Of a DNA stretch of 64,000 nt, positions 1 to 64,000 are shown one piece after another. Position 1 is the stretch's first letter. The number at the start of each line of letters is the position of its first letter. The notes below the pieces were generated by a model that ran no database searches, was not told the DNA's origin, and saw only the letters and a list, made by a program, of their open reading frames with translations. A program made the position numbers and the translations under genes. The stretch spans positions 124,001-188,000 of the forward strand of contig NZ_DAHXOI010000003.1 of the NCBI RefSeq assembly GCF_027364955.1, in the 5' to 3' direction. Source of the stretch: Ferrimicrobium sp. Lineage in GTDB: Bacteria; Actinomycetota; Acidimicrobiia; Acidimicrobiales; Acidimicrobiaceae.

Positions 1-1
1 C

Positions 2-548
2 GAAGGTGAGGACCCTGATCTGTTCTACCGGCTCTTTTGCTCGATCACTGATCCCGAGATCGCACCCGCTCATGAGCTGGCCGCACTCTATGCAAAGCGT
101 TGGGAGATCGAATCGGCCTTTGATGAACTAAAGACTCATCAGTTCGAGGCACGAAGGGTACTCCGGTCTCAGTCCCCAGAGCTTGTCTACCAGGAGATCT
201 GGGGGATGTTAGCCCTGCACGTTGGCATCAGAGAGCTCATGTATGACGTCTCTGCATCCTCTAGGGGTGACCCGTTATCGCTCTCGTTTCTTGGATCTCT
301 CCGGACGGCTCGCACCAGCGCGCTCATGAGTCCGGGTTTTTCCCCCAGAGGTCCTCGCTGAAGCCTTCAGGCGTGCGACCTGTCAGATACTTGAGCAGGT
401 ACTACCAAAGCGACGCTTGCGCTCCAATCCCCGTGTCGTTCGAAAGCGTATGAGTCCCTATCCCACCAAGTATCCCAACCACTCCAACTGGCCTCAACCC
501 TCGATGCCCGTCAAGGATCTCATCTATGTCATCGCGGCGGGTCCCTAA
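2..548 (+). pseudogene. IS4-family transposase, C-terminal part, frameshifted
   Basis: The reading frame is open from the window edge and encodes the C-terminal catalytic part of an IS4-type DDE transposase. The diagnostic Y-(2)-R-(3)-E-(6)-K signature is complete in YAKRWEIESAFDELK, so the catalytic Glu is present. This frame stops at 359-361. The family-like C-terminus (LPKRRLRSNPRVVRKRMS to the end, TAA at 546-548) continues in the +1 frame. The shift falls at a T5C5 run around 336-346, typical of indel decay or of a sequencing error. The 5' half lies outside the window. The element ends just before the glycosyltransferase operon, and I could not define its terminal inverted repeat. Confidence 0.8.
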
Positions 549-609
549 GTTAACGGTATTGGGCTAAAGGCGCGCACGCTCCTGGTGGCGTGCCAGCTCT
601 TGGCACACG

Positions 610-1743
610 CTAGGCGAGGAAGGCAAGGTAGCGGTCGATGATCGGCTCCCAGCCCAGGTGCGTGGTGGCATAGTGTTTTCCATGTTGGCCGAGCGTCTGT
701 GCGAGGGTTCTATCGGTCGCAATGAGCTCGATAGCGCTGAGCAGTTCAGGCGCCGTGCGAAATGCAATCCCGCCACCTGAGTGTTCGATCTGCTCCAGGA
801 GAACCGGGTTATGGCCGTTGACGATGAGGGGGATGCCTGCCCCCATCGCCTCGATGGCGACGAGGGAGAAGGACTCATAGCGTGAGGCGATGACGACGGC
901 GGATGCGTTGGCCAGCAAGGCGTCACGGTGGGCCTTCGAGACGACGCCGAGCGCCTCGACGTTGGGTGTAGGCTGCAAGGGGTCAACGAGGGGGCCGGCC
1001 ATGATGAGTCGCAACGTGGGCTGTGTCTGGCGATAGAGCTCAGTGAGTAGCCGGCTGCCTTTGTCGGCCTGTACACGCCCAAGTGCGAGAAGATAGGGCG
1101 TTGCGGGTAACGATAGGGAGGGGCCGGTGTCGGGGGTTGGTTCATCGAGTCCTAGGGGCAGCACGAGCTGGCGAGAGGCGCCAATCAAAAAGAGTCGATT
1201 GAGGAGATCCTGTTCGGAGCGTGTTTGGAAGACAATCCGACGTGCGCGGGGCACGAGTTCGGAATAGATTGAACTCGAGAGGATCGGCTCTGGGTGCGCG
1301 GCAGGGTGGAGCACGGATCGGGCGGGTTTCCAACGCAGAGCTTGGAGGTTCGGCCAGTAAAGGAGGGGATAGCTGATCACCCGATCAGGGTCGAGCCGAT
1401 CGAGGAGTGCTTCGAACCCATCGAGGAGCGGGCCTTGGTCCTCCAAGAACTGGTTAGCGCTGACGGCGTGCGGGTGTCGTCCGGTGGCGAGTGCGTTGGC
1501 GTAGATGGTGGAGAAGTTTGCGAGGCGAGGCTGGCATGGCCGAAGACGGTGGACAATCACCCCGTCCTCGACGACCGTTTCGGCCCGCAGTGTATCGTCC
1601 CACACTAAGGTCGTCGCGGTCGAGGTGATCACCTCCACGCGGTGGCCACGGCCAGCGATGCGGGTCGCGTAGGAGCGCACCGCCATCTCGGCGCCGCCGA
1701 CGATGTCGCGGCCATAGCGTGGGGTGACAAAGACGAGATGCAT
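610..1743 (-). CDS. GT4-family glycosyltransferase
   Basis: A 377-residue protein with the two-Rossmann GT-B layout. The N-terminus (MHLVFVTPRYGRDIVGGAE) has the Gly-rich acceptor-side loop. The C-terminal half has the LALGRVQADKG strand and the EX7E signature (ESFSLVAIE) that binds the NDP-sugar in GT4 retaining enzymes. It probably adds a hexose to a cell-surface glycan at the cytoplasmic face of the membrane; donor and acceptor cannot be read from sequence. Its ATG overlaps the stop of the upstream gene by one base (TGATG), so it is the last gene of a translationally coupled operon. A small hairpin (590-606) lies just beyond the stop. Confidence 0.88.
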   Translation of the reverse strand: MHLVFVTPRYGRDIVGGAEMAVRSYATRIAGRGHRVEVITSTATTLVWDDTLRAETVVEDGVIVHRLRPCQPRLANFSTIYANALATGRHPHAVSANQFLEDQGPLLDGFEALLDRLDPDRVISYPLLYWPNLQALRWKPARSVLHPAAHPEPILSSSIYSELVPRARRIVFQTRSEQDLLNRLFLIGASRQLVLPLGLDEPTPDTGPSLSLPATPYLLALGRVQADKGSRLLTELYRQTQPTLRLIMAGPLVDPLQPTPNVEALGVVSKAHRDALLANASAVVIASRYESFSLVAIEAMGAGIPLIVNGHNPVLLEQIEHSGGGIAFRTAPELLSAIELIATDRTLAQTLGQHGKHYATTHLGWEPIIDRYLAFLA

Positions 1744-2828
1744 CAGGCCACCTCGATGCCGGTGAGTTCGCGGAGTGCCGCCGTCATCCGGCCCCAGACA
1801 GCGTCGTTGTCGAAGCGTTTGACTCGCCGAGCGCCACGATCGAGAAGCTCACGACGCAAGGGTTCCTCGCCAGCGAGTTTGGCAGCTGTCGCCGTTGCGA
1901 GCGGATCATGGGGAGGCACGATGAAACCGGCATCGCCAACGGTCTCTGGAACGGCTGATGAGTCGACGGCGACCACGGGCAGGCCGAGTGACATCGCCTC
2001 CAGAAGGGGTGCACCAAAACCCTCGTGGAGTGAGGCGGAGACGAAGATGCGAGCGGCGCGGTAGTGATCCCCGAGGGAGCGGGCGCGCAGGCCACCGGTG
2101 AGGAAGTGCACCCGATGACTGATACGAAGGTCGATGGCTCGCTGCCGAAGACCGAGGAGGTAGTCCGGGTGAAAAGGACGCCCAACGAGTGTGAGGGAAC
2201 TATCTTCCCCGGTGAGTTCTCGATAGAGGGCAAAGGAGCTGAGCAGGTCCTCCTGGGCCTTGTTGGGCACTAACCGCCCGACAAAGAGCCAGTCCTCTGG
2301 GGAGTCCCGGTGTTCCCAACTGCGAAGGAGCCGGCCGAGGCGCTCAGTTGGCTCCTCATTTTTGAGGTCATCGTAATGGGCGAAGAGACCAACGGTGGCG
2401 ACCGCCTCTGTTCCGTAGTGTCTGAGCTCCGTGGCGTTAAAGGCGGACACCGAGAGACAGCCCATCGCCTGATGGACGAGGCGCTCTAGCTGCTGTCGTG
2501 CACGCCGCTGTGCGATGGCGGTGTCAGGGTCCCATGCGGTGAAGTACTGCTCGGGCGTGATGTTGTGATAGTAGAGCAGGGTTTGCCCCTGAGCAAGGAG
2601 CGAGGGGGCGAGCGCGGAGAAGTTTGCGTAGTGATAGATCAACACATCCCCTGATCGCAGGTGCATCTCCTTGACCGGAGTCGCATGATCGAGATCGGAT
2701 CGCCGCACATCCTCCACATAGATGTGGCTGTTGGGATCCGTGAGGAGGAGCCGACGCTGCAGTTCGCGGGCGCAGTTGCCAACGGCGTCATGCGGGAGCA
2801 GCACCGGGACGAACTGATGGATGGTCAT
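1743..2828 (-). CDS. GT4-family glycosyltransferase
   Basis: A 361-residue GT-B glycosyltransferase of the GT4 family. The second domain carries DWLFVGRLVPNKAQEDLL and the EX7E box (EGFGAPLLE), followed by an SLGLPVVAVD strand typical of nucleotide-sugar binding. It resembles the next upstream gene more than the downstream one, notably in the NYHNITPEQ-type segment, which suggests that these two arose by duplication. Its start ATG overlaps the TGA of the upstream gene (ATGA, 2825-2828) and its stop overlaps the next start. Likely role: sequential sugar transfer in synthesis of a surface polysaccharide. Confidence 0.88.
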   Translation of the reverse strand: MTIHQFVPVLLPHDAVGNCARELQRRLLLTDPNSHIYVEDVRRSDLDHATPVKEMHLRSGDVLIYHYANFSALAPSLLAQGQTLLYYHNITPEQYFTAWDPDTAIAQRRARQQLERLVHQAMGCLSVSAFNATELRHYGTEAVATVGLFAHYDDLKNEEPTERLGRLLRSWEHRDSPEDWLFVGRLVPNKAQEDLLSSFALYRELTGEDSSLTLVGRPFHPDYLLGLRQRAIDLRISHRVHFLTGGLRARSLGDHYRAARIFVSASLHEGFGAPLLEAMSLGLPVVAVDSSAVPETVGDAGFIVPPHDPLATATAAKLAGEEPLRRELLDRGARRVKRFDNDAVWGRMTAALRELTGIEVA

Positions 2829-3883
2829 GGAGCACCTACCAGTTGCTCGATGAGGCGTTGGTACTGGATTCGCAGCGTGGCCGGGTCAAAGGTGCGTAGC
2901 CTCGACAGCCCGCGCTCGATGAGCTGGTCACGGAGCCCGATGTCGTGGGCAAGGGTGTGCGCCGCGACCGCGTAGGAGAGAGGGTCCTCCTTGGAGAGGA
3001 GCCAGCCGGCGGAGGAGAGCGTCTCGGACACGGCAGAGGTCGCGAGGGCGAGTACTGGGATCTGGTGGGCAAAGGCCTCGATAAAGGGGAAGCCAAAGCC
3101 CTCGTGGAGCGAGGCGCTGGTAAAGAGGCTGGCTTGGCGGTACTCGGACGCTAGCGCTGCTGGGCTCAGTCCCGAGAGAAGTCGAACGGAGTGCTCGAGG
3201 TGGTGGCGCGCGATCTTTGCTTTCATGGCCTCGAGATAGGTCGCTGAGGCGGTTGATCCGACCAGGGTGAGTGTCGCCTCCTGCTCAAAGAGTTGACGAT
3301 AGAGGGCAAAGGCCTCGATCAGGAAGAGTTGATGCTTGTTGGGGAAGATGCGCCCGACAAAGAGCCAGTTGGATGGAGTCCGGACGGGTTCATGCGCCAT
3401 CGCTTGGCGGTGTTGGGGGAGCGCCAGCAGCGGAGGCGCCACCAAGGGATGAAGAAAGCCGAGTTCGAAAAGATCAACCGCGTTGTAATGAGAGACCGTG
3501 AAGGCCCGTTGGGTCGTTTGGGCGAGGCCACCGATCTCGCGGCGCGCCTGCCAGAGTACGCGCGCAATCTCGGGTTCGAAGGGTTTGGCCAATGCGTGGG
3601 GGGTGACATTGTGATAGTTCACGAGGACTCTTGGTCGATCGCGGAGCCAATCAGCGATGCGGGAGTTCGTGCTGGCCTGGTAGAGGTACCAGACTCCCTT
3701 TGGTGGTCGATGGCGTAACTCAGCAAAAGGTGAGGCGTAGGCAGCGAGGGATTCGTCACACTCGTCGGCGTAGATGGCCGTCTCATACCCGAAGTCGCGT
3801 AGCAACGCATCGAGCTGGCGCGTATGGGTCCCGATCGCATCGTAGTTCGCAAAGGAGGGGATGAGTTGAAAGACGGCGCTCAC
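2825..3883 (-). CDS. GT4-family glycosyltransferase (GTG start)
   Basis: A 352-residue GT4 enzyme beginning VSAVFQLIPSFANYDAIG. I place the start at GTG 3883 because it forms a GTGA overlap with the stop of the upstream gene. The frame stays open for 83 more codons upstream, but that stretch has no family similarity and lies inside the neighbouring gene. The GT-B C-domain has NWLFVGRIFPNKHQ and the EX7E box EGFGFPFIE. Gene order and four-base overlaps mark it as part of the same translationally coupled polysaccharide operon. The substrate is unknown. Confidence 0.87.
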   Translation of the reverse strand: MSAVFQLIPSFANYDAIGTHTRQLDALLRDFGYETAIYADECDESLAAYASPFAELRHRPPKGVWYLYQASTNSRIADWLRDRPRVLVNYHNVTPHALAKPFEPEIARVLWQARREIGGLAQTTQRAFTVSHYNAVDLFELGFLHPLVAPPLLALPQHRQAMAHEPVRTPSNWLFVGRIFPNKHQLFLIEAFALYRQLFEQEATLTLVGSTASATYLEAMKAKIARHHLEHSVRLLSGLSPAALASEYRQASLFTSASLHEGFGFPFIEAFAHQIPVLALATSAVSETLSSAGWLLSKEDPLSYAVAAHTLAHDIGLRDQLIERGLSRLRTFDPATLRIQYQRLIEQLVGAP

Positions 3884-4812
3884 CGATCGAGCCTCGTGAC
3901 GAGGGTGTCGACGTCGATCGTCTGCGTGGTTGCGCGAAAGCCAGCCTCGTGAGCGAGGACAGCCCAGGCCGGTGTCGTAATCGGTCCTCCTCGAAGGGCC
4001 GCCATCGCGTTGAGTTCTCGCGAGCTGGCAAGGATCGTGGGTTCGTGGTGGATGAGGAGCCCAGGTGCTCCGGGGGCGAGTACCCGTTCTATCTCGGCGA
4101 GTACGGCACGCTTGAACCAGATGGGTGAGCATTCGAGTTCAACGCCGCGCAGGACAACCCCACCAAGCGAATCCTTGCCGCAGTGTTCGAGGTGCCAGAG
4201 CAGAGAGCTGTTTCTCACATCGAGCCCCTCGGCCGCTGCTCGATCAGCGAGTACCGGGTCCTCAATCTGGCCGTAGGCGAGGTCCGGAGTTTTGCTCGTG
4301 AGCGTTGCGAGCAGCAGATCCTCGTCGGCAGCGGCCACCAGGATTGGTCGCTCGAACGAGCACTGCGCTAGTTGGTCGAGGACCGTCTCTTGGGTGAGGA
4401 AATTCGCTGGGAACTGACCGAAGCTGTGGCCCAGCGAGAGGTGGGGGGCGATCCGGTCCAGACGCTCCTCCTGTTCTGAGAGGCGAAGCTCAAGGGCGTT
4501 CAAGAGCCCTACCGTCTCGAAAGTGAAGTTGTTGATCTGTTGCGTGAGGTAGGTGAGGTACCAACCGATACCCGCCTTAATGGTCCGCTTGAGATAGGTC
4601 ACGCCAGGTTTTTGCGAACTCGTCGGTACGGCGGTGTCGATGTAGGAGGTCGCCTCAAGGTTGAAGAGACGATCCTTGATCGAGTCAAAGCGCAGTCGAG
4701 GCTTGAGTTCGTTCATGACTTCACCCATTCTGGCCTCCAGCGATGGAGGGATGACGCCGCTACGGCGCAGCTTGACCATCTCGCGCTCAAGGCGCTCTCT
4801 CAGATCCTCCAC
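3880..4812 (-). CDS. Methyltransferase-like protein of glycan operon, degenerate SAM site
   Basis: A 310-residue protein that opens the glycosyltransferase operon. Residues 1-140 are helical and charged with coiled-coil character. The C-terminal 170 residues follow the outline of a class I methyltransferase: a strand where motif I should be, then a Leu-rich helix, an 'SLGGVVLRG' strand and 'IERVLAPGAPGLLIHHEP' resembling the motif IV-VI region. The Gly-rich motif I (DxGxGxG) is absent; the equivalent segment reads ILVAAADEDLLLA. Related coiled-coil methyltransferases often accompany GT4 genes in polysaccharide loci, where they cap or regulate chains. Here the protein may be catalytically dead and serve as a scaffold. 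The fold assignment is by pattern only. Confidence 0.6.
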   Translation of the reverse strand: MEDLRERLEREMVKLRRSGVIPPSLEARMGEVMNELKPRLRFDSIKDRLFNLEATSYIDTAVPTSSQKPGVTYLKRTIKAGIGWYLTYLTQQINNFTFETVGLLNALELRLSEQEERLDRIAPHLSLGHSFGQFPANFLTQETVLDQLAQCSFERPILVAAADEDLLLATLTSKTPDLAYGQIEDPVLADRAAAEGLDVRNSSLLWHLEHCGKDSLGGVVLRGVELECSPIWFKRAVLAEIERVLAPGAPGLLIHHEPTILASSRELNAMAALRGGPITTPAWAVLAHEAGFRATTQTIDVDTLVTRLDR

Positions 4813-5072
4813 GTGTGACCTCCCGTTATCCTTGTTCGGTCGATCTTAGTTGCGCTAGCCTCAACCCGCTAAGGGCGTGAACTGAGCACTTCTGATTTGT
4901 GGGAGTGATCTCACCCTTAGTAATGTGTAGCCCACGTTCGCTGCTATGGTGGAGAGGTTGACGAATTGTTGGCTGGCCTCGCGAATAGGTGCGAGTCGGC
5001 AGAGTCAAGTTGGGGTCTGGGTGTTCCGATGACTGAAGGCATGAGAACAGTAGCTGCGTTGAGCAGATCGCC

Positions 5073-8000
5073 GTGGTGCGACTGATGCGGCGTGGGCTCC
5101 ATTCGAAGCGATCAGCGTTTGTGCTGCCATCAGGACGAACGAGTGCGATGCTTGCCGCTGGGGCACTGGTCGGTATCGTGCCGGCGGCGGTGCTCTTCCC
5201 GGCGACGAGTTATGCCAGCAGCGCGAGTCTGACCTTTACTGGCTATGGGGTTGGATCAGGTAATGGGGCGAGTCAATTTGGTGAAGCCGGTTATGCCAGC
5301 CAAGGTCATCTCACCTACCAGGAGATCCTTGCGCATTTTTATGGCGGTGCTACGCTGGCCAGTACCTATGACCGACTCCTCACCGTTTGGCTCACCCAGG
5401 GGACGGGACAGCCGGCAACGGTGGTAGATGCCGAGGGTCTTGTCGTCAATAACATTACGGTGGCTGCAAATACCCCGGTACAGGTAACCGATACCGGTGG
5501 TACGATCTCGGTCAGTCAAGGGGTGGGGTCGAGTGGCTGTTCGACCCCGACCTCATGGACACCACTGACCTCCACGACCGGATCGTTGACGATAAGCCCA
5601 GTCAACCTGGAGCCATTAGGTTCGATGGTCAATGAGACCCAGAGCCAAGCGCTCGGGTGGTGCCAGCCTGGCGGCACTGTTGAGTACGTGCGAGGTACGC
5701 TCGGAGTGACTGAGAACGGGCAAGGACAGCAGGTCTTGACGAACACCCTTGGCCTCGAATCCTATGTCCGAGGAGTCATCGGGAACGAGATGCCGGTGGT
5801 GTGGGGGACACTTGGCAGTGCTGGTCCCCAGGGCCAGGCCTGGGGTTTCCAGGCGCTCGAGGCACAGGCGGTGGAGGCACGGACCTATGCGCTTGCCGTA
5901 GGCAACTCCTATAGTTTTGCCCAGATCTGTGACTCCGACTACTGCCAGGTCTATGGAGGTTTCAACACCGGGCAGACCAGTCAGGCTCGCGCACTGATCG
6001 ATGCAGCGCAGACAGACACCGCAGGCCAAATCCTTGAGCAGTCCTCTGGTGCCCCTGCTTTTACCCAGTACTCCGCCTCCGACGGGGGCTACACCGCAGG
6101 AGGCGATTTTCCGGCTGTTCCCGATCCTTATGATGCCGGCTGTTACGCCTCGATCTGTGATCCATGGGACCCTTGGAGTCAGACGGTTGGACTCTCCTCG
6201 CTCCAACAGGCCTTCGCGAATGTGGGTACCGTGCAAGGTTTGAATGTCCTGCAACGCACGGGTGAGGGTACTGACGGCGGCCGCGTCGTGTCGATCCAGG
6301 TTGTTGGTTCCAGTGGCTCTTCCACTGTCTCAGGTGCAGAGTTTGCCTCCATGCTCGGTCTGGACTCGGATTGGTTTAGCGTGAGTGGTCCGATTGCGAT
6401 CAACAACGATGGTAATAGTACTGCGCCCGCTCAACCCTCGGGGTCGACCGCCAGCTCTGGCATTATCGTCGCTTCCGCGGACGGTGGCACTGCAGCCGAG
6501 GATGGGGCGACTGACCTCGGCAGTACCTACACCTACGGCATCACCGGTCTCTCGGGTTCGCGTCCCTTGAACGCTCCAGTGGTCGGTGTGGCCGCAACTC
6601 CCGATGGGAAGGGTTACTGGTTGGTCGCAGCCGATGGTGGCGTCTTTGACTTTGGCGATGCACATTTCTATGGCAGTACCTACACCTACGGCATCACCGG
6701 TCTCTCGGGTTCGCGTCCCTTGAACGCTCCTATCGTTGGCATCGCCTCGACGACGAACGGTGATGGCTACTGGTTGGTCGCCGCCGATGGTGGCGTCTTT
6801 GACTTTGGTAATGCAACCTATCAGGGATCGGCCTACTCCAAGGGTTTTACCGGCCTCACCGGTGCTCATCCACTCGCCGCGCCAGTCGTCGGCATCGCCT
6901 CAACCCCGAACGGCAACGGGTACTGGCTCCTCGAGGCCAATGGTACCGTCCTCTCCTTTGGGGATGCGGGCAACTATGGCCAACTGGGCCAGCCAGCCAA
7001 CATCGTCGGCATCGCTTCAACAGCGGATGGTCAAGGGTATTGGCTGCTCGGGGCCAACGGTGCCGTCTATGGTTTTGGGGACGCCTCCTCGTATGGATCG
7101 TTGAATTTGGGTGACCAGGCAGTCAAGGCGGTATCGATCGTCACGGCACCTAACGGTACTGGCTATAGTATCATCCTCTCGAATGGCCAGGTGGTCGGTT
7201 TTGCCGGGGGCCCGAGCGCTCCCGCACTCGGTCCAACGACGACAGGTCATGGGGCGCCAGTGATCTCCGCCGCGATATTGGGTGATCCATCCCCAGGAAC
7301 ACCGCCAGTCATCAACCAGGGCAACACCGCCAGCTCTGGCATTATCGTCGCTTCCGCGGACGGTGGCACTGCAGCCGAGGATGGGGCGACTGACCTCGGC
7401 AGTACCTACACCTACGGCATCACCGGTCTCTCGGGTTCGCGTCCCTTGAACGCTCCAGTGGTCGGTGTGGCCGCAACTCCCGATGGGAAGGGTTACTGGT
7501 TGGTCGCAGCCGATGGTGGCGTCTTTGACTTTGGCGATGCACATTTCTATGGCAGTACCTACACCTACGGCATCACCGGTCTCTCGGGTTCGCGTCCCTT
7601 GAACGCTCCTATCGTTGGCATCGCCTCGACGACGAACGGTGATGGCTACTGGTTGGTCGCCGCCGATGGTGGCGTCTTTGACTTTGGTAATGCAACCTAT
7701 CAGGGATCGGCCTACTCCAAGGGTTTTACCGGCCTCACCGGTGCTCATCCACTCGCCGCGCCAGTCGTCGGCATCGCCTCAACCCCGAACGGCAACGGGT
7801 ACTGGCTCCTCGAGGCCAATGGTACCGTCCTCTCCTTTGGGGCAGCCCATGACTATGGAGATATGAGCCAGACAACGACAGTGCGAGCCAAGTTCGTCGG
7901 TATCGTCGCCTCGCCAACCGGAGGTGGGTACACCTTGTTGACCGCCGATGGGGCGACCTATGGCTTTGGTGATGCACCCTCGGCGGGTTCGGTACAGGCT

Positions 8001-8168
8001 AACCCTTTGGCGGTGGCTATCATTCGTGGCCCTAACGGTACTGGCTATAGTATCATCCTCTCGAATGGCCAGGTGGTCGGTTTTGCCGGAGGCCCGAGCG
8101 CTCCCGCACTCGGTTCAACGACGACAGGTCATGGGGCGCCGATTATCGGTGGTACGGCGGTCAGCTGA
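5073..8168 (+). CDS. Secreted SpoIID/LytB-domain protein with propeller-like repeats
   Basis: A 1031-residue protein. Residues 1-49 form a signal peptide (basic N-terminus, Ala/Val-rich core, cleavage near SYAS). Residues about 50-320 match the SpoIID/LytB amidase-enhancer domain: the GYGVGSGNGASQFGEAGYA box, LESYVRGVIGNEMP, and ALEAQAVEARTYAL, which resemble the peptidoglycan-degrading SpoIID core. The C-terminal two thirds consist of roughly 50-residue repeats with GYWLVAADGGVFDFGDA, a propeller-like repeat common in exported actinobacterial proteins. Two long blocks are identical at the DNA level. The start is uncertain: GTG 5073, GTG 5076 or ATG 5085, none with a strong ribosome binding site. 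Likely role: cell-wall remodelling or surface attachment. Confidence 0.82.
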   Translation: MVRLMRRGLHSKRSAFVLPSGRTSAMLAAGALVGIVPAAVLFPATSYASSASLTFTGYGVGSGNGASQFGEAGYASQGHLTYQEILAHFYGGATLASTYDRLLTVWLTQGTGQPATVVDAEGLVVNNITVAANTPVQVTDTGGTISVSQGVGSSGCSTPTSWTPLTSTTGSLTISPVNLEPLGSMVNETQSQALGWCQPGGTVEYVRGTLGVTENGQGQQVLTNTLGLESYVRGVIGNEMPVVWGTLGSAGPQGQAWGFQALEAQAVEARTYALAVGNSYSFAQICDSDYCQVYGGFNTGQTSQARALIDAAQTDTAGQILEQSSGAPAFTQYSASDGGYTAGGDFPAVPDPYDAGCYASICDPWDPWSQTVGLSSLQQAFANVGTVQGLNVLQRTGEGTDGGRVVSIQVVGSSGSSTVSGAEFASMLGLDSDWFSVSGPIAINNDGNSTAPAQPSGSTASSGIIVASADGGTAAEDGATDLGSTYTYGITGLSGSRPLNAPVVGVAATPDGKGYWLVAADGGVFDFGDAHFYGSTYTYGITGLSGSRPLNAPIVGIASTTNGDGYWLVAADGGVFDFGNATYQGSAYSKGFTGLTGAHPLAAPVVGIASTPNGNGYWLLEANGTVLSFGDAGNYGQLGQPANIVGIASTADGQGYWLLGANGAVYGFGDASSYGSLNLGDQAVKAVSIVTAPNGTGYSIILSNGQVVGFAGGPSAPALGPTTTGHGAPVISAAILGDPSPGTPPVINQGNTASSGIIVASADGGTAAEDGATDLGSTYTYGITGLSGSRPLNAPVVGVAATPDGKGYWLVAADGGVFDFGDAHFYGSTYTYGITGLSGSRPLNAPIVGIASTTNGDGYWLVAADGGVFDFGNATYQGSAYSKGFTGLTGAHPLAAPVVGIASTPNGNGYWLLEANGTVLSFGAAHDYGDMSQTTTVRAKFVGIVASPTGGGYTLLTADGATYGFGDAPSAGSVQANPLAVAIIRGPNGTGYSIILSNGQVVGFAGGPSAPALGSTTTGHGAPIIGGTAVS
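6447..6963 (+). repeat. 517-bp direct repeat, copy 1 (intragenic)
   Basis: This block is base-for-base identical, as read by eye, to 7326-7842 (offset 879 bp, a multiple of three, so the frame is kept). It encodes residues about 459-631 of the SpoIID protein. Inside it, a 59-bp segment starting with ggcagtacctacacctacgg recurs 153 bp later (51 codons), the basic propeller unit. Confidence 0.93.
7149..7258 (+). repeat. 110-bp direct repeat, copy 1
   Basis: Matches 8031-8140 with two substitutions (offset 882 bp). It encodes the last repeat-module segment, NGTGYSIILSNGQVVGFAGG and following. The different offset from the 517-bp block shows that the two modules diverged by indels between the conserved parts. 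Confidence 0.9.
7326..7842 (+). repeat. 517-bp direct repeat, copy 2 (intragenic)
   Basis: Second, identical copy of 6447-6963. The match ends sharply: copy 1 continues GGGGATGCGG and copy 2 GGGGCAGCCC. Perfect identity at synonymous sites indicates recent duplication or ongoing gene conversion. Confidence 0.93.
8031..8140 (+). repeat. 110-bp direct repeat, copy 2
   Basis: Second copy of 7149-7258, two mismatches. It ends the second module of the SpoIID-domain protein about 25 bp before the stop codon. Confidence 0.9.
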
Positions 8169-8197
8169 CCCGAGTGTGTTGCACGTCGATCCCTCTG

Positions 8198-8959
8198 CTA
8201 GTACGGGATACGCCTGACCAGGACGCGCGGAAGGTGGCGATAGATCATCATGATCGGTCGCAGGATGCGGGGACTCCACACGATGGTTGCGTGTTGGGTG
8301 ACGCCCCGGACGATGTCATCGGCCACACGTCCCGGTGTGGTACTCAGCGGAGGTCTTGTCCGACCGTTGGTCATCACAGTGCCGACAAACCCTGGTCGGA
8401 CGACCAAGACCCGCACCGCTGGGTGGAGGCGATCAGCGAGACCGAGAGCAAATCCGTCAAGGCCTGCCTTGGCAGCGCCGTAGAGGTAATTTGAGCGTCG
8501 TACCTGTTCGCCCGCCACCGATGATAGCACGATGATGAGCCCGTACCCTTGCGTCTGTAGCTGATTGGCGCAATGGGTCAATGCCGTCGCTGGTCCGGTG
8601 AAGTTCACGGTGATGGAGTGGGCCACCCGATCGGGATCCCGCTCGTCCTCTGACTGCATGCCAAGCCAACCGGCGGCCATGATGACGGCATCGAGGGATT
8701 GAATACTCGCTAGTGCTTCGCTGATGCGGTGATCGAGGGTCGCTGTGTCGGCAAGGTCAAGGTGTTGTGTTTCGATAACGAGCTCTGGGTAGGCCGCAAG
8801 GAGTTCGGTAGTGGTCTGTGCCATCGATTGAGGGTGTGGTCCAAGGAGGAGGACCGAGCGCAGTGATACGGCTCCTAGTCGTCCTAGCAGGGCACGTGCG
8901 ATCTCGGATCCTCCCCCGATCACAAGCACGTGTTGGGGCAGGCCGCGACTATCGAGCAT
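8198..8959 (-). CDS. dprE2: Decaprenylphosphoryl-2-keto-ribose reductase-like SDR (DprE2)
   Basis: A 253-residue short-chain dehydrogenase resembling mycobacterial DprE2, the NADH-dependent reductase that completes epimerisation of decaprenylphosphoryl-ribose to the arabinose donor. Visible features: MLDSRGLPQHVLVIGGGSEI (nucleotide-binding loop), NFTGPA, the SSVAGEQVRRSNYLYGAAKAG segment with catalytic Ser, Tyr-x3-Lys, and the family-like tail ending RHLPRVLVRRIPY. I chose ATG 8959, preceded by GAGGG at six bases, over an upstream ATG at 9034. The oxidase partner DprE1 is not in the neighbouring genes. The specific identity rests on overall motif similarity and could instead be a related envelope SDR. 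Confidence 0.8.
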   Translation of the reverse strand: MLDSRGLPQHVLVIGGGSEIARALLGRLGAVSLRSVLLLGPHPQSMAQTTTELLAAYPELVIETQHLDLADTATLDHRISEALASIQSLDAVIMAAGWLGMQSEDERDPDRVAHSITVNFTGPATALTHCANQLQTQGYGLIIVLSSVAGEQVRRSNYLYGAAKAGLDGFALGLADRLHPAVRVLVVRPGFVGTVMTNGRTRPPLSTTPGRVADDIVRGVTQHATIVWSPRILRPIMMIYRHLPRVLVRRIPY

Positions 8960-9042
8960 CAACGTCCCTCGTGAGGCGTGGATCGGCGAAAGCGAGAGTT
9001 CCCACCTCGTAGCAGGGAGAGGGCGGGATGACAAAAGGCCAG

Positions 9043-10032
9043 CTAGGCACCGTTATCCCAGTCGAAGTTGGCCTCTGCGCCGTCGTACGCATCCTCGATG
9101 CCGTGATGTGGGCGCACGAGCGACAAGAGCCCGTCGGTTGCGCTCGCGACTAGTGGTGGGGCGATCTGTGATAGCGCAACGCCGATCACGATCAGATAGC
9201 TGATGCGGAGGTCGGTGGCGTGGCTAAAGACAAGCGGGATGATCGCGAGTGCGAGGATGGGTGGACTCTCGATCCCAAGTTTTGTGATGACAACGAGGGC
9301 AAAAGCCAGCGTGATGAGCACCACGAAGTTGGAGTTGAGATTGACAAAGAGGAGGATGGTCAACTCGATGGCCCCAAGGATCGCCAGCGCAGTCCAGGTG
9401 AGTTGGCGGGCTGCTCGCGCCTTGGGGGCGTTCGCATTTTCGACGGTTGCAACAAAGAGAGGTGGCAAGACGGCTAGCGGAGAACGCGCGATCCAGACGG
9501 TTAGCACCATCACGCCCAGGGAGCCGACAATGATGATCGTCGATCGGAGGTTGACGGGGATCGGCGATGAAGGACCTAGGCCTGGTCGCTCGGTGATGAC
9601 GACGAAGAGTGTTGGTAGCCCCATGAAAATGATGACTGCCAGGACGTAGAGGGGCGAGATGAGATGGAGATAGACGGGAAGGAGACCCGCTGAGAGCGCA
9701 GGATAGGCAGGGACACGGAAAAACAAAACGGCCCCAAGGATGACAGCCAAGGTGATGACGATCTGAGCGATCAGATCCAGGGAGAGGTAGCGAGCGACCT
9801 CCACACCGAGAAAGGCTGCCCCGCAGATCACGAGGTAGAAGGGGATAGGTCCCCGGCGCCATTCGTCGATACGGAAGAAGATCAGACCGGTCGAGACGGC
9901 ACCGACCTCGGGAACGACCATGGTCTGTTGGTGGAAGATGGTCACGACGCTCGCCATGATGGTAACGGCGATGAGGACGCACAGGCCTCGCAGCCAACGA
10001 CCCTCCCGCCAGTCGGTGGACAGGCGGCTCAT
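9043..10032 (-). CDS. Multi-pass membrane protein, unknown function
   Basis: A 329-residue protein with about ten hydrophobic segments and a cytoplasmic-looking acidic tail (EDAYDGAEANFDWDNG). Two halves look internally similar: each has a run of helices with a Pro-rich turn (AYPALSAGLLPVYL and ESPPILALAIIPLVF). This recalls the HPP-type membrane family, but I am not certain. The start at 10032 is preferred because it overlaps the upstream stop as ATGA; an in-frame ATG at 10062 is possible. It lies between the exonuclease gene and dprE2 on the same strand. No transport motif or catalytic residue is evident. Confidence 0.6.
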   Translation of the reverse strand: MSRLSTDWREGRWLRGLCVLIAVTIMASVVTIFHQQTMVVPEVGAVSTGLIFFRIDEWRRGPIPFYLVICGAAFLGVEVARYLSLDLIAQIVITLAVILGAVLFFRVPAYPALSAGLLPVYLHLISPLYVLAVIIFMGLPTLFVVITERPGLGPSSPIPVNLRSTIIIVGSLGVMVLTVWIARSPLAVLPPLFVATVENANAPKARAARQLTWTALAILGAIELTILLFVNLNSNFVVLITLAFALVVITKLGIESPPILALAIIPLVFSHATDLRISYLIVIGVALSQIAPPLVASATDGLLSLVRPHHGIEDAYDGAEANFDWDNGA

Positions 10033-10736
10033 GATGATCGAAGGGTGGTGTCGATGGGCCATCCCTTGGGGATGGTGATGGGCTCACCCTGGTGCTCGCG
10101 ACGGTAGTCATTCAAGTTGCGGAGCCATTTGATGTGTTCACGCTCCTGGAGAGCCATGAGGCTTGGGCCATCCATCGCAACGATGCGAGGGTAGGCGTCG
10201 AGTTGACGGCGCGCTACCTCGACGGTGGCGTGGGCATCACCGAGGGCATTATGGGCGTTGTTGAGCTCAACTCCATAGAACTCGCAGAGGGCGTCGAGCT
10301 GTCGTGAACCGCGCCGGGGGGCACTAAAGACGCGGTCGATGACGTAGATGTCGAGCACTGGGCCTTGCCAGCCGACGTTATAAAGCCCCTTCCCGAAGTG
10401 CCGATGGAGTTGGGCGTCGATGATGCCTAGGTCGAAGGAGACGTTCATTCCAATCAGTAGCCAGCCTTGGCGACCTGCTTTGACGAGATCGTTGCCGATA
10501 TGTCTCAGGGCCTCCGCTAGGGGCTGACCCTCGCGCGCAGCCTGCTCATCTGAGATGCCGTGCTTTGCGGTGGCCTCCGGTGCGATGGGTCGTGTCGGTG
10601 CCACAAGGCTATAGTCGTCGCGGATGCCATCCGGGCTCCACCAGGAGAGCGCATAGGAGACCGGCTCATCGTCGGTAAGCGAGAGACCGGTGGTTTCGAG
10701 ATCAAAGCCAAGAAGATTGGTGGTTTCGAGCATCAT
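10029..10736 (-). CDS. DEDDh 3'-5' exonuclease (DnaQ/epsilon-like)
   Basis: A 235-residue exonuclease of the DnaQ fold. Exo I is visible as LLGFDLETTGL (the Asp-x-Glu metal ligands), Exo II as NVSFDLGIID, and Exo III as NNAHNALGDAHAT with the catalytic His and last Asp. It is a stand-alone exonuclease rather than a polymerase domain. It could proofread, trim DNA 3' ends or degrade RNA oligomers. I start at ATG 10736 (an ATGATG pair with AAAGGA just upstream) rather than at the ATG 60 bases earlier. The gene is 34 bp downstream of tnaA and overlaps the membrane-protein gene by four bases. Confidence 0.85.
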   Translation of the reverse strand: MMLETTNLLGFDLETTGLSLTDDEPVSYALSWWSPDGIRDDYSLVAPTRPIAPEATAKHGISDEQAAREGQPLAEALRHIGNDLVKAGRQGWLLIGMNVSFDLGIIDAQLHRHFGKGLYNVGWQGPVLDIYVIDRVFSAPRRGSRQLDALCEFYGVELNNAHNALGDAHATVEVARRQLDAYPRIVAMDGPSLMALQEREHIKWLRNLNDYRREHQGEPITIPKGWPIDTTLRSS

Positions 10737-10770
10737 GTCCTTTCGTGCCTGGATGGTTGGGTTGCTCGCG

Positions 10771-12144
10771 TTAGTCCAGCGGCGCAAACTGGGCACTGAA
10801 GTGCCTGAGTGCAGGTGGCTCTTGGGTGATGCGGTACCCCCTTAGGCTGGAGGCAATATTGAGCACTTCGGCACACACCTCTACGACATAGTCGATGTGG
10901 CTTTGGGTATAGGTGCGCCTCGGAATAGCGAGGCGTACCAGCTCAAGGGCGCTAGGGTGCTCGCTGCCATCAGGAGCACGCCCAAACATGACCGAGCCGA
11001 TCTCGCAGCCACGGACTCCACCGAGTTCATAGAGCGCGATCGCCAGGGCTTGTCCTGGATACGCAAGAGCCGGGATATGAGGGAGCAGACGTCGGGCATC
11101 GAGATAGATCGCGTGGCCGCCACTTGGCCTCACGACAGGGAAGTCCATCTCTTCCAAGGCATCGCCGAGGTAAGCGGTGGATGCGATGCGGTAGTGAAGA
11201 TAGTCGTGGGATACCGCTTCACGTAGTCCCTGGGCGATGGCCTCTAAATCCCTGCCAGCAAGGCCGCCATAGGTCGGGAAGCCTTCGGTGAGGATGAGCA
11301 TCGTTCGTGCCCGATCAGCGATGCCAGGGTCGTTGGTGGCGAGCCAGCCTCCAATATTAGCCATCGGATCCTTCTTCGCGCTCATGGTCATGCCGTCAGC
11401 GTAGGAGTACATCTCTCGTACGATCTCGGTGACGGACTTGGTGGCATAGCCCGGCTCACGCAGCCGGATGAACCAGGCGTTTTCGGCGAAACGGCACGAA
11501 TCTAAATAGAGAGGGACCCCAAAGGTCCGGCACAGCGTGCTGGTGGCGCGGATATTCTCCATGGAGACCGGTTGTCCGCCACCAGAGTTGTTGGTCACGG
11601 TCAAGATGACCGCAGGGATGTCAGCGGCCCGTTTGGTTAGCAGCGCTTCGAGCGCTGCGAGGTTGATATTGCCCTTGAAGGGTGCCTCAAGTTCGGGGTC
11701 GAGTCCCTCGGGGCAGGGGAGATCCACGGCTTGGGCGCCGGTGTATTCCACGTTGGCCCGAGTGGTATCGAAGTGGGTATTAGCCGGGACGATTTTGTTT
11801 GGTCCACCGAGTACCGAGAAGAGGATGCGTTCGGCGGCACGCCCCTGGTGGGTCGGGATGATGTGGGGAAAGCCAAAGAGTTCCCCCACGGCACTCTCGA
11901 AGATCTCCCATGATGGAGATCCGGCATAGGACTCGTCACCGTGTTGGATCGCTGCCCATTGGTCGCGACTCATCGCGCCGGTTCCTGAGTCGGTGAGTAG
12001 GTCAATCATTACGTTGCGCGCAGGCAGCTGGAAGAGGTTGTAGTGGGCCACACGGATCGCCTCTTGGCGTTGTTCTCTGGTTGTCATCGGGATCGGTTCG
12101 ACCGAGTGGATGCGAAATGGTTCGATGATCGTCTGGTAGGCCAT
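10771..12144 (-). CDS. tnaA: Tryptophanase
   Basis: A 457-residue PLP enzyme of the tryptophanase/tyrosine phenol-lyase family, converting L-tryptophan to indole, pyruvate and ammonia. The PLP lysine is in TMSAKKDPM. The N-terminal EPFRIHSVEP and DLLTDSGTGAM segments match the family. Discrimination from tyrosine phenol-lyase: the segment CEIGSVMFGR has Ile where phenol-lyases have the substrate-binding Arg (MERGIVSAGR), and the C-terminus has LRHFSAQ with the tryptophanase His where phenol-lyases have Phe. Length is normal. No TnaC leader peptide was recognised upstream; the gene faces the ABC1 kinase gene across a short intergenic region. Confidence 0.93.
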   Translation of the reverse strand: MAYQTIIEPFRIHSVEPIPMTTREQRQEAIRVAHYNLFQLPARNVMIDLLTDSGTGAMSRDQWAAIQHGDESYAGSPSWEIFESAVGELFGFPHIIPTHQGRAAERILFSVLGGPNKIVPANTHFDTTRANVEYTGAQAVDLPCPEGLDPELEAPFKGNINLAALEALLTKRAADIPAVILTVTNNSGGGQPVSMENIRATSTLCRTFGVPLYLDSCRFAENAWFIRLREPGYATKSVTEIVREMYSYADGMTMSAKKDPMANIGGWLATNDPGIADRARTMLILTEGFPTYGGLAGRDLEAIAQGLREAVSHDYLHYRIASTAYLGDALEEMDFPVVRPSGGHAIYLDARRLLPHIPALAYPGQALAIALYELGGVRGCEIGSVMFGRAPDGSEHPSALELVRLAIPRRTYTQSHIDYVVEVCAEVLNIASSLRGYRITQEPPALRHFSAQFAPLD

Positions 12145-12229
12145 GGAAGGATTCTAGGTCACCTTCGTTCTTCCTCCAAGCCCGGTGCACGAGGAATCAG
12201 CGCTCTTGATCTGGCATAGGCTGACGGGT

Positions 12230-13576
12230 ATGGGTTTCAACGTACGTCGTCTGTATCGTTCATCCTCGATGATTCTTGGATTGGCAACGCGCAACGCGTT
12301 ACGCCGCCTACGGGTACGGCTCACACCCGCGTCGGGGCGTGAGGTTGCACTTCGCAACGCCCGCATAGCAACCGCCACGGACGTTCGGGCACAGTTTGCG
12401 AACACCCGCGGGCTGATGACCAAGCTCGCCCAGATGGCGGGGTATCTTGATGCTGAGGTCGAGCCCGATCTCCGCGCAGCGCTGGCCAGTTTCCAGCGTG
12501 ATGCGCCGACGATGGAGTTCACCCTGGCGGAGGCGACCATCCTTGCTGAGATTCCTGACTTCTATCGTCTCGTCAAGGAGATCGATCCGGTTCCCGTCGC
12601 CAGCGCCTCGATCGGACAGGTACACCGCGGTCGGCTACGCTCTGGCGAGGAGATCGCGATCAAGGTCCAGTTTCCCGATGCCGCCGCGCTGATTGGCGCA
12701 GATCTTGACAACGCTGGACTTGTAGCGGGTGCGTTGAAGTTGCTCTTTCCGTCGATGGCGACGAGTGAGATGGCCGATGAACTGGTCCTGCGGTTGGGGG
12801 AGGAGTTGGACTACACCAACGAGGCACGACGGACACAGACTTTTGCTGATTACTATCAGGACCATCCCTTCATCGTCGTTCCGCGTGTCAACTTTGCGCT
12901 CTCCTCGCCTCATGTGCTGGTAACCCAGTACCTGCATGGCAGGTCGTTTCAGGAGGTACTGAGCGAACCGCAGTCGGTGCGGGATGCCTATGGTGAGGTG
13001 CTCTTTCGGTTCGTCTTTCGCAGCCTCTATCGGCTCCGACTCTTCAATGGTGATCCCCACCCTGGTAACTACCTCTTTCTCGAGGGCGGTCGCATTGGCT
13101 TCTTGGACTTCGGATTTACCAAGGAGTTCACCCAAGCGGAGATTGAACTCTTTGAGTCGATGATTCAGGCGATGGTGCTCGACCGGGATAAGCCGCGTTT
13201 TGCCAAAATCGTCTATGCAGTTGGCCTCGTCACCAAGGACGATCTCGATCCAGATGCGATTGCCGACTTTTTCCGGGATTTCTATGACATCGTCGCCGAT
13301 GATCGTGTATTCGAGGTGACGAGCGCCTACGCGAGTGCTCTGTTACGACACACCTTCGATCATAGCCATCCCGTCGCTAAGTACTTGAATGTCCCCCGCG
13401 CATTCGTGGTCCTCCAGCGTATCAACCTCGGACTGTATGCACTGCTTGGCTATCTTGGGGCAACGGCGAACTGGCACGCGATAGCGAGCGAGATCTGGCC
13501 ATTCGTGGCGGCGCCCCCGACGACGCCGATCGGCGAGGCGGAACAACCGTGGTTACAGCGGCATCCCCCGCAGTAA
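12230..13576 (+). CDS. ABC1/UbiB-family atypical kinase
   Basis: A protein of 448 residues with the ABC1/AarF/UbiB protein-kinase-like fold. Visible are the KxGQ-type motif as KLAQMAGYLD (Gly replaced by Ala), the Ala-rich loop ASASIGQVHRG, the lysine strand EIAIKVQFP, the catalytic loop GDPHPGNYLF and the metal-binding LDFGFT. Family members act as ATPases or kinases in quinone or lipid metabolism; actinobacterial roles are poorly known. The frame is open from 12185, but ATG 12230 is better placed relative to the divergent tnaA promoter; the true start is uncertain. No terminal membrane helix is evident. Confidence 0.85.
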   Translation: MGFNVRRLYRSSSMILGLATRNALRRLRVRLTPASGREVALRNARIATATDVRAQFANTRGLMTKLAQMAGYLDAEVEPDLRAALASFQRDAPTMEFTLAEATILAEIPDFYRLVKEIDPVPVASASIGQVHRGRLRSGEEIAIKVQFPDAAALIGADLDNAGLVAGALKLLFPSMATSEMADELVLRLGEELDYTNEARRTQTFADYYQDHPFIVVPRVNFALSSPHVLVTQYLHGRSFQEVLSEPQSVRDAYGEVLFRFVFRSLYRLRLFNGDPHPGNYLFLEGGRIGFLDFGFTKEFTQAEIELFESMIQAMVLDRDKPRFAKIVYAVGLVTKDDLDPDAIADFFRDFYDIVADDRVFEVTSAYASALLRHTFDHSHPVAKYLNVPRAFVVLQRINLGLYALLGYLGATANWHAIASEIWPFVAAPPTTPIGEAEQPWLQRHPPQ

Positions 13577-13628
13577 TGTCAAAGATTGTTTCATGACTCA
13601 ACAAACCTAACTGTTGCCTATCGTAAAA

Positions 13629-13649
13629 CTTGAGTGTGAATGACTAAGG
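13629..13649. promoter_or_regulatory. HAIR-like HspR operator
   Basis: The sequence CTTGAGT-N7-ACTAAGG matches the HspR-associated inverted repeat (CTTGAGT-N7-ACTCAAG) perfectly in the left half and 5 of 7 in the right, with the exact spacer. It lies about 90 bp upstream of the small heat-shock gene. A TATACT -10-like hexamer follows at 13658-13663. Confidence 0.6.
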
Positions 13650-13736
13650 AAATCTGGTATACTTGGGAATAGATGCTGCGGTGTCGGCATTGATAGGAGT
13701 GAGCAGTGGTGCTGCTCTTGATGAAGGAGGTTCATG

Positions 13737-14156
13737 ATGGTTATGCGTATTGATCCCTACAGGGAGTTCGATCGGATGTTTCAGTCGCTCGTTCAACGAG
13801 ATGCCAGGGCGGCAATGCCGGTCGATGCATTTCGAGTCAACGATACCTACGTAGTGCAGTTCGATCTTCCCGGGATCGACCCACAGGGACTCGAGGTAAC
13901 GGTGGAGCGCAATGTGTTAACGGTGCGTGCCAACCGCGAGATCAAGCACGATGATCACGAGCAGATGGTCGTGGCCGAGCGCTTTAGCGGTTCGTTGGAG
14001 CGGTCGTTGTATCTCGGGTCTGATCTGGATCCGCAGGGCGTGGTAGCCGATTACGCCGATGGCGTGCTGACGGTATCGATCCCCGTTCACGAGGCGGCGA
14101 AGCCGCGACGGATTGCGGTCAATCATCAGCAGGCGACGACCGCGATCGCGGGCTAA
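13737..14156 (+). CDS. hsp20: Small heat-shock protein, Hsp20 family
   Basis: A 139-residue alpha-crystallin-type chaperone that binds unfolding proteins as large oligomers without ATP. Visible: the short N-arm RIDPYREFDRMF, the beta-sandwich core (DTYVVQFDLPGIDPQGLEVTVERNVL split over two strands), the conserved 'ADYADGVLTVSIPV' strand pair and a C-terminal tail with I-x-V (RIAVN) for inter-subunit packing. AAGGAGG (13724-13730) precedes an ATGATG pair; the second ATG (13737) gives the better six-base spacing, although 13734 is possible. A HAIR-like operator upstream predicts heat-inducible control by HspR. Confidence 0.93.
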   Translation: MVMRIDPYREFDRMFQSLVQRDARAAMPVDAFRVNDTYVVQFDLPGIDPQGLEVTVERNVLTVRANREIKHDDHEQMVVAERFSGSLERSLYLGSDLDPQGVVADYADGVLTVSIPVHEAAKPRRIAVNHQQATTAIAG

Positions 14157-14175
14157 GGAGAGAGTCCTTGTAATG

Positions 14176-14203
14176 CTCCGGCCCGCCAATGGGTGGGCCG
14201 GAG
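14176..14203 (+). terminator. Hairpin after hsp20
   Basis: CTCCGGCCCGCC-AATG-GGTGGGCCGGAG forms a 12-bp GC-rich stem with one G-U pair and a four-base loop, 19 bases beyond the hsp20 stop. Only a short T stretch (GTTT) follows, so termination strength is uncertain. Confidence 0.6.
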
Positions 14204-14266
14204 GAATGTTTCGTCGATCAGTGCTGCTGTAGAGGAAGACAGATGCGATAACGAAGGATGTGCGCG

Positions 14267-15214
14267 ATGCGGATTGGACTCACAGGAAGCCACGGGTTGA
14301 TCGGGTCAGCCCTTGCGAGCGCGCTCGTCGAGAGTGGCCACGAGGTGACGGCGATCGAGCGACAGGGCGCCTCCGAACGACGGGGCACCAGCGTGCAGCA
14401 GATGCAGCCTAACGATGGAGCTTCTGTTCCCTTCTTTGACCCCGATGGTGGTGAGGGAGATCTGCGCGCCTTGGAGGGTTATGATGCCCTGATCCACCTG
14501 GCAGGTGCGTCAATTGGCGAGCATCGCTGGGACGCACAGGTTCGCTCTCGCATCTACGCGTCGCGGGTCTATGGGACTCGCTCGCTCGTGGAGGCGCTCA
14601 AGACCCTTGAGCAACCTCCCGCCACGTTGCTCTTCGCGTCGGCTTCGGGCATCTATGGAGACCGGGGTAGCACGACGCTGACAGAGGAGTCCGAACCCGG
14701 GAAAGGCTTTCTGGCTAAGGTCGTCGCTGACTGGGAGTCCGAGGCGCGCCTCGGGGAGTCGATCGCCAAACGGGTGGTGCTGTTGCGGACCGGGCTGGTC
14801 CTCGATGCGAAGGGTGGGCTGCTCGGACGTCTTTTGCCGCTCTTTAAGCTTGGGCTCGGTGGCCGCCTCGCTACTGGAGAGCAGTACATGAGCTGGATTA
14901 CGCTCACCGATGAGGTTCGAGCGATCCAGTACTGCCTCGACCACGAGACGGTGCGCGGGCCGGTCAACCTCGTCGCTCCGAACCCGGTCACCAACCGGGA
15001 GTTCACCAAGGTGCTCGCCGGAGTTCTCGGTCGTCCGGCGATCTTTACTGTACCCGCGCCTGCGTTGGAACTCGTGCTCGGCAAGGAGATGGCGCGCGAA
15101 CTCGCCCTCGTCTCCCAGCGGATCACTCCCAACGTTCTCGAGGCTGCGGGATTTACGTTCTCCTCTACCCAGCTTGAGGAGGCGATGAAGGGGCTCATCG
15201 CCGCGACCCGTTAG
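14267..15214 (+). CDS. TIGR01777-family NAD(P)-dependent epimerase-like protein
   Basis: A 315-residue extended-SDR protein. The N-terminus MRIGLTGSHGLIGSAL has the GxxGxxG nucleotide-binding loop. LIHLAGASIGEHRW and SASGIYGDRG correspond to the conserved central motifs of the YfcH/TIGR01777 group, and the last 50 residues match its C-terminal DUF1731-type helix region (ALELVLGKEMARELALVSQR). The biochemical reaction is not established for the family; some members affect cell division or the SOS response. I use ATG 14267, which has GAAGGA eight bases upstream, rather than ATG 14258. The gene ends tail to tail with the PaiB-like gene, overlapping by four bases. Confidence 0.83.
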   Translation: MRIGLTGSHGLIGSALASALVESGHEVTAIERQGASERRGTSVQQMQPNDGASVPFFDPDGGEGDLRALEGYDALIHLAGASIGEHRWDAQVRSRIYASRVYGTRSLVEALKTLEQPPATLLFASASGIYGDRGSTTLTEESEPGKGFLAKVVADWESEARLGESIAKRVVLLRTGLVLDAKGGLLGRLLPLFKLGLGGRLATGEQYMSWITLTDEVRAIQYCLDHETVRGPVNLVAPNPVTNREFTKVLAGVLGRPAIFTVPAPALELVLGKEMARELALVSQRITPNVLEAAGFTFSSTQLEEAMKGLIAATR

Positions 15215-15846
15215 CGTTCTTGATCCTTCAAGAGCTCCTGCATCCGGGTAGCCAGGGTAGTTTGACCGAGCTGACTGAACGACGAGATGACGGCCTCGCG
15301 ATCTTCGATCGGTCTATTTTGAGAGAGTTTGCGAATGCCGCGCAGCGCGCTAACCGTGATAGTGAAGCCAACGATGGCCTTGAGCTGGTTGTGGATATAG
15401 TCTTGCGGACTCCGATCGGGGCTCCAACCAGTCGGGGCAGGAGGCTCAAAACGCGCCGTCAGTGCGGTAACTAGTGCCAGGAGTTCTTGGGCATCGTCGA
15501 AGAACTCTACCGTGCCAGTCGCCTCAACCCGCGAGTAGTTCCAGGTTGGTACGTGCTGTTGGTTTGTGGCCGTGCTCCGATACCATCTTGGTGAAACATA
15601 GCCATGTTCGGCACGAAAGACGGCCAGCGCCTCAAAGTCAGGCTGTGATTGGTGCCACTGAGGGTTGGTGCGGGTGAGGTGACCCTTGATCACCAGCTCT
15701 TCTCCTTCGCGCATCACGAGTAGGGGCAGGGCGGTGGTCATTGGCCCCGTAGGTCCGACGGTGATCAGGTCTCCAAAGGGATATTCCTCGGCCATTGCGA
15801 GGAGCGTCGGTTGGTCATCGGTGTAAAAGATTCTTGCTGGCGACAT
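15211..15846 (-). CDS. PaiB-like FMN-binding protein
   Basis: A 211-residue member of the PaiB/FMN-binding split-barrel family. Characteristic segments are GDLITVGPTGPM, GHLTRTNPQWHQ, GYVSPRWYR, VPTWNYSRVEATG and the C-terminal KLSQNRPIEDREAVIS. In Bacillus PaiB is described as a negative regulator of sporulation and protease genes, but most homologues are uncharacterised flavin-binding proteins. Length is typical. It is transcribed convergently with the epimerase-like gene and divergently from the hydrolase gene. Confidence 0.85.
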   Translation of the reverse strand: MSPARIFYTDDQPTLLAMAEEYPFGDLITVGPTGPMTTALPLLVMREGEELVIKGHLTRTNPQWHQSQPDFEALAVFRAEHGYVSPRWYRSTATNQQHVPTWNYSRVEATGTVEFFDDAQELLALVTALTARFEPPAPTGWSPDRSPQDYIHNQLKAIVGFTITVSALRGIRKLSQNRPIEDREAVISSFSQLGQTTLATRMQELLKDQER

Positions 15847-15950
15847 GCCATCACTCTAGCCATATTCCCCTGACCGAGGCGCGGTCCTGGTTGGTACCTG
15901 CATCCCTGATGCTTGGGTGGATCCCCAGGCCATCCAATAGGATGGGTGAT

Positions 15951-16724
15951 ATGCCCCCTAGACGATCAATCCACGTAGAGATTCTGAATCAGAACTCGTC
16001 CGCTCCACGGGTGGTTACCGTCCATGGTGCGATGGATCGAGGTAACTCTTTTCGTGCGCTCGCCAAATTGCTTCCCTCGATTGAGGTACTCATCTGGGAT
16101 CGGGCGGGCTATGCACATTCAATCGCTGTGGCACCGGCTGGGGCCGAGGACCATTTGGCCGATCTTGTTGGGATTCTCGATGACAAGCCGGCGCTCGTCT
16201 TTGGCCACTCTCTCGGAGGGACCTACGCGCTGTGGCTGGCATCGTTAGGGCACCCCAACCTCCTTGGCGTATCGACCTTCGAGTCTCCGCTTCCCGGAGG
16301 CGCTTGGTGGGGAGAGGGCTGGGACATCGATCCCCATGACGCCGCCTTAGGCCGAGTCCCTCCCGAACGGTCGCAGGCGGTGGCCGAGAGATTCCTGCGA
16401 CGGATGATCTCCGACGCGACTTGGGAACTCCTGCCAGAACGTACCAAAGCTTTGCGACGGGCCGAGGGAGCAGCCTTTATTCTGGAGCTGGGGCAACTCG
16501 TCGATGGAGCGGTGCGTTTTGACCTTGATGCTATCCGGACCGACGTGGTTGCTGGAATCTCCTCGCGTCCCTCCAGCCATCATCAGTTGGGGTTGGCCAG
16601 GCTCGCAACAGCTACATGTGCCACTACCTATTGCGTGCGCAACTCGCGCCACGGCGCTCACCTGACCAGTCCCGACGCTCTTGCTGAGGTCTTGGGCCAG
16701 CAGTTAAAAATTGAGGATGGTTAA
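15951..16724 (+). CDS. Alpha/beta hydrolase
   Basis: A protein of about 257 residues with the alpha/beta-hydrolase fold. HGAMDRGNSFRAL is the oxyanion-hole region, GHSLGG the nucleophile elbow with the catalytic Ser, and a C-terminal RHGAHLT supplies the likely catalytic His. The frame is open from 15795, but that stretch overlaps the divergent PaiB-like gene. ATG 15951, with AGGATGGGTGAT upstream, is the more plausible start. The substrate is unknown; epoxide hydrolase, esterase or haloperoxidase-like activities are all compatible. Confidence 0.78.
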   Translation: MPPRRSIHVEILNQNSSAPRVVTVHGAMDRGNSFRALAKLLPSIEVLIWDRAGYAHSIAVAPAGAEDHLADLVGILDDKPALVFGHSLGGTYALWLASLGHPNLLGVSTFESPLPGGAWWGEGWDIDPHDAALGRVPPERSQAVAERFLRRMISDATWELLPERTKALRRAEGAAFILELGQLVDGAVRFDLDAIRTDVVAGISSRPSSHHQLGLARLATATCATTYCVRNSRHGAHLTSPDALAEVLGQQLKIEDG

Positions 16725-16728
16725 GCAC

Positions 16729-16747
16729 CGACGGGGTTCATCCGTCG
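16729..16747. terminator. Hairpin between convergent genes
   Basis: CGACGG-GGTTCAT-CCGTCG forms a 6-bp perfect stem between the stops of the hydrolase (plus) and kgd (minus). There is no T tract on either side, so it is a weak candidate for a bidirectional terminator. Confidence 0.35.
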
Positions 16748-16752
16748 ACCTG

Positions 16753-19700
16753 CTAGTTCAGCGGCTTGGAGACGGCTCGCTCGAGGATGTCACTCTGTTC
16801 GAGGGCGTGCATCGCGGCTGATCCGGTGGCTGGTGATCCAGTTGCAACACGGGAGACGTGGACCAGTGTCAGTCGGTGTGCACCGGCGCGATGGAGTCGC
16901 GCATGGGCAAAAGGCCAGGCGCCCATGTTCTCTGGTTCTTCCTGCAACCAGACGAGCTCGGTCGCTGATGGGTAGCTCTCGATCAACTCGGTGATCTCGC
17001 GCTCTGGCCAGGGGTAGAGCTGTTCCACGCGCACAACGGCGGTGGGGACTGAGGTAGTGCGGTCGCGCTGAGCGAGGGCTTCATAGCCGATCTTGCCCGA
17101 ACAGAGAACGATGCGCCGAACATCAAAGCGGCCAGTGGGGTCTTGGACCCAATGCGGATCATCTAATAGCGGTTGGAAGGATCCGCTAGTGAACGCCCCG
17201 ACTGGGCTGCGCGATTGCTTGGCTCGCAGCAAGGACTTTGGCGTGAGGATGATCAACGGTCGCTGGTTGGTTCGCTCGACCTGGGCTCGCAACAGGTGGA
17301 ATAGCTGCGCTGCGTTGGTCGGGTTGGCGATGGTCATATTCGGCCCCGCTGCCAGGGAGAGGAAACGCTCAAGCCTGGCCGAGGAGTGTTCTGGGCCCTG
17401 CCCTTCGTACCCATGCGGTAACATCAGGGTCAGTCCCGACTCCTGTCTCCACTTGTCGTGGGCAGCGGCGATGAACTGGTCGATCACGATCTGGGCACCG
17501 TTGGCGAAGTCGCCGAACTGTGCCTCCCAGATCGTGAGCGCCTTCTGGTGGATCAAGGAGTAGCCGTATTCAAATGCCATGGCTGCGTACTCGGAGAGTG
17601 AGGAGTCATAGATCATGAAGCGGCCAGGCGAGGTCCCATCGGTTGGTGCGCCAGTGTCATCGCGTATCGCGGCGAGAGGTTGGTAGGTGGCACCGGTCTC
17701 GTAGTCATAGAGGGCAGCGTGGCGGTGCGAGAAGGTCCCACGTCGCGAGTCTTGGCCGGAGAGACGCACATCATGCCCATCGAGCATGATCGTTGCGAAT
17801 GCGAAGGCCTCACCAAGAGCCCAGTCGACCTCACCTTCGGTATAGAGCTCCGCGCGGGCCTGGAACTGCTTTGCCAGTTTGGGGTGTAGCGTGAAACCTT
17901 CCGGGGTACGGTTGAGGATCTCTACGACATAGTCGAGACGCTCCTTGATCACCCCCGTCGAGACGGTCTGTACTGCGACGTTTTGGGGTGGTGGTGCCGG
18001 CAGGTTGGTAGCTTTGGGCGGTGCCGCCTCTCGAGTCTCTACCAGTGCCTGCTGCAGTCGAGCGAGATAGGCATCGAGAGCCTGTTCACCCTCCTCCACG
18101 GTAATAGCCTTGGAGCGGACGAGGCGTTCAAGGTAGAGCTTGCGCACTGAGGGTTGCGTGTCAATAACCCGGTACATCACCGGCTGGGTGTAGCTGGGCT
18201 CGTCGCCCTCATTATGCCCATGGCGTCGGTAGCAGACCATATCGACGACGATGTCCTTGTGGAAGGCTTCCCGATAGTCCATGGCGATCTGGGCAGCTCT
18301 CAACACCGCTTCGGGGTCGTCGCCGTTGACGTGGATGATCGGGGCCTGGATCATCTTGGCGATGTCGCTGGCATAGACGGAGGATCGTGCTTCGTTTGGG
18401 TTGGTCGTGAAACCTACCTGGTTATTGATGACCAGGTGAATGGTGCCACCCGTTCGATAACCGGGGAGCTGAGAAAGGTTGAGCGTCTCGGCAACCACTC
18501 CCTGCCCGGCAAAGGAGGCATCCCCATGCACGAGAATCCCGAGGACGGCGAACTCGAAGAGATTACCTCGAAGATCTTGGGTGGCACGCACCATTCCCTC
18601 GACGACGCCGTCAACGGCTTCAAGGTGCGAGGGATTCGAGGCGAGTGTGATGGGTACTGCGGTGCCGTCGGGGGTGTAGTAGGTGCCCTCGAAACCCTTG
18701 TGATACTTGACGTCGCCGGATCCCTGGACCGATGTTGGGTCCAGGTTGCCCTCGAACTCTTCAAAGATCATGCGATAGGACTTGCCAACGATGTTCGCCA
18801 GGACGTTCAACCGACCACGGTGGGCCATGCCCAGTATGGCAGAGGTGATTGAGGCACGTACTCCCTGATTGAGGACCTCAGTGAGAAAGACGATGGCACT
18901 TTCCGCACCCTCGAGGCCGAAGCGCTTTTGTCCAATGTAGCGAGTAGAGAGGAACTTCTCAAACGCCTCGGCATCGTTGAGGGTGGTGAGGATGCGGAGC
19001 TGGTCCTCCTTGGAGAGGTTCGGACGAACTCCTTCGACGCGGTTTTGAATCCAATGCTTCTCTTCGGGGTTCTGGATATGCATGTACTCGTAGCCGATTG
19101 TGCCACAGTAGCTATCACGAAGGAGCTGCAGGATCTCTGCAAGGCTTGACTCGGTTGTTCCGGCGAGACCATCGGTGAGAAATGCGCGGCTGAGATCCCA
19201 GAGGGTGAGTCCGTAGGTCTCTGGGTCTAACTCTGGACTCATCGTTGGCTTGACGAGATTGAGTGGATCTAGGTGAGCCAGGAGGTGACCGCGTACGCGG
19301 TAGTTGTTGATCAGGGTCTGCACATGGATCTGCTTTTCCGCGCGCTCCGATGCGTCTCCAGTCAGAGATCCATGGTCTGGAGACCAGACTGCTGGTGGAT
19401 AGGCGACATCGAGAGAGGAGAAGATGTCCTGATAGAAGTGCTCCTTACCCTCAAGGAGTGCGGCGACGTCGGCCAGGAACTGACCAGACTCAGCCCCTTG
19501 AATGATGCGATGATCGTAGGTTGAGGTGAGGGTAACGGTCTTCGAGATTCCAAGCTCGCCCAAGGTACGGGGATCAGCGGCGCCGAACTCGACCGGATAG
19601 CCAATGGCACCAACGCCGATGATGACACCCTGCCCATTCATCAATCGTGGGATCGAGTGTTCAGTTCCGATCGTCCCGGGATTGGTGATGCTAACGGATG

Positions 19701-20649
19701 CTCCCTGGAAATCGTCGACCGTGGCTCGGTTCTCGCGGACCTTGGCGATCAACTGATCGTAGGCGCTGAGGAACTCAACGAAGGTCTTGGATTCGATGTT
19801 CTTCAAGACTGGCACCATCAGCGTTCGCTGTCCATCACGCCGAACGATATCGACTGCGACGCCGAGATTGACATGTTCGAAGGTCCGGATCGAGGCCGCG
19901 GTCCCATCGGTTGCGGGTACGAAGCTCGCGTTCATCCTGGGGTGTTTGGCGAGCGACTTGATGATGGCCCAGGTGATCAGGTGGCCAAAGCTGACCTTCG
20001 TACGACCCTCGCGACTGAGTTGGTTGTTGATGATGGACCGGTTGATTTCGAGTGCCTTCGCGGGTACTACACGCACACTCGTTGCAGTCGGCAGGGTGAG
20101 CGATTGATCCATGTTGCGCGCGAGGGCGAGGGCGGCTCCGCGGAGTGGACTCAAGGTGGCGTCGTCGACACTCTCCGGAGAGACTGGCTTGTCCACGGAC
20201 GACGGAGCCGGGGTAGCTGCGGCCCGCGTTGCTGCGGTGTTATCCGTCGGCGAAGAGGTGCGGAGGTTGCCATTTGTCGTTGGTTGCATCGAGCGTACTG
20301 GCCCTGCTGGGCTCGTAGCGGCTGGGCTCGTGGCGGCTGGGCTCGTGGCGGCTGGGCTCGTGGCGGCTGGGCTCGTGGCGGTGTCGTCAAACGCTACGGT
20401 GGTGGTGGTGGTTTCCGATGTGGCCTCGGTAGGGCTGGTGTGGTTGGCGGCAGCTGCGTGGCCGTTGTGGCCCTCGGTGGCAACAGCATCGGTCACGGTC
20501 GAGTTGGCGAACCTTGGTGCGATGTTTCGGCTCTGAAAGTATTGTTGCCAACTTGGTGGCACCGATTCAGGGTTGTCACGGTAATGGTCGAGCATCTCCT
20601 CGACAAGCCAGTCATTGGGTCCAAAGTCAGTTTCAAAGGTATCTGCCAC
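16753..20649 (-). CDS. kgd: Multifunctional 2-oxoglutarate dehydrogenase/decarboxylase (Kgd/OdhA type)
   Basis: A 1298-residue enzyme of the actinobacterial E2-E1 fusion type. Residues 1-42 are the conserved N-terminal binding segment (NDWLVEEMLDHYRDNPESV). Residues about 43-165 form a Ser/Thr/Ala/Pro linker. Next comes a succinyltransferase domain with TYDHRIIQGAESG, then a thiamine-diphosphate E1 dehydrogenase core with AHRGRLNVL, HGDASFAGQG and INNQVGFTT. It feeds succinyl groups or succinic semialdehyde into the TCA cycle and would be expected to work with a lipoyl protein and Lpd, or with GarA-type regulation; neither lies here. The start is GTG 20649. The linker carries a five-unit 15-bp tandem repeat. 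Downstream it converges with the hydrolase gene. Confidence 0.95.
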   Translation of the reverse strand: MADTFETDFGPNDWLVEEMLDHYRDNPESVPPSWQQYFQSRNIAPRFANSTVTDAVATEGHNGHAAAANHTSPTEATSETTTTTVAFDDTATSPAATSPAATSPAATSPAATSPAGPVRSMQPTTNGNLRTSSPTDNTAATRAAATPAPSSVDKPVSPESVDDATLSPLRGAALALARNMDQSLTLPTATSVRVVPAKALEINRSIINNQLSREGRTKVSFGHLITWAIIKSLAKHPRMNASFVPATDGTAASIRTFEHVNLGVAVDIVRRDGQRTLMVPVLKNIESKTFVEFLSAYDQLIAKVRENRATVDDFQGASVSITNPGTIGTEHSIPRLMNGQGVIIGVGAIGYPVEFGAADPRTLGELGISKTVTLTSTYDHRIIQGAESGQFLADVAALLEGKEHFYQDIFSSLDVAYPPAVWSPDHGSLTGDASERAEKQIHVQTLINNYRVRGHLLAHLDPLNLVKPTMSPELDPETYGLTLWDLSRAFLTDGLAGTTESSLAEILQLLRDSYCGTIGYEYMHIQNPEEKHWIQNRVEGVRPNLSKEDQLRILTTLNDAEAFEKFLSTRYIGQKRFGLEGAESAIVFLTEVLNQGVRASITSAILGMAHRGRLNVLANIVGKSYRMIFEEFEGNLDPTSVQGSGDVKYHKGFEGTYYTPDGTAVPITLASNPSHLEAVDGVVEGMVRATQDLRGNLFEFAVLGILVHGDASFAGQGVVAETLNLSQLPGYRTGGTIHLVINNQVGFTTNPNEARSSVYASDIAKMIQAPIIHVNGDDPEAVLRAAQIAMDYREAFHKDIVVDMVCYRRHGHNEGDEPSYTQPVMYRVIDTQPSVRKLYLERLVRSKAITVEEGEQALDAYLARLQQALVETREAAPPKATNLPAPPPQNVAVQTVSTGVIKERLDYVVEILNRTPEGFTLHPKLAKQFQARAELYTEGEVDWALGEAFAFATIMLDGHDVRLSGQDSRRGTFSHRHAALYDYETGATYQPLAAIRDDTGAPTDGTSPGRFMIYDSSLSEYAAMAFEYGYSLIHQKALTIWEAQFGDFANGAQIVIDQFIAAAHDKWRQESGLTLMLPHGYEGQGPEHSSARLERFLSLAAGPNMTIANPTNAAQLFHLLRAQVERTNQRPLIILTPKSLLRAKQSRSPVGAFTSGSFQPLLDDPHWVQDPTGRFDVRRIVLCSGKIGYEALAQRDRTTSVPTAVVRVEQLYPWPEREITELIESYPSATELVWLQEEPENMGAWPFAHARLHRAGAHRLTLVHVSRVATGSPATGSAAMHALEQSDILERAVSKPLN
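20306..20380. repeat. Five tandem 15-bp repeats in kgd linker
   Basis: Units of GCTGGGCTCGTGGCG (first unit with one change) are repeated five times in phase and encode the ATSPA pentapeptide array of the Kgd interdomain linker. Slippage here would change linker length without breaking the frame. Confidence 0.95.
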
Positions 20650-20829
20650 GCCTTGTAAGTCTAGTCATCTTTGCCGGTCGATGAAAACTCGCTGCAGCTG
20701 CGACCGGTGGCGTGAGGCGACGAGAATTGGCCAAGGTTCGAGGGGGTGCGGTTGGGTCTACCTCCGATCTCATTGGGATTGCTCCTGGCACGTGTCAAGT
20801 ATTTGACGCCATACGTCGAAGTTCTAGGA

Positions 20830-22080
20830 ATGGGTAATGGAAGACCACGTTTTGGTGTGATCGAAGGTACGGATACCGTTCAGAGCATCGAAACCACGCG
20901 ACAGGATGTTCTTCAATTGCGCGAGTATGTCCGCACAATTTTGAGCGGCCAGCGCTCCTTTGAGATGCGGTTCCAATCGATCGCCAATGTTTTTGGGCCG
21001 AGAGTTGTGGGTTACGAGATGCTCACCCGGTTTGACGTTCCCGCAACGATCACACCCGATCAGATCTTCCTCGAGGCAGATGCGATCGGGCTCGGCGCCG
21101 AATTAGAGGCCCTGATTCTTGCGCGGGCCTTCAAGGAGCGTCGTCGTGTGCCTCGCGACTGCTTTGTCACGGTGAACGTTAGCCCACATCTGCTCGGTCA
21201 ACCGATCCTGCGGAGGGTGTTCGATCGGGATCTCAGCGGTATCGTCGTTGAGCTCACCGAACACGTCCGTGTGCTCGATGTGGACGCACTGCGTGACTCG
21301 CTGACCTGGTTGCGTGCACGTGGTGCGCTCATAGCGATGGATGATGCGGGATCGGGGTATGCCGGCCTGCAGATGATCACGCAGGTCCGTCCAGATATTG
21401 TCAAGCTCGACCGGGAACTGGTGAACGGTATCGATACCGATGAGGTCAAAGCGCTCATGTGTGCCTCCTTCGGCGATTTTGTGGGACGGCTCGACGGCTG
21501 GTTGCTGGCCGAGGGGGTTGAGACCCAAGCGGAGTTGGCCCGCGTGGTACAGATCGGTGTGCCATTGGTGCAGGGATGGGTGATCGGTCGCCCAACACTG
21601 CAGCCAGAGCCCTTGCGAGCCGACCTCGCGGAATGGTTGCGCTCCTACCACGACTCACGCCGCTCCCGGGTTGATTGTCTCTCGATGCTGATGGATCCTG
21701 TTCTGGTCAAGACGGAGACGCTCGTCGAGACCAGCGCGACCTCGCCGGTGGACATGACAACGAGTGCCATCCCTGCTAGTGATCCGGGTGCGAGGATCGC
21801 AATCTGTGTCGTCGGGCGCAATCTTGAGCTTGCTCGCGTGCTCGTTCCTGAGCTGAGCGGGTGGCGTGTGTTGGCCGTTCCAATGGTAGCCCACCCAGAG
21901 GAGGGGATACGAGAGGTGGCGGTTCGGGCGATGAATCGTCCGGTGGCAACCCGATTCGATCCCATCGTGTGCGTTGGCGAGCAGCGCGAGCCCGTTGGCA
22001 TCATCCGAATGGAGCGGATTATTAGCTTCCTTGCTGATGTCTTCTCGGCGGGAGGTTCGGCGATGGAAGGTGCCTGCTAA
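20830..22080 (+). CDS. EAL-domain cyclic-di-GMP phosphodiesterase
   Basis: A protein of about 416 residues. The EAL domain spans roughly residues 30-280 from ATG 20830. Catalytic positions are visible: the EAL-equivalent in VVGYEMLTRF, Asn in TVNVSP, Glu in VELTEH, the Asp pair in AMDDAGSGYAGL, Lys in IVKLDREL, Glu in LAEGVET and Gln in VQGWVIGRP. It is therefore probably an active hydrolase of c-di-GMP to pGpG. No GGDEF or transmembrane segment is present. About 120 C-terminal residues (from DPGARIAICVVGR) form a separate alpha/beta domain that I do not recognise. The frame is open from GTG 20746, so the start is uncertain. Confidence 0.83.
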   Translation: MGNGRPRFGVIEGTDTVQSIETTRQDVLQLREYVRTILSGQRSFEMRFQSIANVFGPRVVGYEMLTRFDVPATITPDQIFLEADAIGLGAELEALILARAFKERRRVPRDCFVTVNVSPHLLGQPILRRVFDRDLSGIVVELTEHVRVLDVDALRDSLTWLRARGALIAMDDAGSGYAGLQMITQVRPDIVKLDRELVNGIDTDEVKALMCASFGDFVGRLDGWLLAEGVETQAELARVVQIGVPLVQGWVIGRPTLQPEPLRADLAEWLRSYHDSRRSRVDCLSMLMDPVLVKTETLVETSATSPVDMTTSAIPASDPGARIAICVVGRNLELARVLVPELSGWRVLAVPMVAHPEEGIREVAVRAMNRPVATRFDPIVCVGEQREPVGIIRMERIISFLADVFSAGGSAMEGAC

Positions 22081-22107
22081 TCTGCGTCGCTCAGGCCTCG
22101 GAGTGCG

Positions 22108-22611
22108 TTATGCTAGGTGGGCTTGGTAGAACTCGGGGAGGAGAGCGATGAGTCGAGCCAGAGTGTTCGCTGGTGACTCGCCTTCTTGTTCATCAAGCGT
22201 CAGCGAGGCCGTCGACCGATAGGTGGCGATCCGTGTCTCGAGTAGGGTTTGGAGATCTCCGCCACGAGCGAGCGGGCGATCGGCGGTGGCTCCGATACGT
22301 TTGATGGCGGTCGTTGCACCGATCTCAAGGTAGACCACAAAGGTTGACCTGAGAAGGTCCTGGGTGTTGCCATGCATGATCGCACCCCCTCCCAGTGCGA
22401 GTACGGTGGAGCGCTGGGCAGCCACGGTCGCGATCACTTGGTGTTCGAGTTCACGAAACTTGGGTTCCCCCATCGTGGTAAAGAGGGTGGCGATGCTTTG
22501 ACTAGTCGCCTCTTCGATCAGCGCATCGCTGTCGTAGAAGGCGGTCCCCAGATGGTCTGCGAGCAGGCGACCCAACGTGCTCTTACCAGCGCCCATGAAG
22601 CCAATGAGCAC
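22108..22611 (-). CDS. aroK: Shikimate kinase
   Basis: A 167-residue P-loop kinase phosphorylating shikimate at O3 in aromatic amino acid synthesis. The start is GTG 22611, giving an N-terminus of (M)LIGFMGAGKST, with Walker A GFMGAGKS. Further motifs are FYDSDALIEE (the shikimate-binding DxD), FRELEHQV, LGGGAIMHG, and the lid region RPLARGG. In many actinobacteria aroK sits between aroC and aroB; here that position is empty (aroC-aroB at 36848-39176) and this copy is elsewhere on the opposite strand. It is convergent with the EAL gene. Structured intergenic DNA lies upstream. Confidence 0.92.
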   Translation of the reverse strand: MLIGFMGAGKSTLGRLLADHLGTAFYDSDALIEEATSQSIATLFTTMGEPKFRELEHQVIATVAAQRSTVLALGGGAIMHGNTQDLLRSTFVVYLEIGATTAIKRIGATADRPLARGGDLQTLLETRIATYRSTASLTLDEQEGESPANTLARLIALLPEFYQAHLA

Positions 22612-22705
22612 GATCTGGGGCCATCCTGGTGGTTCGTTGTTGTTCGTAATCGCTATCGTTCTCCGCTGTCAGTGGATCATCATGTAGGAGCCTAACGCCA
22701 AGTAT

Positions 22706-22799
22706 GCAAACGGTGTTCGTTTGCAACTAGTGTCGGGCCGATCCTCGTTGTAGTGCTACGTGGTGTTGCTGCTGTAAGCCATGGGTTGCGACACCACGT
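22706..22799. other. Two inverted repeats upstream of aroK
   Basis: GCAAACG-GTGTT-CGTTTGC (22706-22724) is a perfect 7-bp hairpin. ACGTGGTGTTGC...GCGACACCACGT (22758-22799) is a 12-bp stem with one G-U pair and an 18-base loop. Both lie in the 483-bp gap between aroK (minus) and the DUF1059 gene (plus). They may belong to the aroK 5' leader, to a small RNA, or be protein-binding sites. Confidence 0.55.
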
Positions 22800-22999
22800 G
22801 CATAGGACGATTGGTCTTTGAGACAATTCAGTTTGGCTACGATCCCAACCTCACTAGGTATGGCGGGGCCTCGTGGAGCTCTCATGTGCCGAGGTTGGCT
22901 GTGCTCTCTTAGCGCTCCGCTCGCGTTGGGTGATGGATCAAAGACGCTCTACTGTCGGCACGATGGGGCTGGTTGGTTGGTGAGCGCCGTGGTGTCTTC

Positions 23000-23066
23000 G
23001 CCGAAAAACGATTAAGGGAATCGGCAAGTGTACCGAAGCTTTGGTAGACCTCGACCGAGGTTTTTT
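23000..23066 (+). ncRNA. Candidate attenuator leader or small RNA ending in a terminator
   Basis: Three successive hairpins are visible on the plus strand. GCCGA...TCGGC spans 23000-23025, TACC...GGTA about 23031-23046, and ACCTC-GACC-GAGGT 23048-23061, the last followed by T6 (23061-23066). The third has intrinsic-terminator architecture and sits only 28 bases before the DUF1059 start codon, with no coding gene upstream on this strand. It could be a transcription attenuator for that gene or the 3' end of an independent small RNA. Confidence 0.45.
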
Positions 23067-23094
23067 GGTTCCCAAGATGGAGGATGTCGACGCG

Positions 23095-23271
23095 ATGAAA
23101 CGGTTCGCATGTGGAGATGTAGTGGCGGGTTGCAACTGGACGATGCAGGTAAGTGACGAAGGAGAGTTGATGTCCCTGATCGCCGATCATGTGGCTGAGG
23201 CCCATGGAATTACCACCATCGATGATGAACTCGTGGCAGTCGTACGCGAGCATATCCAGCTGGTGAGCTAA
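23095..23271 (+). CDS. DUF1059 small protein
   Basis: A 58-residue protein starting MKRFACGDVVAGCNWTM and ending AHGITTIDDELVAVVREHI. It has the layout of the DUF1059 family: a Cys pair near the N-terminus, a central EGELMSLIADHVAEAHG helix and a short C-terminal helix. The function of the family is unknown; the two Cys and two His may bind a metal. GGAGG at 23079-23083 precedes ATG 23095 by 11 bases; an in-frame ATG at 23077 would overlap it. The gene follows a terminator-like hairpin. Confidence 0.75.
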   Translation: MKRFACGDVVAGCNWTMQVSDEGELMSLIADHVAEAHGITTIDDELVAVVREHIQLVS

Positions 23272-23325
23272 GACTTAGCGCGGATACCCAGCGCAAGAAC
23301 TGGCCCACTCACTTCGGTGGTTGAC

Positions 23326-23359
23326 GTGTGATCATGCAATGCGTGTGATCATGCAATGC
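23326..23359. repeat. 17-bp tandem duplication
   Basis: GTGTGATCATGCAATGC occurs twice head to tail (23326-23342 and 23343-23359) with no mismatch, in the 292-bp non-coding gap between the DUF1059 gene and fabZ. Confidence 0.95.
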
Positions 23360-23361
23360 TT

Positions 23362-23430
23362 GTGCTCCGGCGCCTGCGCCGTTAGGCCGTTCACTTCGTC
23401 TGCGGCTTCCTCGCGGACGAGTGGGAGCAC
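23362..23430. other. Multi-hairpin structure upstream of fabZ
   Basis: A 7-bp closing stem, GTGCTCC (23362-23368) with GGAGCAC (23424-23430), encloses GGCGC-CT-GCGCC and CGTCTGCG-GCTTCCT-CGCGGACG hairpins. This outline resembles a branched structured RNA or an extragenic palindromic element. It has no tRNA consensus bases. Confidence 0.5.
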
Positions 23431-23563
23431 AGCCGTTGCCACTAGGGTGTCTTGGCGATAGTTTCGGTGCCATGGTGAGGACGTTCGATTGAGTAGAGGC
23501 AGAACCCTCTCGATCAGGTGCGACGACCGATAGTGATGGCGGGGGGAGAGGTAAAGATCAGTT

Positions 23564-23995
23564 ATGAAGTCCTATGATCCTCGGGAGTTCATCCCGCACC
23601 GCCCGCCGTTCTTACTTGTTGATCAGATCACCGATCTCGATCCCGGTTCCTCGGGTCGTGGCATCTACCGTATCCCCGATGACCTCGCGGTGCTCGCGGG
23701 CCATTTCCCAGGTAATCCCGTCTTGCCTGGCGTGTACCAGGTGGAGGCGATTGCTCAGCTTGGTGCCGCCGTGGTGCTCAGTGATGAGCGCTATGCAGGA
23801 TCGCTGCCTCTCTTTGGGGGTATCGATCGCGCCCGATTTCGGAGAGTGGTGCGGCCCGGCGACCTGCTTGAGCTGACGATTGAGATGACGAGCCTGTCGG
23901 CACGCGCTGGTAAAGGCCAAGGTCGCGCCACGGTGGACGGTGAACTCTGTGCGGAGGTGGGCCTGTTCTTTATTATCGCCCCTGCTGGATCCTAA
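23564..23995 (+). CDS. fabZ: 3-hydroxyacyl-ACP dehydratase (FabZ-like)
   Basis: A 143-residue hot-dog-fold dehydratase of fatty-acid elongation. The N-terminus has IPHRPPFLLVDQI. The catalytic His is in AGHFPGNPVLPGV and the catalytic Glu in YQVEAIAQLGA. FGGIDRARFRR and PGDLLELTIE are the remaining family motifs. Length is normal. The next gene, xth, begins one base after the stop codon, so the two are probably cotranscribed despite unrelated roles. The upstream gap holds a tandem duplication and a multi-hairpin element. Confidence 0.92.
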   Translation: MKSYDPREFIPHRPPFLLVDQITDLDPGSSGRGIYRIPDDLAVLAGHFPGNPVLPGVYQVEAIAQLGAAVVLSDERYAGSLPLFGGIDRARFRRVVRPGDLLELTIEMTSLSARAGKGQGRATVDGELCAEVGLFFIIAPAGS

Positions 23996-23996
23996 G

Positions 23997-24764
23997 ATGC
24001 GGTTCGCAACCTGGAACGTTAATTCACTCCGAGCTCGACGCGAGTTGGTTGCTCAGTGGCTCCTCGCACAGCAACCGGACATCCTTTGCCTGCAAGAGAC
24101 CAAGGTCAAGGACGCGGAGTTTCCGGAGGATCTCTTCGCAGAGGTCGACTACCACGTTGCCCACTGGGGAGTTTCGGCTTGGAATGGGGTTGCGCTGGTT
24201 ACCCGTGAACCAGTCGAGCAGCTTGGCCTCGGGATCGTTGACGACGCTGAAGAGGCGCGCTGTATCGCCGGAATCGTCGGGGGTATCAGAGTATTCTCGG
24301 TCTATGTTCCCAATGGTCGCTCCCTCGATGACCCCCACTATGTCTACAAGTTGGAGTGGCTCGAGTTGCTTCGCCAACGTGTGGCGGAGGAGCTGCAGCG
24401 GGGTCCAGTGATCATTGCGGGGGATTTCAACATCGCCCCCACCGATGCAGATGTCTATGACCCAGCCGCTCTCGAGGGCGCCACTCACGTGAGTGAACCC
24501 GAACGCATGGCCCTACAACGGCTGCTCGATCTTGGGTTGGTCGATTGCGGGGCGATTCACCCCTCCGATGAACCCAGCTTCACGTGGTGGGACTATCGCC
24601 AAGGGGCTTTTCGGCGTGGCATGGGTATGCGTATTGATCTGGTTCTGGCATCGGAGTCACTGGAGCAGAGAGTGCGTTCCGTGGCGGTCGATCGAGTAGC
24701 GCGCGCTGCGACCAAACCATCGGACCACGCACCGCTGGTGGTGGAGTTCGAGGATCACGACTAG
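23997..24764 (+). CDS. xth: Exodeoxyribonuclease III (AP endonuclease)
   Basis: A 255-residue enzyme of the ExoIII/APE1 endonuclease-exonuclease-phosphatase family, incising DNA at abasic sites in base-excision repair. MRFATWNVNSLRARR begins the protein. LCLQETKV supplies the metal-binding Glu, IAGDFNIAPT the Asp-x-Asn, SFTWWDYR a DNA-contact segment, and KPSDHAPL the catalytic Asp-His. I start at ATG 23997; the longer open frame from 23940 lies inside fabZ. The stop overlaps tail to tail with the UvrD2-like gene. Confidence 0.95.
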   Translation: MRFATWNVNSLRARRELVAQWLLAQQPDILCLQETKVKDAEFPEDLFAEVDYHVAHWGVSAWNGVALVTREPVEQLGLGIVDDAEEARCIAGIVGGIRVFSVYVPNGRSLDDPHYVYKLEWLELLRQRVAEELQRGPVIIAGDFNIAPTDADVYDPAALEGATHVSEPERMALQRLLDLGLVDCGAIHPSDEPSFTWWDYRQGAFRRGMGMRIDLVLASESLEQRVRSVAVDRVARAATKPSDHAPLVVEFEDHD

Positions 24765-26611
24765 CGGATCCGAAGGAACTCTCCCCACAGACGATCGATG
24801 AGTTCGGGCGACTCCCTCAGGAGCGGGGTACTCACGAGGGCGGCGACCGATTCCCTGTCGGAGGGGCGTAGGCGAGCGAGTCTGCGAACGTCGGCGTCTG
24901 AGAGGACGAGATAGGAGGACAACTGACGCTCCTTGGCGACGGTGACGCGCCAACGATCCAATCGGGTTGCGATGGAGGGTTGGGCCTGCGAGTGGGAGAT
25001 CTGTGTCTGGGGCTCAACCTGCTTGGTGTCGAGGTGGGCGAGTAGGGTCGACGGTCCGCGACTGGGTTTTGACCAACTGATGGTGAGCGAGTCGGTCGCT
25101 CTCGTCATCGCCACATAGAGGAGCCGTCGCTCTTCAGCGAGTGCGTTCGAAGAGAGCCCGTGGCGGGAAGGATAACTCTTCTCGCCGATGCCAATCAGGT
25201 GTACATGGTGCCATTGGAGCCCCTTGGCGCGATGGAAGGTGGTGATGCTCACTGCATCGACTCCCTTGATCTGGAGTCCGCGCAGCAGCTCTTCGAGGGC
25301 AAGATAATCTGACCTGGGGTCCTGCCTTCGGAGCTCGTTGGCCACTTCAAGGAGTATGCGTAGGTTGGGGGTACGAGTCGGTGTTGAGGAGAGGAGCGCC
25401 TCTTCAACCGTGTCACAGATCTCTGTGATCTGGAGGCGTTCGGTGCGCGCGCTTCGCATCAGTGCGATCACCTCTGGGGCTGAGGCAAGTGGGGTCAGTC
25501 CGAGGACACTGTGGGGGATATCGAAACGGCGAAAGGCCTCCTCGATGGGGGATAGTTGGCGAATGGTTCGCGCGAGGATGGCCATTGAGGAGTAGGGGAT
25601 GCCGCGATGGGCCAGCTCCACCACCGCCCTGGCGGCACGTAACCCCTCCGCGGCCACCGAGTCTGTCCCGATAAGGCTGGGGAGCTGACCCCCCTGACGG
25701 TGAGCCAGCATGCTGATTCGCCGATCGTCACTGGCGACAGGGGAGGCTGCTGCGACAAGTGCGGCGGTGCTGCGATAGTTGGTGGAGAGGGTGAGGTGGG
25801 TGAGTGCTGGGATGCGGCTCGGAAGCTGCGCCATCAGTGCCGGATCCGATCCGTTCCAGCCATAGATCGCTTGGTTCGGATCTCCGACGACGGTGAGTCC
25901 TGAGAGGTTATTGCCCATCCATCTCTCAATGAGGCGAAGCTGGAGGGGGTTGACGTCTTGGAACTCATCGATGTAGACCCAGCGAGCCTGGAGGCGGAGG
26001 GCTTGTCCGACCCCGTCATCGCGTGCGACGAGTTCGGTGGCGATACGTAGGACGTCGGTAAGGTCCATGAGGCGCTGTCGCGCCTTGGCGCGTTCGAGAG
26101 CCATGAAGACAGCGATGAGTTCATCAGGGTTCGGCACTTCGATGAGGGTTGGGTTGGCCTCGAGACTCTCGGCGTCATGGCCGAGCGCGCGAAGACGGTC
26201 GATCTCAGACATGACGCTACGACGGCGAGCCTCGGAGAGTCGCAACCCGAGGTCGGTCAGGAGTGTCGTTGTGTCACCGATGAGATGCGGTAGCGGCCTG
26301 CCCAGCATCGCTGAACCCTCACGAACCAACCCAAGGGCATGGGAATGAAAGGTGCCACAGGCTGGTGGTGGCCCGTCGAGGAGTCGATAGAGACGACGTG
26401 CGATCTCCCATGCGGCGGCCCTCGTAAAGCTGATCGCTACCGTCTGAGAGCTGCGGTTCGCTTGCGTGGCGATCTGGTAGGCGATTCTGTGGGTGATCAC
26501 ACGAGTCTTGCCTGAGCCGGCACCAGCAACGATGAGCGCCGGCGCAGCAGCCATGACCGCCTCGCGTTGCTCGGTGCTCAGACCCTCAAGGAGTTGTTCT
26601 GGGTTTGGCAT
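24761..26611 (-). CDS. uvrD2: UvrD/Rep-type superfamily I helicase (UvrD2-like)
   Basis: A 616-residue 3'-5' DNA helicase. Motif I is IVAGAGSGKT, Ia is AISFTRAAA, II is VYIDEFQDV, III VGDPNQAIYGW, IV TNYRST, V ITTFHRAKGLQWHHV, and VI LLYVAMTRAT. The last 70 residues (from RLDRWRVTVAKERQL) resemble an HRDC domain, as in mycobacterial UvrD2. It is shorter than classical UvrD. Its ATG is three bases beyond the stop of the radical-SAM gene, so the two are coupled. It is likely to act in repair or replication-fork processing; a direct link to the radical-SAM enzyme is not known. Confidence 0.9.
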   Translation of the reverse strand: MPNPEQLLEGLSTEQREAVMAAAPALIVAGAGSGKTRVITHRIAYQIATQANRSSQTVAISFTRAAAWEIARRLYRLLDGPPPACGTFHSHALGLVREGSAMLGRPLPHLIGDTTTLLTDLGLRLSEARRRSVMSEIDRLRALGHDAESLEANPTLIEVPNPDELIAVFMALERAKARQRLMDLTDVLRIATELVARDDGVGQALRLQARWVYIDEFQDVNPLQLRLIERWMGNNLSGLTVVGDPNQAIYGWNGSDPALMAQLPSRIPALTHLTLSTNYRSTAALVAAASPVASDDRRISMLAHRQGGQLPSLIGTDSVAAEGLRAARAVVELAHRGIPYSSMAILARTIRQLSPIEEAFRRFDIPHSVLGLTPLASAPEVIALMRSARTERLQITEICDTVEEALLSSTPTRTPNLRILLEVANELRRQDPRSDYLALEELLRGLQIKGVDAVSITTFHRAKGLQWHHVHLIGIGEKSYPSRHGLSSNALAEERRLLYVAMTRATDSLTISWSKPSRGPSTLLAHLDTKQVEPQTQISHSQAQPSIATRLDRWRVTVAKERQLSSYLVLSDADVRRLARLRPSDRESVAALVSTPLLRESPELIDRLWGEFLRIR

Positions 26612-26614
26612 CGG

Positions 26615-27976
26615 CTACCGTGGCTGCGCGGGGGCGGCACAGCAGAACCAAGGTTCGCTCATGATGGCGGTGCTTGGTGCACGTACTCGTGGGGTTGGTG
26701 CGCTCGGCGTGGGCAATCCATTGGCCTCATAGGTGGCAGCGTAGATTTGAGTGAACGTTGTGCCAAAGCTATCCTCACCGGCTTGAGCGGCAAGCTGGTA
26801 CAGTCGATCACGCAGATAGGGTAGGCGCTCATCGTGGTAGCGGACGGTGTAACCCATGACTCGGGCGTCGTAGGGACCAAAATCCGTGTCATTGACTGGC
26901 AGTAGGGAGTTGGTTGGCGTGAGCAGTTCGATCGAGTACTGGATCGGTTCAACCACCTCAACCAAGTCAGAATCGACGATGAAGTCAACGATGTCAACGA
27001 GGTCACGCATCGTGGTCCAGGGGGTAAATGGCACAAAGGTCGGATGCAGAGCGATGCCGTTGGCATAGAGGAGATCTCTCGCCACTGGCACATCGGCGCC
27101 AGTGTGGCCCTTGTCCAGGTGGCTGAGAACGTCATCGTTCAGGCTCTCTACGGCGGAGATGACAAAGTTGACGTGACTCGCTGCCAACGTTGGGATGAGG
27201 TCGCGGTGGCGTAGGATTTCAGCGATTTTGGTGGTGATGTCGAAGGTGACCCATGGTGCCTTCTCGGCCAAGGTGGCGAGCACCTTCAAGGAGTGCTTGG
27301 GGGCGTTCAAAAAGTCCGGATCACCAAAGCTGAGATGCTGTGCCCCAGCTTCGATCTGCGCGAGGCCATCCGTGATGACCGCCTCCGCATCGTTGATGGC
27401 AATTCTTCCGTTCCAGGTGGCAGCCACCGGGCAGTGAAGACACCGGTGTCGACAGCCAACCGAGGTCTCAAGATAGCCGGTCACAAGGTCGTGACCGGCG
27501 ATACTGACACTGCGATAGCTATCGAGTGGCATGAGCGGTGTTCGATTGACACGATAGGTTCGCCGATTGGTCGCCTTAGCGGATTGGGCTGCGATTTGAG
27601 CATGGGCATCGCCGGAAGCGGATTGCACTAGCGTAGCGAGCTCGGCGGCGGTCGCCCGGTCCAGCCAGAGGGCCATCGGTGGATGCTGGAGCGACTCTCT
27701 CAACACCGTCGCATAGAGCCCAACGACGATCAGTTGGCGTTCTGGCTGATCGGGTTCGAGGGAGGCAAGGAGATCTCTGGCGACGAGTGCGCCGGTGAGC
27801 ATTGGTGCGGTGAGGATCACGCGTGAGGCATGGCTGATGGCCTCCACGGCGACCGTTAGCGGTACTTTCGACATGTCGAGAACCTCAAGACGCCCTTCAC
27901 CCAACTCTGCGGCGACCTCGGCGGCAAGCTGTGGCTGGTGGCCGAGTTCGTACGTGGAGATGAAGAGTACCGACAT
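26615..27976 (-). CDS. Radical-SAM protein with C-terminal CCAAP tail
   Basis: A 453-residue radical-SAM enzyme. Residues 1-125 form a Rossmann-like domain resembling a B12-binding fold but without the DxHxxG cobalamin motif. The [4Fe-4S] motif is ETSVGCRHRCLHC (C-x3-C-x2-C) near residue 175, followed by SFGDPDFLN, a GGE-like segment, and a TIM-barrel half ending near residue 370. The C-terminus reads SEPWFCCAAPAQPR. I recall a curated family with a conserved CUAEP/CCAEP tail, some members being selenoproteins; this protein has CCAAP, with Cys in both positions and Ala for Glu. The substrate is unknown. It follows an ATP-grasp gene by 37 bp and precedes uvrD2 by three bases. Confidence 0.82.
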   Translation of the reverse strand: MSVLFISTYELGHQPQLAAEVAAELGEGRLEVLDMSKVPLTVAVEAISHASRVILTAPMLTGALVARDLLASLEPDQPERQLIVVGLYATVLRESLQHPPMALWLDRATAAELATLVQSASGDAHAQIAAQSAKATNRRTYRVNRTPLMPLDSYRSVSIAGHDLVTGYLETSVGCRHRCLHCPVAATWNGRIAINDAEAVITDGLAQIEAGAQHLSFGDPDFLNAPKHSLKVLATLAEKAPWVTFDITTKIAEILRHRDLIPTLAASHVNFVISAVESLNDDVLSHLDKGHTGADVPVARDLLYANGIALHPTFVPFTPWTTMRDLVDIVDFIVDSDLVEVVEPIQYSIELLTPTNSLLPVNDTDFGPYDARVMGYTVRYHDERLPYLRDRLYQLAAQAGEDSFGTTFTQIYAATYEANGLPTPSAPTPRVRAPSTAIMSEPWFCCAAPAQPR

Positions 27977-28013
27977 GAGATCAGTCTACTGGGGCAGGGC
28001 TATTGGGCTGGGT

Positions 28014-29231
28014 CTACTGGGTTGGGTCAATCACGATTTTGAGTTGCGCGCTCGCCTCGGAAAGGGCATGTTGCACGCTCGCATGGCTCAGCCCTTCTGC
28101 GAAAATAAAGCCGAGGTAGCGATCGGTCAACGGCGGTGGATAGACCTTGGTCCCTGGGTTGACGGTGATCTCGAGGCCTGTGACACCGCTGGTTGCGAGC
28201 GCTGTATCCAGACCGATGACCTCGCGAAATATACCCCTCGTTGGTGTAGGTATCATGTAGATGCCTACCGACCGGTTGCGACGTTTGATGGGGCTCGTAT
28301 CCCCAAGAGCGCGCCGCAAAATGATGTCCTCAAGGCGCTGACCGTCGCCGAAGCGAATCGCCGCGGAGCAACGGCCGCCGATCGATCGAGGGGCGAGTTC
28401 GAGAATGGTTGCACGCCCCTTGGCGAGACGCAATTCAGCGTGGACAGGAGTGTCCGCCAGCCCGAGGGCACGAGCGCCGCGCTCCACAGCGCTCGTGAGT
28501 TCGCGCTGTTGGGCCGGCGTGAGCTTGGCTGGTCCCAGGTAGGTCGACTCCCAGAAGTAGGGGCCTTCGCCGATGTCGGGTTTGGCAAAGATCATGAGGA
28601 CCTCGAGATCCTCACCGTTGAGGATACCTTCGACGGCGAACTCGGGCCCTTCGACGTAGCTTTCGAGGAGCAGCGGCGTACTCGGATCGATGACCTCATT
28701 GAGGATCTCCAGATCCTGGTTAAGCGTTGCGCTGTTGACCCGGATGACACCGCGTGATGCTGTTTCCCTTGGGGGCTTTGCGATGAAGCGTTCCCCGAGA
28801 TCTGCGACGAGGTCATCGATTGCCTTGGTATCGAGCTGCGAAAGTGCCTCCAGCGTCGTCACGATGTGCTTGGGTTGGCTGAGTTCAGCTTCGTCGAGAG
28901 CTCTCCGTAAGGTGAGCTTGTCGACGGCACGCTCGACGGCTTGAGCTCGGTGGACGGTGAGGCCGAGTCGATCACTGAGGACCGCAGCGAGGCGGGTGGA
29001 GGGTTCATCGATGCCAATAATGAGCGTCGGTGCGAGGTCGAAGAGTCGGTCGACGAGTAATGCTAACTCCTGAGCGTCTGGTGGCATCGTGCTTACATGA
29101 AGACTTGCATCTCCCAGGGGCAGACTTGCGTCAGTGAGCAAGGTAAGCCGTTGTGTGGTGCGCGCCCCCGCCTGTAAAAAGGCATCTGCACGATAGCTCT
29201 CGGCTGGCACGACGAGGACGATGTGTTGCAT
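28014..29231 (-). CDS. ATP-grasp ligase-like protein
   Basis: A 405-residue ATP-grasp enzyme. The N-terminal Rossmann-like domain starts MQHIVLVVPAESYRADAF. The ATP-binding core contains RFIAKPPRETASRGVIRV, LLESYVEGPEFAVEGI, and the metal-binding HAELRLAKGRATILELAPRSIGG (Glu and Arg). The segment is typical of carboxylate-amine/thiol ligases such as the PurK/BacD-like group. The C-terminal domain is a carboxylase-like lid region (GIYMIPTPTRGIF). It is the first gene of the ATP-grasp/radical-SAM/helicase operon, with a promoter whose -10 is only 12 bases from the start codon. The substrates are not deducible. Confidence 0.85.
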   Translation of the reverse strand: MQHIVLVVPAESYRADAFLQAGARTTQRLTLLTDASLPLGDASLHVSTMPPDAQELALLVDRLFDLAPTLIIGIDEPSTRLAAVLSDRLGLTVHRAQAVERAVDKLTLRRALDEAELSQPKHIVTTLEALSQLDTKAIDDLVADLGERFIAKPPRETASRGVIRVNSATLNQDLEILNEVIDPSTPLLLESYVEGPEFAVEGILNGEDLEVLMIFAKPDIGEGPYFWESTYLGPAKLTPAQQRELTSAVERGARALGLADTPVHAELRLAKGRATILELAPRSIGGRCSAAIRFGDGQRLEDIILRRALGDTSPIKRRNRSVGIYMIPTPTRGIFREVIGLDTALATSGVTGLEITVNPGTKVYPPPLTDRYLGFIFAEGLSHASVQHALSEASAQLKIVIDPTQ

Positions 29232-29243
29232 GTGTCTAGAATG

Positions 29244-29272
29244 GTACTACGAACGATAGTGATTGCGTTCAA
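29244..29272 (-). promoter_or_regulatory. Promoter of the ATP-grasp operon, near-leaderless
   Basis: Read on the minus strand: TTGAAC (29272-29267), a 17-base spacer and TAGTAC (29249-29244). The start codon begins at 29231, so the transcript would have only a few untranslated bases. No good ribosome binding site is present, consistent with leaderless translation. Confidence 0.5.
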
Positions 29273-29348
29273 CGCGACGGGTCGGCGCTCATGTGTTTGG
29301 CTGTTTCGTCGTGGAGAGACCACTTCAAAGAAGTGAGGAATGGGAGCG

Positions 29349-29966
29349 ATGAGCGATTTTCGGGTAACAGATGCGGCGGTAGGAGTGGTGTTGGAGGCGT
29401 TGGCCGACGAGGGCTCGTCTGAGACACTCGCACTTTGGGTCGAGGTCGCTGGTAATGACGGAACGTCGTTCATGTACGATGTGTATTTCCAGGAGTTAGC
29501 CCAGGTTGATCCTGAAGATTTGCAGCTGCGTTTTGGTGAGCTCAATGTGGTCATTCCCCGGGACTCTATCTCACGACTCGCAGGAGCAACCATGGAGGTC
29601 GGTAGCGATGGCGAGCTGGCAATCACGAACCCTAACACACCAACCCCTGAGGCCACCGACCTTCCTGACCTGGGTCCGGACGCGCTCGCCAATGATCTCG
29701 CCTTGCGGGTCAACGCCATCCTTGAGGAACAGGTGAATCCAGCGATTGCCGCCCATGGTGGTTATGCCGAGCTGGTGGGGGTCGTTGAAGAGCGTGCCTA
29801 TGTGTTGATGGGCGGAGGTTGCCAAGGTTGTGGCTTGGCGGCCATGACCCTGTCACAAGGTATCGCCACGGCGATTCAGGATGCGGTTCCAGAGATTATC
29901 GACGTCGTTGATGTCACCAACCATGCCGCTGGTAACAATCCCTACTATCAGCCTGCCAAGAAGTAA
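29349..29966 (+). CDS. NfuA-like Fe-S cluster carrier
   Basis: A 205-residue protein with two parts. Residues 1-100 resemble an A-type (HesB/IscA) domain without its three cysteines, as is known for NfuA N-domains. Residues about 120-200 are the NifU C-terminal domain with VNPAIAAHGGYAELVGV and the cluster-binding CxxC in GGGCQGCGLAAMTL. It would accept and deliver [4Fe-4S] clusters. It may serve the radical-SAM enzyme encoded divergently, but it could equally serve the whole cell. I use ATG 29349 rather than 29340, because AGGA abuts the first ATG and gives the second a workable spacing. Confidence 0.87.
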   Translation: MSDFRVTDAAVGVVLEALADEGSSETLALWVEVAGNDGTSFMYDVYFQELAQVDPEDLQLRFGELNVVIPRDSISRLAGATMEVGSDGELAITNPNTPTPEATDLPDLGPDALANDLALRVNAILEEQVNPAIAAHGGYAELVGVVEERAYVLMGGGCQGCGLAAMTLSQGIATAIQDAVPEIIDVVDVTNHAAGNNPYYQPAKK

Positions 29967-30340
29967 GCGCCCAGGTAACAAGAGGGCGTCGCAGGCAGGT
30001 TTGGTTGAGGTCGTAGACGGGTTTGGCTTTCCGAGCCTGGCGCATGACGATGCCACCTTGGGTTCTTTGAACGCGGCAACCGGTAGATCAGGTGCCAGCG
30101 TGGTGGTGCCCAGGTTGTAGAGGCATCGAATCTGGCTCCCTGCAGCGATCGGTCGACGGTGCGACAGAGATTCATTGGCGGGCCGCCTGAGGACAATCGC
30201 GGTAATCGAACCTGTGCTCCTCTTTGGCGTCGCTTGATCTTAGCTACCGTGCGGGAGATGGGTCCGTACAGACCTTCGTCATTTGGCTGCTTGGATTTAC
30301 GAAGGTTGCGCGAGGAGGCAAAGACGACGCTAGTGCATGC
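29967..30340. other. Non-coding gap between nfuA-like gene and yceI
   Basis: About 370 bp with no recognisable gene. A 144-codon minus-strand open frame crosses it (29948-30382), but its translation is rich in Arg, Ser and Pro with no family motif, and it overlaps the yceI terminator and the 3' end of the nfuA-like gene. I see nothing else of note. Confidence 0.55.
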
Positions 30341-30368
30341 AAAACACCCCGCCGGTATCGGCGGGGTG
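30341..30368 (-). terminator. Rho-independent terminator of yceI
   Basis: CACCCCGCCG-loop-CGGCGGGGTG is a perfect 10-bp GC-rich stem with a four-base loop. On the minus strand it is followed directly by TTTT (complement of 30341-30344), 38 bases beyond the yceI stop. Confidence 0.85.
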
Positions 30369-30405
30369 CAGTACGTTTTCAATCAGTGGTGCTCGTCGTT
30401 GGCGA

Positions 30406-30960
30406 TTAGGCCTTGACGAGTTCGGCCTCTAGATTGATGGTTATCTTGTCTCCAACGACGACACCACCACCGTCTACTGCCGCGTTCCACTCGATACCAA
30501 AGTCTTTCCGGGAGAGTTCGCCGGTAGCACTAAAGCCAGTGCGGACACCGCCGTAGGGGTCGGCTTGTGTTCCATTGAACTCGAGGTCAAGTTCAATGGG
30601 CTTGGTGACCCCTCGGATGGTGAGGTTCCCAAGCAGCTTCCAGTCGTCCCCGTTTGGTCGGATTGCGGTGGAGGCGAATTCTATGGTTGGGTACTTGTCG
30701 GACTCGAAGAAGTCAGCGCTTCGAAGGTGGTTATCACGCGCCTCGTCGCGGGTCGTGATGGAGCCGGCTTCGATCGAAGCGGTGACGGAACTCTTGGTGA
30801 CATCCTCATCAATGGTGACACTCGCGGTGAACTTCTCAAAATGGCCACGAACCTTTGAGACCATGAGATGTCGAACGGTGAACTCTACGCTCGAATGGGC
30901 GGCGTCGAGGTTCCACACCCCTGGCTCGATCCCAAGATCCTTTGCTGACGTAGTTGCCAT
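30406..30960 (-). CDS. YceI family protein
   Basis: A 184-residue YceI-like lipocalin-fold protein. GVWNLDAAHSSVEFTVRHLM, GHFEKFTASVTI, RDNHLRSADFFESDKYPTIEF and GVTKPIELDLEF are the conserved segments. YceI proteins have a long hydrophobic pocket that binds polyisoprenoids; this one has no signal peptide and is probably cytoplasmic. It faces a MarR-type regulator across 73 bp holding an inverted repeat, so control by that regulator is likely. A strong terminator follows it. Confidence 0.9.
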   Translation of the reverse strand: MATTSAKDLGIEPGVWNLDAAHSSVEFTVRHLMVSKVRGHFEKFTASVTIDEDVTKSSVTASIEAGSITTRDEARDNHLRSADFFESDKYPTIEFASTAIRPNGDDWKLLGNLTIRGVTKPIELDLEFNGTQADPYGGVRTGFSATGELSRKDFGIEWNAAVDGGGVVVGDKITINLEAELVKA

Positions 30961-30997
30961 GTCTTCTTCCTTTCGCTTGTCGGTTAGACTGTCAGTT

Positions 30998-31018
30998 CAA
31001 TTGTAGACGAAATAATTG
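30998..31018. promoter_or_regulatory. Inverted repeat between yceI and marR
   Basis: CAATT-N11-AATTG lies in the shared promoter region of the divergent pair. MarR proteins typically bind such AT-rich palindromes of about 16-22 bp, so this is a reasonable operator candidate. Confidence 0.45.
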
Positions 31019-31033
31019 CGGGTGCAACCATTT

Positions 31034-31510
31034 ATGCGAGAGTGTGCGAATTCATCAGTCCACGCAGTGACCCTGAAAGCTTTCAGGTCGCTGCTTGGCA
31101 CCCATGCCCGACTGTTGTGGCAGCTCGATCTTGAACTCAATGAACGCCATGGGTTGAGTTTTGCAGACTTTGAGGTCATGTTGCATCTGCAGGCCGCTGT
31201 AGGTGGAGAGCTGCGTCTCTCTGAACTTGCACAACTCGCCTTGTTGTCGCGCAGTGCGCTTTCGCGAAGAGTGGATTCCCTCGTCGCTCAGGGTTGGGTT
31301 TTGCGCCGTAGCTGTCCTACTGACCGCCGAGGAACCTTTGCGGTGCTCACGGAGTTAGGCAGAGAAAAGCTCAAGGAGTCGGTTCCGACCCATGATGAGG
31401 TTTTAACACAGATGTTGACCAACCGACTCAATGTGGGGGAATTGGACTCGCTAGGGGCGATGCTCGATCGAGTTGTTGCACGACAAGAGGAGCTTCGTCA
31501 ACAGGAGTAG
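31034..31510 (+). CDS. MarR-family transcriptional regulator
   Basis: A protein of about 158 residues with the MarR winged-helix layout: an N-terminal dimerisation helix (LKAFRSLLGTHARLLWQLDLELNERHGLS), helices FADFEVMLHLQ, the recognition helix region LRLSELAQLALLSRSALSRRVDSLVAQGWV, and the wing RSCPTDRRGTFAVLTELG. It is divergent from yceI and probably represses it and itself. ATG 31034 is chosen; a TTG at 31016 in the same frame overlaps the putative operator. Confidence 0.88.
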   Translation: MRECANSSVHAVTLKAFRSLLGTHARLLWQLDLELNERHGLSFADFEVMLHLQAAVGGELRLSELAQLALLSRSALSRRVDSLVAQGWVLRRSCPTDRRGTFAVLTELGREKLKESVPTHDEVLTQMLTNRLNVGELDSLGAMLDRVVARQEELRQQE

Positions 31511-31766
31511 CCCAGGGCTTTGGCAGCAGAGGCCGGTCGCCGGGCAACTGCGACGCTTCGCCACGCCGGTCGCCACGCCTATTCGGTGATTGCAAGGCTG
31601 CGTCGCTGGCCATGTTCTCCACCAGCGGATGAGGGGAGACTGGTGGCGTTAGTTCGAATCGTTCTTGCAGGACCGGAGCCCTTGTACTGCGCCGAAACCC
31701 TTGTACTGCGATGTTGCGTTGCGTTTGGCGGCCGAGGTTGACCGGCTGACTCGCTGGTGCGTGAGC

Positions 31767-32516
31767 TCAAGCTGGTGGCATCGTGAAGGTCTCATGAAAC
31801 CTGGCGAGAAGGTCGGGTTTGAGACCAAGTTCGATGAGGTAGTTAGTGACTGAGCCATAGCTGGTGTTGAGGAAGTCGAGGGTCTTCTCGGCAGTCTCTG
31901 GAGTCGAGGCCACCACCGTTGCGGGGAGAGTTTTCCAGCTTGCTCTGTCGATGTCGGGATCGTCTGCGTCGAGCACGCGGCGCAGTGCATACTGGGTGAG
32001 TGCGTAGTCGGCCGCGATCTGGGCATCTGGAACCTGTGCCATGGACAACGTTAACATCGCCACGATACCGGTCCTATCTTTCCCTGCAGCACAATGAAAG
32101 AGAAGCGGCCAGTTATCGGAGTTCAAGATGACCGCCATCGCTTCGCTGAGCGAGTCCGGTCGACTTGTCAGAATCGCTCGATACACCTGGGCAAGGTAGT
32201 CAGGGTCTAGGCGGTCGAGGTCGGATTCGACGGAGACATCGATGAGGGGTAAATGGAGGAGGCGCCGACCCTTGGCCGACTCAAGATAGCCCTGTTCTTG
32301 GCGTTCCTCGTTCGATCGGAGATCGATCACGGTTTTGAGATCCAGGTTTTCGAACAACTGGTTTCTCGACGCATCGGAGAGGCGAAAGAACGCCTCCGAT
32401 CTGAAGAGGAGACCGCTACGAGTGACGAGTCCATCTACCGTTGGATAACCACCGAGTTCTCGGAGGTTATAGAGGCCGTCCCAGGGGAGGAACTGGCTGG
32501 GTAGGTCAGTGGTCAT
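31767..32516 (-). CDS. Tyrosine-protein phosphatase (Y_phosphatase3 type)
   Basis: A 249-residue phosphatase of the PtpB-like group. The N-terminus FLPWDGLYNLRELGGYPT is the conserved AYLAM-type opening. DLRSNEER is the general-acid/structural loop region, and the P-loop is HCAAGKDRTG with the catalytic Cys and Arg. The extra Lys-Asp in the loop is typical of bacterial dual-specificity or lipid phosphatases such as mycobacterial PtpB. No signal peptide is present. It is monocistronic as far as visible. Confidence 0.88.
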   Translation of the reverse strand: MTTDLPSQFLPWDGLYNLRELGGYPTVDGLVTRSGLLFRSEAFFRLSDASRNQLFENLDLKTVIDLRSNEERQEQGYLESAKGRRLLHLPLIDVSVESDLDRLDPDYLAQVYRAILTSRPDSLSEAMAVILNSDNWPLLFHCAAGKDRTGIVAMLTLSMAQVPDAQIAADYALTQYALRRVLDADDPDIDRASWKTLPATVVASTPETAEKTLDFLNTSYGSVTNYLIELGLKPDLLARFHETFTMPPA

Positions 32517-32604
32517 GGTTCCATGTTAGAGGCCGACCCCCTCAGATCGAGGAGGTCGGCCTGATGGTTTCATCAGAAGTGGTGAGCCAACAGGTGTTAT
32601 CGGC

Positions 32605-33141
32605 CTACCAACCTGCGCTCGCAGCCGAGCTGTGCCAGCCAGAGCCAGCGGTGGTGCTAATGGTGGGTGTTGCTGCGCAGGATGTTATTGGGCTCGTTCC
32701 CGAGTAGTAGTAGGTGCCTGCTCCAGCCCCGAGTGCGACATCTTCGATCGCGAAGCTGGTCCCGGATGCGGCTGTTTCCGCCAGACAGACAGAGGTCTCT
32801 GGTGTTGTGCTTGAACTCGAGCCTGACGTGCTGCCGGATGAACTCGGAAGGAGGACGCTAATCGTGTTGTCAGTCAGTGCCTTCGTGTAAGCCGGATCCA
32901 GTTGGATCAGCCCCGCACTAGGCACGTAGCTTTGATTGTTGGTAAAGGCTACCGACTCCGAGGTCAAGAGGTTGCGTAGGTCGGTCTCTGCAGCCTTATT
33001 CTGGGCCGAGGTTCGAGCTCCGAGGAAGGTGGGGATCGCGATCGCGGCGAGGATGCCCATGATCAGGATGACCACCATCAACTCGATGAGTGTAAACCCG
33101 GACTCATCACTTTTTGTTAATTTCCGATAGATCTGAGACAT
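32605..33141 (-). CDS. pilA: Type IV prepilin (major pilin-like)
   Basis: A 178-residue prepilin. The leader MSQIYRKLTKSDESG is followed by the cleavage and methylation site G|FTLIE and a hydrophobic helix LMVVILIMGILAAIAIPTFL. The mature globular part has a Ser/Gly-rich segment near residues 95-115 and two Cys (SVCLAE and ITSCAA) that could form the D-loop disulphide. ATG 33141 has AAGGAG six bases upstream; the frame's earlier ATG at 33177 would add 12 residues before the leader. It is divergent from pilD, which should process it. Confidence 0.92.
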   Translation of the reverse strand: MSQIYRKLTKSDESGFTLIELMVVILIMGILAAIAIPTFLGARTSAQNKAAETDLRNLLTSESVAFTNNQSYVPSAGLIQLDPAYTKALTDNTISVLLPSSSGSTSGSSSSTTPETSVCLAETAASGTSFAIEDVALGAGAGTYYYSGTSPITSCAATPTISTTAGSGWHSSAASAGW

Positions 33142-33328
33142 CCTTTTCTCCTTGCTGGCTTTCACGTCTCCGTGCACCGGAATTCCGGTACCTCCTCTGC
33201 TTCGGCGTGCTGAAAGGGAAAACTTGAATGAAATTAACGCTGAAAGTGAGAATTATGCGTTGTGAGAGGCGCGGCTGCGGGTGGTGCGCTATTCAACTCG
33301 CCAGTGATTCTGTCCGAAGGCACTAACC

Positions 33329-34075
33329 ATGGGTGTGGTGATCGGTCTTGTCTTTGGCCTTATCGGTGGATCGGCGATGACGGCACTGACCTATCGGATT
33401 CCTGCGGGGCTTCCGTTGATGATGGACCGATCGAAGTGTCCATCCTGTGCGCACCCGATTCGAGCTCGCGATAACGTGCCCGTGTTTGCCTATCTGTGGC
33501 TACGGGGGCGGTGCCGCGACTGTTCGGTGTCCATTCCATGGCGCTATCCCCTTACGGAGCTTACGGGGGGAGCGATCGGGGTGGTTGCGGCACTCGCTCC
33601 CGTCGACACGCTCGATAAGGTGAGTTGCGGTCTGGCACTCCTGGTTGGGCTTGGGGCCGCTCTGATCGACCAGAGAACCTATCGGATTCCAAATGCGTTA
33701 ACCTATCCAGCGGCACTCCTTCTCCTCTTACTTGGCATCGCGAACGCATGGATCTCTGGTCGGTGGAGCACCTTCATCCTCACCATCGGCCTTGCCATGG
33801 CGATCCTCGTGTTCTTTGTTCTCCTACGCGTTGTTTCGCGCGGAGGCATGGGTCTTGGCGATGCGAAGCTAGCGGCAGTCTTGGTCCTTGGCATCGCGTC
33901 GCTTGGTGTCTGGGCATCCGTTCTGGCGGTCCTTGCAAGTTTTTTTGCTGGATCAGTGGTGGGGGTTGGCTTGATACTCGCCAAGCGGACTAACCTTCGA
34001 GCGCAACTCCCTTTTGGCCCATTTCTGACCGTCGGATTTGCACTCACCACTCTTGGTGCTGTTATTTTTCACTAA
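33329..34075 (+). CDS. pilD: Prepilin peptidase
   Basis: A 248-residue polytopic aspartic protease cleaving and N-methylating prepilins at the inner membrane. The cytoplasmic zinc-binding loop has CPSCAHPI and CRDCSVSI (two CxxC). The catalytic Asp residues are in GAALIDQRTYRIPN and GGMGLGDAKLAA. About seven membrane helices are visible. GAAGG lies eight bases before the ATG. It heads the plus-strand pilus genes (pilMN, pilO) and faces pilA. Confidence 0.92.
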   Translation: MGVVIGLVFGLIGGSAMTALTYRIPAGLPLMMDRSKCPSCAHPIRARDNVPVFAYLWLRGRCRDCSVSIPWRYPLTELTGGAIGVVAALAPVDTLDKVSCGLALLVGLGAALIDQRTYRIPNALTYPAALLLLLLGIANAWISGRWSTFILTIGLAMAILVFFVLLRVVSRGGMGLGDAKLAAVLVLGIASLGVWASVLAVLASFFAGSVVGVGLILAKRTNLRAQLPFGPFLTVGFALTTLGAVIFH

Positions 34076-34147
34076 TAGCGGGTCAATTGATCAACTTTGC
34101 CGTCGTTTTGGCCGATGCCCTCTTGGGAGTTTAGCGAGGATTCAAGG

Positions 34148-35851
34148 ATGGAAAAACTCATACTCTTAGAGATCGGAGCATTCTCCATCAAGGCGTGCGA
34201 GATCGAGGTGTCTCGGCGTCCGCGACCGCCGCTTTGGCTTGCCCATCGCGTCTTGCCCGATGGGGCTCACGAGCATCCAGAGAGGGTGGTGGAGACGCTT
34301 CGAGGCCTTCTTCGTGAGGCAGGTACGCGAACCAAGGCGACTCGCCTGATCGTCACCGATCCGGATCTGGTGGTGAGAAGCCTCAATGTTCCGAGTTCCG
34401 ATAAGCATGAGTTGGAGATGACCTTTGGGTTCGCGATGACCGAGGTGCTGCCATTGCCCCTCGATGAACTTGTGGTCGATTACGAGACGGCGACCAAGGC
34501 ACGATCGTCGAACCCAAACGTCGTCATGGCCGGTGCCCCCAAGGCCACCATCGCTAAAGCGATCGATGTTGCCGAACGCAGTGGCTTGCGTGTCGATTGG
34601 GTTGACGTTGGCCCGCTGGCGGCGGCGCGTGCGGTCAGCGAGCTCTCAAGAACTGAGGGCGAGGGCTATTACCTGGTGGTGGTCGGTGCTACTACCACCA
34701 CCATCGAGGTGGTGGTGGGGGATCAGCCACAACTCGTTCGTTCGATCAGGATGGGTGGCGAGCTCATCACCCAAGAGATCGCTCGACGCCTCGAGGTGGC
34801 GTACGAGGCTGCTGAGGGTCTCAAGAGAGCGATAGCGATCCAAGGACCTGAGGAGATTCATCAGCTCGATGGGTTCGCCACAGCGGATGGTATCGTTGCC
34901 GACGGTGTGCGTGCCATTGTGCAAGAGGTCGCCTCCTCGATCGATTACTTCGCTATTCAACGGGGGTACACCGATATCGACCGGCTGGTGCTGGTCGGTG
35001 GCTCATCGGCGGTCACCCAGCTCGGCGTGGAGCTGGGTGACAAACTCGCCCTGAAGGTGGAACGACCGGGACCACGACAGGTGCTCAGACTCATCGAAGC
35101 CGATGCTCTTGTCGAGGATTCATCGAGCAACTGGGTCGAGATGACTGGCGCAGTGATGCGCGCGCGCACTCACGACAAGGGGGTGAAGTTTGTCAATCTC
35201 CTACCTGCGCGTGTCCGAGCACGCCGTCAGCATCGCCGACAGCTCATACTGGTGGGTGCGGCGGGTGTGGCGCTGATTGGCGCCGGCGCATTGTTGACCC
35301 TCCAGCGCTATCAACAGCTCCAACAGGTCCAAGAGACGCAAACATCGTTGACGACGCAGCTTGGCGTCCTAAGCGGCCAGATGGCTCGGTACGCAACGTA
35401 CGGTGCCCTTGCCCAAGGAGTTCGTTCCGCTCGATCGACGGTGACCCAACAGCTTGCGTCGTCGGTCGACTTTCCTCAGCTGCTGGCCCAGATCGCTGGA
35501 GCTACGCCGTCGGACTCGTGGCTGACCAGTCTCAGTATTGGCGCACCGACGACCTCGACGGCGGGTGCTTCAGGGCTGGGTGTCAGCTTTAGCCTCGAAG
35601 GTTGTTCGCAACTTGCTCCCGCCCATTGGCTCGACTCGATGAGTAAACTCAGCTTCCTTCAGAACCTCTGGGTCTCCTCGTCGACCCTTACGCCACCAGG
35701 GAATACCACTCCGTCCTGTGGCGTCGGCGTTCCGTCTGCTGAGATGGTGCAAGCTGGCATGACAACGTATCAGGGGTCGGCCATCGTCTCGAACAACTTT
35801 GCTCAGTACCGAAGTGCGTCGTACCTGCGACAGTTGGGGGTATCCTCATGA
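34148..35851 (+). CDS. Fused PilM-PilN type IV pilus assembly protein
   Basis: A 567-residue protein. Residues 1 to about 350 match PilM, an actin-like cytoplasmic ATPase: the N-terminal EIGAFSIKACEIE (phosphate-1-like), LIVTDPDLVVRSL, VVGATTTTIEVV and VLVGGSSAVTQLG. Residues about 355-567 have PilN architecture: a short cytoplasmic peptide with VKFVNLLPARVR, matching the PilM-binding INLLP motif of PilN, one transmembrane helix (LILVGAAGVALIGAGALL), a coiled coil, and a ferredoxin-like periplasmic domain. PilM and PilN are normally separate partners. GAGGA precedes ATG 34148 by seven bases. The next gene, pilO, overlaps by four bases (ATGA). Confidence 0.85.
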   Translation: MEKLILLEIGAFSIKACEIEVSRRPRPPLWLAHRVLPDGAHEHPERVVETLRGLLREAGTRTKATRLIVTDPDLVVRSLNVPSSDKHELEMTFGFAMTEVLPLPLDELVVDYETATKARSSNPNVVMAGAPKATIAKAIDVAERSGLRVDWVDVGPLAAARAVSELSRTEGEGYYLVVVGATTTTIEVVVGDQPQLVRSIRMGGELITQEIARRLEVAYEAAEGLKRAIAIQGPEEIHQLDGFATADGIVADGVRAIVQEVASSIDYFAIQRGYTDIDRLVLVGGSSAVTQLGVELGDKLALKVERPGPRQVLRLIEADALVEDSSSNWVEMTGAVMRARTHDKGVKFVNLLPARVRARRQHRRQLILVGAAGVALIGAGALLTLQRYQQLQQVQETQTSLTTQLGVLSGQMARYATYGALAQGVRSARSTVTQQLASSVDFPQLLAQIAGATPSDSWLTSLSIGAPTTSTAGASGLGVSFSLEGCSQLAPAHWLDSMSKLSFLQNLWVSSSTLTPPGNTTPSCGVGVPSAEMVQAGMTTYQGSAIVSNNFAQYRSASYLRQLGVSS

Positions 35852-36423
35852 AATTCACTCGATCGACGATCACGACGATTCTGGTTGGTGCGCTGGCCAT
35901 CGTGATTGGAGTGGGGTGGTACTTTGGTCTGTACGCGCCACTGGTTGCCCATATCGCCACTGCGCAGACCCAGGTGGGCGTGGATCAATCGCAACTGGCC
36001 AACGATCGAGTGCAGCTTGCGCACCTGATCGATGACAAACAGCAGGCACCGCTTCTGCGCGCACAGCTTAAAGCCCTCACTTTGGCGTTGCCCACCACCT
36101 TCTCTCTCGCCTCCTTCATCAGTCAGGCTGATGCAACGGCCAGTAAGGCTGGTGTGCCATTGCTCCAGATCACCCCATTGCAGCCAGGGGCTGCACCGAG
36201 TACTGGGGGCAGCTCAGCGACCGTGCCAGGAGTCAGTTCGGTTGCCTTCAGCGCGGAGGCGACGGGTACTTTTGTGGCGTTGATGCATTTTTTGCATGGT
36301 CTCGATCATCTCGGAGAACTGGTCAATATCTCGACCATCCAATTATCGTCGCTCTCTGGCGGTGCGAGCAACAACCCCAAGATCAACCTTTCGTTTACCG
36401 GCGCCGTGTATTACCACCATTAG
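35848..36423 (+). CDS. pilO: PilO-like type IV pilus assembly protein
   Basis: A 191-residue bitopic protein: a short N-terminal tail, one membrane helix (TITTILVGALAIVIGVGWYFGL), a coiled coil (HIATAQTQVGVDQSQLANDRVQL) and a compact C-terminal domain with FSAEATGTFVALMHFLHGLDHL, typical of PilO. It partners PilN in the alignment complex. Its start overlaps the pilM-pilN stop. The downstream gene follows after 12 bases. Confidence 0.82.
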   Translation: MKFTRSTITTILVGALAIVIGVGWYFGLYAPLVAHIATAQTQVGVDQSQLANDRVQLAHLIDDKQQAPLLRAQLKALTLALPTTFSLASFISQADATASKAGVPLLQITPLQPGAAPSTGGSSATVPGVSSVAFSAEATGTFVALMHFLHGLDHLGELVNISTIQLSSLSGGASNNPKINLSFTGAVYYHH

Positions 36424-36435
36424 GAGGGTGTAGAG

Positions 36436-36804
36436 ATGACCAGCATGGAGATCGCATCGCTTCTCGAAGAGCCCCAGGTGCCAGAGGTTGGGCAAGAGGA
36501 GACACGGCATCGGCGACCACGCCTTCTGTTCGTGGTGGTCGGGGTCGTCCTTTTTGTGGGACTTGGTGTCGGCGCTTACTTTGTGATGGTGGGGCACCCG
36601 TCATCACCTAACACCGCGGTGGCTGATACCCAACGCCCGAGCGTCCCCTCGTCGGAGACGGGGCGATCAGTCCCAGTGCCGGTGGTGGCCCACGCCGCGG
36701 CCAGCGCACCGGTCCCGAGCAGTGAATATTTCACTGTCAAGAACCCATTTGTGCCCAAGATGATCCAGACTGGTCCGGGATCCGCAACCCTGCCTGGTGG
36801 CTGA
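36436..36804 (+). CDS. Small bitopic protein of pilus locus, possible PilP analogue
   Basis: A 122-residue protein with a charged cytoplasmic N-terminus, one membrane helix (LLFVVVGVVLFVGLGVGAYFVMV) and a Pro/Ser/Ala-rich external tail ending YFTVKNPFVPKM. The 'KNPF' segment recalls the N-terminal linker of PilP lipoproteins, but there is no lipobox and no folded domain. GGAGGG precedes the ATG. It is the last gene of the pilus operon before aroC. Function is unproven. Confidence 0.7.
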   Translation: MTSMEIASLLEEPQVPEVGQEETRHRRPRLLFVVVGVVLFVGLGVGAYFVMVGHPSSPNTAVADTQRPSVPSSETGRSVPVPVVAHAAASAPVPSSEYFTVKNPFVPKMIQTGPGSATLPGG

Positions 36805-36847
36805 TGCCGCCGGGGTGATCATGCTGGTGGGCTGCTAATCTCTAGCC

Positions 36848-38059
36848 ATGCTTAGGTATCTCACGGCTGGTGAATCACACGGCCAATCGTTGGTCGTGAT
36901 CGTTGAAGGGCTCCCTGCCGGTTTGGAGGTCACCGTCGAACAGGTTGGCGCCGAACTTGCTCGCCGGCGACTCGGCTATGGCCGCGGCCCGAGAATGCGC
37001 TTTGAGGCGGACGAACTCGTGTTGCTGGCGGGGATACGCCATGGTCGCACGTTGGGTTCTCCTGTCGCGATTGAGATCAAGAACTCGGAGTGGGAGCGCA
37101 AATGGACCGAAGAGATGTCCCCTGCGCCGGGATATCCGACCAAGAAGTTGACCAAGCCGCGCCCGGGTCACGCGGACCTTGCCGGGATGCTCAAGTATGG
37201 TTTTGACGATGCTAGGGACGTGTTGGAGCGAGCTTCCGCACGAGAGACGGCGGCACGTGTGGTCGCCGGAGCGCTTGCGAAGGCGTTGGTTGCGCAGATC
37301 GGGATCCAGATCCTCTCGCATGTGGTTCAGATCGGAGAGGTCAAGTCCGAGAGGAGTAGCATCCCGTCGCCATCGGACCTCAATCGCATCGATGACTCAG
37401 AGGTGCGCTGTCTCGACAAGGAAGTCGAGGGACGGATGATCGCCGAGATCAAAGCGGCTGCCAAGGTTGGCGACTCGTTGGGTGGATCGGTCGAAGTCGT
37501 CGCTCACGGGGTGCCTGTGGGTCTCGGTAGCCACGTGCATTGGGATCGCAAACTCGACAGTCAGCTCGCCGGGGCCCTGATGTCGATCCAGGCGGTCAAG
37601 GCCGTGAGCATCGGTGCTGGTATCGAAGTTGCCAGACGTCATGGATCCGATGCACACGACGCCATCCAGTTCGATCCCGCCACTGGGCAGTATTTGCGCC
37701 CCACCTGGCTTTCGGGCGGCATCGAGGGAGGCATTTCCAATGGGGCTCCTGTCGTTGCCGAGGTGTGGATGAAGCCATTAGCGACACTGAATCGCCCAGT
37801 GCTTGAGACCGTTGACACCGTGACGAAGGAGTCAGCATTGTCTTTTAAGGAGCGCACGGATGTGGTTGCCGTGCCAGCGATGGGAGTGGTTGCAGAGGCG
37901 ATGGTGGCACTGGTGCTGGCAAACGAGGCGACGCGCAAGTTTGGCGGTGATTCGGTGGCGGAGTTTGTACGCAATTGGCAGGGGTTTGGTGATCATCTTA
38001 CGACGGCACCGTCGGCGGTGACTCAGCCTAACGCTGGAGAGCCGGCCGAGAATGAGTAG
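36848..38059 (+). CDS. aroC: Chorismate synthase
   Basis: A 403-residue FMN-dependent enzyme converting EPSP to chorismate, the last common step of aromatic synthesis. Signatures: GESHGQSLVVIVEGLPAG near the N-terminus, RPGHADLAGMLKYG, the RASARETAARV site and the C-terminal GGIEGGISNG. Length is normal. It begins the aroC-aroB-aroQ cluster; the usual aroK is missing from it. The downstream aroB starts eight bases after the stop. Confidence 0.96.
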   Translation: MLRYLTAGESHGQSLVVIVEGLPAGLEVTVEQVGAELARRRLGYGRGPRMRFEADELVLLAGIRHGRTLGSPVAIEIKNSEWERKWTEEMSPAPGYPTKKLTKPRPGHADLAGMLKYGFDDARDVLERASARETAARVVAGALAKALVAQIGIQILSHVVQIGEVKSERSSIPSPSDLNRIDDSEVRCLDKEVEGRMIAEIKAAAKVGDSLGGSVEVVAHGVPVGLGSHVHWDRKLDSQLAGALMSIQAVKAVSIGAGIEVARRHGSDAHDAIQFDPATGQYLRPTWLSGGIEGGISNGAPVVAEVWMKPLATLNRPVLETVDTVTKESALSFKERTDVVAVPAMGVVAEAMVALVLANEATRKFGGDSVAEFVRNWQGFGDHLTTAPSAVTQPNAGEPAENE

Positions 38060-38066
38060 TTCATAG

Positions 38067-39176
38067 ATGCGTGAGCTCGGCCCATTGGGGACCTTTGTGA
38101 ATGTCGCTGATCTCGACGGGGACCATGGCCCACCACGAGCGTACGGCCTGAGCGTCGGTGGTGCGGAGATCCCGGCGCTCCTCGGCGCCCATGCTTGGGA
38201 CTCCTTGGGGGAGTTCATCCCCGCTCATTGGTCTCGAGTCGTGCTCATCACCCAGAGTGCGATCCCTGGCAGCTTTGCACTTGACTCCGATGTGACGTGG
38301 GTGTTCATCCCCGGTGGCGAAGAGGCCAAGAAGCCATCCGTGGCAGCGGAGCTAGCCCAGCGGCTCGTGGAGTTAGGGTTGGATCGCCGGTCAGGACTGG
38401 TCGCAGTTGGCGGTGGAGTCGTTACCGACCTCGTGGGCTTTGTTGCCTCAACCTATATGAGAGGCATTGAGTACCTGAACGTCTCCACAACGTTGCTGGG
38501 CATGGTGGATGCGGCCATTGGCGGCAAGACGGGGGTCAACCTGGCTGGAGGGAAGAATCTTTACGGTTCGTTCTGGCAACCGAGTGCTCTGCTGTGTGAC
38601 CTGACTTTCTTAACCACGCTACCGAGGCGTGAGTGGCTGAGCGGAGCTGGTGAGTTAGCGAAATATAGTTTCTTGACGCCAGAGCCAATCGCAAGTTTAG
38701 GGTTGGCTGATCAGATCTACGCTGCCCAGCGTCTCAAGGAGTCCTACGTTGCAGGCGACGAGCGCGAGGCAGGACGTCGGAGCCTTCTCAACTATGGGCA
38801 CACGCTCGGGCACGGCATTGAGGGCGCCTCGCTCGCTCAGGGATCACATGGCGATATTTCCCACGGTGAGGCGGTGGCCGTCGGTTTGGTCTTCGCTGCG
38901 AGACTGGCGGAGCGTCTCGGCCGGATTGATGAGGAACGCGTGCTCCAACACCAGCGTGTCGTCGCGGCATACGGTTTGGAATCAAGGCTTCCGTTCGGAC
39001 TCGAAATCGAAGAGCTGTTGCGCTATATGCGCCATGACAAGAAGAACCACAGAGGGTTCAGCTTCGTTCTCGATGGTCCAGTGGGGCTTGAACTGGTTCA
39101 CGACGTCGACGAGTCCCAGATTCGCCGAACGCTCGAGGAGTACCCAAGGATGGAGGCCAAGGATGCAGTCCGCTGA
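38067..39176 (+). CDS. aroB: 3-dehydroquinate synthase
   Basis: A 369-residue NAD- and zinc-dependent enzyme converting DAHP to 3-dehydroquinate. FIPGGEEAKK, GLVAVGGGVVTDLVGFVAST (NAD binding), DAAIGGKTGVN, and the metal ligands in SGAGELAKY, NYGHTLGHGIE and SHGEAVAVG are visible. It is cotranscribed with aroC and overlaps aroQ by 14 bases. Confidence 0.95.
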   Translation: MRELGPLGTFVNVADLDGDHGPPRAYGLSVGGAEIPALLGAHAWDSLGEFIPAHWSRVVLITQSAIPGSFALDSDVTWVFIPGGEEAKKPSVAAELAQRLVELGLDRRSGLVAVGGGVVTDLVGFVASTYMRGIEYLNVSTTLLGMVDAAIGGKTGVNLAGGKNLYGSFWQPSALLCDLTFLTTLPRREWLSGAGELAKYSFLTPEPIASLGLADQIYAAQRLKESYVAGDEREAGRRSLLNYGHTLGHGIEGASLAQGSHGDISHGEAVAVGLVFAARLAERLGRIDEERVLQHQRVVAAYGLESRLPFGLEIEELLRYMRHDKKNHRGFSFVLDGPVGLELVHDVDESQIRRTLEEYPRMEAKDAVR

Positions 39177-39657
39177 AGCGCGCCCTCAAAGCGGCGTCGC
39201 AATGCGTGTCATTGTGTTGGTGCATGGACCCAACCTCAACTTGCTTGGTCAGCGACAACCCGAGATCTACGGCACCACGACACTCGATGAGCTGACGCAG
39301 TTAGCAGCGCAGACGGCCACAGACTTAGGTTATGGGTTTGTCAGTCATCAAACCAACAGCGAGGCAGAGCTCGTTGATGTGATCCATGGGCTTGGTGTTG
39401 AAACCGCGGCACTGGTTCTCAATGCGGGCGCCTTCACCCATTACTCCTGGGCGATTGCGGATGCTATCGCTGCGAAGCGTATTCCCACCATCGAGCTGCA
39501 CATCTCTAACCCGGCGGCTCGGGAGGACTTTCGCACTATCTCTGTGCTCTCGGCGGTCGCGAGTGGATCGATTGCCGGATTTGGCTCGATCGGCTATGTC
39601 TTGGCGGTCCAGGCGGCAGCCCTGCTCGATCAAGGAGGCGACAGCCGTCACGGCTGA
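39163..39657 (+). CDS. aroQ: Type II 3-dehydroquinate dehydratase
   Basis: A 164-residue type II dehydroquinase. LVHGPNLNLLGQRQPEIYG holds the catalytic Tyr; NAGAFTHYSWAIADA, ELHISNPAARE (catalytic His) and the FRTISVLSAVASGSIAGFG segment follow. I choose ATG 39163 because GGAGG lies six bases upstream within aroB; this gives a 13-residue extension before the conserved MRVIVLVHG, whose own ATG (39202) lacks a ribosome binding site. Confidence 0.93.
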   Translation: MQSAEARPQSGVAMRVIVLVHGPNLNLLGQRQPEIYGTTTLDELTQLAAQTATDLGYGFVSHQTNSEAELVDVIHGLGVETAALVLNAGAFTHYSWAIADAIAAKRIPTIELHISNPAAREDFRTISVLSAVASGSIAGFGSIGYVLAVQAAALLDQGGDSRHG

Positions 39658-39829
39658 AGATTCGCTGGGTCTTGGTCTTCTGTATCCAGATAGGGTCGAC
39701 GGTGGCATTAGTATCGTCTAAGGATTCCCTAACTCATGGCGTGGTCGCACCGAATCCTTGCCAAATGGCGGTATCGGTGGTAAACGCGGATAGCGGGCCG
39801 ACATGAGTGGGACATAAAGAAGGAGAGCC

Positions 39830-40486
39830 GTGTCGTCAAGACCGCGTAACAGAGCTGACTACACCCTTGCGACGGAGACCCCAAAGAGAAGGAAGCGGCG
39901 TCTGCTCTGGGTGGTGCTGGTAGTGGCTGTCGCCGTCATCGTTGAGTTGTTGATTGTCTACCCTAACAAAATCACCAAGGTGCAACAACAGGCCGACTTC
40001 AAGGGTTTTGTTGTCTCGATGCGCAGCGACGTGCTCGGCTGCCAAGTGGCCCTCCAGGATGGGTACCATGCCCTTGCACGGATCCATGCTGGGGATACCA
40101 AGCAATTGAGTGTGGCCAACACTATCCTTCAACAGGATGAGGCCTACTGTACGCTGGCCGTGAACTCGGACCTGTACAATCTAGCAACCCTTTCACCTCC
40201 GAATGATCTGAATCAGTTCAACTTGACCCCGGTCGCCCACAACCTCTACGCTTGGGCCTATCCCGGTGCGGCTGGCATCCTGGCTGACTCCGAGACGTTG
40301 CTAACCCAACCGGACAATCAGAGGGCGATCCAGAACCTCCGGACTCGCGTGCACAACATGGATATGCTGCTCAATTCCGTCAACAGTGACTTAAGCAAGG
40401 TCTCGGCCCAGCTGCACCTTACGCCCCAGACGGTGAGTTTGAATCCCTTGACGGATATGCCATCCTTTGTGCGTGCCCAGCTGTAG
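39830..40486 (+). CDS. Bitopic membrane protein of unknown function
   Basis: A 218-residue protein with a basic cytoplasmic N-terminus (PKRRKRR), one membrane helix (LLWVVLVVAVAVIVELLIVY) and an external helical domain with two Cys (LGCQVALQ and AYCTLAV). GTG 39830 is preceded by AAGGAG. It sits between aroQ and the pepQ-efp-nusB block. In mycobacteria a membrane protein of similar size occupies the corresponding place (between aroD and pepQ), which suggests conserved context, but I cannot assign a function. Confidence 0.72.
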   Translation: MSSRPRNRADYTLATETPKRRKRRLLWVVLVVAVAVIVELLIVYPNKITKVQQQADFKGFVVSMRSDVLGCQVALQDGYHALARIHAGDTKQLSVANTILQQDEAYCTLAVNSDLYNLATLSPPNDLNQFNLTPVAHNLYAWAYPGAAGILADSETLLTQPDNQRAIQNLRTRVHNMDMLLNSVNSDLSKVSAQLHLTPQTVSLNPLTDMPSFVRAQL

Positions 40487-40589
40487 CATTTGGGTGGTGC
40501 TCGTATCCCGATAACCCGCAAGAGTGAGGGTCATGATGCTGAAACTGGCGACCCGAGTATCAGCAATCGTTGTATCGCGTGACAGCGGG

Positions 40590-41027
40590 TTAGTGTGATG
40601 CTGGTGGATGAGGGCGGTACTGGCTAGCGACCGCTCCAAGAACGCCATTGAGGAACTTGGGTGAGTCCTCAGTCGAGAGGAGGTCACCGAGTCTCAGCGC
40701 CTCTGCGATGACCACCGAGGTCGGGATCTCGGGTTTGAAGCGTAATTCCCAGACCCCAAGGGTCAGGATCGAGCGGTCGACAGGGTTCAGTCGACTGAGG
40801 CTCCAGTCATAGAGGTGCTCAGTGATGGTTGCTTCGATGACGACCTGTTCGCGATCGATAGCCGCAATGCGCTCGGTCACAAAAGGGGGATAGGAGCGGG
40901 CCTTGTCCCCTAGGACGGCCATCGGGGACAGCTGGCGGAGCAAGGACTCATAGAGGATGCTGATCACTTGTTCTCTGAGTACACGCGAATGCTCAACGGC
41001 ATCGGCGTGTGAGCGGTTTTGGGTCAT
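40590..41027 (-). CDS. nusB: Transcription antitermination factor NusB
   Basis: A 145-residue all-helical RNA-binding protein of rRNA antitermination. The C-terminal half is diagnostic: LSRLNPVDRSILTLGVWELRF, IPTSVVIAEALRLGD and DSPKFLNGVLGAV. It starts three bases after the efp stop, the usual efp-nusB arrangement. The N-terminal Arg-rich motif is weak. Confidence 0.9.
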   Translation of the reverse strand: MTQNRSHADAVEHSRVLREQVISILYESLLRQLSPMAVLGDKARSYPPFVTERIAAIDREQVVIEATITEHLYDWSLSRLNPVDRSILTLGVWELRFKPEIPTSVVIAEALRLGDLLSTEDSPKFLNGVLGAVASQYRPHPPASH

Positions 41028-41030
41028 GAT

Positions 41031-41597
41031 CTAGGCACGGGTGAGATATTCACCGCTTCTGGTATCAACTTTGATGCGGTCTCCCTGGTTTACGAAGAGC
41101 GGAACCTGCACTACGTGCCCAGTCTCTAAGGTCGCTGGCTTGCGAGCGCCAGAGACTCGGTCTCCCTGGAGCCCGGGTTCAGTCGCTGTTATCGTGAGTT
41201 CGACGGCCGCAGGGAGCTCCACGCCGACGATGGCACCCTCGTAGGTGGAGATCGTTGCGGTAGCGTTTTCGACCAGAAAGTTCTTGGTCGTTCCGAGGGC
41301 GGCATCTGAAACGCTGAGTTGTTCGTAGGTCTGGGAGTCCATGAAGATGTAGTCGACCCCATCGTTGTAAAGGTACTGCATCTCGCGCTTGTCGATGATC
41401 GCCTGCTCGATCTTCTCGTCGGCACGGTAGGTGCGATCAATCACGGCCCCGGTGCGGAGATTCTTCAGCTTGGTGCGGACGAAGGCTCCCCCCTTGCCAG
41501 GCTTGACGTGTTGGAACTCGATCACCGTAAACAGACCGTCAGAGATCTCCAGGGTCATTCCATTCTTCAAGTCGTTGGTGGTGGTTGAGACCGACAT
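41031..41597 (-). CDS. efp: Translation elongation factor P
   Basis: A 188-residue EF-P relieving ribosome stalling at polyproline. The N-terminal KOW-like domain has NDLKNGMTLEISDGLFTVIEF and the loop KPGKGGAFVRTKLKNLRTG, whose tip Lys is the site modified in some bacteria. The C-terminal OB domains end VDTRSGEYLTRA. No modification enzyme (EpmA, EarP, YmfI) is nearby. GAGGAG precedes the ATG. The gene lies between pepQ and nusB. Confidence 0.95.
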   Translation of the reverse strand: MSVSTTTNDLKNGMTLEISDGLFTVIEFQHVKPGKGGAFVRTKLKNLRTGAVIDRTYRADEKIEQAIIDKREMQYLYNDGVDYIFMDSQTYEQLSVSDAALGTTKNFLVENATATISTYEGAIVGVELPAAVELTITATEPGLQGDRVSGARKPATLETGHVVQVPLFVNQGDRIKVDTRSGEYLTRA

Positions 41598-41686
41598 CGA
41601 TTGCTCCTCGTATTGGGTGACTGGTACGCGTATGGCTGACGGCAGGAATTGCCGTGTTTGCCCATTCTACCTGTCAGATGACCGAT

Positions 41687-42856
41687 TCAGCCGAGGCTGA
41701 TCCCCACCTCTGCGGAGTGGGAGAGTGCAATGGGTGAGGTTGACGTGGTGAGATACAGATCTTCAAGTCTGATCCCGAAGTCTTCGGCGTAGTACAGTCC
41801 AGGCTCGACCGTGATGCACATCGTCGGTTCAACGGCGATATCGACCGCTGTTGAGGTGAAAGGAAATTCATGGATCTCAAGACCAACCCCATGCCCGACC
41901 CCATGAAGGAGGTGCTCTTCGACTCCGTGATCTTGTAGATACCTACGGGTCGCCACCTCCACGGCATTGACGGTGTTGCCCGGTCGCAACTGGGCGACAC
42001 CGGCGGCCTTAGCTGCTAAGACGATCTCATAGGCGCGGCGATAACGATCGGGGGGATCGCCGAGGTAGAAGGAGCGTGTGGAGTCCGAGCAATAGCCATC
42101 AACCATCGCTCCGAAGTCGACCACGACTGGCGTAGGGGCCTCGATCCGCTGGCGAGTTGGCTGTGCATGGGGGAGTGAGGTGCGCGGACCAGACGCCACG
42201 ATGGTCGGGAACGATACTCCTTCACCTCCGCATTCACGTACGTAGTACTCAAACCAGCCGGCGAGTTCGAGTTCGGTGGGGGCGCTGGCTAGGTGAGCGA
42301 GCGTTTTGGTGATGGCGCGATCGGCAACCTCGGCGGCCAGCGTGATGGATGCGATCTCGCCATCCTCCTTCTTAGCCCGCATCATCGCGAGTGAGGCAGA
42401 GATGTCGGTGAGTCCCAGACCAGACTTTTCGAGCGCGAGATAGTTGGTCAGTTGAAGAGACCCCAAATCCACCGCAATTTGGCCCGCTATTGCAATGGTG
42501 ATAAGTAATCCTTCAGGACCGAGGATCGGACGGGTGTCGATCTGAACATCAGCACCATGTCGTTGTGCCTGCAGGGCAGCTTGTTCGAGGTACCGTCCAT
42601 CTGTACACAGATAGGTCGTCGGCGCTGGATGGCGTCGTAGCAGGAGGGTCCCGTTGGATCCGCGAAAACCGGTCAGGTAGTGGATGAGCTCTAAATGGTC
42701 GCTGAACAGGAAGTCTGCACGGCAATCATCCAGAATCTGGGTGATCTTAGCGAGACGGGCGGTGCCCGCAATGTTTCCAAGGTCTTCTGAGCGGTTCCTG
42801 TGAATTGCCCGGGAATTGCTGGTTTGCGTATGCAAATAATTTGATCGCATTGTCAT
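41687..42856 (-). CDS. pepQ: M24-family Xaa-Pro aminopeptidase/dipeptidase
   Basis: A 389-residue metallopeptidase. The creatinase-like N-domain (residues about 30-150) precedes the pita-bread domain. The five metal ligands are visible: Asp in VVVDFGAMVDGY, Asp in CSDSTRSF, His in GVGHGVGLEIHE, Glu in TVEPGLYY and Glu in GIRLEDLY. It cleaves X-Pro bonds. The first 30 residues are unusual and the true start may be internal. It lies upstream of efp and nusB on the same strand. Confidence 0.88.
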   Translation of the reverse strand: MTMRSNYLHTQTSNSRAIHRNRSEDLGNIAGTARLAKITQILDDCRADFLFSDHLELIHYLTGFRGSNGTLLLRRHPAPTTYLCTDGRYLEQAALQAQRHGADVQIDTRPILGPEGLLITIAIAGQIAVDLGSLQLTNYLALEKSGLGLTDISASLAMMRAKKEDGEIASITLAAEVADRAITKTLAHLASAPTELELAGWFEYYVRECGGEGVSFPTIVASGPRTSLPHAQPTRQRIEAPTPVVVDFGAMVDGYCSDSTRSFYLGDPPDRYRRAYEIVLAAKAAGVAQLRPGNTVNAVEVATRRYLQDHGVEEHLLHGVGHGVGLEIHEFPFTSTAVDIAVEPTMCITVEPGLYYAEDFGIRLEDLYLTTSTSPIALSHSAEVGISLG

Positions 42857-42883
42857 CTAGGTTCTCCCTCTGTGCTAGATTGA

Positions 42884-42899
42884 TCTCTATTGGTAGAGA
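42884..42899. promoter_or_regulatory. Palindrome between pepQ and ctaB
   Basis: TCTCTA-TTGG-TAGAGA is a perfect 6-bp inverted repeat in the divergent promoter region, 28 bases upstream of pepQ. It is a candidate operator; the binding protein is unknown. Confidence 0.35.
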
Positions 42900-42941
42900 C
42901 TCTACTGCGTGCTGATGGGGTACCTCGAGTGTGTCAGTAGT

Positions 42942-42977
42942 GTTTCAAGTGTGTGCAGGGGCTATGTGTGTTGAAAC
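42942..42977. promoter_or_regulatory. Inverted repeat upstream of ctaB
   Basis: GTTTCAA (42942-42948) and TTGAAAC (42971-42977) are perfect 7-base arms separated by 22 GT-rich bases, ending 20 bases before the ctaB start. It may be an operator or a leader hairpin of the oxidase cluster. Confidence 0.4.
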
Positions 42978-42997
42978 GCGAAGAGGATGAGGTCTAG

Positions 42998-43903
42998 ATG
43001 AGAACCTTGCCGTTGTCTGAGGGCAGTTGGGACTGGACCAAGACGGTCAAAGGCTATGTCGGCCTTACCAAGCCACGCATCATCGAATTGCTCTTGATTA
43101 CGACGGTGCCGGCGATGGTGGTGGCAAAACACGGGCTGCCCTCGCTCTGGTCCATCGTCATCACGGTGGCTGGCGGTACCCTTGCTGCTGGCGGAGCCAA
43201 CGCGGTCAACATGTGGTACGACCGCGATATCGATGCGCTCATGAAGCGAACCAAGAACCGACCGCTCGTCACTGGTGCTGTTTCGCCGACCGGAGCCCTG
43301 ATCTTTGCGATCGCGTTAGAGATCGTCGCCTTTACGATGCTCTCCGTCGGCGACAACGTACTCTCCGCTTCACTAGCCCTCTCTGCCGCGCTCTTCTACG
43401 TCTTTATCTATACGATGTGGCTCAAGCGCTCGACCTCGCAAAACATTGTGATTGGCGGAGCTGCCGGTGCGGTCCCCGTTCTTGTCGGTTGGGCTGCGGT
43501 CACCGATTCGCTCTCCCTCGCTGCCTGGCTCATGTTCTTGGTCATCTTCATCTGGACTCCACCCCACTTCTGGGGTTTGGCTTTCCGTTACTCCGATGAT
43601 TACAGCGCGGCGGGAGTGCCGATGCTTCCGTCGGTGGCGACACGAAAGCGTTCTGCACGTGATATCTTGATCTACACTTTTGTGCTAGCCGCGACCACCG
43701 GCGCACTCGGATTCGTCGCTCATCTCGGATGGGTCTACGCCGTTGCAGCGATCGCTCTCAACGCTGGCTTTATTGGCTATGCGATCAAGCTCTACCGAGA
43801 TCTCACTCCCAAGGTTGCGATGCGTATGTTCTCGTATTCGATCACGTACCTTTCGTTGCTCTTTGTTGGGATGGCGGTTGATGTGGCGGTTCGGGGTCAC
43901 TGA
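42998..43903 (+). CDS. ctaB: Protoheme IX farnesyltransferase
   Basis: A 301-residue UbiA-type prenyltransferase making heme O from heme B for the oxidase. The first Asp-rich motif is NMWYDRDIDALMKRTKNRPL. The second loop reads YSDDYSAAGVPMLP. About nine membrane helices are seen. It begins the oxidase cluster and shares a TGATG with the next gene. No ctaA (heme A synthase) is in the window. Confidence 0.95.
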   Translation: MRTLPLSEGSWDWTKTVKGYVGLTKPRIIELLLITTVPAMVVAKHGLPSLWSIVITVAGGTLAAGGANAVNMWYDRDIDALMKRTKNRPLVTGAVSPTGALIFAIALEIVAFTMLSVGDNVLSASLALSAALFYVFIYTMWLKRSTSQNIVIGGAAGAVPVLVGWAAVTDSLSLAAWLMFLVIFIWTPPHFWGLAFRYSDDYSAAGVPMLPSVATRKRSARDILIYTFVLAATTGALGFVAHLGWVYAVAAIALNAGFIGYAIKLYRDLTPKVAMRMFSYSITYLSLLFVGMAVDVAVRGH

Positions 43904-44523
43904 TGGCGGTTCATGAGCCTCTTGAGCAGCCACGGGTCTCCCGTTTTGGCCCTCGAGTTTGGATCTTCTTGCTGGTGGTATCAGCGATCGTGGTGGTAGC
44001 GTATGCAGTCTATGCCGCGTCGCTCTCTGGGGGCAGTTCAACGACCGCCTCGGCCTCGCTTGGGTCGCTCCCCGAGACCAGGTCTGGTACGTCGCCCCTC
44101 GTCGGCAAACCCGTCCCGAGCTTCTCGTTGCCGGAGTTGACGGCTGATGCCAAGCCAGCTTCGGGCTCAGTATCTCCTGCGGATTTTGCGGGACATCCTC
44201 TGGTCATCAACTTCTTCGCCTCCTGGTGTACGGCGTGCCAGGCAGAGACACCGATGGTAGCTTCCGTTGCTAAAGAGTTCGCTCAGAAGGTCGACTTCCT
44301 TGGTATCGATGAGAATGATACTGCGGCCAAGGCCGAGGCCTTTATTGCCAAGGATCATGTGGACTATCCTGTCGTCACCGACCACGCGTCGCTTCAGGGC
44401 AAGTACCTCCTGATAGGGTTGCCGACGACGGTCTTTGTGGCGGCGAGCGGCAAGGTCGCAGCGGTGGTACAGGGCCAGATGACCTCCCAGGTCTTAACAC
44501 ATTGGCTTTCGCGGATTGAATGA
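43903..44523 (+). CDS. TlpA-like membrane-anchored thioredoxin
   Basis: A 206-residue protein with an N-terminal anchor (VWIFLLVVSAIVVVAYAVYAASL), a Ser/Thr-rich linker and a redoxin domain. FFASWCTACQAETPM carries the CxxC active site, and GLPTTVFV holds the cis-Pro. It faces outside and probably keeps the CuA cysteines or cytochrome cysteines reduced, or assists copper delivery to the oxidase, as its position between ctaB and the cox genes suggests. It overlaps ctaB by one base. Confidence 0.87.
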   Translation: MAVHEPLEQPRVSRFGPRVWIFLLVVSAIVVVAYAVYAASLSGGSSTTASASLGSLPETRSGTSPLVGKPVPSFSLPELTADAKPASGSVSPADFAGHPLVINFFASWCTACQAETPMVASVAKEFAQKVDFLGIDENDTAAKAEAFIAKDHVDYPVVTDHASLQGKYLLIGLPTTVFVAASGKVAAVVQGQMTSQVLTHWLSRIE

Positions 44524-44530
44524 GGCAAGT

Positions 44531-44552
44531 TTCCGGTGAGTCATCACCGGAA
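44531..44552 (+). terminator. Perfect hairpin after the tlpA-like gene
   Basis: TTCCGGTGA-GTCA-TCACCGGAA is a 9-bp perfect stem with a four-base loop, seven bases beyond the stop. There is no T tract, so it may limit readthrough or stabilise the upstream mRNA rather than terminate strongly. Confidence 0.45.
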
Positions 44553-44646
44553 CCGGCTAAGGGATCGTTGAGGTCCTTGGTCGCAACCCTTGTGAGGGGT
44601 GTCGGGTTGGATATGGGAATATTGGGATTATGAAAGGGGGTGAAGG

Positions 44647-45327
44647 TTGAATAAGGGTGCAAGAATTTCGATTGTTCTTGTCTCTGCCGCAGTCGCTGTT
44701 GGATTGATTTTGTTTGGTATCTTTGGGTATCTGCGAACCTATCCGCCAACGGTTGTGTTTACACCTTCTCCTACACAACCACATACGGTTGATGTGACGT
44801 TACAGGTTGAGGGAGCAGTTGGAACAGGGCCTCACCCAAACTGGGTGGGCTGGTATGCAAAGGATGCACAGGGTAAGTGGGTTCGCACAACTCTTTACCA
44901 GGTGCCAGAGAAGACCTATGTGCACGTGACGGTCTATGAGTATGATTCGGGCGGTCCGCTTCGCAATCCATACTGGGGAAAGATCACGGGTACGGTTGGA
45001 AACGATGCTGTTCTCAACGGCAAGGAGGTGAGCGTGCTTGATGCGGCGGCAGGCAATGGCGTCGCGCATACCATGGTCGCTCCTGCGTTGAATCTGTCGG
45101 TCCCCATGTGGGGGCTGTCCGGTACCGAGAAGACCTTCTGTCAGTCGGGGCCGTGTACGTTGGCAAACGCGCACAACACCGAGACCTTTACCTTCTACAC
45201 CGGCAACCATCCTCATAACTATCGTTGGCAGTGCTTCATTCCCTGTGGTGCTGGCTTCTTGAATGGGAATGGTGGTCCGATGGCTGAGACTGGGTATATG
45301 GCTGGTTTCTGGAAGGTGGTGGCCTGA
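44647..45327 (+). CDS. Cupredoxin-like membrane-anchored protein of the oxidase cluster
   Basis: A 226-residue protein starting at TTG 44647, with GGGGGTGAAGG just upstream. One membrane helix (ISIVLVSAAVAVGLILFGIFGYL) anchors an external beta-rich domain. The C-terminus has VAHTMVAPALNLSVPM, then HPHNYRWQCFIPCGAGFLNGNGGPM. The C-x3-C spacing is that of the CuA site, but the His four residues after the second Cys is missing (CGAGF, not CGxxH). A second pair, CQSGPC, lies about 40 residues earlier. It overlaps coxB by one base. It may be a copper protein donating electrons to the oxidase; this is inference. Confidence 0.65.
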   Translation: MNKGARISIVLVSAAVAVGLILFGIFGYLRTYPPTVVFTPSPTQPHTVDVTLQVEGAVGTGPHPNWVGWYAKDAQGKWVRTTLYQVPEKTYVHVTVYEYDSGGPLRNPYWGKITGTVGNDAVLNGKEVSVLDAAAGNGVAHTMVAPALNLSVPMWGLSGTEKTFCQSGPCTLANAHNTETFTFYTGNHPHNYRWQCFIPCGAGFLNGNGGPMAETGYMAGFWKVVA

Positions 45328-46244
45328 TGGCGGTAACCCAAGAGGACATGAACGAGCGCAAGGAGTATGCGAAGAAGGCCGGTTGGCGTATCTTTGCGAT
45401 CTGGCTCGTTCTGTCGTTGATCGGTGTAGCGCTGGTGCTCTACGTGTGGGGACCACATATGCCCCCGGGCGATATGACGACTTCGGCTGCCAGCCAGCAG
45501 TTCGACTTCAAGGTGTTAACTGCGATGGTCGTTCCGGTGTTGTTGATGGTCTGGGTCTACGGAGCTTGGTCGTTGATCAACTTCCATGCCACCAAGGAGG
45601 ATCGTGGGGACGGTATTCCACTACGTGGAAACCGCAAGGTTCAAGGTATTTGGTACGTCGGCTCGGCGGTCTTGGTGCTGTTTCTTGCAGGATTCGGCAC
45701 CTATGAGTTGATCAACGGAAACGGTGTTGGTACTGGTGAGGGACCTTCCCCAATCTGGAAGCCGACGGCGAAGCACATGTTGGTGGTGCAGGTCATCGCC
45801 CAGCAATGGCGCTTTACGTACCGTTGGCCGCAGTTCGGTGGGATGGAGACCACTTCGATCGATCTCCCAGCGAATACGACCATCCAGTTTGACGTGACCT
45901 CACTCGACGTGATTCACGACTTCTGGGCCTATCAACTCGGCGTCAAGGCCGATGCGAACCCGGATGTCAATAACGTCGCTTACACGACCACCTCAAGCCA
46001 ACAGGGGCGTTTCACGGTCCGCTGTGACGAGCTCTGTGGTATTTGGCATGGAGCAATGTATAACTATGGACACGTGGTATCGAAGTCGGCGTTCTACACC
46101 TGGGCGTCGAATATGGAGGCACAGAACGCTTCGGTGACGAAGTTGTTGCCGCCTTTTGCGACCACGTATACTCCCTCGTACTCCGGTGCAGGTGGAGGTT
46201 ATTATCCTTCGTATGACCCCAACGGTCATGCGGTGACGTACTAG
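45327..46244 (+). CDS. ctaC: Cytochrome c oxidase subunit II
   Basis: A 305-residue subunit II with membrane helices near residues 20-43, 62-85 and 108-128, one more than the usual two. The CuA domain contains QQWRFTYRWPQF (the electron-entry Trp), the first His ligand in LDVIHDFWAYQ, and CDELCGIWHGAM with both Cys, Glu, His and Met ligands. The external loop lacks a fused cytochrome c. There is no lipobox. It follows the cupredoxin-like gene with a TGATG overlap. Confidence 0.94.
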   Translation: MAVTQEDMNERKEYAKKAGWRIFAIWLVLSLIGVALVLYVWGPHMPPGDMTTSAASQQFDFKVLTAMVVPVLLMVWVYGAWSLINFHATKEDRGDGIPLRGNRKVQGIWYVGSAVLVLFLAGFGTYELINGNGVGTGEGPSPIWKPTAKHMLVVQVIAQQWRFTYRWPQFGGMETTSIDLPANTTIQFDVTSLDVIHDFWAYQLGVKADANPDVNNVAYTTTSSQQGRFTVRCDELCGIWHGAMYNYGHVVSKSAFYTWASNMEAQNASVTKLLPPFATTYTPSYSGAGGGYYPSYDPNGHAVTY

Positions 46245-46257
46245 AAGGAGCTTGTAA

Positions 46258-48207
46258 ATGGCAATTGACATGACGCCAGCTGCCGGGGTGGGTTCTCCGA
46301 CCGACCTCGAAGCTCGGGGCCTCAAAGCCGCCAAGCCTTGGTTTACTGGCAATATGCTGACCGCCCTCATTGGTGGGGCGATCGGCTATGCCTTTGGCCA
46401 CTGGCTTGGTAACGCCATTGCGTCGAACTACTCCGTTGTAGCTGATGGTGCTGGCAATGAGGTAGCGATCTACCTCTCGCTCATCATCGGCTGTCTCGGG
46501 TGGTTCATAGGGCTTGGTGCGCTGAATTATCCGGTCCAGAAACTCCTGGGACTGGAGCCGATCGATCCTCCAAAGAGTGAGAAGCGGTCGTTTTGGGAGC
46601 ATTTCACCTACTCGACGGATCACAAGGTCGTCGGTGTGCAGTATCTGTTCGGCATGTTGCTCTACTTCCTCGTTGCAGGGTTGTTAGCACTGGGTATTCG
46701 TACCGAGTTGCTCTCACCGGTGAACCATATCTGGGCACCGGATACCTACATCGAGATCGTAGGTGAGCATGGCACCATGATGATGATGATGATGACCTCG
46801 ATCATCATGGGTCCGTTCGGTAACTATCTGATTCCGCTCATGATTGGGTCGAAGAAGATGGCGTTTCCACGACTCGAGGCCTCGTCCTTCTGGTTCACGG
46901 TACCGTCATTCTTCATTCTGCTCTCTGCTCTGTGGCAGGGCGGGTTCCAGTCTGGTTGGACGGGATATGCACCACTATCGATTCAAGGAGGTCCAGGTCA
47001 AAGCGACTATGATGTTGCCTTCGCCTTGATGGCCCTGTCGATGATCTGTGCGTCGATCAATATGACTGCTACTATCATCAACTACCGAGCACCGGGTATG
47101 CGCTGGTCGCGGATGCCGATCCTTGCCTGGGGTATGATTACGGTGGCCTTCACGATGCTGCTTTCGGTACCGGTCCTCTTCGATGGGCTCTATGTGATGA
47201 GTCTTGACCGAGGCGTGCGTACTGCGATGCTCTATGCGGGCCATGGGGGGAGCTCCTTCCTTTGGGAGAACCTCTTCTGGTTCTTTGGACACCCCGAGGT
47301 CTACCTGCTGGCGTTGCCGGGCTTCGCTCTCACCGTTGAGCTACTTCCCGTCTTTGCGCGCAAACCGGTCTTTGCGCTGAAGACTTCGACGGCGGGTCTC
47401 ATCGGAGTGGCGGTATTGAGCTTCTTCGTGTGGCAGCACCACCTCTTCATGTCGGGCATGAACCCGGATATGCGTCCGTTGTTCATGTTGACGACAGAGC
47501 TGATCTCCATTCCTACTGGGTTCTTGTACCTGGTGGCGATGGGTACGGTCTGGCGTGGCAAGATCCGCTTCGAGGTTCCAATGCTCTTCCTCTTGGCAGT
47601 GTTCTGGAACTTCCTCTGGGGTGGTGTAACTGGTGTGTACAACTCTGACGTTCCAGTGGACGCCTTGGTCCACGGAAGCTTCTTTGTTATGGCCCACTTC
47701 CACTTCACGATTATGGGGCAGCTCATCTTCGCGGTCTTTGCGGGCGTCTATTACTACGTCCCCTTGATCTTTGGTATCAGATTGAACGACAAGCTTGGAA
47801 AGGTCAGTTTCTGGATCATCTTTGTGGCCTTTAACTCCACCTTCTTGCCGTTGTTCATGATCGGGCTGTTGGGTCAGCCGCGACGTGTCTTTGAGTATGC
47901 GATTCGTCTGCAGCACCTCAATCAGTGGGTCTCGGTCTCCTCGTATGTCCTGGGTTTTGGTATCTTGTTGTACGTGTTCAACCTCATCTGGTCGCTTGCG
48001 GTCACGAGGACCCCTGCTGGTCCTAACCCGTGGGAGTCGCGAGGTCTCGAGTGGCAGGTGGGTTACCCAGTGCCGCGCGATAACTTTGTGAAGATTCCCG
48101 TGGTGCACCGTGATCCGTACGGTTATGGAACCGGTGATGATACGCCAGTGGCTGACTTGAATCCCGTGGGTGACAAGGCTGCGGTGGTAACAGGAGGTGA
48201 TGCGTAG
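46258..48207 (+). CDS. ctaD: Cytochrome c oxidase subunit I
   Basis: A 649-residue heme-copper oxidase subunit I, with about 95 extra N-terminal residues holding two hydrophobic segments. Heme a ligands are His171 (GEHGTMM) and His482. CuB ligands are His345 in GHPEVY, with crosslinking Tyr349, and His394/His395 in WQHHLF. His480 is the heme a3 ligand, and His472 the Mg-site His. The region normally reading GAPDMAFPR reads GSKKMAFPR (Lys200 for the D-channel Asp), and PTGIKVF reads PTGFLYL (Leu423 for the K-channel Lys). AAGGAG precedes the ATG. Subunit III overlaps its stop by one base. Confidence 0.95.
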   Translation: MAIDMTPAAGVGSPTDLEARGLKAAKPWFTGNMLTALIGGAIGYAFGHWLGNAIASNYSVVADGAGNEVAIYLSLIIGCLGWFIGLGALNYPVQKLLGLEPIDPPKSEKRSFWEHFTYSTDHKVVGVQYLFGMLLYFLVAGLLALGIRTELLSPVNHIWAPDTYIEIVGEHGTMMMMMMTSIIMGPFGNYLIPLMIGSKKMAFPRLEASSFWFTVPSFFILLSALWQGGFQSGWTGYAPLSIQGGPGQSDYDVAFALMALSMICASINMTATIINYRAPGMRWSRMPILAWGMITVAFTMLLSVPVLFDGLYVMSLDRGVRTAMLYAGHGGSSFLWENLFWFFGHPEVYLLALPGFALTVELLPVFARKPVFALKTSTAGLIGVAVLSFFVWQHHLFMSGMNPDMRPLFMLTTELISIPTGFLYLVAMGTVWRGKIRFEVPMLFLLAVFWNFLWGGVTGVYNSDVPVDALVHGSFFVMAHFHFTIMGQLIFAVFAGVYYYVPLIFGIRLNDKLGKVSFWIIFVAFNSTFLPLFMIGLLGQPRRVFEYAIRLQHLNQWVSVSSYVLGFGILLYVFNLIWSLAVTRTPAGPNPWESRGLEWQVGYPVPRDNFVKIPVVHRDPYGYGTGDDTPVADLNPVGDKAAVVTGGDA

Positions 48208-48866
48208 TGGCTACTGATGTGCAATCAGCCGATGCGCAGCCGGTCATCGATGAGGAGCAGTACTACCATGACGCCCAGTTAGGTGCGCTCTGGACTGCTT
48301 CGCGTACCTTGATACCGGTGGTAGCGGCGACCTTTGGTGGCATCTACTTCGCCTATTTCTACCTGCGGTCGCTCAACTCGAATGGGTTGTGGGATCCGCA
48401 TGGGCAGACGGCGTCGAAGATCATCGGGTTGTCGATACTGTTGTTGGTCCTTGTTGGGACGGCCTTTCAGTTGATGGCAGGACGACGGCTACGTAGAGGA
48501 TTTAGTACGGACTTCATCGTCGGTACCGCTGCGAATGCGTTGTTCCTGGTGATCGCCACCGGTCTGCAGATCTGGGAGCTCACACGGCTCCCATTTCCGC
48601 CAGCAGCGAGTGGGTATGCCGGGGTCTTCATCGCGTTTGGACCCATCAATGCACTTGTCATCGGGCTTAGTGCGTATTGGGTGTTCACGTTGATGATGCG
48701 TGCGATTAGGAGCTATAACTTCTACCGTGCTGATGGCGGTATTGGGATTTCGGCGCATCGTGCAGCCGAGAACTTCCGTGCCAATGTCGACGGTTTCGGA
48801 GCCTATGGCATCTTCTTTGCGCTGTTGTCGATCCTGTCCTGGTACCTGTTCTACGTTCTTCATTAG
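48207..48866 (+). CDS. ctaE: Cytochrome c oxidase subunit III-like protein
   Basis: A 219-residue protein with five or six membrane helices, starting at GTG 48207. It lies where subunit III is expected. TFGGIYFAYFYLRS and the final NVDGFGAYGIFFALLSILSWYLFYVLH resemble the first and last helices of subunit III, although the conserved Glu and His of classical sequences are not obvious, so the assignment rests partly on context. Confidence 0.75.
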   Translation: MATDVQSADAQPVIDEEQYYHDAQLGALWTASRTLIPVVAATFGGIYFAYFYLRSLNSNGLWDPHGQTASKIIGLSILLLVLVGTAFQLMAGRRLRRGFSTDFIVGTAANALFLVIATGLQIWELTRLPFPPAASGYAGVFIAFGPINALVIGLSAYWVFTLMMRAIRSYNFYRADGGIGISAHRAAENFRANVDGFGAYGIFFALLSILSWYLFYVLH

Positions 48867-48966
48867 GAGAGCGTTCGCACGGTAGTTATTGTTGGGTTGT
48901 CGGTAGTTACGAGTTGGAGCGAGAGGGAGTAATGGTCACGGTGGTGAGTAGAGAGGTGAGTGTGCG

Positions 48967-49767
48967 ATGATTTCGTTGATAGTCATTGGGCTCTTCTCGC
49001 TCTCGTGCGTCATCGCGGGCGTTTACCTCGTCCGACGAGCGGGTAGTGTTCGAGGCATTCGGGGAAGGTTGGGACTTGCGGTGCTTGCACTCGGTGTTCT
49101 GATGAACCCTGCTTCTATCGATTTCGCTACCCGGTCCCTCTGGTTCCACTCGTTGCTGTTGGTGTTGGTCTCGCTCTGGCTCATCTTGGTGGTGCTCTCC
49201 AAGGAGGTTATCCGTGGTATCGACCGGATCAAGGATCGTGGCCGCTGGGCCGTGCTGGGTCTCCAGTGGGTCTGGGGACTGGTCGTACTGCAAGATATTC
49301 TGCTCTGGGTCGGTTTCCAGGATGGTTTCGAACGCGCTGCGGCAAACGATCCGTTACTGTTGGCTGTATTGATCTACCTTGAGGTTGCAGCCTCGGGTGC
49401 GATCATCTACGTGCTCTCCGGTGATGGGCGGCCGCGGGTGACGCACGTACGTCAGGTGATCATCGCCTGGTCGTCCGCGATGGTCATCATGGCGCTAGGG
49501 GTGTCGTTGGGTCTCTCCGGTCCTTGGTTCGGTTTCGTTTCGGCGTCGGCTGCGGCGTTACACCAAGAGGCGGAGCAACAGATTGCTGCCGTCATCTTCG
49601 TCATCCTCGGAGGTGCTCCGTGGTTCCTTATCGGTACGCAGAAGATGCGGCTGTGGCTGGAGTCAGAGGAGCGCGAGGCGGTGGTGAGCTTTGCCTCTCC
49701 GGTGCATCGTTTTGGTCGTTCGGTTAAGGTCAATCAAGTGAGGCGGGGGCGCGTTGAAGGGAGGTGA
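48967..49767 (+). CDS. CtaG-like cytochrome oxidase assembly protein
   Basis: A 266-residue membrane protein with about seven helices. WFHSLLLVLVSLWLILVVL, VVLQDILLWVGFQDGFERAAANDPLL, LHQEAEQQIAAVIFVILGGAPWFL and the final MRLWLESEEREA follow the pattern of the caa3-type CtaG family, in which the 'DQQ(x)G' helix is here EAEQQIAAVI. It probably helps insert copper into the oxidase. A 100-bp gap separates it from subunit III. The small ORF that follows begins directly after its stop. Confidence 0.77.
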   Translation: MISLIVIGLFSLSCVIAGVYLVRRAGSVRGIRGRLGLAVLALGVLMNPASIDFATRSLWFHSLLLVLVSLWLILVVLSKEVIRGIDRIKDRGRWAVLGLQWVWGLVVLQDILLWVGFQDGFERAAANDPLLLAVLIYLEVAASGAIIYVLSGDGRPRVTHVRQVIIAWSSAMVIMALGVSLGLSGPWFGFVSASAAALHQEAEQQIAAVIFVILGGAPWFLIGTQKMRLWLESEEREAVVSFASPVHRFGRSVKVNQVRRGRVEGR

Positions 49768-49770
49768 ATG

Positions 49771-49896
49771 ATGTTCGGAAGTGTAACTGGTTATACAGCT
49801 GGTGCTGATATGACTTTTGCCATCCCGATTGGTATCTTTGCTCTGTCGGTGCTCTATGGCTTCTTTGCGCGGAAGAAGTTGTCAAAGCGCCGCTAG
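49771..49896 (+). CDS. 41-residue single-helix membrane peptide of the oxidase cluster
   Basis: The stop of the CtaG-like gene is followed at once by ATGATG. The second ATG (49771) lies six bases after GGGAGG, an excellent ribosome binding site. The peptide has a short polar N-terminus (MFGSVTGYTAGAD), one hydrophobic helix (FAIPIGIFALSVLYGFF) and a basic tail ARKKLSKRR, which predicts the C-terminus inside. Size and topology resemble small accessory subunits such as CcoQ or subunit IV of bacterial oxidases. It is too short for default gene calling. Coupling to the cox genes is clear; the function is inference. Confidence 0.7.
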   Translation: MFGSVTGYTAGADMTFAIPIGIFALSVLYGFFARKKLSKRR

Positions 49897-49917
49897 GTCG
49901 GCAAGTGTAGAGGTGTG

Positions 49918-49951
49918 AGTCCCGGTGTTGCCGGGGCTCTTCCTCGTTTTG
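49918..49951 (+). terminator. Terminator of the oxidase cluster
   Basis: AGTCCCGG-TGTTG-CCGGGGCT is an 8-bp stem with one G-U pair, followed by the pyrimidine-rich CTTCCTCGTTTT, 21 bases beyond the small-peptide stop. Confidence 0.65.
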
Positions 49952-50094
49952 GGGCCGAATGGTCGGGCCCTCTGGTGTTCTGGTTTGGCAACGCGCGCAT
50001 GGGTGGGCCGGAACGGTGTCGGCTGGATGTCGATGTGCTGAAGCGCGTCACAGAGGCTAGATGGCACGACTAAGATCGTATCGACCGTTAACTG

Positions 50095-50108
50095 AGTCCC
50101 GTGAGGCT
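50095..50108 (+). promoter_or_regulatory. PyrR-binding RNA element
   Basis: AGTCCCGTGAGGCT matches the PyrR-binding loop consensus ARUCCNGNGAGGYU at every position. It ends 17 bases before the pyrR start codon, next to the AAGGAG. Flanking CCG/CGG and GAG/CTC bases can close a stem. The location suggests UMP-dependent PyrR repression of translation, as reported for mycobacteria, rather than the Bacillus terminator mechanism. Confidence 0.82.
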
Positions 50109-50125
50109 CGGACGGAAGGAGATGC

Positions 50126-50656
50126 ATGTCGCGTAGTTCGGTACTGCTGGACGGGGTTGATGTGGAGCGCGTAGTCGCCCGCATGGCCCATGAGATTATT
50201 GAGCGGCTTCATCTGTCTCCCGCTTCTGCTCGATCTCCCTTGTCGGTTGTTGGAATCCGGTCTGGCGGTGTGTGGTTGGGGCAGAAGCTCAGCGATCGCT
50301 TGATCGAGTATGCGAAACTTGAGATCGCCTTCTCCGAGATCAATATCGCCTCCTTCCGTGATGATCGTCCGAGGACGGCAGTCCTTGACGCGGCAGGGGT
50401 TGACCAACAACTTCCAGCCGAGGGTGGCGTCGTGATCCTCGTCGATGATGTGATCCAGAGTGGGAGGACGGCTCGGGCTGCATTGGAGGCCATTCTCTCG
50501 AACTACCGGCCTGCACTGATTCAATTGGCCGTCCTGGTCGACCGCGGCCATCGGGAACTGCCGATCTGCCCAGATTATGTGGGGAAGAACCTGCCCTCGG
50601 CGCTGTCGGAGTATGTTGCGGTGACTCCTCAGGGTGTCACGATTCATCGGGCATAA
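50126..50656 (+). CDS. pyrR: PyrR bifunctional regulator/uracil phosphoribosyltransferase
   Basis: A 176-residue PRTase-fold RNA-binding attenuator. The PRPP loop is VVILVDDVIQSGRTARAAL, the first loop VVGIRSGGVWLG, and the basic RNA-binding face includes RDDRPR and VDRGHRELP. It binds the element at 50095-50108 in its own leader. The next gene, pyrC, follows after 13 bases; pyrB, which usually intervenes, is absent. Confidence 0.95.
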   Translation: MSRSSVLLDGVDVERVVARMAHEIIERLHLSPASARSPLSVVGIRSGGVWLGQKLSDRLIEYAKLEIAFSEINIASFRDDRPRTAVLDAAGVDQQLPAEGGVVILVDDVIQSGRTARAALEAILSNYRPALIQLAVLVDRGHRELPICPDYVGKNLPSALSEYVAVTPQGVTIHRA

Positions 50657-50669
50657 GGAGGCATTCAGA

Positions 50670-52004
50670 GTGCAGACGCTCTTTACCGATGGGATGGTTT
50701 TTACGGGGCGCGAATTTCGAGCGGCCGATCTCCTCGTGGTAGATGACCGAATCGTCGCGATCGGACCAGGCCTGAGTCGAGGCGATGTTGAACGCATCGT
50801 CGACTGTGAGCAGCGGGTGCTCGCTCCCTCCTTTATCGATCTCCATGCGCATCTGCGGTATCCAGGGATGGGTGAGGTTGACGATCCGGCCAGCATCGCC
50901 GCTGCCGGGCTTGCCGGTGGCTTTGGTGTGATTGTCGCGATGGCCAACACGGTGCCGGCTATCGACTCGCTCCCACGATGGGAGAATGCGTTGGCATCCT
51001 ACGCTGGGCTCCCGGTCGAGGTGGTGCAAGCTGCGGCCGTCACGATGGGCCGTGAGGGTCAGGAGTTGGTGGATTTCGCCGCGCTCGCCCAGGCGGGTGT
51101 GCTGGTGTTTAGTGATGATGGATCCGGTATTCAACGCAGCGATGTGATGCGCGATGCATTGGAGGCATCCGCGTCTTGGGACGTCGTCATCGCGCAACAC
51201 AGTGAGGATGCGCTATTGGCCTCCGGTGGGTCTGTCAACGATGGGCCTTTCGCCCAGGAACTAGGGTTGTCGGTGATACCTGAGGTTGCGGAATCGGTGA
51301 TGGTCGCCCGCGATATCGAGCTGCTCAAGGTCATTCCGGGTCGATTGCATCTTCAGCACGTGACCTCGCGGGAATCGCTCAACCTCTTCCGTCAGGCCAA
51401 ACGTGAGGGCCTACGAATCTCCGCCGAGGTGACGCCTCATCATCTCCTTCTCTCTGATCGATACGTGGCATCGGGAGATCCGAACTTCAAGGTGAATCCT
51501 CCGCTGCGGTCGGTGGCGACGCAGATGGCGTTGGCCCAAGGGTTGCTGGATGGAACCTTTGATGTGATCGCTACGGATCATGCCCCCCATCCTCCGTCTC
51601 GCAAGGATCTCCCCTTCGCTGATGCGGCCTTTGGCATGCTGGGTCTCGCCGAGGCGATGGCGGCCGCTTGGACGGCGCTTGGGCGTGGTTTTGGGGATGA
51701 ACAGGTGCGGGTGGAGTTCGGCCACGAGCCTTCTGGGCCAGCGTGGAAGGCGCTCGGACGGTTGTTGGGTTCGCTTACCTCTGGGCCAGGTCAGATCTTG
51801 GGTCGGTCGATAGCCTTGGAGACTGGCAAGCGTGCTGATCTGGTCGTGATCGATCCCAATCGAGGGCCAAGGGAGGTCCCGAGCCGGTGGTACCGCTCGC
51901 CGAACTCTCCCTATCGCCAGGAGACTCTCATGGGTCGAGTCGATGCGCTTTGGTTGGCGGGTAGGCAGCTGGTCGCAGATGGCGAGGTGATTGTCGGTGT
52001 CTGA
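50670..52004 (+). CDS. pyrC: Dihydroorotase
   Basis: A 444-residue amidohydrolase, type I. The metal site has DLHAHLRYPG (His-x-His), IAQHSED, LQHVTS and IATDHAPHP. It closes the dihydroorotate ring in UMP synthesis. GTG 50670 is chosen, with AAGGAGG eight bases upstream; the frame is open further upstream into pyrR. The GTG start of carA lies within its last codons. Confidence 0.93.
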   Translation: MQTLFTDGMVFTGREFRAADLLVVDDRIVAIGPGLSRGDVERIVDCEQRVLAPSFIDLHAHLRYPGMGEVDDPASIAAAGLAGGFGVIVAMANTVPAIDSLPRWENALASYAGLPVEVVQAAAVTMGREGQELVDFAALAQAGVLVFSDDGSGIQRSDVMRDALEASASWDVVIAQHSEDALLASGGSVNDGPFAQELGLSVIPEVAESVMVARDIELLKVIPGRLHLQHVTSRESLNLFRQAKREGLRISAEVTPHHLLLSDRYVASGDPNFKVNPPLRSVATQMALAQGLLDGTFDVIATDHAPHPPSRKDLPFADAAFGMLGLAEAMAAAWTALGRGFGDEQVRVEFGHEPSGPAWKALGRLLGSLTSGPGQILGRSIALETGKRADLVVIDPNRGPREVPSRWYRSPNSPYRQETLMGRVDALWLAGRQLVADGEVIVGV

Positions 52005-53259
52005 GGGTAGGCGCAACGAGGATGATGCTTCACCGCTCGAGCAGCGAAGGGAGCACCCCCACCCCGATCTTGGAGCCCAAGATTCCTCGAGGTACGTAGG
52101 ATTCGAGCGGTTCAAGGACGAGGATCTGCACACGACACCGGGTTGGCTCGTTCTCAAAGACGGCACCCGCTTCCCTGGTGAGTTTGTGCACACATCTCTC
52201 TCTGCCACGCCAGAGCCGGTTACGGCTGAGGTGGTCTTCAATACAGCGATGAGTGGGTACCAAGAGGTGATCAGTGACCCCTCGTACTACGGTCAGATGG
52301 TCTGTTTCACGACCGCCCAGCTCGGCAACTACGGGGTGACCGCGGCTGATTTCCAGAGTGAGAGGGTCTGGGTGGGGGCGGTGCTCGCGCCGCGCTACAC
52401 CACCCGCGTCTCGAACTTTGCGGCTGAGCGTTCCCTCCTCGAGGTGCTGGAACTAGCTGGAGTGCCACTCTTTGTGAACTTCGATGCGCGTGCCCTGGTG
52501 CGCCATCTTCGCGATGTGGGTGCGATTCCAGGCCGGTTGACGACCGAGGATCCAGAGGTGGCCTTTGCCCAGGTCCGTGAGGCCGTCGGTACCGACGGCA
52601 AGAACCTGGTCGACGAGGTGTCGACGAGGTCGGGGTATACCATCGCACCGCTCGCTGGGTCTCCGGCTGGGTCGATGGCGCGACTTGTGGTGATCGACTA
52701 CGGGATCAAACGGGCGATGTTAGCAAGCTTGCGGGGTCCGTGGGAGATCGTGGTGGTCAACGCGGCTCTTTCCGCGAACCAGATCCGTTCCCTTAATCCC
52801 TCGGCGGTGTTTCTCTCCAATGGACCCGGCGATCCAGGTGCACTCGGAGAGAAGGTCGATACCATCGCTGCGCTCTTGGGGGAGGTGCCGGTTGCCGGGA
52901 TCTGTCTCGGCCACCAGTTGCTCGGTCTGGCCCTTGGTGCTACGACCTACAAGCTCAGGTTTGGACATCACGGTTCCAATCATCCGGTTGCACTTCTCGA
53001 TGATCATCGGGTTGCAATCACCGCGCAGAACCACAACTATGCCGTCGATGAGACCTCGCTCGCCGATCTATCGGTGAAGGTGGAGGTCACCCATCGCAAC
53101 CTCTTCGATGGTGTGGTCGAGGGCTTTCGCTGTCCCGAGCTACGGGCGCTCAGTGTCCAGTATCATCCGGAGGCGGCCCCTGGTCCCCTCGAGGAGCGCC
53201 GTTCGATGGCCGCTGCAATCGCTGGACTCATCGGCGAGGAAGGTAGCGCACATGCCTAG
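51997..53259 (+). CDS. carA: Carbamoyl-phosphate synthase small subunit
   Basis: A 420-residue glutaminase subunit. The family core begins near residue 48 ([14 protein letters not shown]); the 47 residues before it are charged and unusual, but no closer ATG, GTG or TTG start is available. The class I amidotransferase triad is visible in [10 protein letters not shown] (Cys) and [10 protein letters not shown] (His, Glu). Start GTG 51997 follows GAGGTGA and overlaps pyrC by eight bases. Confidence 0.93.
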
Positions 53260-56200
53260 GGTCACGGGGATCGCATCGGTGTTGGTGATCGGGTCAGGAC
53301 CTATCGTGATTGGCCAAGCTAGCGAGTTTGACTACTCCGGTGTGCAGGCCTGTCGGGTCCTCCGCGAGGAAGGCATTCGGGTGATTCTGGCCAACTCCAA
53401 CCCGGCGACCATCATGACCGATCCTGAGTTCGCAGATGCGACCTATCTCGAACCCCTCACCCTGGACGTCATGATCAAGATCATCGCAAGAGAACGGCCC
53501 GATGCCTTGCTCCCGACACTCGGTGGCCAGACCGCACTGAATCTCGCGATGGAACTTGACGCTAGTGGAACCCTTGCGCGCTATGGCGTGCAGATGATCG
53601 GTGCGAAGCCGGAGGCGATTCAGGTCGCTGAGAGTCGTGAGGACTTCAAACAACTCCTGATCTCGATGGGTTATGAGCAGGCCACCATCAAGGGTGGCAT
53701 CGCTCGTTCCATGGAGGACGCGAGGGGTATTGTTACCAGCCTCGGCTTCCCGGTGATGCTGCGGCCATCCTTCATTTTGGGTGGAGCAGGCACGGGTATT
53801 GCCCACTCAGAGGAGGAGTTCCAGTTGATGATGGAGGCCGGTCTGCAGGCCTCTCCGGTCAACGAAGTGCTCATCGAGGAGTCGATCGCCGGCTGGAAGG
53901 AGTTCGAACTCGAGGTCATGCGCGACGCCAAGGATAACTGTGTCGTCGTCTGCTCAATCGAGAATGTTGACCCTATGGGGGTCCACACTGGGGACTCCAT
54001 CACGGTGGCGCCGATCCAGACGCTGACAGATACGCAGTACCAGGAGATGCGCTCACTCTCCTTCGCGGTACTGCGCGGGGTGGGTGTCGAGACCGGTGGA
54101 TCCAATGTCCAGTTCGCCGTCGACCCCGCTACCGGTCGGATGGTCGTCGTGGAGATGAACCCTCGGGTATCGCGCTCCTCGGCCTTGGCCTCGAAGGCGA
54201 CGGGCTTCCCGATCGCGAAGATCGCAACCAAGCTTGCCCTCGGCTATACCCTCGATGAGATTCGCAACGATATCACGGTGGTGACACCAGCGAGTTTTGA
54301 GCCAGCGCTTGACTATGTGGTGGTGAAGATCCCACGCTGGGTCTTTGAGAAGTTCGAGGGAGTTCCCGAGGTACTATCGACGTCGATGCAGTCCGTTGGT
54401 GAGGCGATGGCGATTGGCCGTAGTTTTGCCGAGGCGCTCCAAAAGGCACTCCGTTCGATTGAGCGCTCGCGGGACGGACTCAACGCTGACGAAGGTGAGC
54501 GGCCCTTTCGGCAGTTGCGTGATGAGGAGCTGCGTAAAGAGTTGGCGATCGCCTCGCCGAGTCGTATCTTCTTGGTCGCGGAGGCGCTCTATCGTGGCTT
54601 GGGCATCGAAGAGGTGCACGCCACGACACGTATCGACCGTTGGTTTCTGGGCGAGATCGATCGCATCGTTCGCATTCGGCGTTGGTTAGAGGGTCTCTCG
54701 GGAGACCTCGCGAACTTCGGCCGTCGTGAGCTGCTCACCGCGAGGCGTGCCGGTTTCGGCGATGCACAGCTGGGGTATCTCTTTGGGGTTGACCCATCGC
54801 AGGTGCGGTCGCACCGTCTCGCCCTGGGGCTGGCGACGACCTACCAATCCGTTGACACCTGTGCAGGAGAGTTCGAGGCCCACACTCCCTACTTCTACTC
54901 CTCCAATGAGGAAGCGACAGAGGTCACCGGGTTTGAGGCCCCGACGGTGATCATCCTCGGCTCTGGTCCGAATCGGATCGGTCAAGGGATTGAGTTTGAC
55001 TACTGCTGCGTGCACGCGAGCTTCGCACTCCAGGAGATGGGGTACCGCACGGTGATGGTGAACTCCAATCCTGAGACGGTCTCGACCGATTATGACACCT
55101 CCTCACGGCTCTACATGGAGCCGTTGGCGCTCGAACACGTCTTAGACGTGATCGAGACTGAGCGGGCGCAGTCGGATCTACGCGGGGTCTTTGTCGCCTT
55201 CGGCGGGCAGACACCCCTCAAACTCGCTCGCCACCTCGATCCGGAGCTGATCCTTGGCACCTCTGGTGCTGCGATCGACCGTGCAGAGGATCGCAACCGG
55301 TGGTCTGCGTTATGTGAGTCGTTGGGTATTCTCCAGCCACCCGGAGCTACGGTGACGAACCTTGAGGAGGCACTCGCAGCGGCGGCCAAGGTCGGTTACC
55401 CGGTACTCATTCGCCCTTCGTATGTGCTTGGTGGTCGGGCGATGGAGATCGTGGCCAACGAGGCTGACCTGCGTCATAGCTTCGCTCGCCTTGCTTCGCT
55501 CGCCGATGAGGGCCAGATCTCGCAGTCGCGCCCCGTGCTGATCGACCGGTTTCTCGAGGATGCGATCGAGGTGGATGTCGACGCCGTGCGTGACAGCACG
55601 GGAGAGGTGCTGATCGGCGGCATCATGGAGCACGTCGAGGAGGCTGGGATCCATTCTGGTGATTCGGCCTGCGTTCTGCCACCGGTGACGCTGAGCCCGA
55701 CGGTGTTGGCACGGGTCGAAGAGATCATACGAGCGGTGGCCAACGAGCTAGAGGTCGTGGGACTCATCAATATGCAGTTTGGTATCAAGGATGAGACGGT
55801 CTATGTGATCGAAGCCAATCCGCGTGCCTCTCGAACCGTTCCCTTCGTCGCCAAGGCCACCGGCATCCCCTTGGCTAAGATTGCGGCGCGGGTGATGGTG
55901 GGAGAGACCCTTGCCCAGCTGCGGGCTAGCGGAGTTCCGACCGTTCGACGCGGTTCGCACTACTCGGTGAAAGAGGCGGTCCTCCCCTTCCATCGCTTCC
56001 CAGGAGCTGATTCGTTGTTAGGCCCCGAGATGCGCTCGACCGGCGAGGTGATGGGGGTTGATACGACCTTTGAGCTCGCTTTTGCAAAATCACAGATCGC
56101 CGCCGGTACCGTGCTGCCCCATGACGGTATGGTCTTTCTGTCCCTTGCAAATCGAGACAAGGCGAGTGGCTTAGCTCTGGCTCGGCAGCTCGTTGATCTC

Positions 56201-56554
56201 GGTTTCACACTCGCTGCGACCTATGGCACCGCAGGCTTTCTTCGCAGCAACCAGGTCCCGATCGAGATCCTTGTTGACAAGGTGCACGAGGAGCGGGTCA
56301 AAGATGTCGGCACTGCTCGGGACGGCTCGGTCGACGCTGTCTGGTTGTTGAACTCGAGGCAGGTCGTCTTGGTCATCAACACACCGGAGGGTTCGGGTCC
56401 GAGGGTTGATGGCCAGCGCATACGAGCGAGCGCGCAACGCCTTCGGGTGCCCTGTATCACGACGATGTCAGCCGCGCTGGCGGCTCTCGGTGGGATTCGT
56501 GCACTACGGGCCTCCGGGTACGCGGTGGCACCAATTCAGGAGTATCACGGGTGA
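53252..56554 (+). CDS. carB: Carbamoyl-phosphate synthase large subunit
   Basis: A 1100-residue synthetase with two ATP-grasp halves. [20 protein letters not shown] marks the first, and [20 protein letters not shown] the second. [40 protein letters not shown] and [20 protein letters not shown] are the ATP-site motifs, and the last 140 residues form the MGS-like regulatory domain. The real start is ATG 53252 ([12 protein letters not shown]), which overlaps carA by eight bases; the frame's earlier ATG lies inside carA. Confidence 0.96.
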
Positions 56555-57477
56555 CCGAGGCGGTTGACCTGAGTGTCACCCTCGGTACGCAGCGTCTGCA
56601 GAACCCTATTATGACGGCTGCGGGCACCGCAGGTTATGGGGTTGAGTTCTCCAACGTCATCGATCTCAGCGCGCTGGGCGCCCATGTGGTCAAGTCGCTC
56701 GCTATCTTTGCACACGAGGGTAATCCGAGGCCACGACTGGCACCCTTGCCAGGTGGCATGTTGAACGCGGTGGGATTGCCAGGTCCTGGTGTTCGGGGTT
56801 GGTTGCGCGAGTACTATCCTTCACTGCTCCGCTCAGGTGCGAACGTTGGGGTGAGTATTTGGGGGAGGACCATCGACGAGTATGTCGAAGCGCTCGAGGT
56901 GTTGCTCGTGGGAGCTCCAGAGATCGCCTTTGTCGAGCTCAATATCTCCTGTCCGAACACTGAAGCAGGAGATCGGCTCTTTGCCCATGATGCGAAGGCA
57001 ACCACGGCTATTGTTTCTCGATGTCGGCGGGTCTGCACCCAGGACCTGTTCGTCAAGCTCTCTCCCAATACCGAGCACGTGGTCGAGGTCGCAGCCGCGG
57101 CAATAGAGGCCGGGGCGAGCGGTCTCGTCGCCATCAACACCGTCTTTGGGCAGTGGTTGCGAGGTGGGGGGCCAGCGCTCGGTACCGCCAGGGGTGGCGG
57201 TCTCTCTGGCTCGCAAATTCATGGAATCGCTTTGCGTATTGTTGCCGACCTACGAGCCCGCTTCCCTGATATTCCTATCGTTGGAGTAGGCGGTATTAGT
57301 ACCGTGGATACGGTTATTAGTATGCTGGCGGTAGGGGCGAATGCTGTCCAAATCGGGACGGCCAACTTCGTCGATCCTCGCCGTCCGCAATTGCTTGTGG
57401 AAGAGCTAGCGGCTAGGCTGAGAAGCGTCGGTAAGGATTCTCTTCGCGAATATCTGATGGGTCTGCGAAGCTCGTAG
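56551..57477 (+). CDS. pyrD: Dihydroorotate dehydrogenase, class 1B-like
   Basis: A 308-residue FMN enzyme oxidising dihydroorotate. The catalytic Cys is in [12 protein letters not shown], the class 1 signature; class 2 enzymes have Ser here. [24 protein letters not shown] and [11 protein letters not shown] bind orotate and FMN. Class 1B enzymes normally require the PyrK electron-transfer subunit, which is not next to this gene. The start is GTG 56551, overlapping carB by four bases (GTGA). Confidence 0.93.
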
Positions 57478-57680
57478 CTGCTTCGTTTCGCCTCGTGGGC
57501 AAGCGGTCGCACAGATGGCTCAAGAGGCGTGGGTGTTGCGAGCGGACTTGATGGTGAGTGGGGCATCTTGCGAGGTGGAGTGCCTTTCGCCAAAAGCTGT
57601 GAACTGGAGCCGTGTTGTGCGAGCGGCGCTCGAGGTGGCTCATGGAGAAGGCGGCTGACACTGGGAGGATGTCGATCATC

Positions 57681-57710
57681 TTGGCAGTGCATGAAGTCCT
57701 TAGGTAGGGT
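57681..57710 (+). promoter_or_regulatory. Putative promoter of pyrF-mihF
   Basis: TTGGCA at 57681-57686 and TAGGGT at 57705-57710 with an 18-base spacer, 26 bases before the pyrF ATG. The 260-bp gap after pyrD contains no gene that I can support. Confidence 0.4.
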
Positions 57711-57736
57711 AGCGAGAGGGAGTGATGGGAGAAGCA

Positions 57737-58423
57737 ATGCATGCACCAACACGAGAACGCTTTGCGTTAGCGTTGGATCGTGATGACGCCGTCGCGGCGC
57801 TTCGATTGGCGAGTGGTCTTCGCGAGTATTTTGCGATTGCGAAGGTGGGTCTGGAACTATTCACGGCAGCCGGTCCCTCGGTGGTTTTTGCGCTCAGGGA
57901 GGCAGGGTTCAGGGTTTTTATCGATCTTAAGCTCCACGATATTCCTACGACAGTGTATCGTAGTGCTCGTGTCTTGGGGTCACTCGGACCGGCCTTTGTC
58001 ACCATGCACGCCGTTGGCGGTGTAGAGATGTTGCGCATGGGTGTCCAGGGGTTGATGGAGGGTGCGACCAATGCAGGGGAGGATATGCCCATTGCCCTGG
58101 CGGTAACGGTCTTGACCTCCGAGCCAACCGAGGAGGAGGGCCGGCTTGAGACGCGCATCTCGACGGCGCTCGCGGCAGGCGTCCAGGGTTACGTTGCAGG
58201 CGCAGAGGATCTGGGCGTGACAAGGAAAGTTGCACCGAGGATGATCTCGATGGTCCCTGGTATTCGTGCAGCGGGTGGCCCGGCTCACGATCAGACACGT
58301 TCGGCCACCGTCAAGGAGGCCTTCGCAGCGGGAGCCGACTATCTCGTCATCGGGAGGATGATCACCGAGGCAGCGGATCCGATCGCGGTCGCAGCGTCCC
58401 TCCTGACGGGACTCGAAGGGTAA
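57737..58423 (+). CDS. pyrF: Orotidine 5'-phosphate decarboxylase
   Basis: A 228-residue TIM-barrel decarboxylase forming UMP. The catalytic charged array is FIDLKLHDIPTTV (Lys and the two Asp). ALALDRDD opens the barrel, and MVPGIRAAGGPAHDQTRSATV with LVIGRMIT closes the phosphate site. ATG 57737 with GGGAGAAG upstream is preferred over GTG 57722 or ATG 57725. The next gene, mihF, follows after 71 bases, the common actinobacterial order. Confidence 0.93.
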   Translation: MHAPTRERFALALDRDDAVAALRLASGLREYFAIAKVGLELFTAAGPSVVFALREAGFRVFIDLKLHDIPTTVYRSARVLGSLGPAFVTMHAVGGVEMLRMGVQGLMEGATNAGEDMPIALAVTVLTSEPTEEEGRLETRISTALAAGVQGYVAGAEDLGVTRKVAPRMISMVPGIRAAGGPAHDQTRSATVKEAFAAGADYLVIGRMITEAADPIAVAASLLTGLEG

Positions 58424-58494
58424 GAAAGCTGGGTTTTTACTGTTTTCTTGTCAAAACGGTCCCTTTGTGCCCTGGTGTCTGCTAATTTGCGGTT

Positions 58495-58830
58495 ATGCCA
58501 TTGCCACCACAGTTGACACCAGAACAGAGGGCCGCAGCACTTGCAAAGGGTGCTGAGGTGAGAAGGGCCCGTGCCGAGGTGAAGGAACGCCTGAAGTTAG
58601 GGAGCTTGCCACTAGCGGACTTGCTCGCTGACGCTGAGAACGATGAGGTCGTCGGGAGGATGAAGGTGCTTTCGGTGCTTGAATCGCTTCCAGGGATCGG
58701 TAAGGTCAAGGCCCGTAGGATTATGGAAGATATCGGCATCGCCGAGACTCGACGTGTCCAGGGGCTAGGAGCGGTGCAGCGCAAGCGTCTCATTGAGGAG
58801 ACCAAACGCAAGCCTCCCGTCGAGGAGTAG
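58495..58830 (+). CDS. mihF: Actinobacterial integration host factor (mIHF)
   Basis: A 111-residue nucleoid protein. Helical N-terminus (LTPEQRAAALAKGAEVRRARAEVK) is followed by the helix-two-turn-helix DNA-binding segment with ESLPGIGKVKARRIMEDIGI and RRVQGLGAVQRKRLI. It is essential in mycobacteria and bends DNA. It occurs next to gmk, as in other actinobacteria. Confidence 0.95.
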   Translation: MPLPPQLTPEQRAAALAKGAEVRRARAEVKERLKLGSLPLADLLADAENDEVVGRMKVLSVLESLPGIGKVKARRIMEDIGIAETRRVQGLGAVQRKRLIEETKRKPPVEE

Positions 58831-58841
58831 GATCAGGGCCA

Positions 58842-59393
58842 CTGATCGTCGTCCTCTGTGGACCCGGAGGGGTCGGTAAGGGGACGGTCGCAGGTGAGGT
58901 GGTCAAACGACTTCCGGTATTGTCACTCTCTCGGTCGTGGACGACCAGGGAAGCCAGACCCGGTGAGTCGGCCGATGCCTATACGTTCGTGAACCGCGAG
59001 CAGTTCTTAGCGGCTGCTCGCGATGGCTTCTTTCTGGAGTGGGAAGAGTTCAACGGGAATCTCTATGGGACCCCGCGTGTCTCTCCTCAGCCTGGAAGCG
59101 TGCTCCTTTTGGAGATCGATGCCAAGGGAGCGCGTACGGTCCGACACCTCTCGCCCGCTGCGCTGATCATCGGCCTTGAACCACCTTCGTTGGCGACGTT
59201 AGGTGAACGGATGGCCCAGCGAGGTGATGACTCCCGCCATATTGAGCGTCGGCTTGCCATTGCCGCCGAAGAGATGAGCGTCGCGCGAGAAGTCGCCGAT
59301 TGGATAGTCATCAACAACGACCTTTCCGATACTGTCGATGCGGTGGTAGAGAGGATCCAGGCTTGGCTTATTATCCATAGGGAGAACGGCTGA
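58842..59393 (+). CDS. gmk: Guanylate kinase with apparent CTG start
   Basis: A protein of about 183 residues phosphorylating GMP. Walker A lies in VLCGPGGVGKGT. SRSWTTREARPGE is the GMP-binding loop, and GFFLEWEEFNGNLYG and LEIDAKGARTVR complete the family pattern. The in-frame region between the preceding stop (58794-58796) and the P-loop contains no ATG, GTG or TTG. CTG 58842 is the best candidate, with AGGA nine bases upstream; ATC 58845 is an alternative. The first canonical codon, GTG 58899, would remove the P-loop and cannot give a working enzyme. It lies 11 bases after mihF and likely depends on translational coupling. Confidence 0.85.
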   Translation: MIVVLCGPGGVGKGTVAGEVVKRLPVLSLSRSWTTREARPGESADAYTFVNREQFLAAARDGFFLEWEEFNGNLYGTPRVSPQPGSVLLLEIDAKGARTVRHLSPAALIIGLEPPSLATLGERMAQRGDDSRHIERRLAIAAEEMSVAREVADWIVINNDLSDTVDAVVERIQAWLIIHRENG

Positions 59394-59702
59394 CGCCGGG
59401 CATGGCTAGGTACAACCGGTGACATCACTAGGTGCGCAGCGTGCCGCTTGCCGTACCATCGATGCCAACCTGATGATGCCAAACCTGAGGGTGCTGGCCG
59501 ACACGGTTGCTCTACGGATTGAGCCACCACGAGGATGGGCAGTGTCCCGAGTCGGTTGGTGTTGAGTTGGGATGCGTCTCGCCGGCGAGTGGTGTCAGCT
59601 GGTTTGCCGGTGATAAAGCACTAGGATTAATGAGACATGGGTGGCCTGTGGTTTGTGTCGCTCGCCTGACCAGTAGTCTTCGACCACATTGAGGAGTTAA
59701 CT
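59394..59702. other. Intergenic region between gmk and rpoZ
   Basis: About 310 bp without a supportable gene. A 61-codon frame inside (59507-59692) has no similarity or good start. The end holds GAGGAG six bases before the rpoZ ATG. A promoter for rpoZ probably lies here, but I cannot place it with confidence. Confidence 0.5.
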
Positions 59703-59987
59703 ATGGAACGTTCGAGATCGATGCTTATGCCACCGATCGAGGTTCTCCTCGAAGAGACGGGATCGAAGTTCATCCTCGTCTCTCTCGCAGCGAAGCGAGC
59801 TCGCCAGATCAATGAGTACCGCAGTCGGCTCGGCGATGGTCTCGGAACACTGATCCCACCGCAGATGGAGTCCGATGCTGCGAAGTCACTCTCGCTCGCC
59901 TTCGACGAGATCGCTGCCGGTAAGATCGTCCCCGAGTTTCGCGAGGAAGTAGTCGAGGAGCCGATCGACGACGACGAACCAGAGTAG
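59703..59987 (+). CDS. rpoZ: RNA polymerase omega subunit
   Basis: A 94-residue omega subunit. MPPIEVLLEETGSKFILVSLAAKRARQINEYR is the conserved core that clamps the beta-prime C-terminus (split here by length, with AAKRARQIN diagnostic). LSLAFDEIAAGKI and an acidic tail follow. GAGGAG lies six bases before the ATG. Two tandem TAG stops end it. coaBC follows immediately in the +1 frame. Confidence 0.93.
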   Translation: MERSRSMLMPPIEVLLEETGSKFILVSLAAKRARQINEYRSRLGDGLGTLIPPQMESDAAKSLSLAFDEIAAGKIVPEFREEVVEEPIDDDEPE

Positions 59988-60000
59988 TAGTCGCAGCCCG

Positions 60001-61182
60001 CGTGTCGTAGTCCTCATCACCGGGGGTGTCGCGGCATTCAAGTCACTTGAGGTCATTCGGACGCTGATCGACTCGGGCTACGAGGTTGAGACGGTCCTGA
60101 CGGAGGCGGCAGAGCAGTTTGTCGGGGCCCAAGCCGTAGCCGGAACGGCCCATAAGTCCCCCTACCGTGCAATGTTTGGGGCCTCACCATCCCCGCATAC
60201 CGAGTTGGCCGAGTGGGCCGATCTCGTGGTGGTGGTGCCAGCCACCGCCGATTTCTCGGCCAAGATGGCCAATGGTTTTGGGGATGATCTTGCTTCGACA
60301 CTGATCCTGGCCTTTGATGGCCCCGTGGTGCTCGCACCAGCGATGCATTCGGCGATGTGGGAAGCCAAGGCTACCCAACGTAGCATCGCCACCTTGATCG
60401 CAGATGGTGTGCATGTCATTGGACCGACACAGGGTCGACTTGCCGGTGGTGACGTCGGTGTTGGACGTCTCGTTGATCCTTCGTGGATTGTTGAGGCGGT
60501 CCGGTACTGGCTCGAACCGACTGCGGTGTCGTTGGCGGGTTGGCGGGTAGTGGTGTCGGTTGGCGGCACTCGCGAACCGATCGACGCTGTGCGCTACATC
60601 GGCAACCGTTCGAGTGGACGGCAGGGCTACGCACTCGCCCAGGTAGCAGCTGTCGCCGGTGCGTCAGTACGTTGTGTTGCCACTGTGGATCCGCCGATAC
60701 CCCCTGATCTGTTCGAGGTGGTATATGTCGAGAGCGCGGAGGAGATGTTGGCGGCCATGCGCAGCGCTCAGTCGGAGGCTGACCTGTTGATCATGAGTGC
60801 TGCTGTCGCCGATTTCCGAGTCGCTGAGCCCTTCGGTGGTAAGGTCAAGCGGGCCGATCGGAAGCGACTGGAGTTGTCGTTGGTCGCGAACCCGGATATC
60901 TTGGCTGAGCTCGTTGCCCATCGTACCGAAGGGCAGCTCATCGTCGGATTCGCGGCTGAGGTTGAGAGACTCGAGGAGAGCGTGACCCATAAACTCGCTG
61001 CCAAAGGTGTCGATCTCATGGTTGGTAACAACGTGGCTGCTGCAGGGTCAGAGTTTGGTTCCATGACCAATGCGGTCTATCTCCTCGATCGCCTAGGGCG
61101 TTCCCAACACGTGCCTCTTGCCGCAAAGACGGAGGTAGCACGCGCCATCCTCGCGGCGATTGCAGCACTGGCTGAGGTCTAG
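60001..61182 (+). CDS. coaBC: Bifunctional CoaBC without a canonical start codon
   Basis: About 394 residues: an FMN-dependent phosphopantothenoylcysteine decarboxylase (CoaC) followed by the synthetase (CoaB) of coenzyme A synthesis. The N-terminus VVVLITGGVAAFKSLEVIR is the conserved flavoprotein loop. PATADFSAKMANG and APAMHSAMWEAKA (the PAMH form seen in mycobacteria) are CoaC motifs; VVVSVGGTREPIDAVRYIGN and SAAVADFR are CoaB motifs. Between the in-frame stop at 59950-59952 and this region there is no ATG, GTG or TTG. The first ATG (60172) would delete about 57 residues, including the flavin loop. I place the left end at the conserved region; the real start codon is unresolved. Confidence 0.85.
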   Translation, partial: RVVVLITGGVAAFKSLEVIRTLIDSGYEVETVLTEAAEQFVGAQAVAGTAHKSPYRAMFGASPSPHTELAEWADLVVVVPATADFSAKMANGFGDDLASTLILAFDGPVVLAPAMHSAMWEAKATQRSIATLIADGVHVIGPTQGRLAGGDVGVGRLVDPSWIVEAVRYWLEPTAVSLAGWRVVVSVGGTREPIDAVRYIGNRSSGRQGYALAQVAAVAGASVRCVATVDPPIPPDLFEVVYVESAEEMLAAMRSAQSEADLLIMSAAVADFRVAEPFGGKVKRADRKRLELSLVANPDILAELVAHRTEGQLIVGFAAEVERLEESVTHKLAAKGVDLMVGNNVAAAGSEFGSMTNAVYLLDRLGRSQHVPLAAKTEVARAILAAIAALAEV

Positions 61183-61215
61183 ACTGATCACAGATCTGTA
61201 ACTGTTGGGAGCATT

Positions 61216-62403
61216 ATGCGTTCATACCTATTCACTTCGGAGTCCGTGACCGAGGGACACCCGGACAAAATGGCTGATCAGATCTCTGACGCCATTCTCG
61301 ATGAGATACTCGCACAAGACCCGGTCTCTCGCGTCGCCTGTGAGACGCTCCTCACCACCGGTCTCGTCGTCGTAGCGGGGGAGATTACCACCGAAGGCTA
61401 TGTGGACATCCCGAAGATCGTACGTCGCACGATCTGCGATATCGGTTATGACAATGAGACCTATGGTTTTGACGGCAACACCTGTGGTGTGGTGGTCTCT
61501 CTCGACGAGCAGTCACGTGACATCGCGAACGGTGTGTTGACGGCGTACGAGCGGCGAGCTGGTCAGGGAGATCCACTCTCGTCACTCGGAGCCGGTGATC
61601 AGGGGATGATGTTTGGGTTTGCCTGTGATGAGACCCCTGATCTGATGCCGTTGCCGATCTGGATTGCTCACCGCCTCGCACAGCGGTTGACGGAGGTGCG
61701 ACGTGCGGGACTGTTGCCGTACCTGCGCCCTGATGGTAAGACACAGGTCACCGTCGAGTATGAAGGGTATCGTCCGGTCCGCATCGATAAGGTGCTGATC
61801 TCCACCCAGCATCAGGCGGGAATCGATCTCGAGACACTGCTGAAGCCAGACTTGACTTCGATCGTCATCGAACCAATGCTTCCTCGTGGTATCGACGTTG
61901 AAGGCATGGAGGTGTTGACGAACCCCACTGGCCGATTCGAGATCGGTGGACCCCATGCGGATACTGGTCTTACCGGTCGCAAGATCATCGTCGATACCTA
62001 TGGTGGTGCCGCAAGGCATGGCGGCGGAGCCTTCTCGGGGAAGGATCCCTCAAAGGTCGATCGATCAGCTGCTTATGCGGCCCGTTGGGTTGCCAAGCAT
62101 GTGGTCGCCTCGGGAGCGGCGAGTCGCTGCGAGGTCCAGATCGCCTATGCGATCGGTGTCGCCCACCCGGTCTCCATCATGGTCGATACCTTTGGCACTG
62201 AGGTCGTCGACCCCGCCAAGATCGAGGCGGCGATCCGCACGATCTTCGATCTGCGACCTGCCGCCATTATTGAGGCCCTTGATCTTCGTCGTCCCATCTA
62301 TCGACGCACCGCCGCCTATGGACACTTTGGTCGCACTTCGGCGGGTTTTACCTGGGAGGAGACCTCGCGATTGGATGCCTTCAAGGCGGAGCTTGGCCTC
62401 TAG
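61216..62403 (+). CDS. metK: S-adenosylmethionine synthetase
   Basis: A 395-residue enzyme making SAM from ATP and methionine. [23 protein letters not shown] opens the protein in the usual way (positions 5-25). [12 protein letters not shown] is the ATP loop and [23 protein letters not shown] the phosphate-binding loop. Only 33 bases separate it from coaBC, with GGGAG five bases before the ATG, so there is no room for a SAM riboswitch. It would supply SAM to the radical-SAM enzyme and the other methylation reactions. The priA TTG lies within its last codons. Confidence 0.96.
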
Positions 62404-64000
62404 CGTCGTTGAAGTCGTTGTCGAGATAGTCGGACGGCCAGGACCATACCGGTATCGCTGGCCGACCCAACTCGGTGCCCCTGAACTTGGCGATGAAGTC
62501 ATCGTCGAACTACAGACCCGGAGAATTGCCGCATGGGTGGTTGCGATCGCTGCCGATGACTCTTCGGCTGAGCTCAAGGAGGTCCTGCGACGTCGCCGCC
62601 CAAGCGTCAATCGCCGTGTCTTTGAACTAGCACTGTTAGCGTCGCGGTGGTACGTCTGCTCACCCGTCTACTTTCTTCGCAAGTCGAGGAGTCGCCGAAT
62701 ACGAGATGCAGTCTCCGTGTTGGCGGTGTTGCACGAGCGTGCCGTCGACGGGGTGGGGCATCCAATCGACGGCACCCAAGCTGGCGTCGCGCGCAGCGGC
62801 GCCTTGACTGATGCGACCCATGAGGTTGGTAAGGGTGATAACGCTTTCGGCGGCAGCGACACCAATGTCACCAGTGCAAATGCCGGTAGTGTGAATGCCG
62901 GCAGTGTGAATAGCGCTGTTCAAGGCCCTAACGCTCCCCACCGCACCGGCAGGCTGGGTAGAGGATACGAAGGGGATAACGAGGCCCCGTTGTGGTATGG
63001 TGCCCTTAGCCCAATATTCCCTTGGCCAGTCGCATTAGCGCCTATCGATCTCCTTTGGCATGCGATCGGGGTCAGTTCGGTAGAGGCTGCGCTGACCTAT
63101 GTGCGAGCGCATGCGGGGGCCAACGGCATTATCGTGTGCCCGACGCAACGCCAACGCGAGCGGATGTTGCTGGCGCTGATACAAGAGGGTCACAACGCAG
63201 GTGATGTGGAGGCTGATTGGTCCAAGATCGCGTTGGGGGAGATCGAAGTCGTCGTGGGAAGCCGTTTTGCTGCCTTTGCTCCCATGGACCCGCTTGACTA
63301 TCTTGTCGTCTTAGATCCTGTCGACCCAAGCATGCGAGAACAGTCCTCTCCGTACGCCAGTGGCCTCGAGGTCACCCGTCTACGAGGTGCCCTTGAGGGG
63401 GTCCGAGTAACGGTCATCACCGCGGCTCCACCGCTTGCGGTGGCGGCCAACGCGAAGGTCTATCGCGAACCGTTTCGGGTTGAGGCGCAACGGTGGCCGC
63501 GATTCGATGTCATACGGACCGCAGAACTCGATCCGGGCCGCGGCGTGGTCGGTGCGATCATCGATCGAGGTTTGGGACGCGACCGGTCGCGGCGCTTAGC
63601 GGTGATCGTGCCGAGTTCTGGTTGGCGCGGTTGGCTCCGTTGTCAGAGTTGTCAGACACTACAGCGCTGCCCAACGTGTCACATTCCCCTTGCACCACTG
63701 CACCTCGAGGTAGAGCGTCCGGGGGTGAGTGAACGCCTTGCGTTGGTGCGACACGGGATGGTCGTCGATGCGATGCGGTGTGCGAGTTGTCAGGATCGCT
63801 TTCCGCTGCGCTGCCTCCAGTGCGCAAGTCGGAAGATAGCCATGAGTTCGCTCTCGGCGGAACGGGTGCGCGCATTGCTGGCTGGCGCCACCAACGTCGC
63901 AGTGGAGATGATCACCGGCGATGACGATCCCTCGCCGACATGGAAGATCGTCGTTGGTGGCTATGGCTTGCTCGACCGCATTGAAAAAAGTGACGTGGTC
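62393..64000 (+). CDS. priA: PriA-like primosomal protein, helicase motifs missing, 3' end outside window
   Basis: A frame of 536 codons runs off the window. TTG 62393 overlaps metK by 11 bases, with AAGG six bases upstream. Residues 1-105 match the PriA 3'-end-binding domain ([35 protein letters not shown]). Residues about 117-200 are a low-complexity linker. The following region has [27 protein letters not shown] and VVLDPVD, where active PriA has motifs Ia, III and DEEH; Walker A GxTGSGKT is not present. The zinc ribbon is clear: CQSCQ, CPTC, CASC and CLQC. Actinobacterial PriA is generally predicted helicase-dead, and this fits. Confidence 0.82.
62879..62908 (+). repeat. Two 15-bp repeats in the priA linker
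   Basis: AATGCCGGTAGTGTG and AATGCCGGCAGTGTG are adjacent with one change, encoding NAGSV twice in the low-complexity linker of the PriA-like protein. Confidence 0.85.

What the first reader, a model, noticed from the sequence alone, without database searches (positions are those of the whole stretch)
46258..48207. Oxidase subunit I without standard D- and K-channel residues
All heme and copper ligands and the crosslinked Tyr are present. Yet the D-channel entry Asp is replaced by Lys (GSKKMAFPR) and the K-channel Lys by Leu (PTGFLYL). Proton delivery must use another route or be partly abolished. In an acidophile taking electrons from high-potential Fe(II), an oxidase that consumes but does not pump protons would make sense.
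Basis: partly seen in the sequence, partly recalled or inferred. Interest (0 to 1): 0.65.

Follow-up and report, generated by a model that had tools for sequence, protein, structure and literature searches.

The report
Cytochrome oxidase with relocated proton-channel acid
An oxygen-reducing enzyme of a probably acid-loving actinobacterium lacks one of the two usual proton channels and has moved the key acid of the other to the very spot where laboratory mutations stop such enzymes from pumping protons, so it may be a natural non-pumping version.

Summary
Subunit I (window 46258-48207) has every heme/CuB ligand and the cross-link Tyr. The D-channel entry Asp (R. sphaeroides, Rs, D132) is Lys200 and the K-channel Lys (Rs K362) is Leu423. 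Among 148 distinct COX1 sequences, 102/102 with D132 have N139; 46/46 without D132 have Glu (45) or Gln (1) there. The 46 form one clade (support 100/99) in Actinomycetota and Chloroflexota. The K-channel is missing throughout the larger '2TM' oxidase group, so that loss is not specific to this enzyme. Acidifying this Asn in Rs or Paracoccus (N131D, PDB 3ehb) leaves O2 reduction running but abolishes pumping. Best reading: a D-channel whose carboxylate was relocated inward, feeding substrate protons, with pumping weak or absent. This is inferred; no activity data exist. The gene neighbour is an AcoP-like cupredoxin, as in the At. ferrooxidans iron-oxidation operon. The host also has an ordinary aa3 oxidase with both channels. 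New variant of a known kind.

The parts
46258..48207 (+). coxA: heme-copper oxidase subunit I, 649 aa, with two extra N-terminal transmembrane helices (model helices 33-55 and 68-86)
   Evidence: AlphaFold model mean pLDDT 87; best PDB match R. sphaeroides aa3 subunit I, Z 52, rmsd 1.2 A, 497 residues
46852..46857 (+). codons K199-K200 (AAG AAG): Rs P131-D132; D-channel entry Asp replaced by Lys
   Evidence: numbering; K/R/G/N at this site in 46/46 clade members, D in 102/102 others
46876..46878 (+). codon E207 (GAG): Rs N139 / Paracoccus N131 / bovine N98, the decoupling site of the D-channel
   Evidence: E in 45 and Q in 1 of 46 clade members, N in 102/102 others; N131D = PDB 3ehb
46822..46824 (+). 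codon N189: Rs N121, D-channel Asn, retained
   Evidence: N in 45/46
47059..47061 (+). codon N268: Rs N207, D-channel Asn, retained
   Evidence: N in 45/46
47296..47298 (+). codon E347: Rs E286, end of the D-channel, retained
   Evidence: E in 46/46
47335..47337 (+). codon V360: Rs S299, K-channel Ser lost
47497..47499 (+). codon E414: Rs M353, helix VIII Glu, a signature of the whole 2TM group
   Evidence: E in 73/73 2TM sequences, never in 75 canonical ones
47524..47526 (+). codon L423: Rs K362, K-channel Lys replaced by Leu
   Evidence: no Lys in 46/46
45327..46244 (+). coxB: subunit II with complete CuA site (H, CxExCxxxHxxM)
   Evidence: Pfam COX2 E 1e-12, TIGR02866 E 3e-30, alignment
45642..45644 (+). 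codon Q106 of coxB: position of the K-channel entry Glu of subunit II (Rs E101)
   Evidence: alignment: Glu in most canonical CoxB, Gln in most of this clade (T in L029, E in L043)
44647..45327 (+). AcoP-like membrane-anchored cupredoxin (start codon TTG)
   Evidence: only PDB sequence matches are AcoP (E 0.09-0.17); fold matches rusticyanin first (E 7.5e-4); present beside 40/46 clade members and 0/75 canonical COX1
48207..48866 (+). coxC: probable subunit III
   Evidence: position after coxA; homologue fused to the C-terminus of COX1 in L029; a Chloroflexota homologue reaches COX3 E 0.003; the window protein itself has no Pfam COX3 hit
42998..43903 (+). ctaB: heme o synthase
   Evidence: NF003349 E 2.5e-118
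43903..44523 (+). TlpA/ResA-like thiol-disulfide protein
   Evidence: AhpC-TSA E 2.6e-17, ResA-like E 1e-21
48967..49767 (+). integral membrane protein, possibly caa3_CtaG-like assembly factor
   Evidence: position and a QQ..GG..WFL stretch judged by eye; no significant Pfam match

Best explanation
This is the catalytic subunit of a heme-aa3-type oxidase from a deep '2TM', AcoP-associated branch of family A oxidases. Shown: the K-channel residues are gone in both subunits, and the D-channel keeps its interior and its terminal Glu (E347), but its carboxylate has moved from the mouth (D132 to K200) to the Asn bottleneck (N139 to E207). Inferred: protons for water formation enter from the cytoplasm past K199/K200 to E207 and run along N189, N268 and water to E347 and the heme a3-CuB site. 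Because the Asn bottleneck that is thought to prevent back-leak of pumped protons is now acidic, as in the N139D/N131D laboratory mutants, pumping is weak or absent, and energy is conserved only by taking electrons from outside and protons from inside. That would suit electrons from a high-potential donor such as Fe(II). I put about 0.7 on E207 serving the D-channel and about 0.55 on little or no pumping.
For: Strict pairing of D132 loss with an N139 to E/Q change in 148 distinct sequences, on a single branch with 100/99 support. Y33, N121, N207 and E286 kept in 45-46 of 46. Purifying selection. K362, S299 and subunit-II E101 replaced. Same fold as Rs aa3 (Z 52, rmsd 1.2 A). Literature: N98D/T/S (= N139) retain normal O2 reduction but lose pumping (PMC12901375); Rs N139D uncoupled with slightly raised activity (PMC6934443); PDB 3ehb is titled a D-pathway mutation that decouples the Paracoccus enzyme and carries Asp at N131 (sequence checked); adding a decoupling N139 mutation to a K362M enzyme restores an early oxidative step (PMC12901375). 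From memory, not readable here: D132N/N139T in Rs takes up protons fast without Asp132 but pumps poorly (Johansson et al. 2013; look-up failed).
Against: No measurement exists for any member. Glu rather than Asp sits at N139, with Lys/Arg at D132, a pair I know of in no mutant study. PMC6934443 reports that equivalent mutants of the mammalian enzyme showed no effect on pumping. In bacterial enzymes, blocking the K-channel essentially stops heme a3 reduction (PMC12901375), so a D-only enzyme needs a further change not identified here. L029 has Gln at 139 and Arg at 132, so one member has no carboxylate at either place. Single evolutionary origin means the pairing is one event, not repeated independent evidence. 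Model coordinates could not be inspected.
Confidence: 0.52

Rival explanations
1. Relocated D-channel that still pumps: E207 replaces D132 as proton acceptor, compensating changes (S201 to M, K199/K200) restore the barrier, and the enzyme pumps as an ordinary A-type oxidase, perhaps with electrons of lower potential than Fe(II).
For: E286, the propionate arginines (R542/R543) and W172/Y175 equivalents are kept; Rs S201 is M/L/I in 44/46 members, a second change inside the D-channel; equivalent mammalian mutants reportedly still pumped (PMC6934443).
Against: The bacterial N139/N131 acid mutants quoted in the papers read are decoupled. For Fe(II) at +0.77 V (PMC13053071) against O2 at cytoplasmic pH about 6.5 (about 0.84 V, own arithmetic) one pumped H+ per electron against 4-4.5 pH units is not affordable.
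Confidence: 0.25
2. The D-channel is plugged: K200 (or R) and E207 form a salt bridge that seals it, and protons reach the active site by another route, for example along helix VIII (E414, S417, T420) or a C-type-like K-channel variant.
For: E414, S417, D464 and N451 are conserved polar residues of the whole 2TM group and rare or absent in canonical COX1. Degli Esposti et al. 2021 state that family A and C share residues of a variant K(C)-channel (PMC8239418). T. thermophilus ba3 has Arg at D132 and an inactive D-channel (PMC12901375).
Against: If the channel were dead, Y33, N121, N207 and E286 should drift, but they stay in 45-46 of 46. In L128 and L129 position 132 is Gly or Asn, so no such salt bridge is possible there, yet Glu at 139 is kept. 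E414 aligns to Rs M353, nine residues from K362 toward the periplasmic end of the helix, so it is not a substitute for K362 (inference from helix direction).
Confidence: 0.13
3. The residues at the channel sites reflect an ancestral oxidase that never had the standard channels, so nothing was lost.
For: Degli Esposti et al. 2021 place 2TM COX1 at the base of bacterial COX1 (PMC8239418); K362 is missing throughout the 2TM group, so this may well hold for the K-channel.
Against: For the D-channel: two other 2TM groups and all canonical COX1 have D132 + N139, so by parsimony that pair is the older state and the Glu139 clade is derived, unless the root lies inside that clade.
Confidence: 0.08
4. 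The enzyme is a decayed or non-oxidase paralogue.
For: The genome has a second, canonical aa3.
Against: All metal ligands kept; intact coxB with CuA; dN/dS 0.02-0.11; conserved gene cluster in dozens of genomes.
Confidence: 0.02

Closest known systems
2TM COX1 clade of acidophilic iron oxidisers (Degli Esposti et al. 2021, PMC8239418)
   Same: Two extra N-terminal helices, K-channel variant, ctaB nearby, and a gene neighbourhood of acidophile iron-oxidiser type
   Different: In that paper's main text I found no mention of a D132-to-K / N139-to-E pair; its supplementary figure 7 on channel variants could not be read, and Acidithiobacillus CoxA was not recovered here for comparison
Acidithiobacillus ferrooxidans rus-operon aa3 oxidase with AcoP (PMC2754497, PMC4059628)
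   Same: Order cupredoxin-coxB-coxA-coxC; cupredoxin anchored by an N-terminal helix
   Different: No cyc1/cyc2/rus in the adjoining ORFs examined; the cupredoxin lacks the equivalent of copper ligand H166 and has an extra conserved Cys
Decoupled D-channel mutants Rs N139D / Paracoccus N131D (PDB 3ehb)
   Same: Acidic residue at the same Asn; E286 and the rest of the channel kept
   Different: Here natural, Glu instead of Asp, combined with loss of D132 and of the K-channel
Canonical actinobacterial aa3 (e.g. Mycobacterium 6adq; own-genome L001)
   Same: Same fold and metal sites, HPEVY motif; about 40% identity
   Different: D132, N139 and K362 all present there; no 2TM extension, no AcoP-like neighbour
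Family B ba3 of Thermus thermophilus
   Same: Arg at the D132 position, no D-entry Asp (PMC12901375 table 2)
   Different: ba3 lacks the D-channel Asn residues and E286 and uses a K-type channel; this enzyme shows the reverse pattern

Membership tests
Heme-copper oxidase family A, A1 subtype | Heme a/a3 and CuB ligands and Tyr in HPEVY | tested here: met
   H171, H480, H482, H345, H394, H395, Y349
Heme-copper oxidase family A, A1 subtype | Glu in GHPEV (E286, D-channel end) | tested here: met
   E347
Heme-copper oxidase family A, A1 subtype | D-channel entry Asp (D132) | tested here: not met
   K200
Heme-copper oxidase family A, A1 subtype | K-channel Lys (K362), Ser299 and subunit II Glu101 | tested here: not met
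   L423, V360, CoxB Q106
Heme-copper oxidase family A, A1 subtype | Fold of A-type subunit I | tested here: met
   Z 52, rmsd 1.2 A, 497 residues to Rs subunit I
2TM COX1 clade (Degli Esposti 2021) | Two extra N-terminal transmembrane helices | tested here: met
   Model helices 33-55 and 68-86 before helix I at 122
2TM COX1 clade (Degli Esposti 2021) | Groups with Acidithiobacillus COX1 in a tree | not tested
   Acidithiobacillus CoxA was not found by the searches available
2TM COX1 clade (Degli Esposti 2021) | caa3_CtaG gene in the cluster | tested here: inconclusive
   48967-49767 looks similar by eye, no profile match
AcoP cupredoxin (gene 44647-45327) | Encoded in the cytochrome oxidase cluster | tested here: met
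AcoP cupredoxin (gene 44647-45327) | Cupredoxin fold | tested here: inconclusive
   Rusticyanin and CuA domains are the top fold matches but at E about 1e-3 and TM about 0.5
AcoP cupredoxin (gene 44647-45327) | Copper ligands H85, C159-X6-H166-X4-M171 | tested here: not met
   H141 and C196 present; position C+7 is F203, no His; conserved C200, M212, M218 instead
Non-pumping oxidase | Measured H+/e- of zero pumped | not testable with these tools
   Needs purified enzyme in vesicles

The most novel reading that the evidence does not exclude
A whole natural clade of family A oxidases (Actinomycetota and Chloroflexota) has fixed the equivalent of the laboratory decoupling mutation: with the K-channel gone and D132 replaced, usually by a base, all substrate protons enter a single D-channel through Glu at the N139 position, and the enzyme reduces O2 without pumping.
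Probability: 0.42. Interest if true: 0.8.

Novelty: new variant of a known kind. Interest (0 to 1): 0.6.

Why it matters
How cytochrome oxidase couples O2 reduction to pumping, and why changing one Asn in the D-channel uncouples it, is a long-standing question studied mainly with laboratory mutants. A clade that fixed an acid at that same Asn, together with loss of D132 and of the K-channel, is a natural experiment. It would show whether one relocated channel can supply all protons, and whether evolution gives up pumping when the electron donor leaves too little energy to pay for it.

Tried and rejected
Alignment artefact: rejected, since alignments of 37 to 151 sequences, phmmer to PDB chains and the structural match agree. 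A first residue map made with --keeplength slipped by four after Rs 139 and was replaced. Sequencing error or pseudogene: rejected. Acidophile-specific loss of the K-channel: rejected, since the loss covers all 73 2TM sequences. Correlated evolution by independent pairs: only one independent event, so no statistical support beyond the single branch. Profile search of the AcoP-like alignment against PDB found only chance zinc-finger matches. Papers by DOI on uncoupled variants and on D132/N139 double mutants were not held. Model coordinates were not exposed, so distances and water paths were not computed.

Full report
WHAT IS THERE. The ORF at 46258-48207(+) encodes 649 residues and is a heme-copper oxidase subunit I. 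Upstream are coxB (45327-46244), an AcoP-like cupredoxin (44647-45327), a TlpA/ResA-like protein (43903-44523) and ctaB (42998-43903). Downstream are a probable subunit III (48207-48866) and a membrane protein (48967-49767). Using the R. sphaeroides (Rs) 1m56 sequence for numbering, all six metal-ligand histidines and the cross-link Tyr are present, Rs D132 is K200 and Rs K362 is L423.

Rs N139 is E207. Y33, N121, N207 and E286 are all kept (Y129, N189, N268, E347). The K-channel is missing more thoroughly than reported: Rs S299 is V360, and the subunit-II entry Glu (Rs E101) is Gln106 of CoxB. The subunit II CuA site is complete.

HOW GENERAL IT IS. Among 148 distinct COX1 sequences, all 102 with D132 have Asn at 139, and all 46 without D132 have Glu (45) or Gln (1, L029) there. 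The residue at 132 in the 46 is Arg 29, Lys 15, Gly 1, Asn 1. The 46 form one branch with 100/99 support in a careful tree of 48 rows and 99 in a quick tree of 79, with the trait columns removed; the tree needs one change for D132 and one for N139. The branch contains Actinomycetota (the window's family and others) and Chloroflexota. Because the change occurred once, the pairing is a single event and not statistical proof of coupling. Within the clade, however, Gly or Asn at 132 (L128, L129) still goes with Glu at 139, so it is the Glu, not the base, that is held.

THE K-CHANNEL. Lys362 is absent from all 73 sequences that carry the 2TM signature Glu at Rs M353 (E414), including 27 that keep D132. 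Its absence is therefore a property of the larger group and not tied to the D-channel change. It is also absent in 9 of 75 canonical sequences.

CONTEXT. An AcoP-like cupredoxin gene lies beside 40 of 46 clade members and 13 of 14 of their closest D132-bearing relatives, but beside none of 13 YSHPAVY-type 2TM oxidases and none of 75 canonical ones. At least two of the six misses are contig or locus edges, and in L154 the gene lies downstream of coxA instead. AcoP is the 'acidophile cytochrome c oxidase partner' of At. ferrooxidans, whose iron-oxidation operon has the order cup(acoP)-coxB-coxA-coxC (PMC2754497; PMC4059628). The window protein resembles AcoP in position and anchor and probably in fold (rusticyanin is the top fold match; only AcoP chains match by sequence, weakly) but lacks one AcoP copper ligand. 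The host genome has CtaA and a second, canonical aa3 with D132, N139 and K362 (L001).

MECHANISM. Shown: the residue changes, their fixation, purifying selection (dN/dS 0.02-0.11), and the shared fold. From the literature: bacterial N139 mutants to Asp, Thr or Ser keep O2 reduction and lose pumping (PMC12901375; PMC6934443), and PDB 3ehb is the Paracoccus N131D case. Simulations attribute this to loss of a barrier to back-leak at this bottleneck (PMC12901375). Adding such a mutation to a K362M enzyme restores an early oxidative step. Inferred: E207 is the working carboxylate of the D-channel, and pumping is weak or absent. Energetics (own arithmetic): O2/H2O at pH 6.5 is about 0.84 V and Fe(III)/Fe(II) about 0.77 V at pH 2 (PMC13053071), so less than 0.1 V is available before concentration terms, while moving a proton across 4.5 pH units costs about 0.27 V minus any inside-positive potential. 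One pumped proton per electron is not affordable on Fe(II). Whether this enzyme serves Fe(II) oxidation was not tested.

LIMITS. There are no biochemical data. N139E with D132K has, to my knowledge, not been made in the laboratory. The report that equivalent mammalian mutants still pump is a real counter-argument. The heme a3 reduction step normally depends on the K-channel, so the enzyme must solve that step in a way I cannot identify. Acidithiobacillus CoxA and the supplementary channel figure of PMC8239418 could not be examined, so novelty is judged on an incomplete literature.

VERDICT. Observation confirmed, interpretation partly supported. This is a new variant of a known kind: a 2TM family A oxidase that fails the channel-based definition of an A1 oxidase and most likely works like a decoupled A1 oxidase.

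Noticed in passing
window 44647-45327: The AcoP-like cupredoxin family has invariant H141, C196, C200, M212 and M218; the CxxxC pair and missing second His suggest a copper site different from that of AcoP, with a Cys spacing like that of CuA.
   Followed up: partly
window 47497-47499, 47608-47610, 47647-47649: E414, N451 and D464 of COX1 are invariant or nearly invariant polar residues of all 2TM oxidases and absent from nearly all canonical ones; their role is unknown.
   Followed up: no
window 47674-47676: G473 stands where Rs D412 is, which I recall as a ligand of the Mg/Mn site; Gly in 45/46 of the clade and in all 14 of its D132-bearing AcoP-associated relatives.
   Followed up: no
L001 (G000 contig C1: 24974-26311): The same genome carries a canonical aa3 subunit I with both proton channels, 39% identical to the window protein.
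   Followed up: partly
L029:877-3420(-): COX1 fused to a subunit III-like part, with Arg at D132 and Gln (not Glu) at N139: no carboxylate at either channel position.
   Followed up: partly
L153, L154: Some Chloroflexota clade members have a different gene order, with coxA first and coxB (plus, in L154, the AcoP-like gene) downstream.
   Followed up: partly
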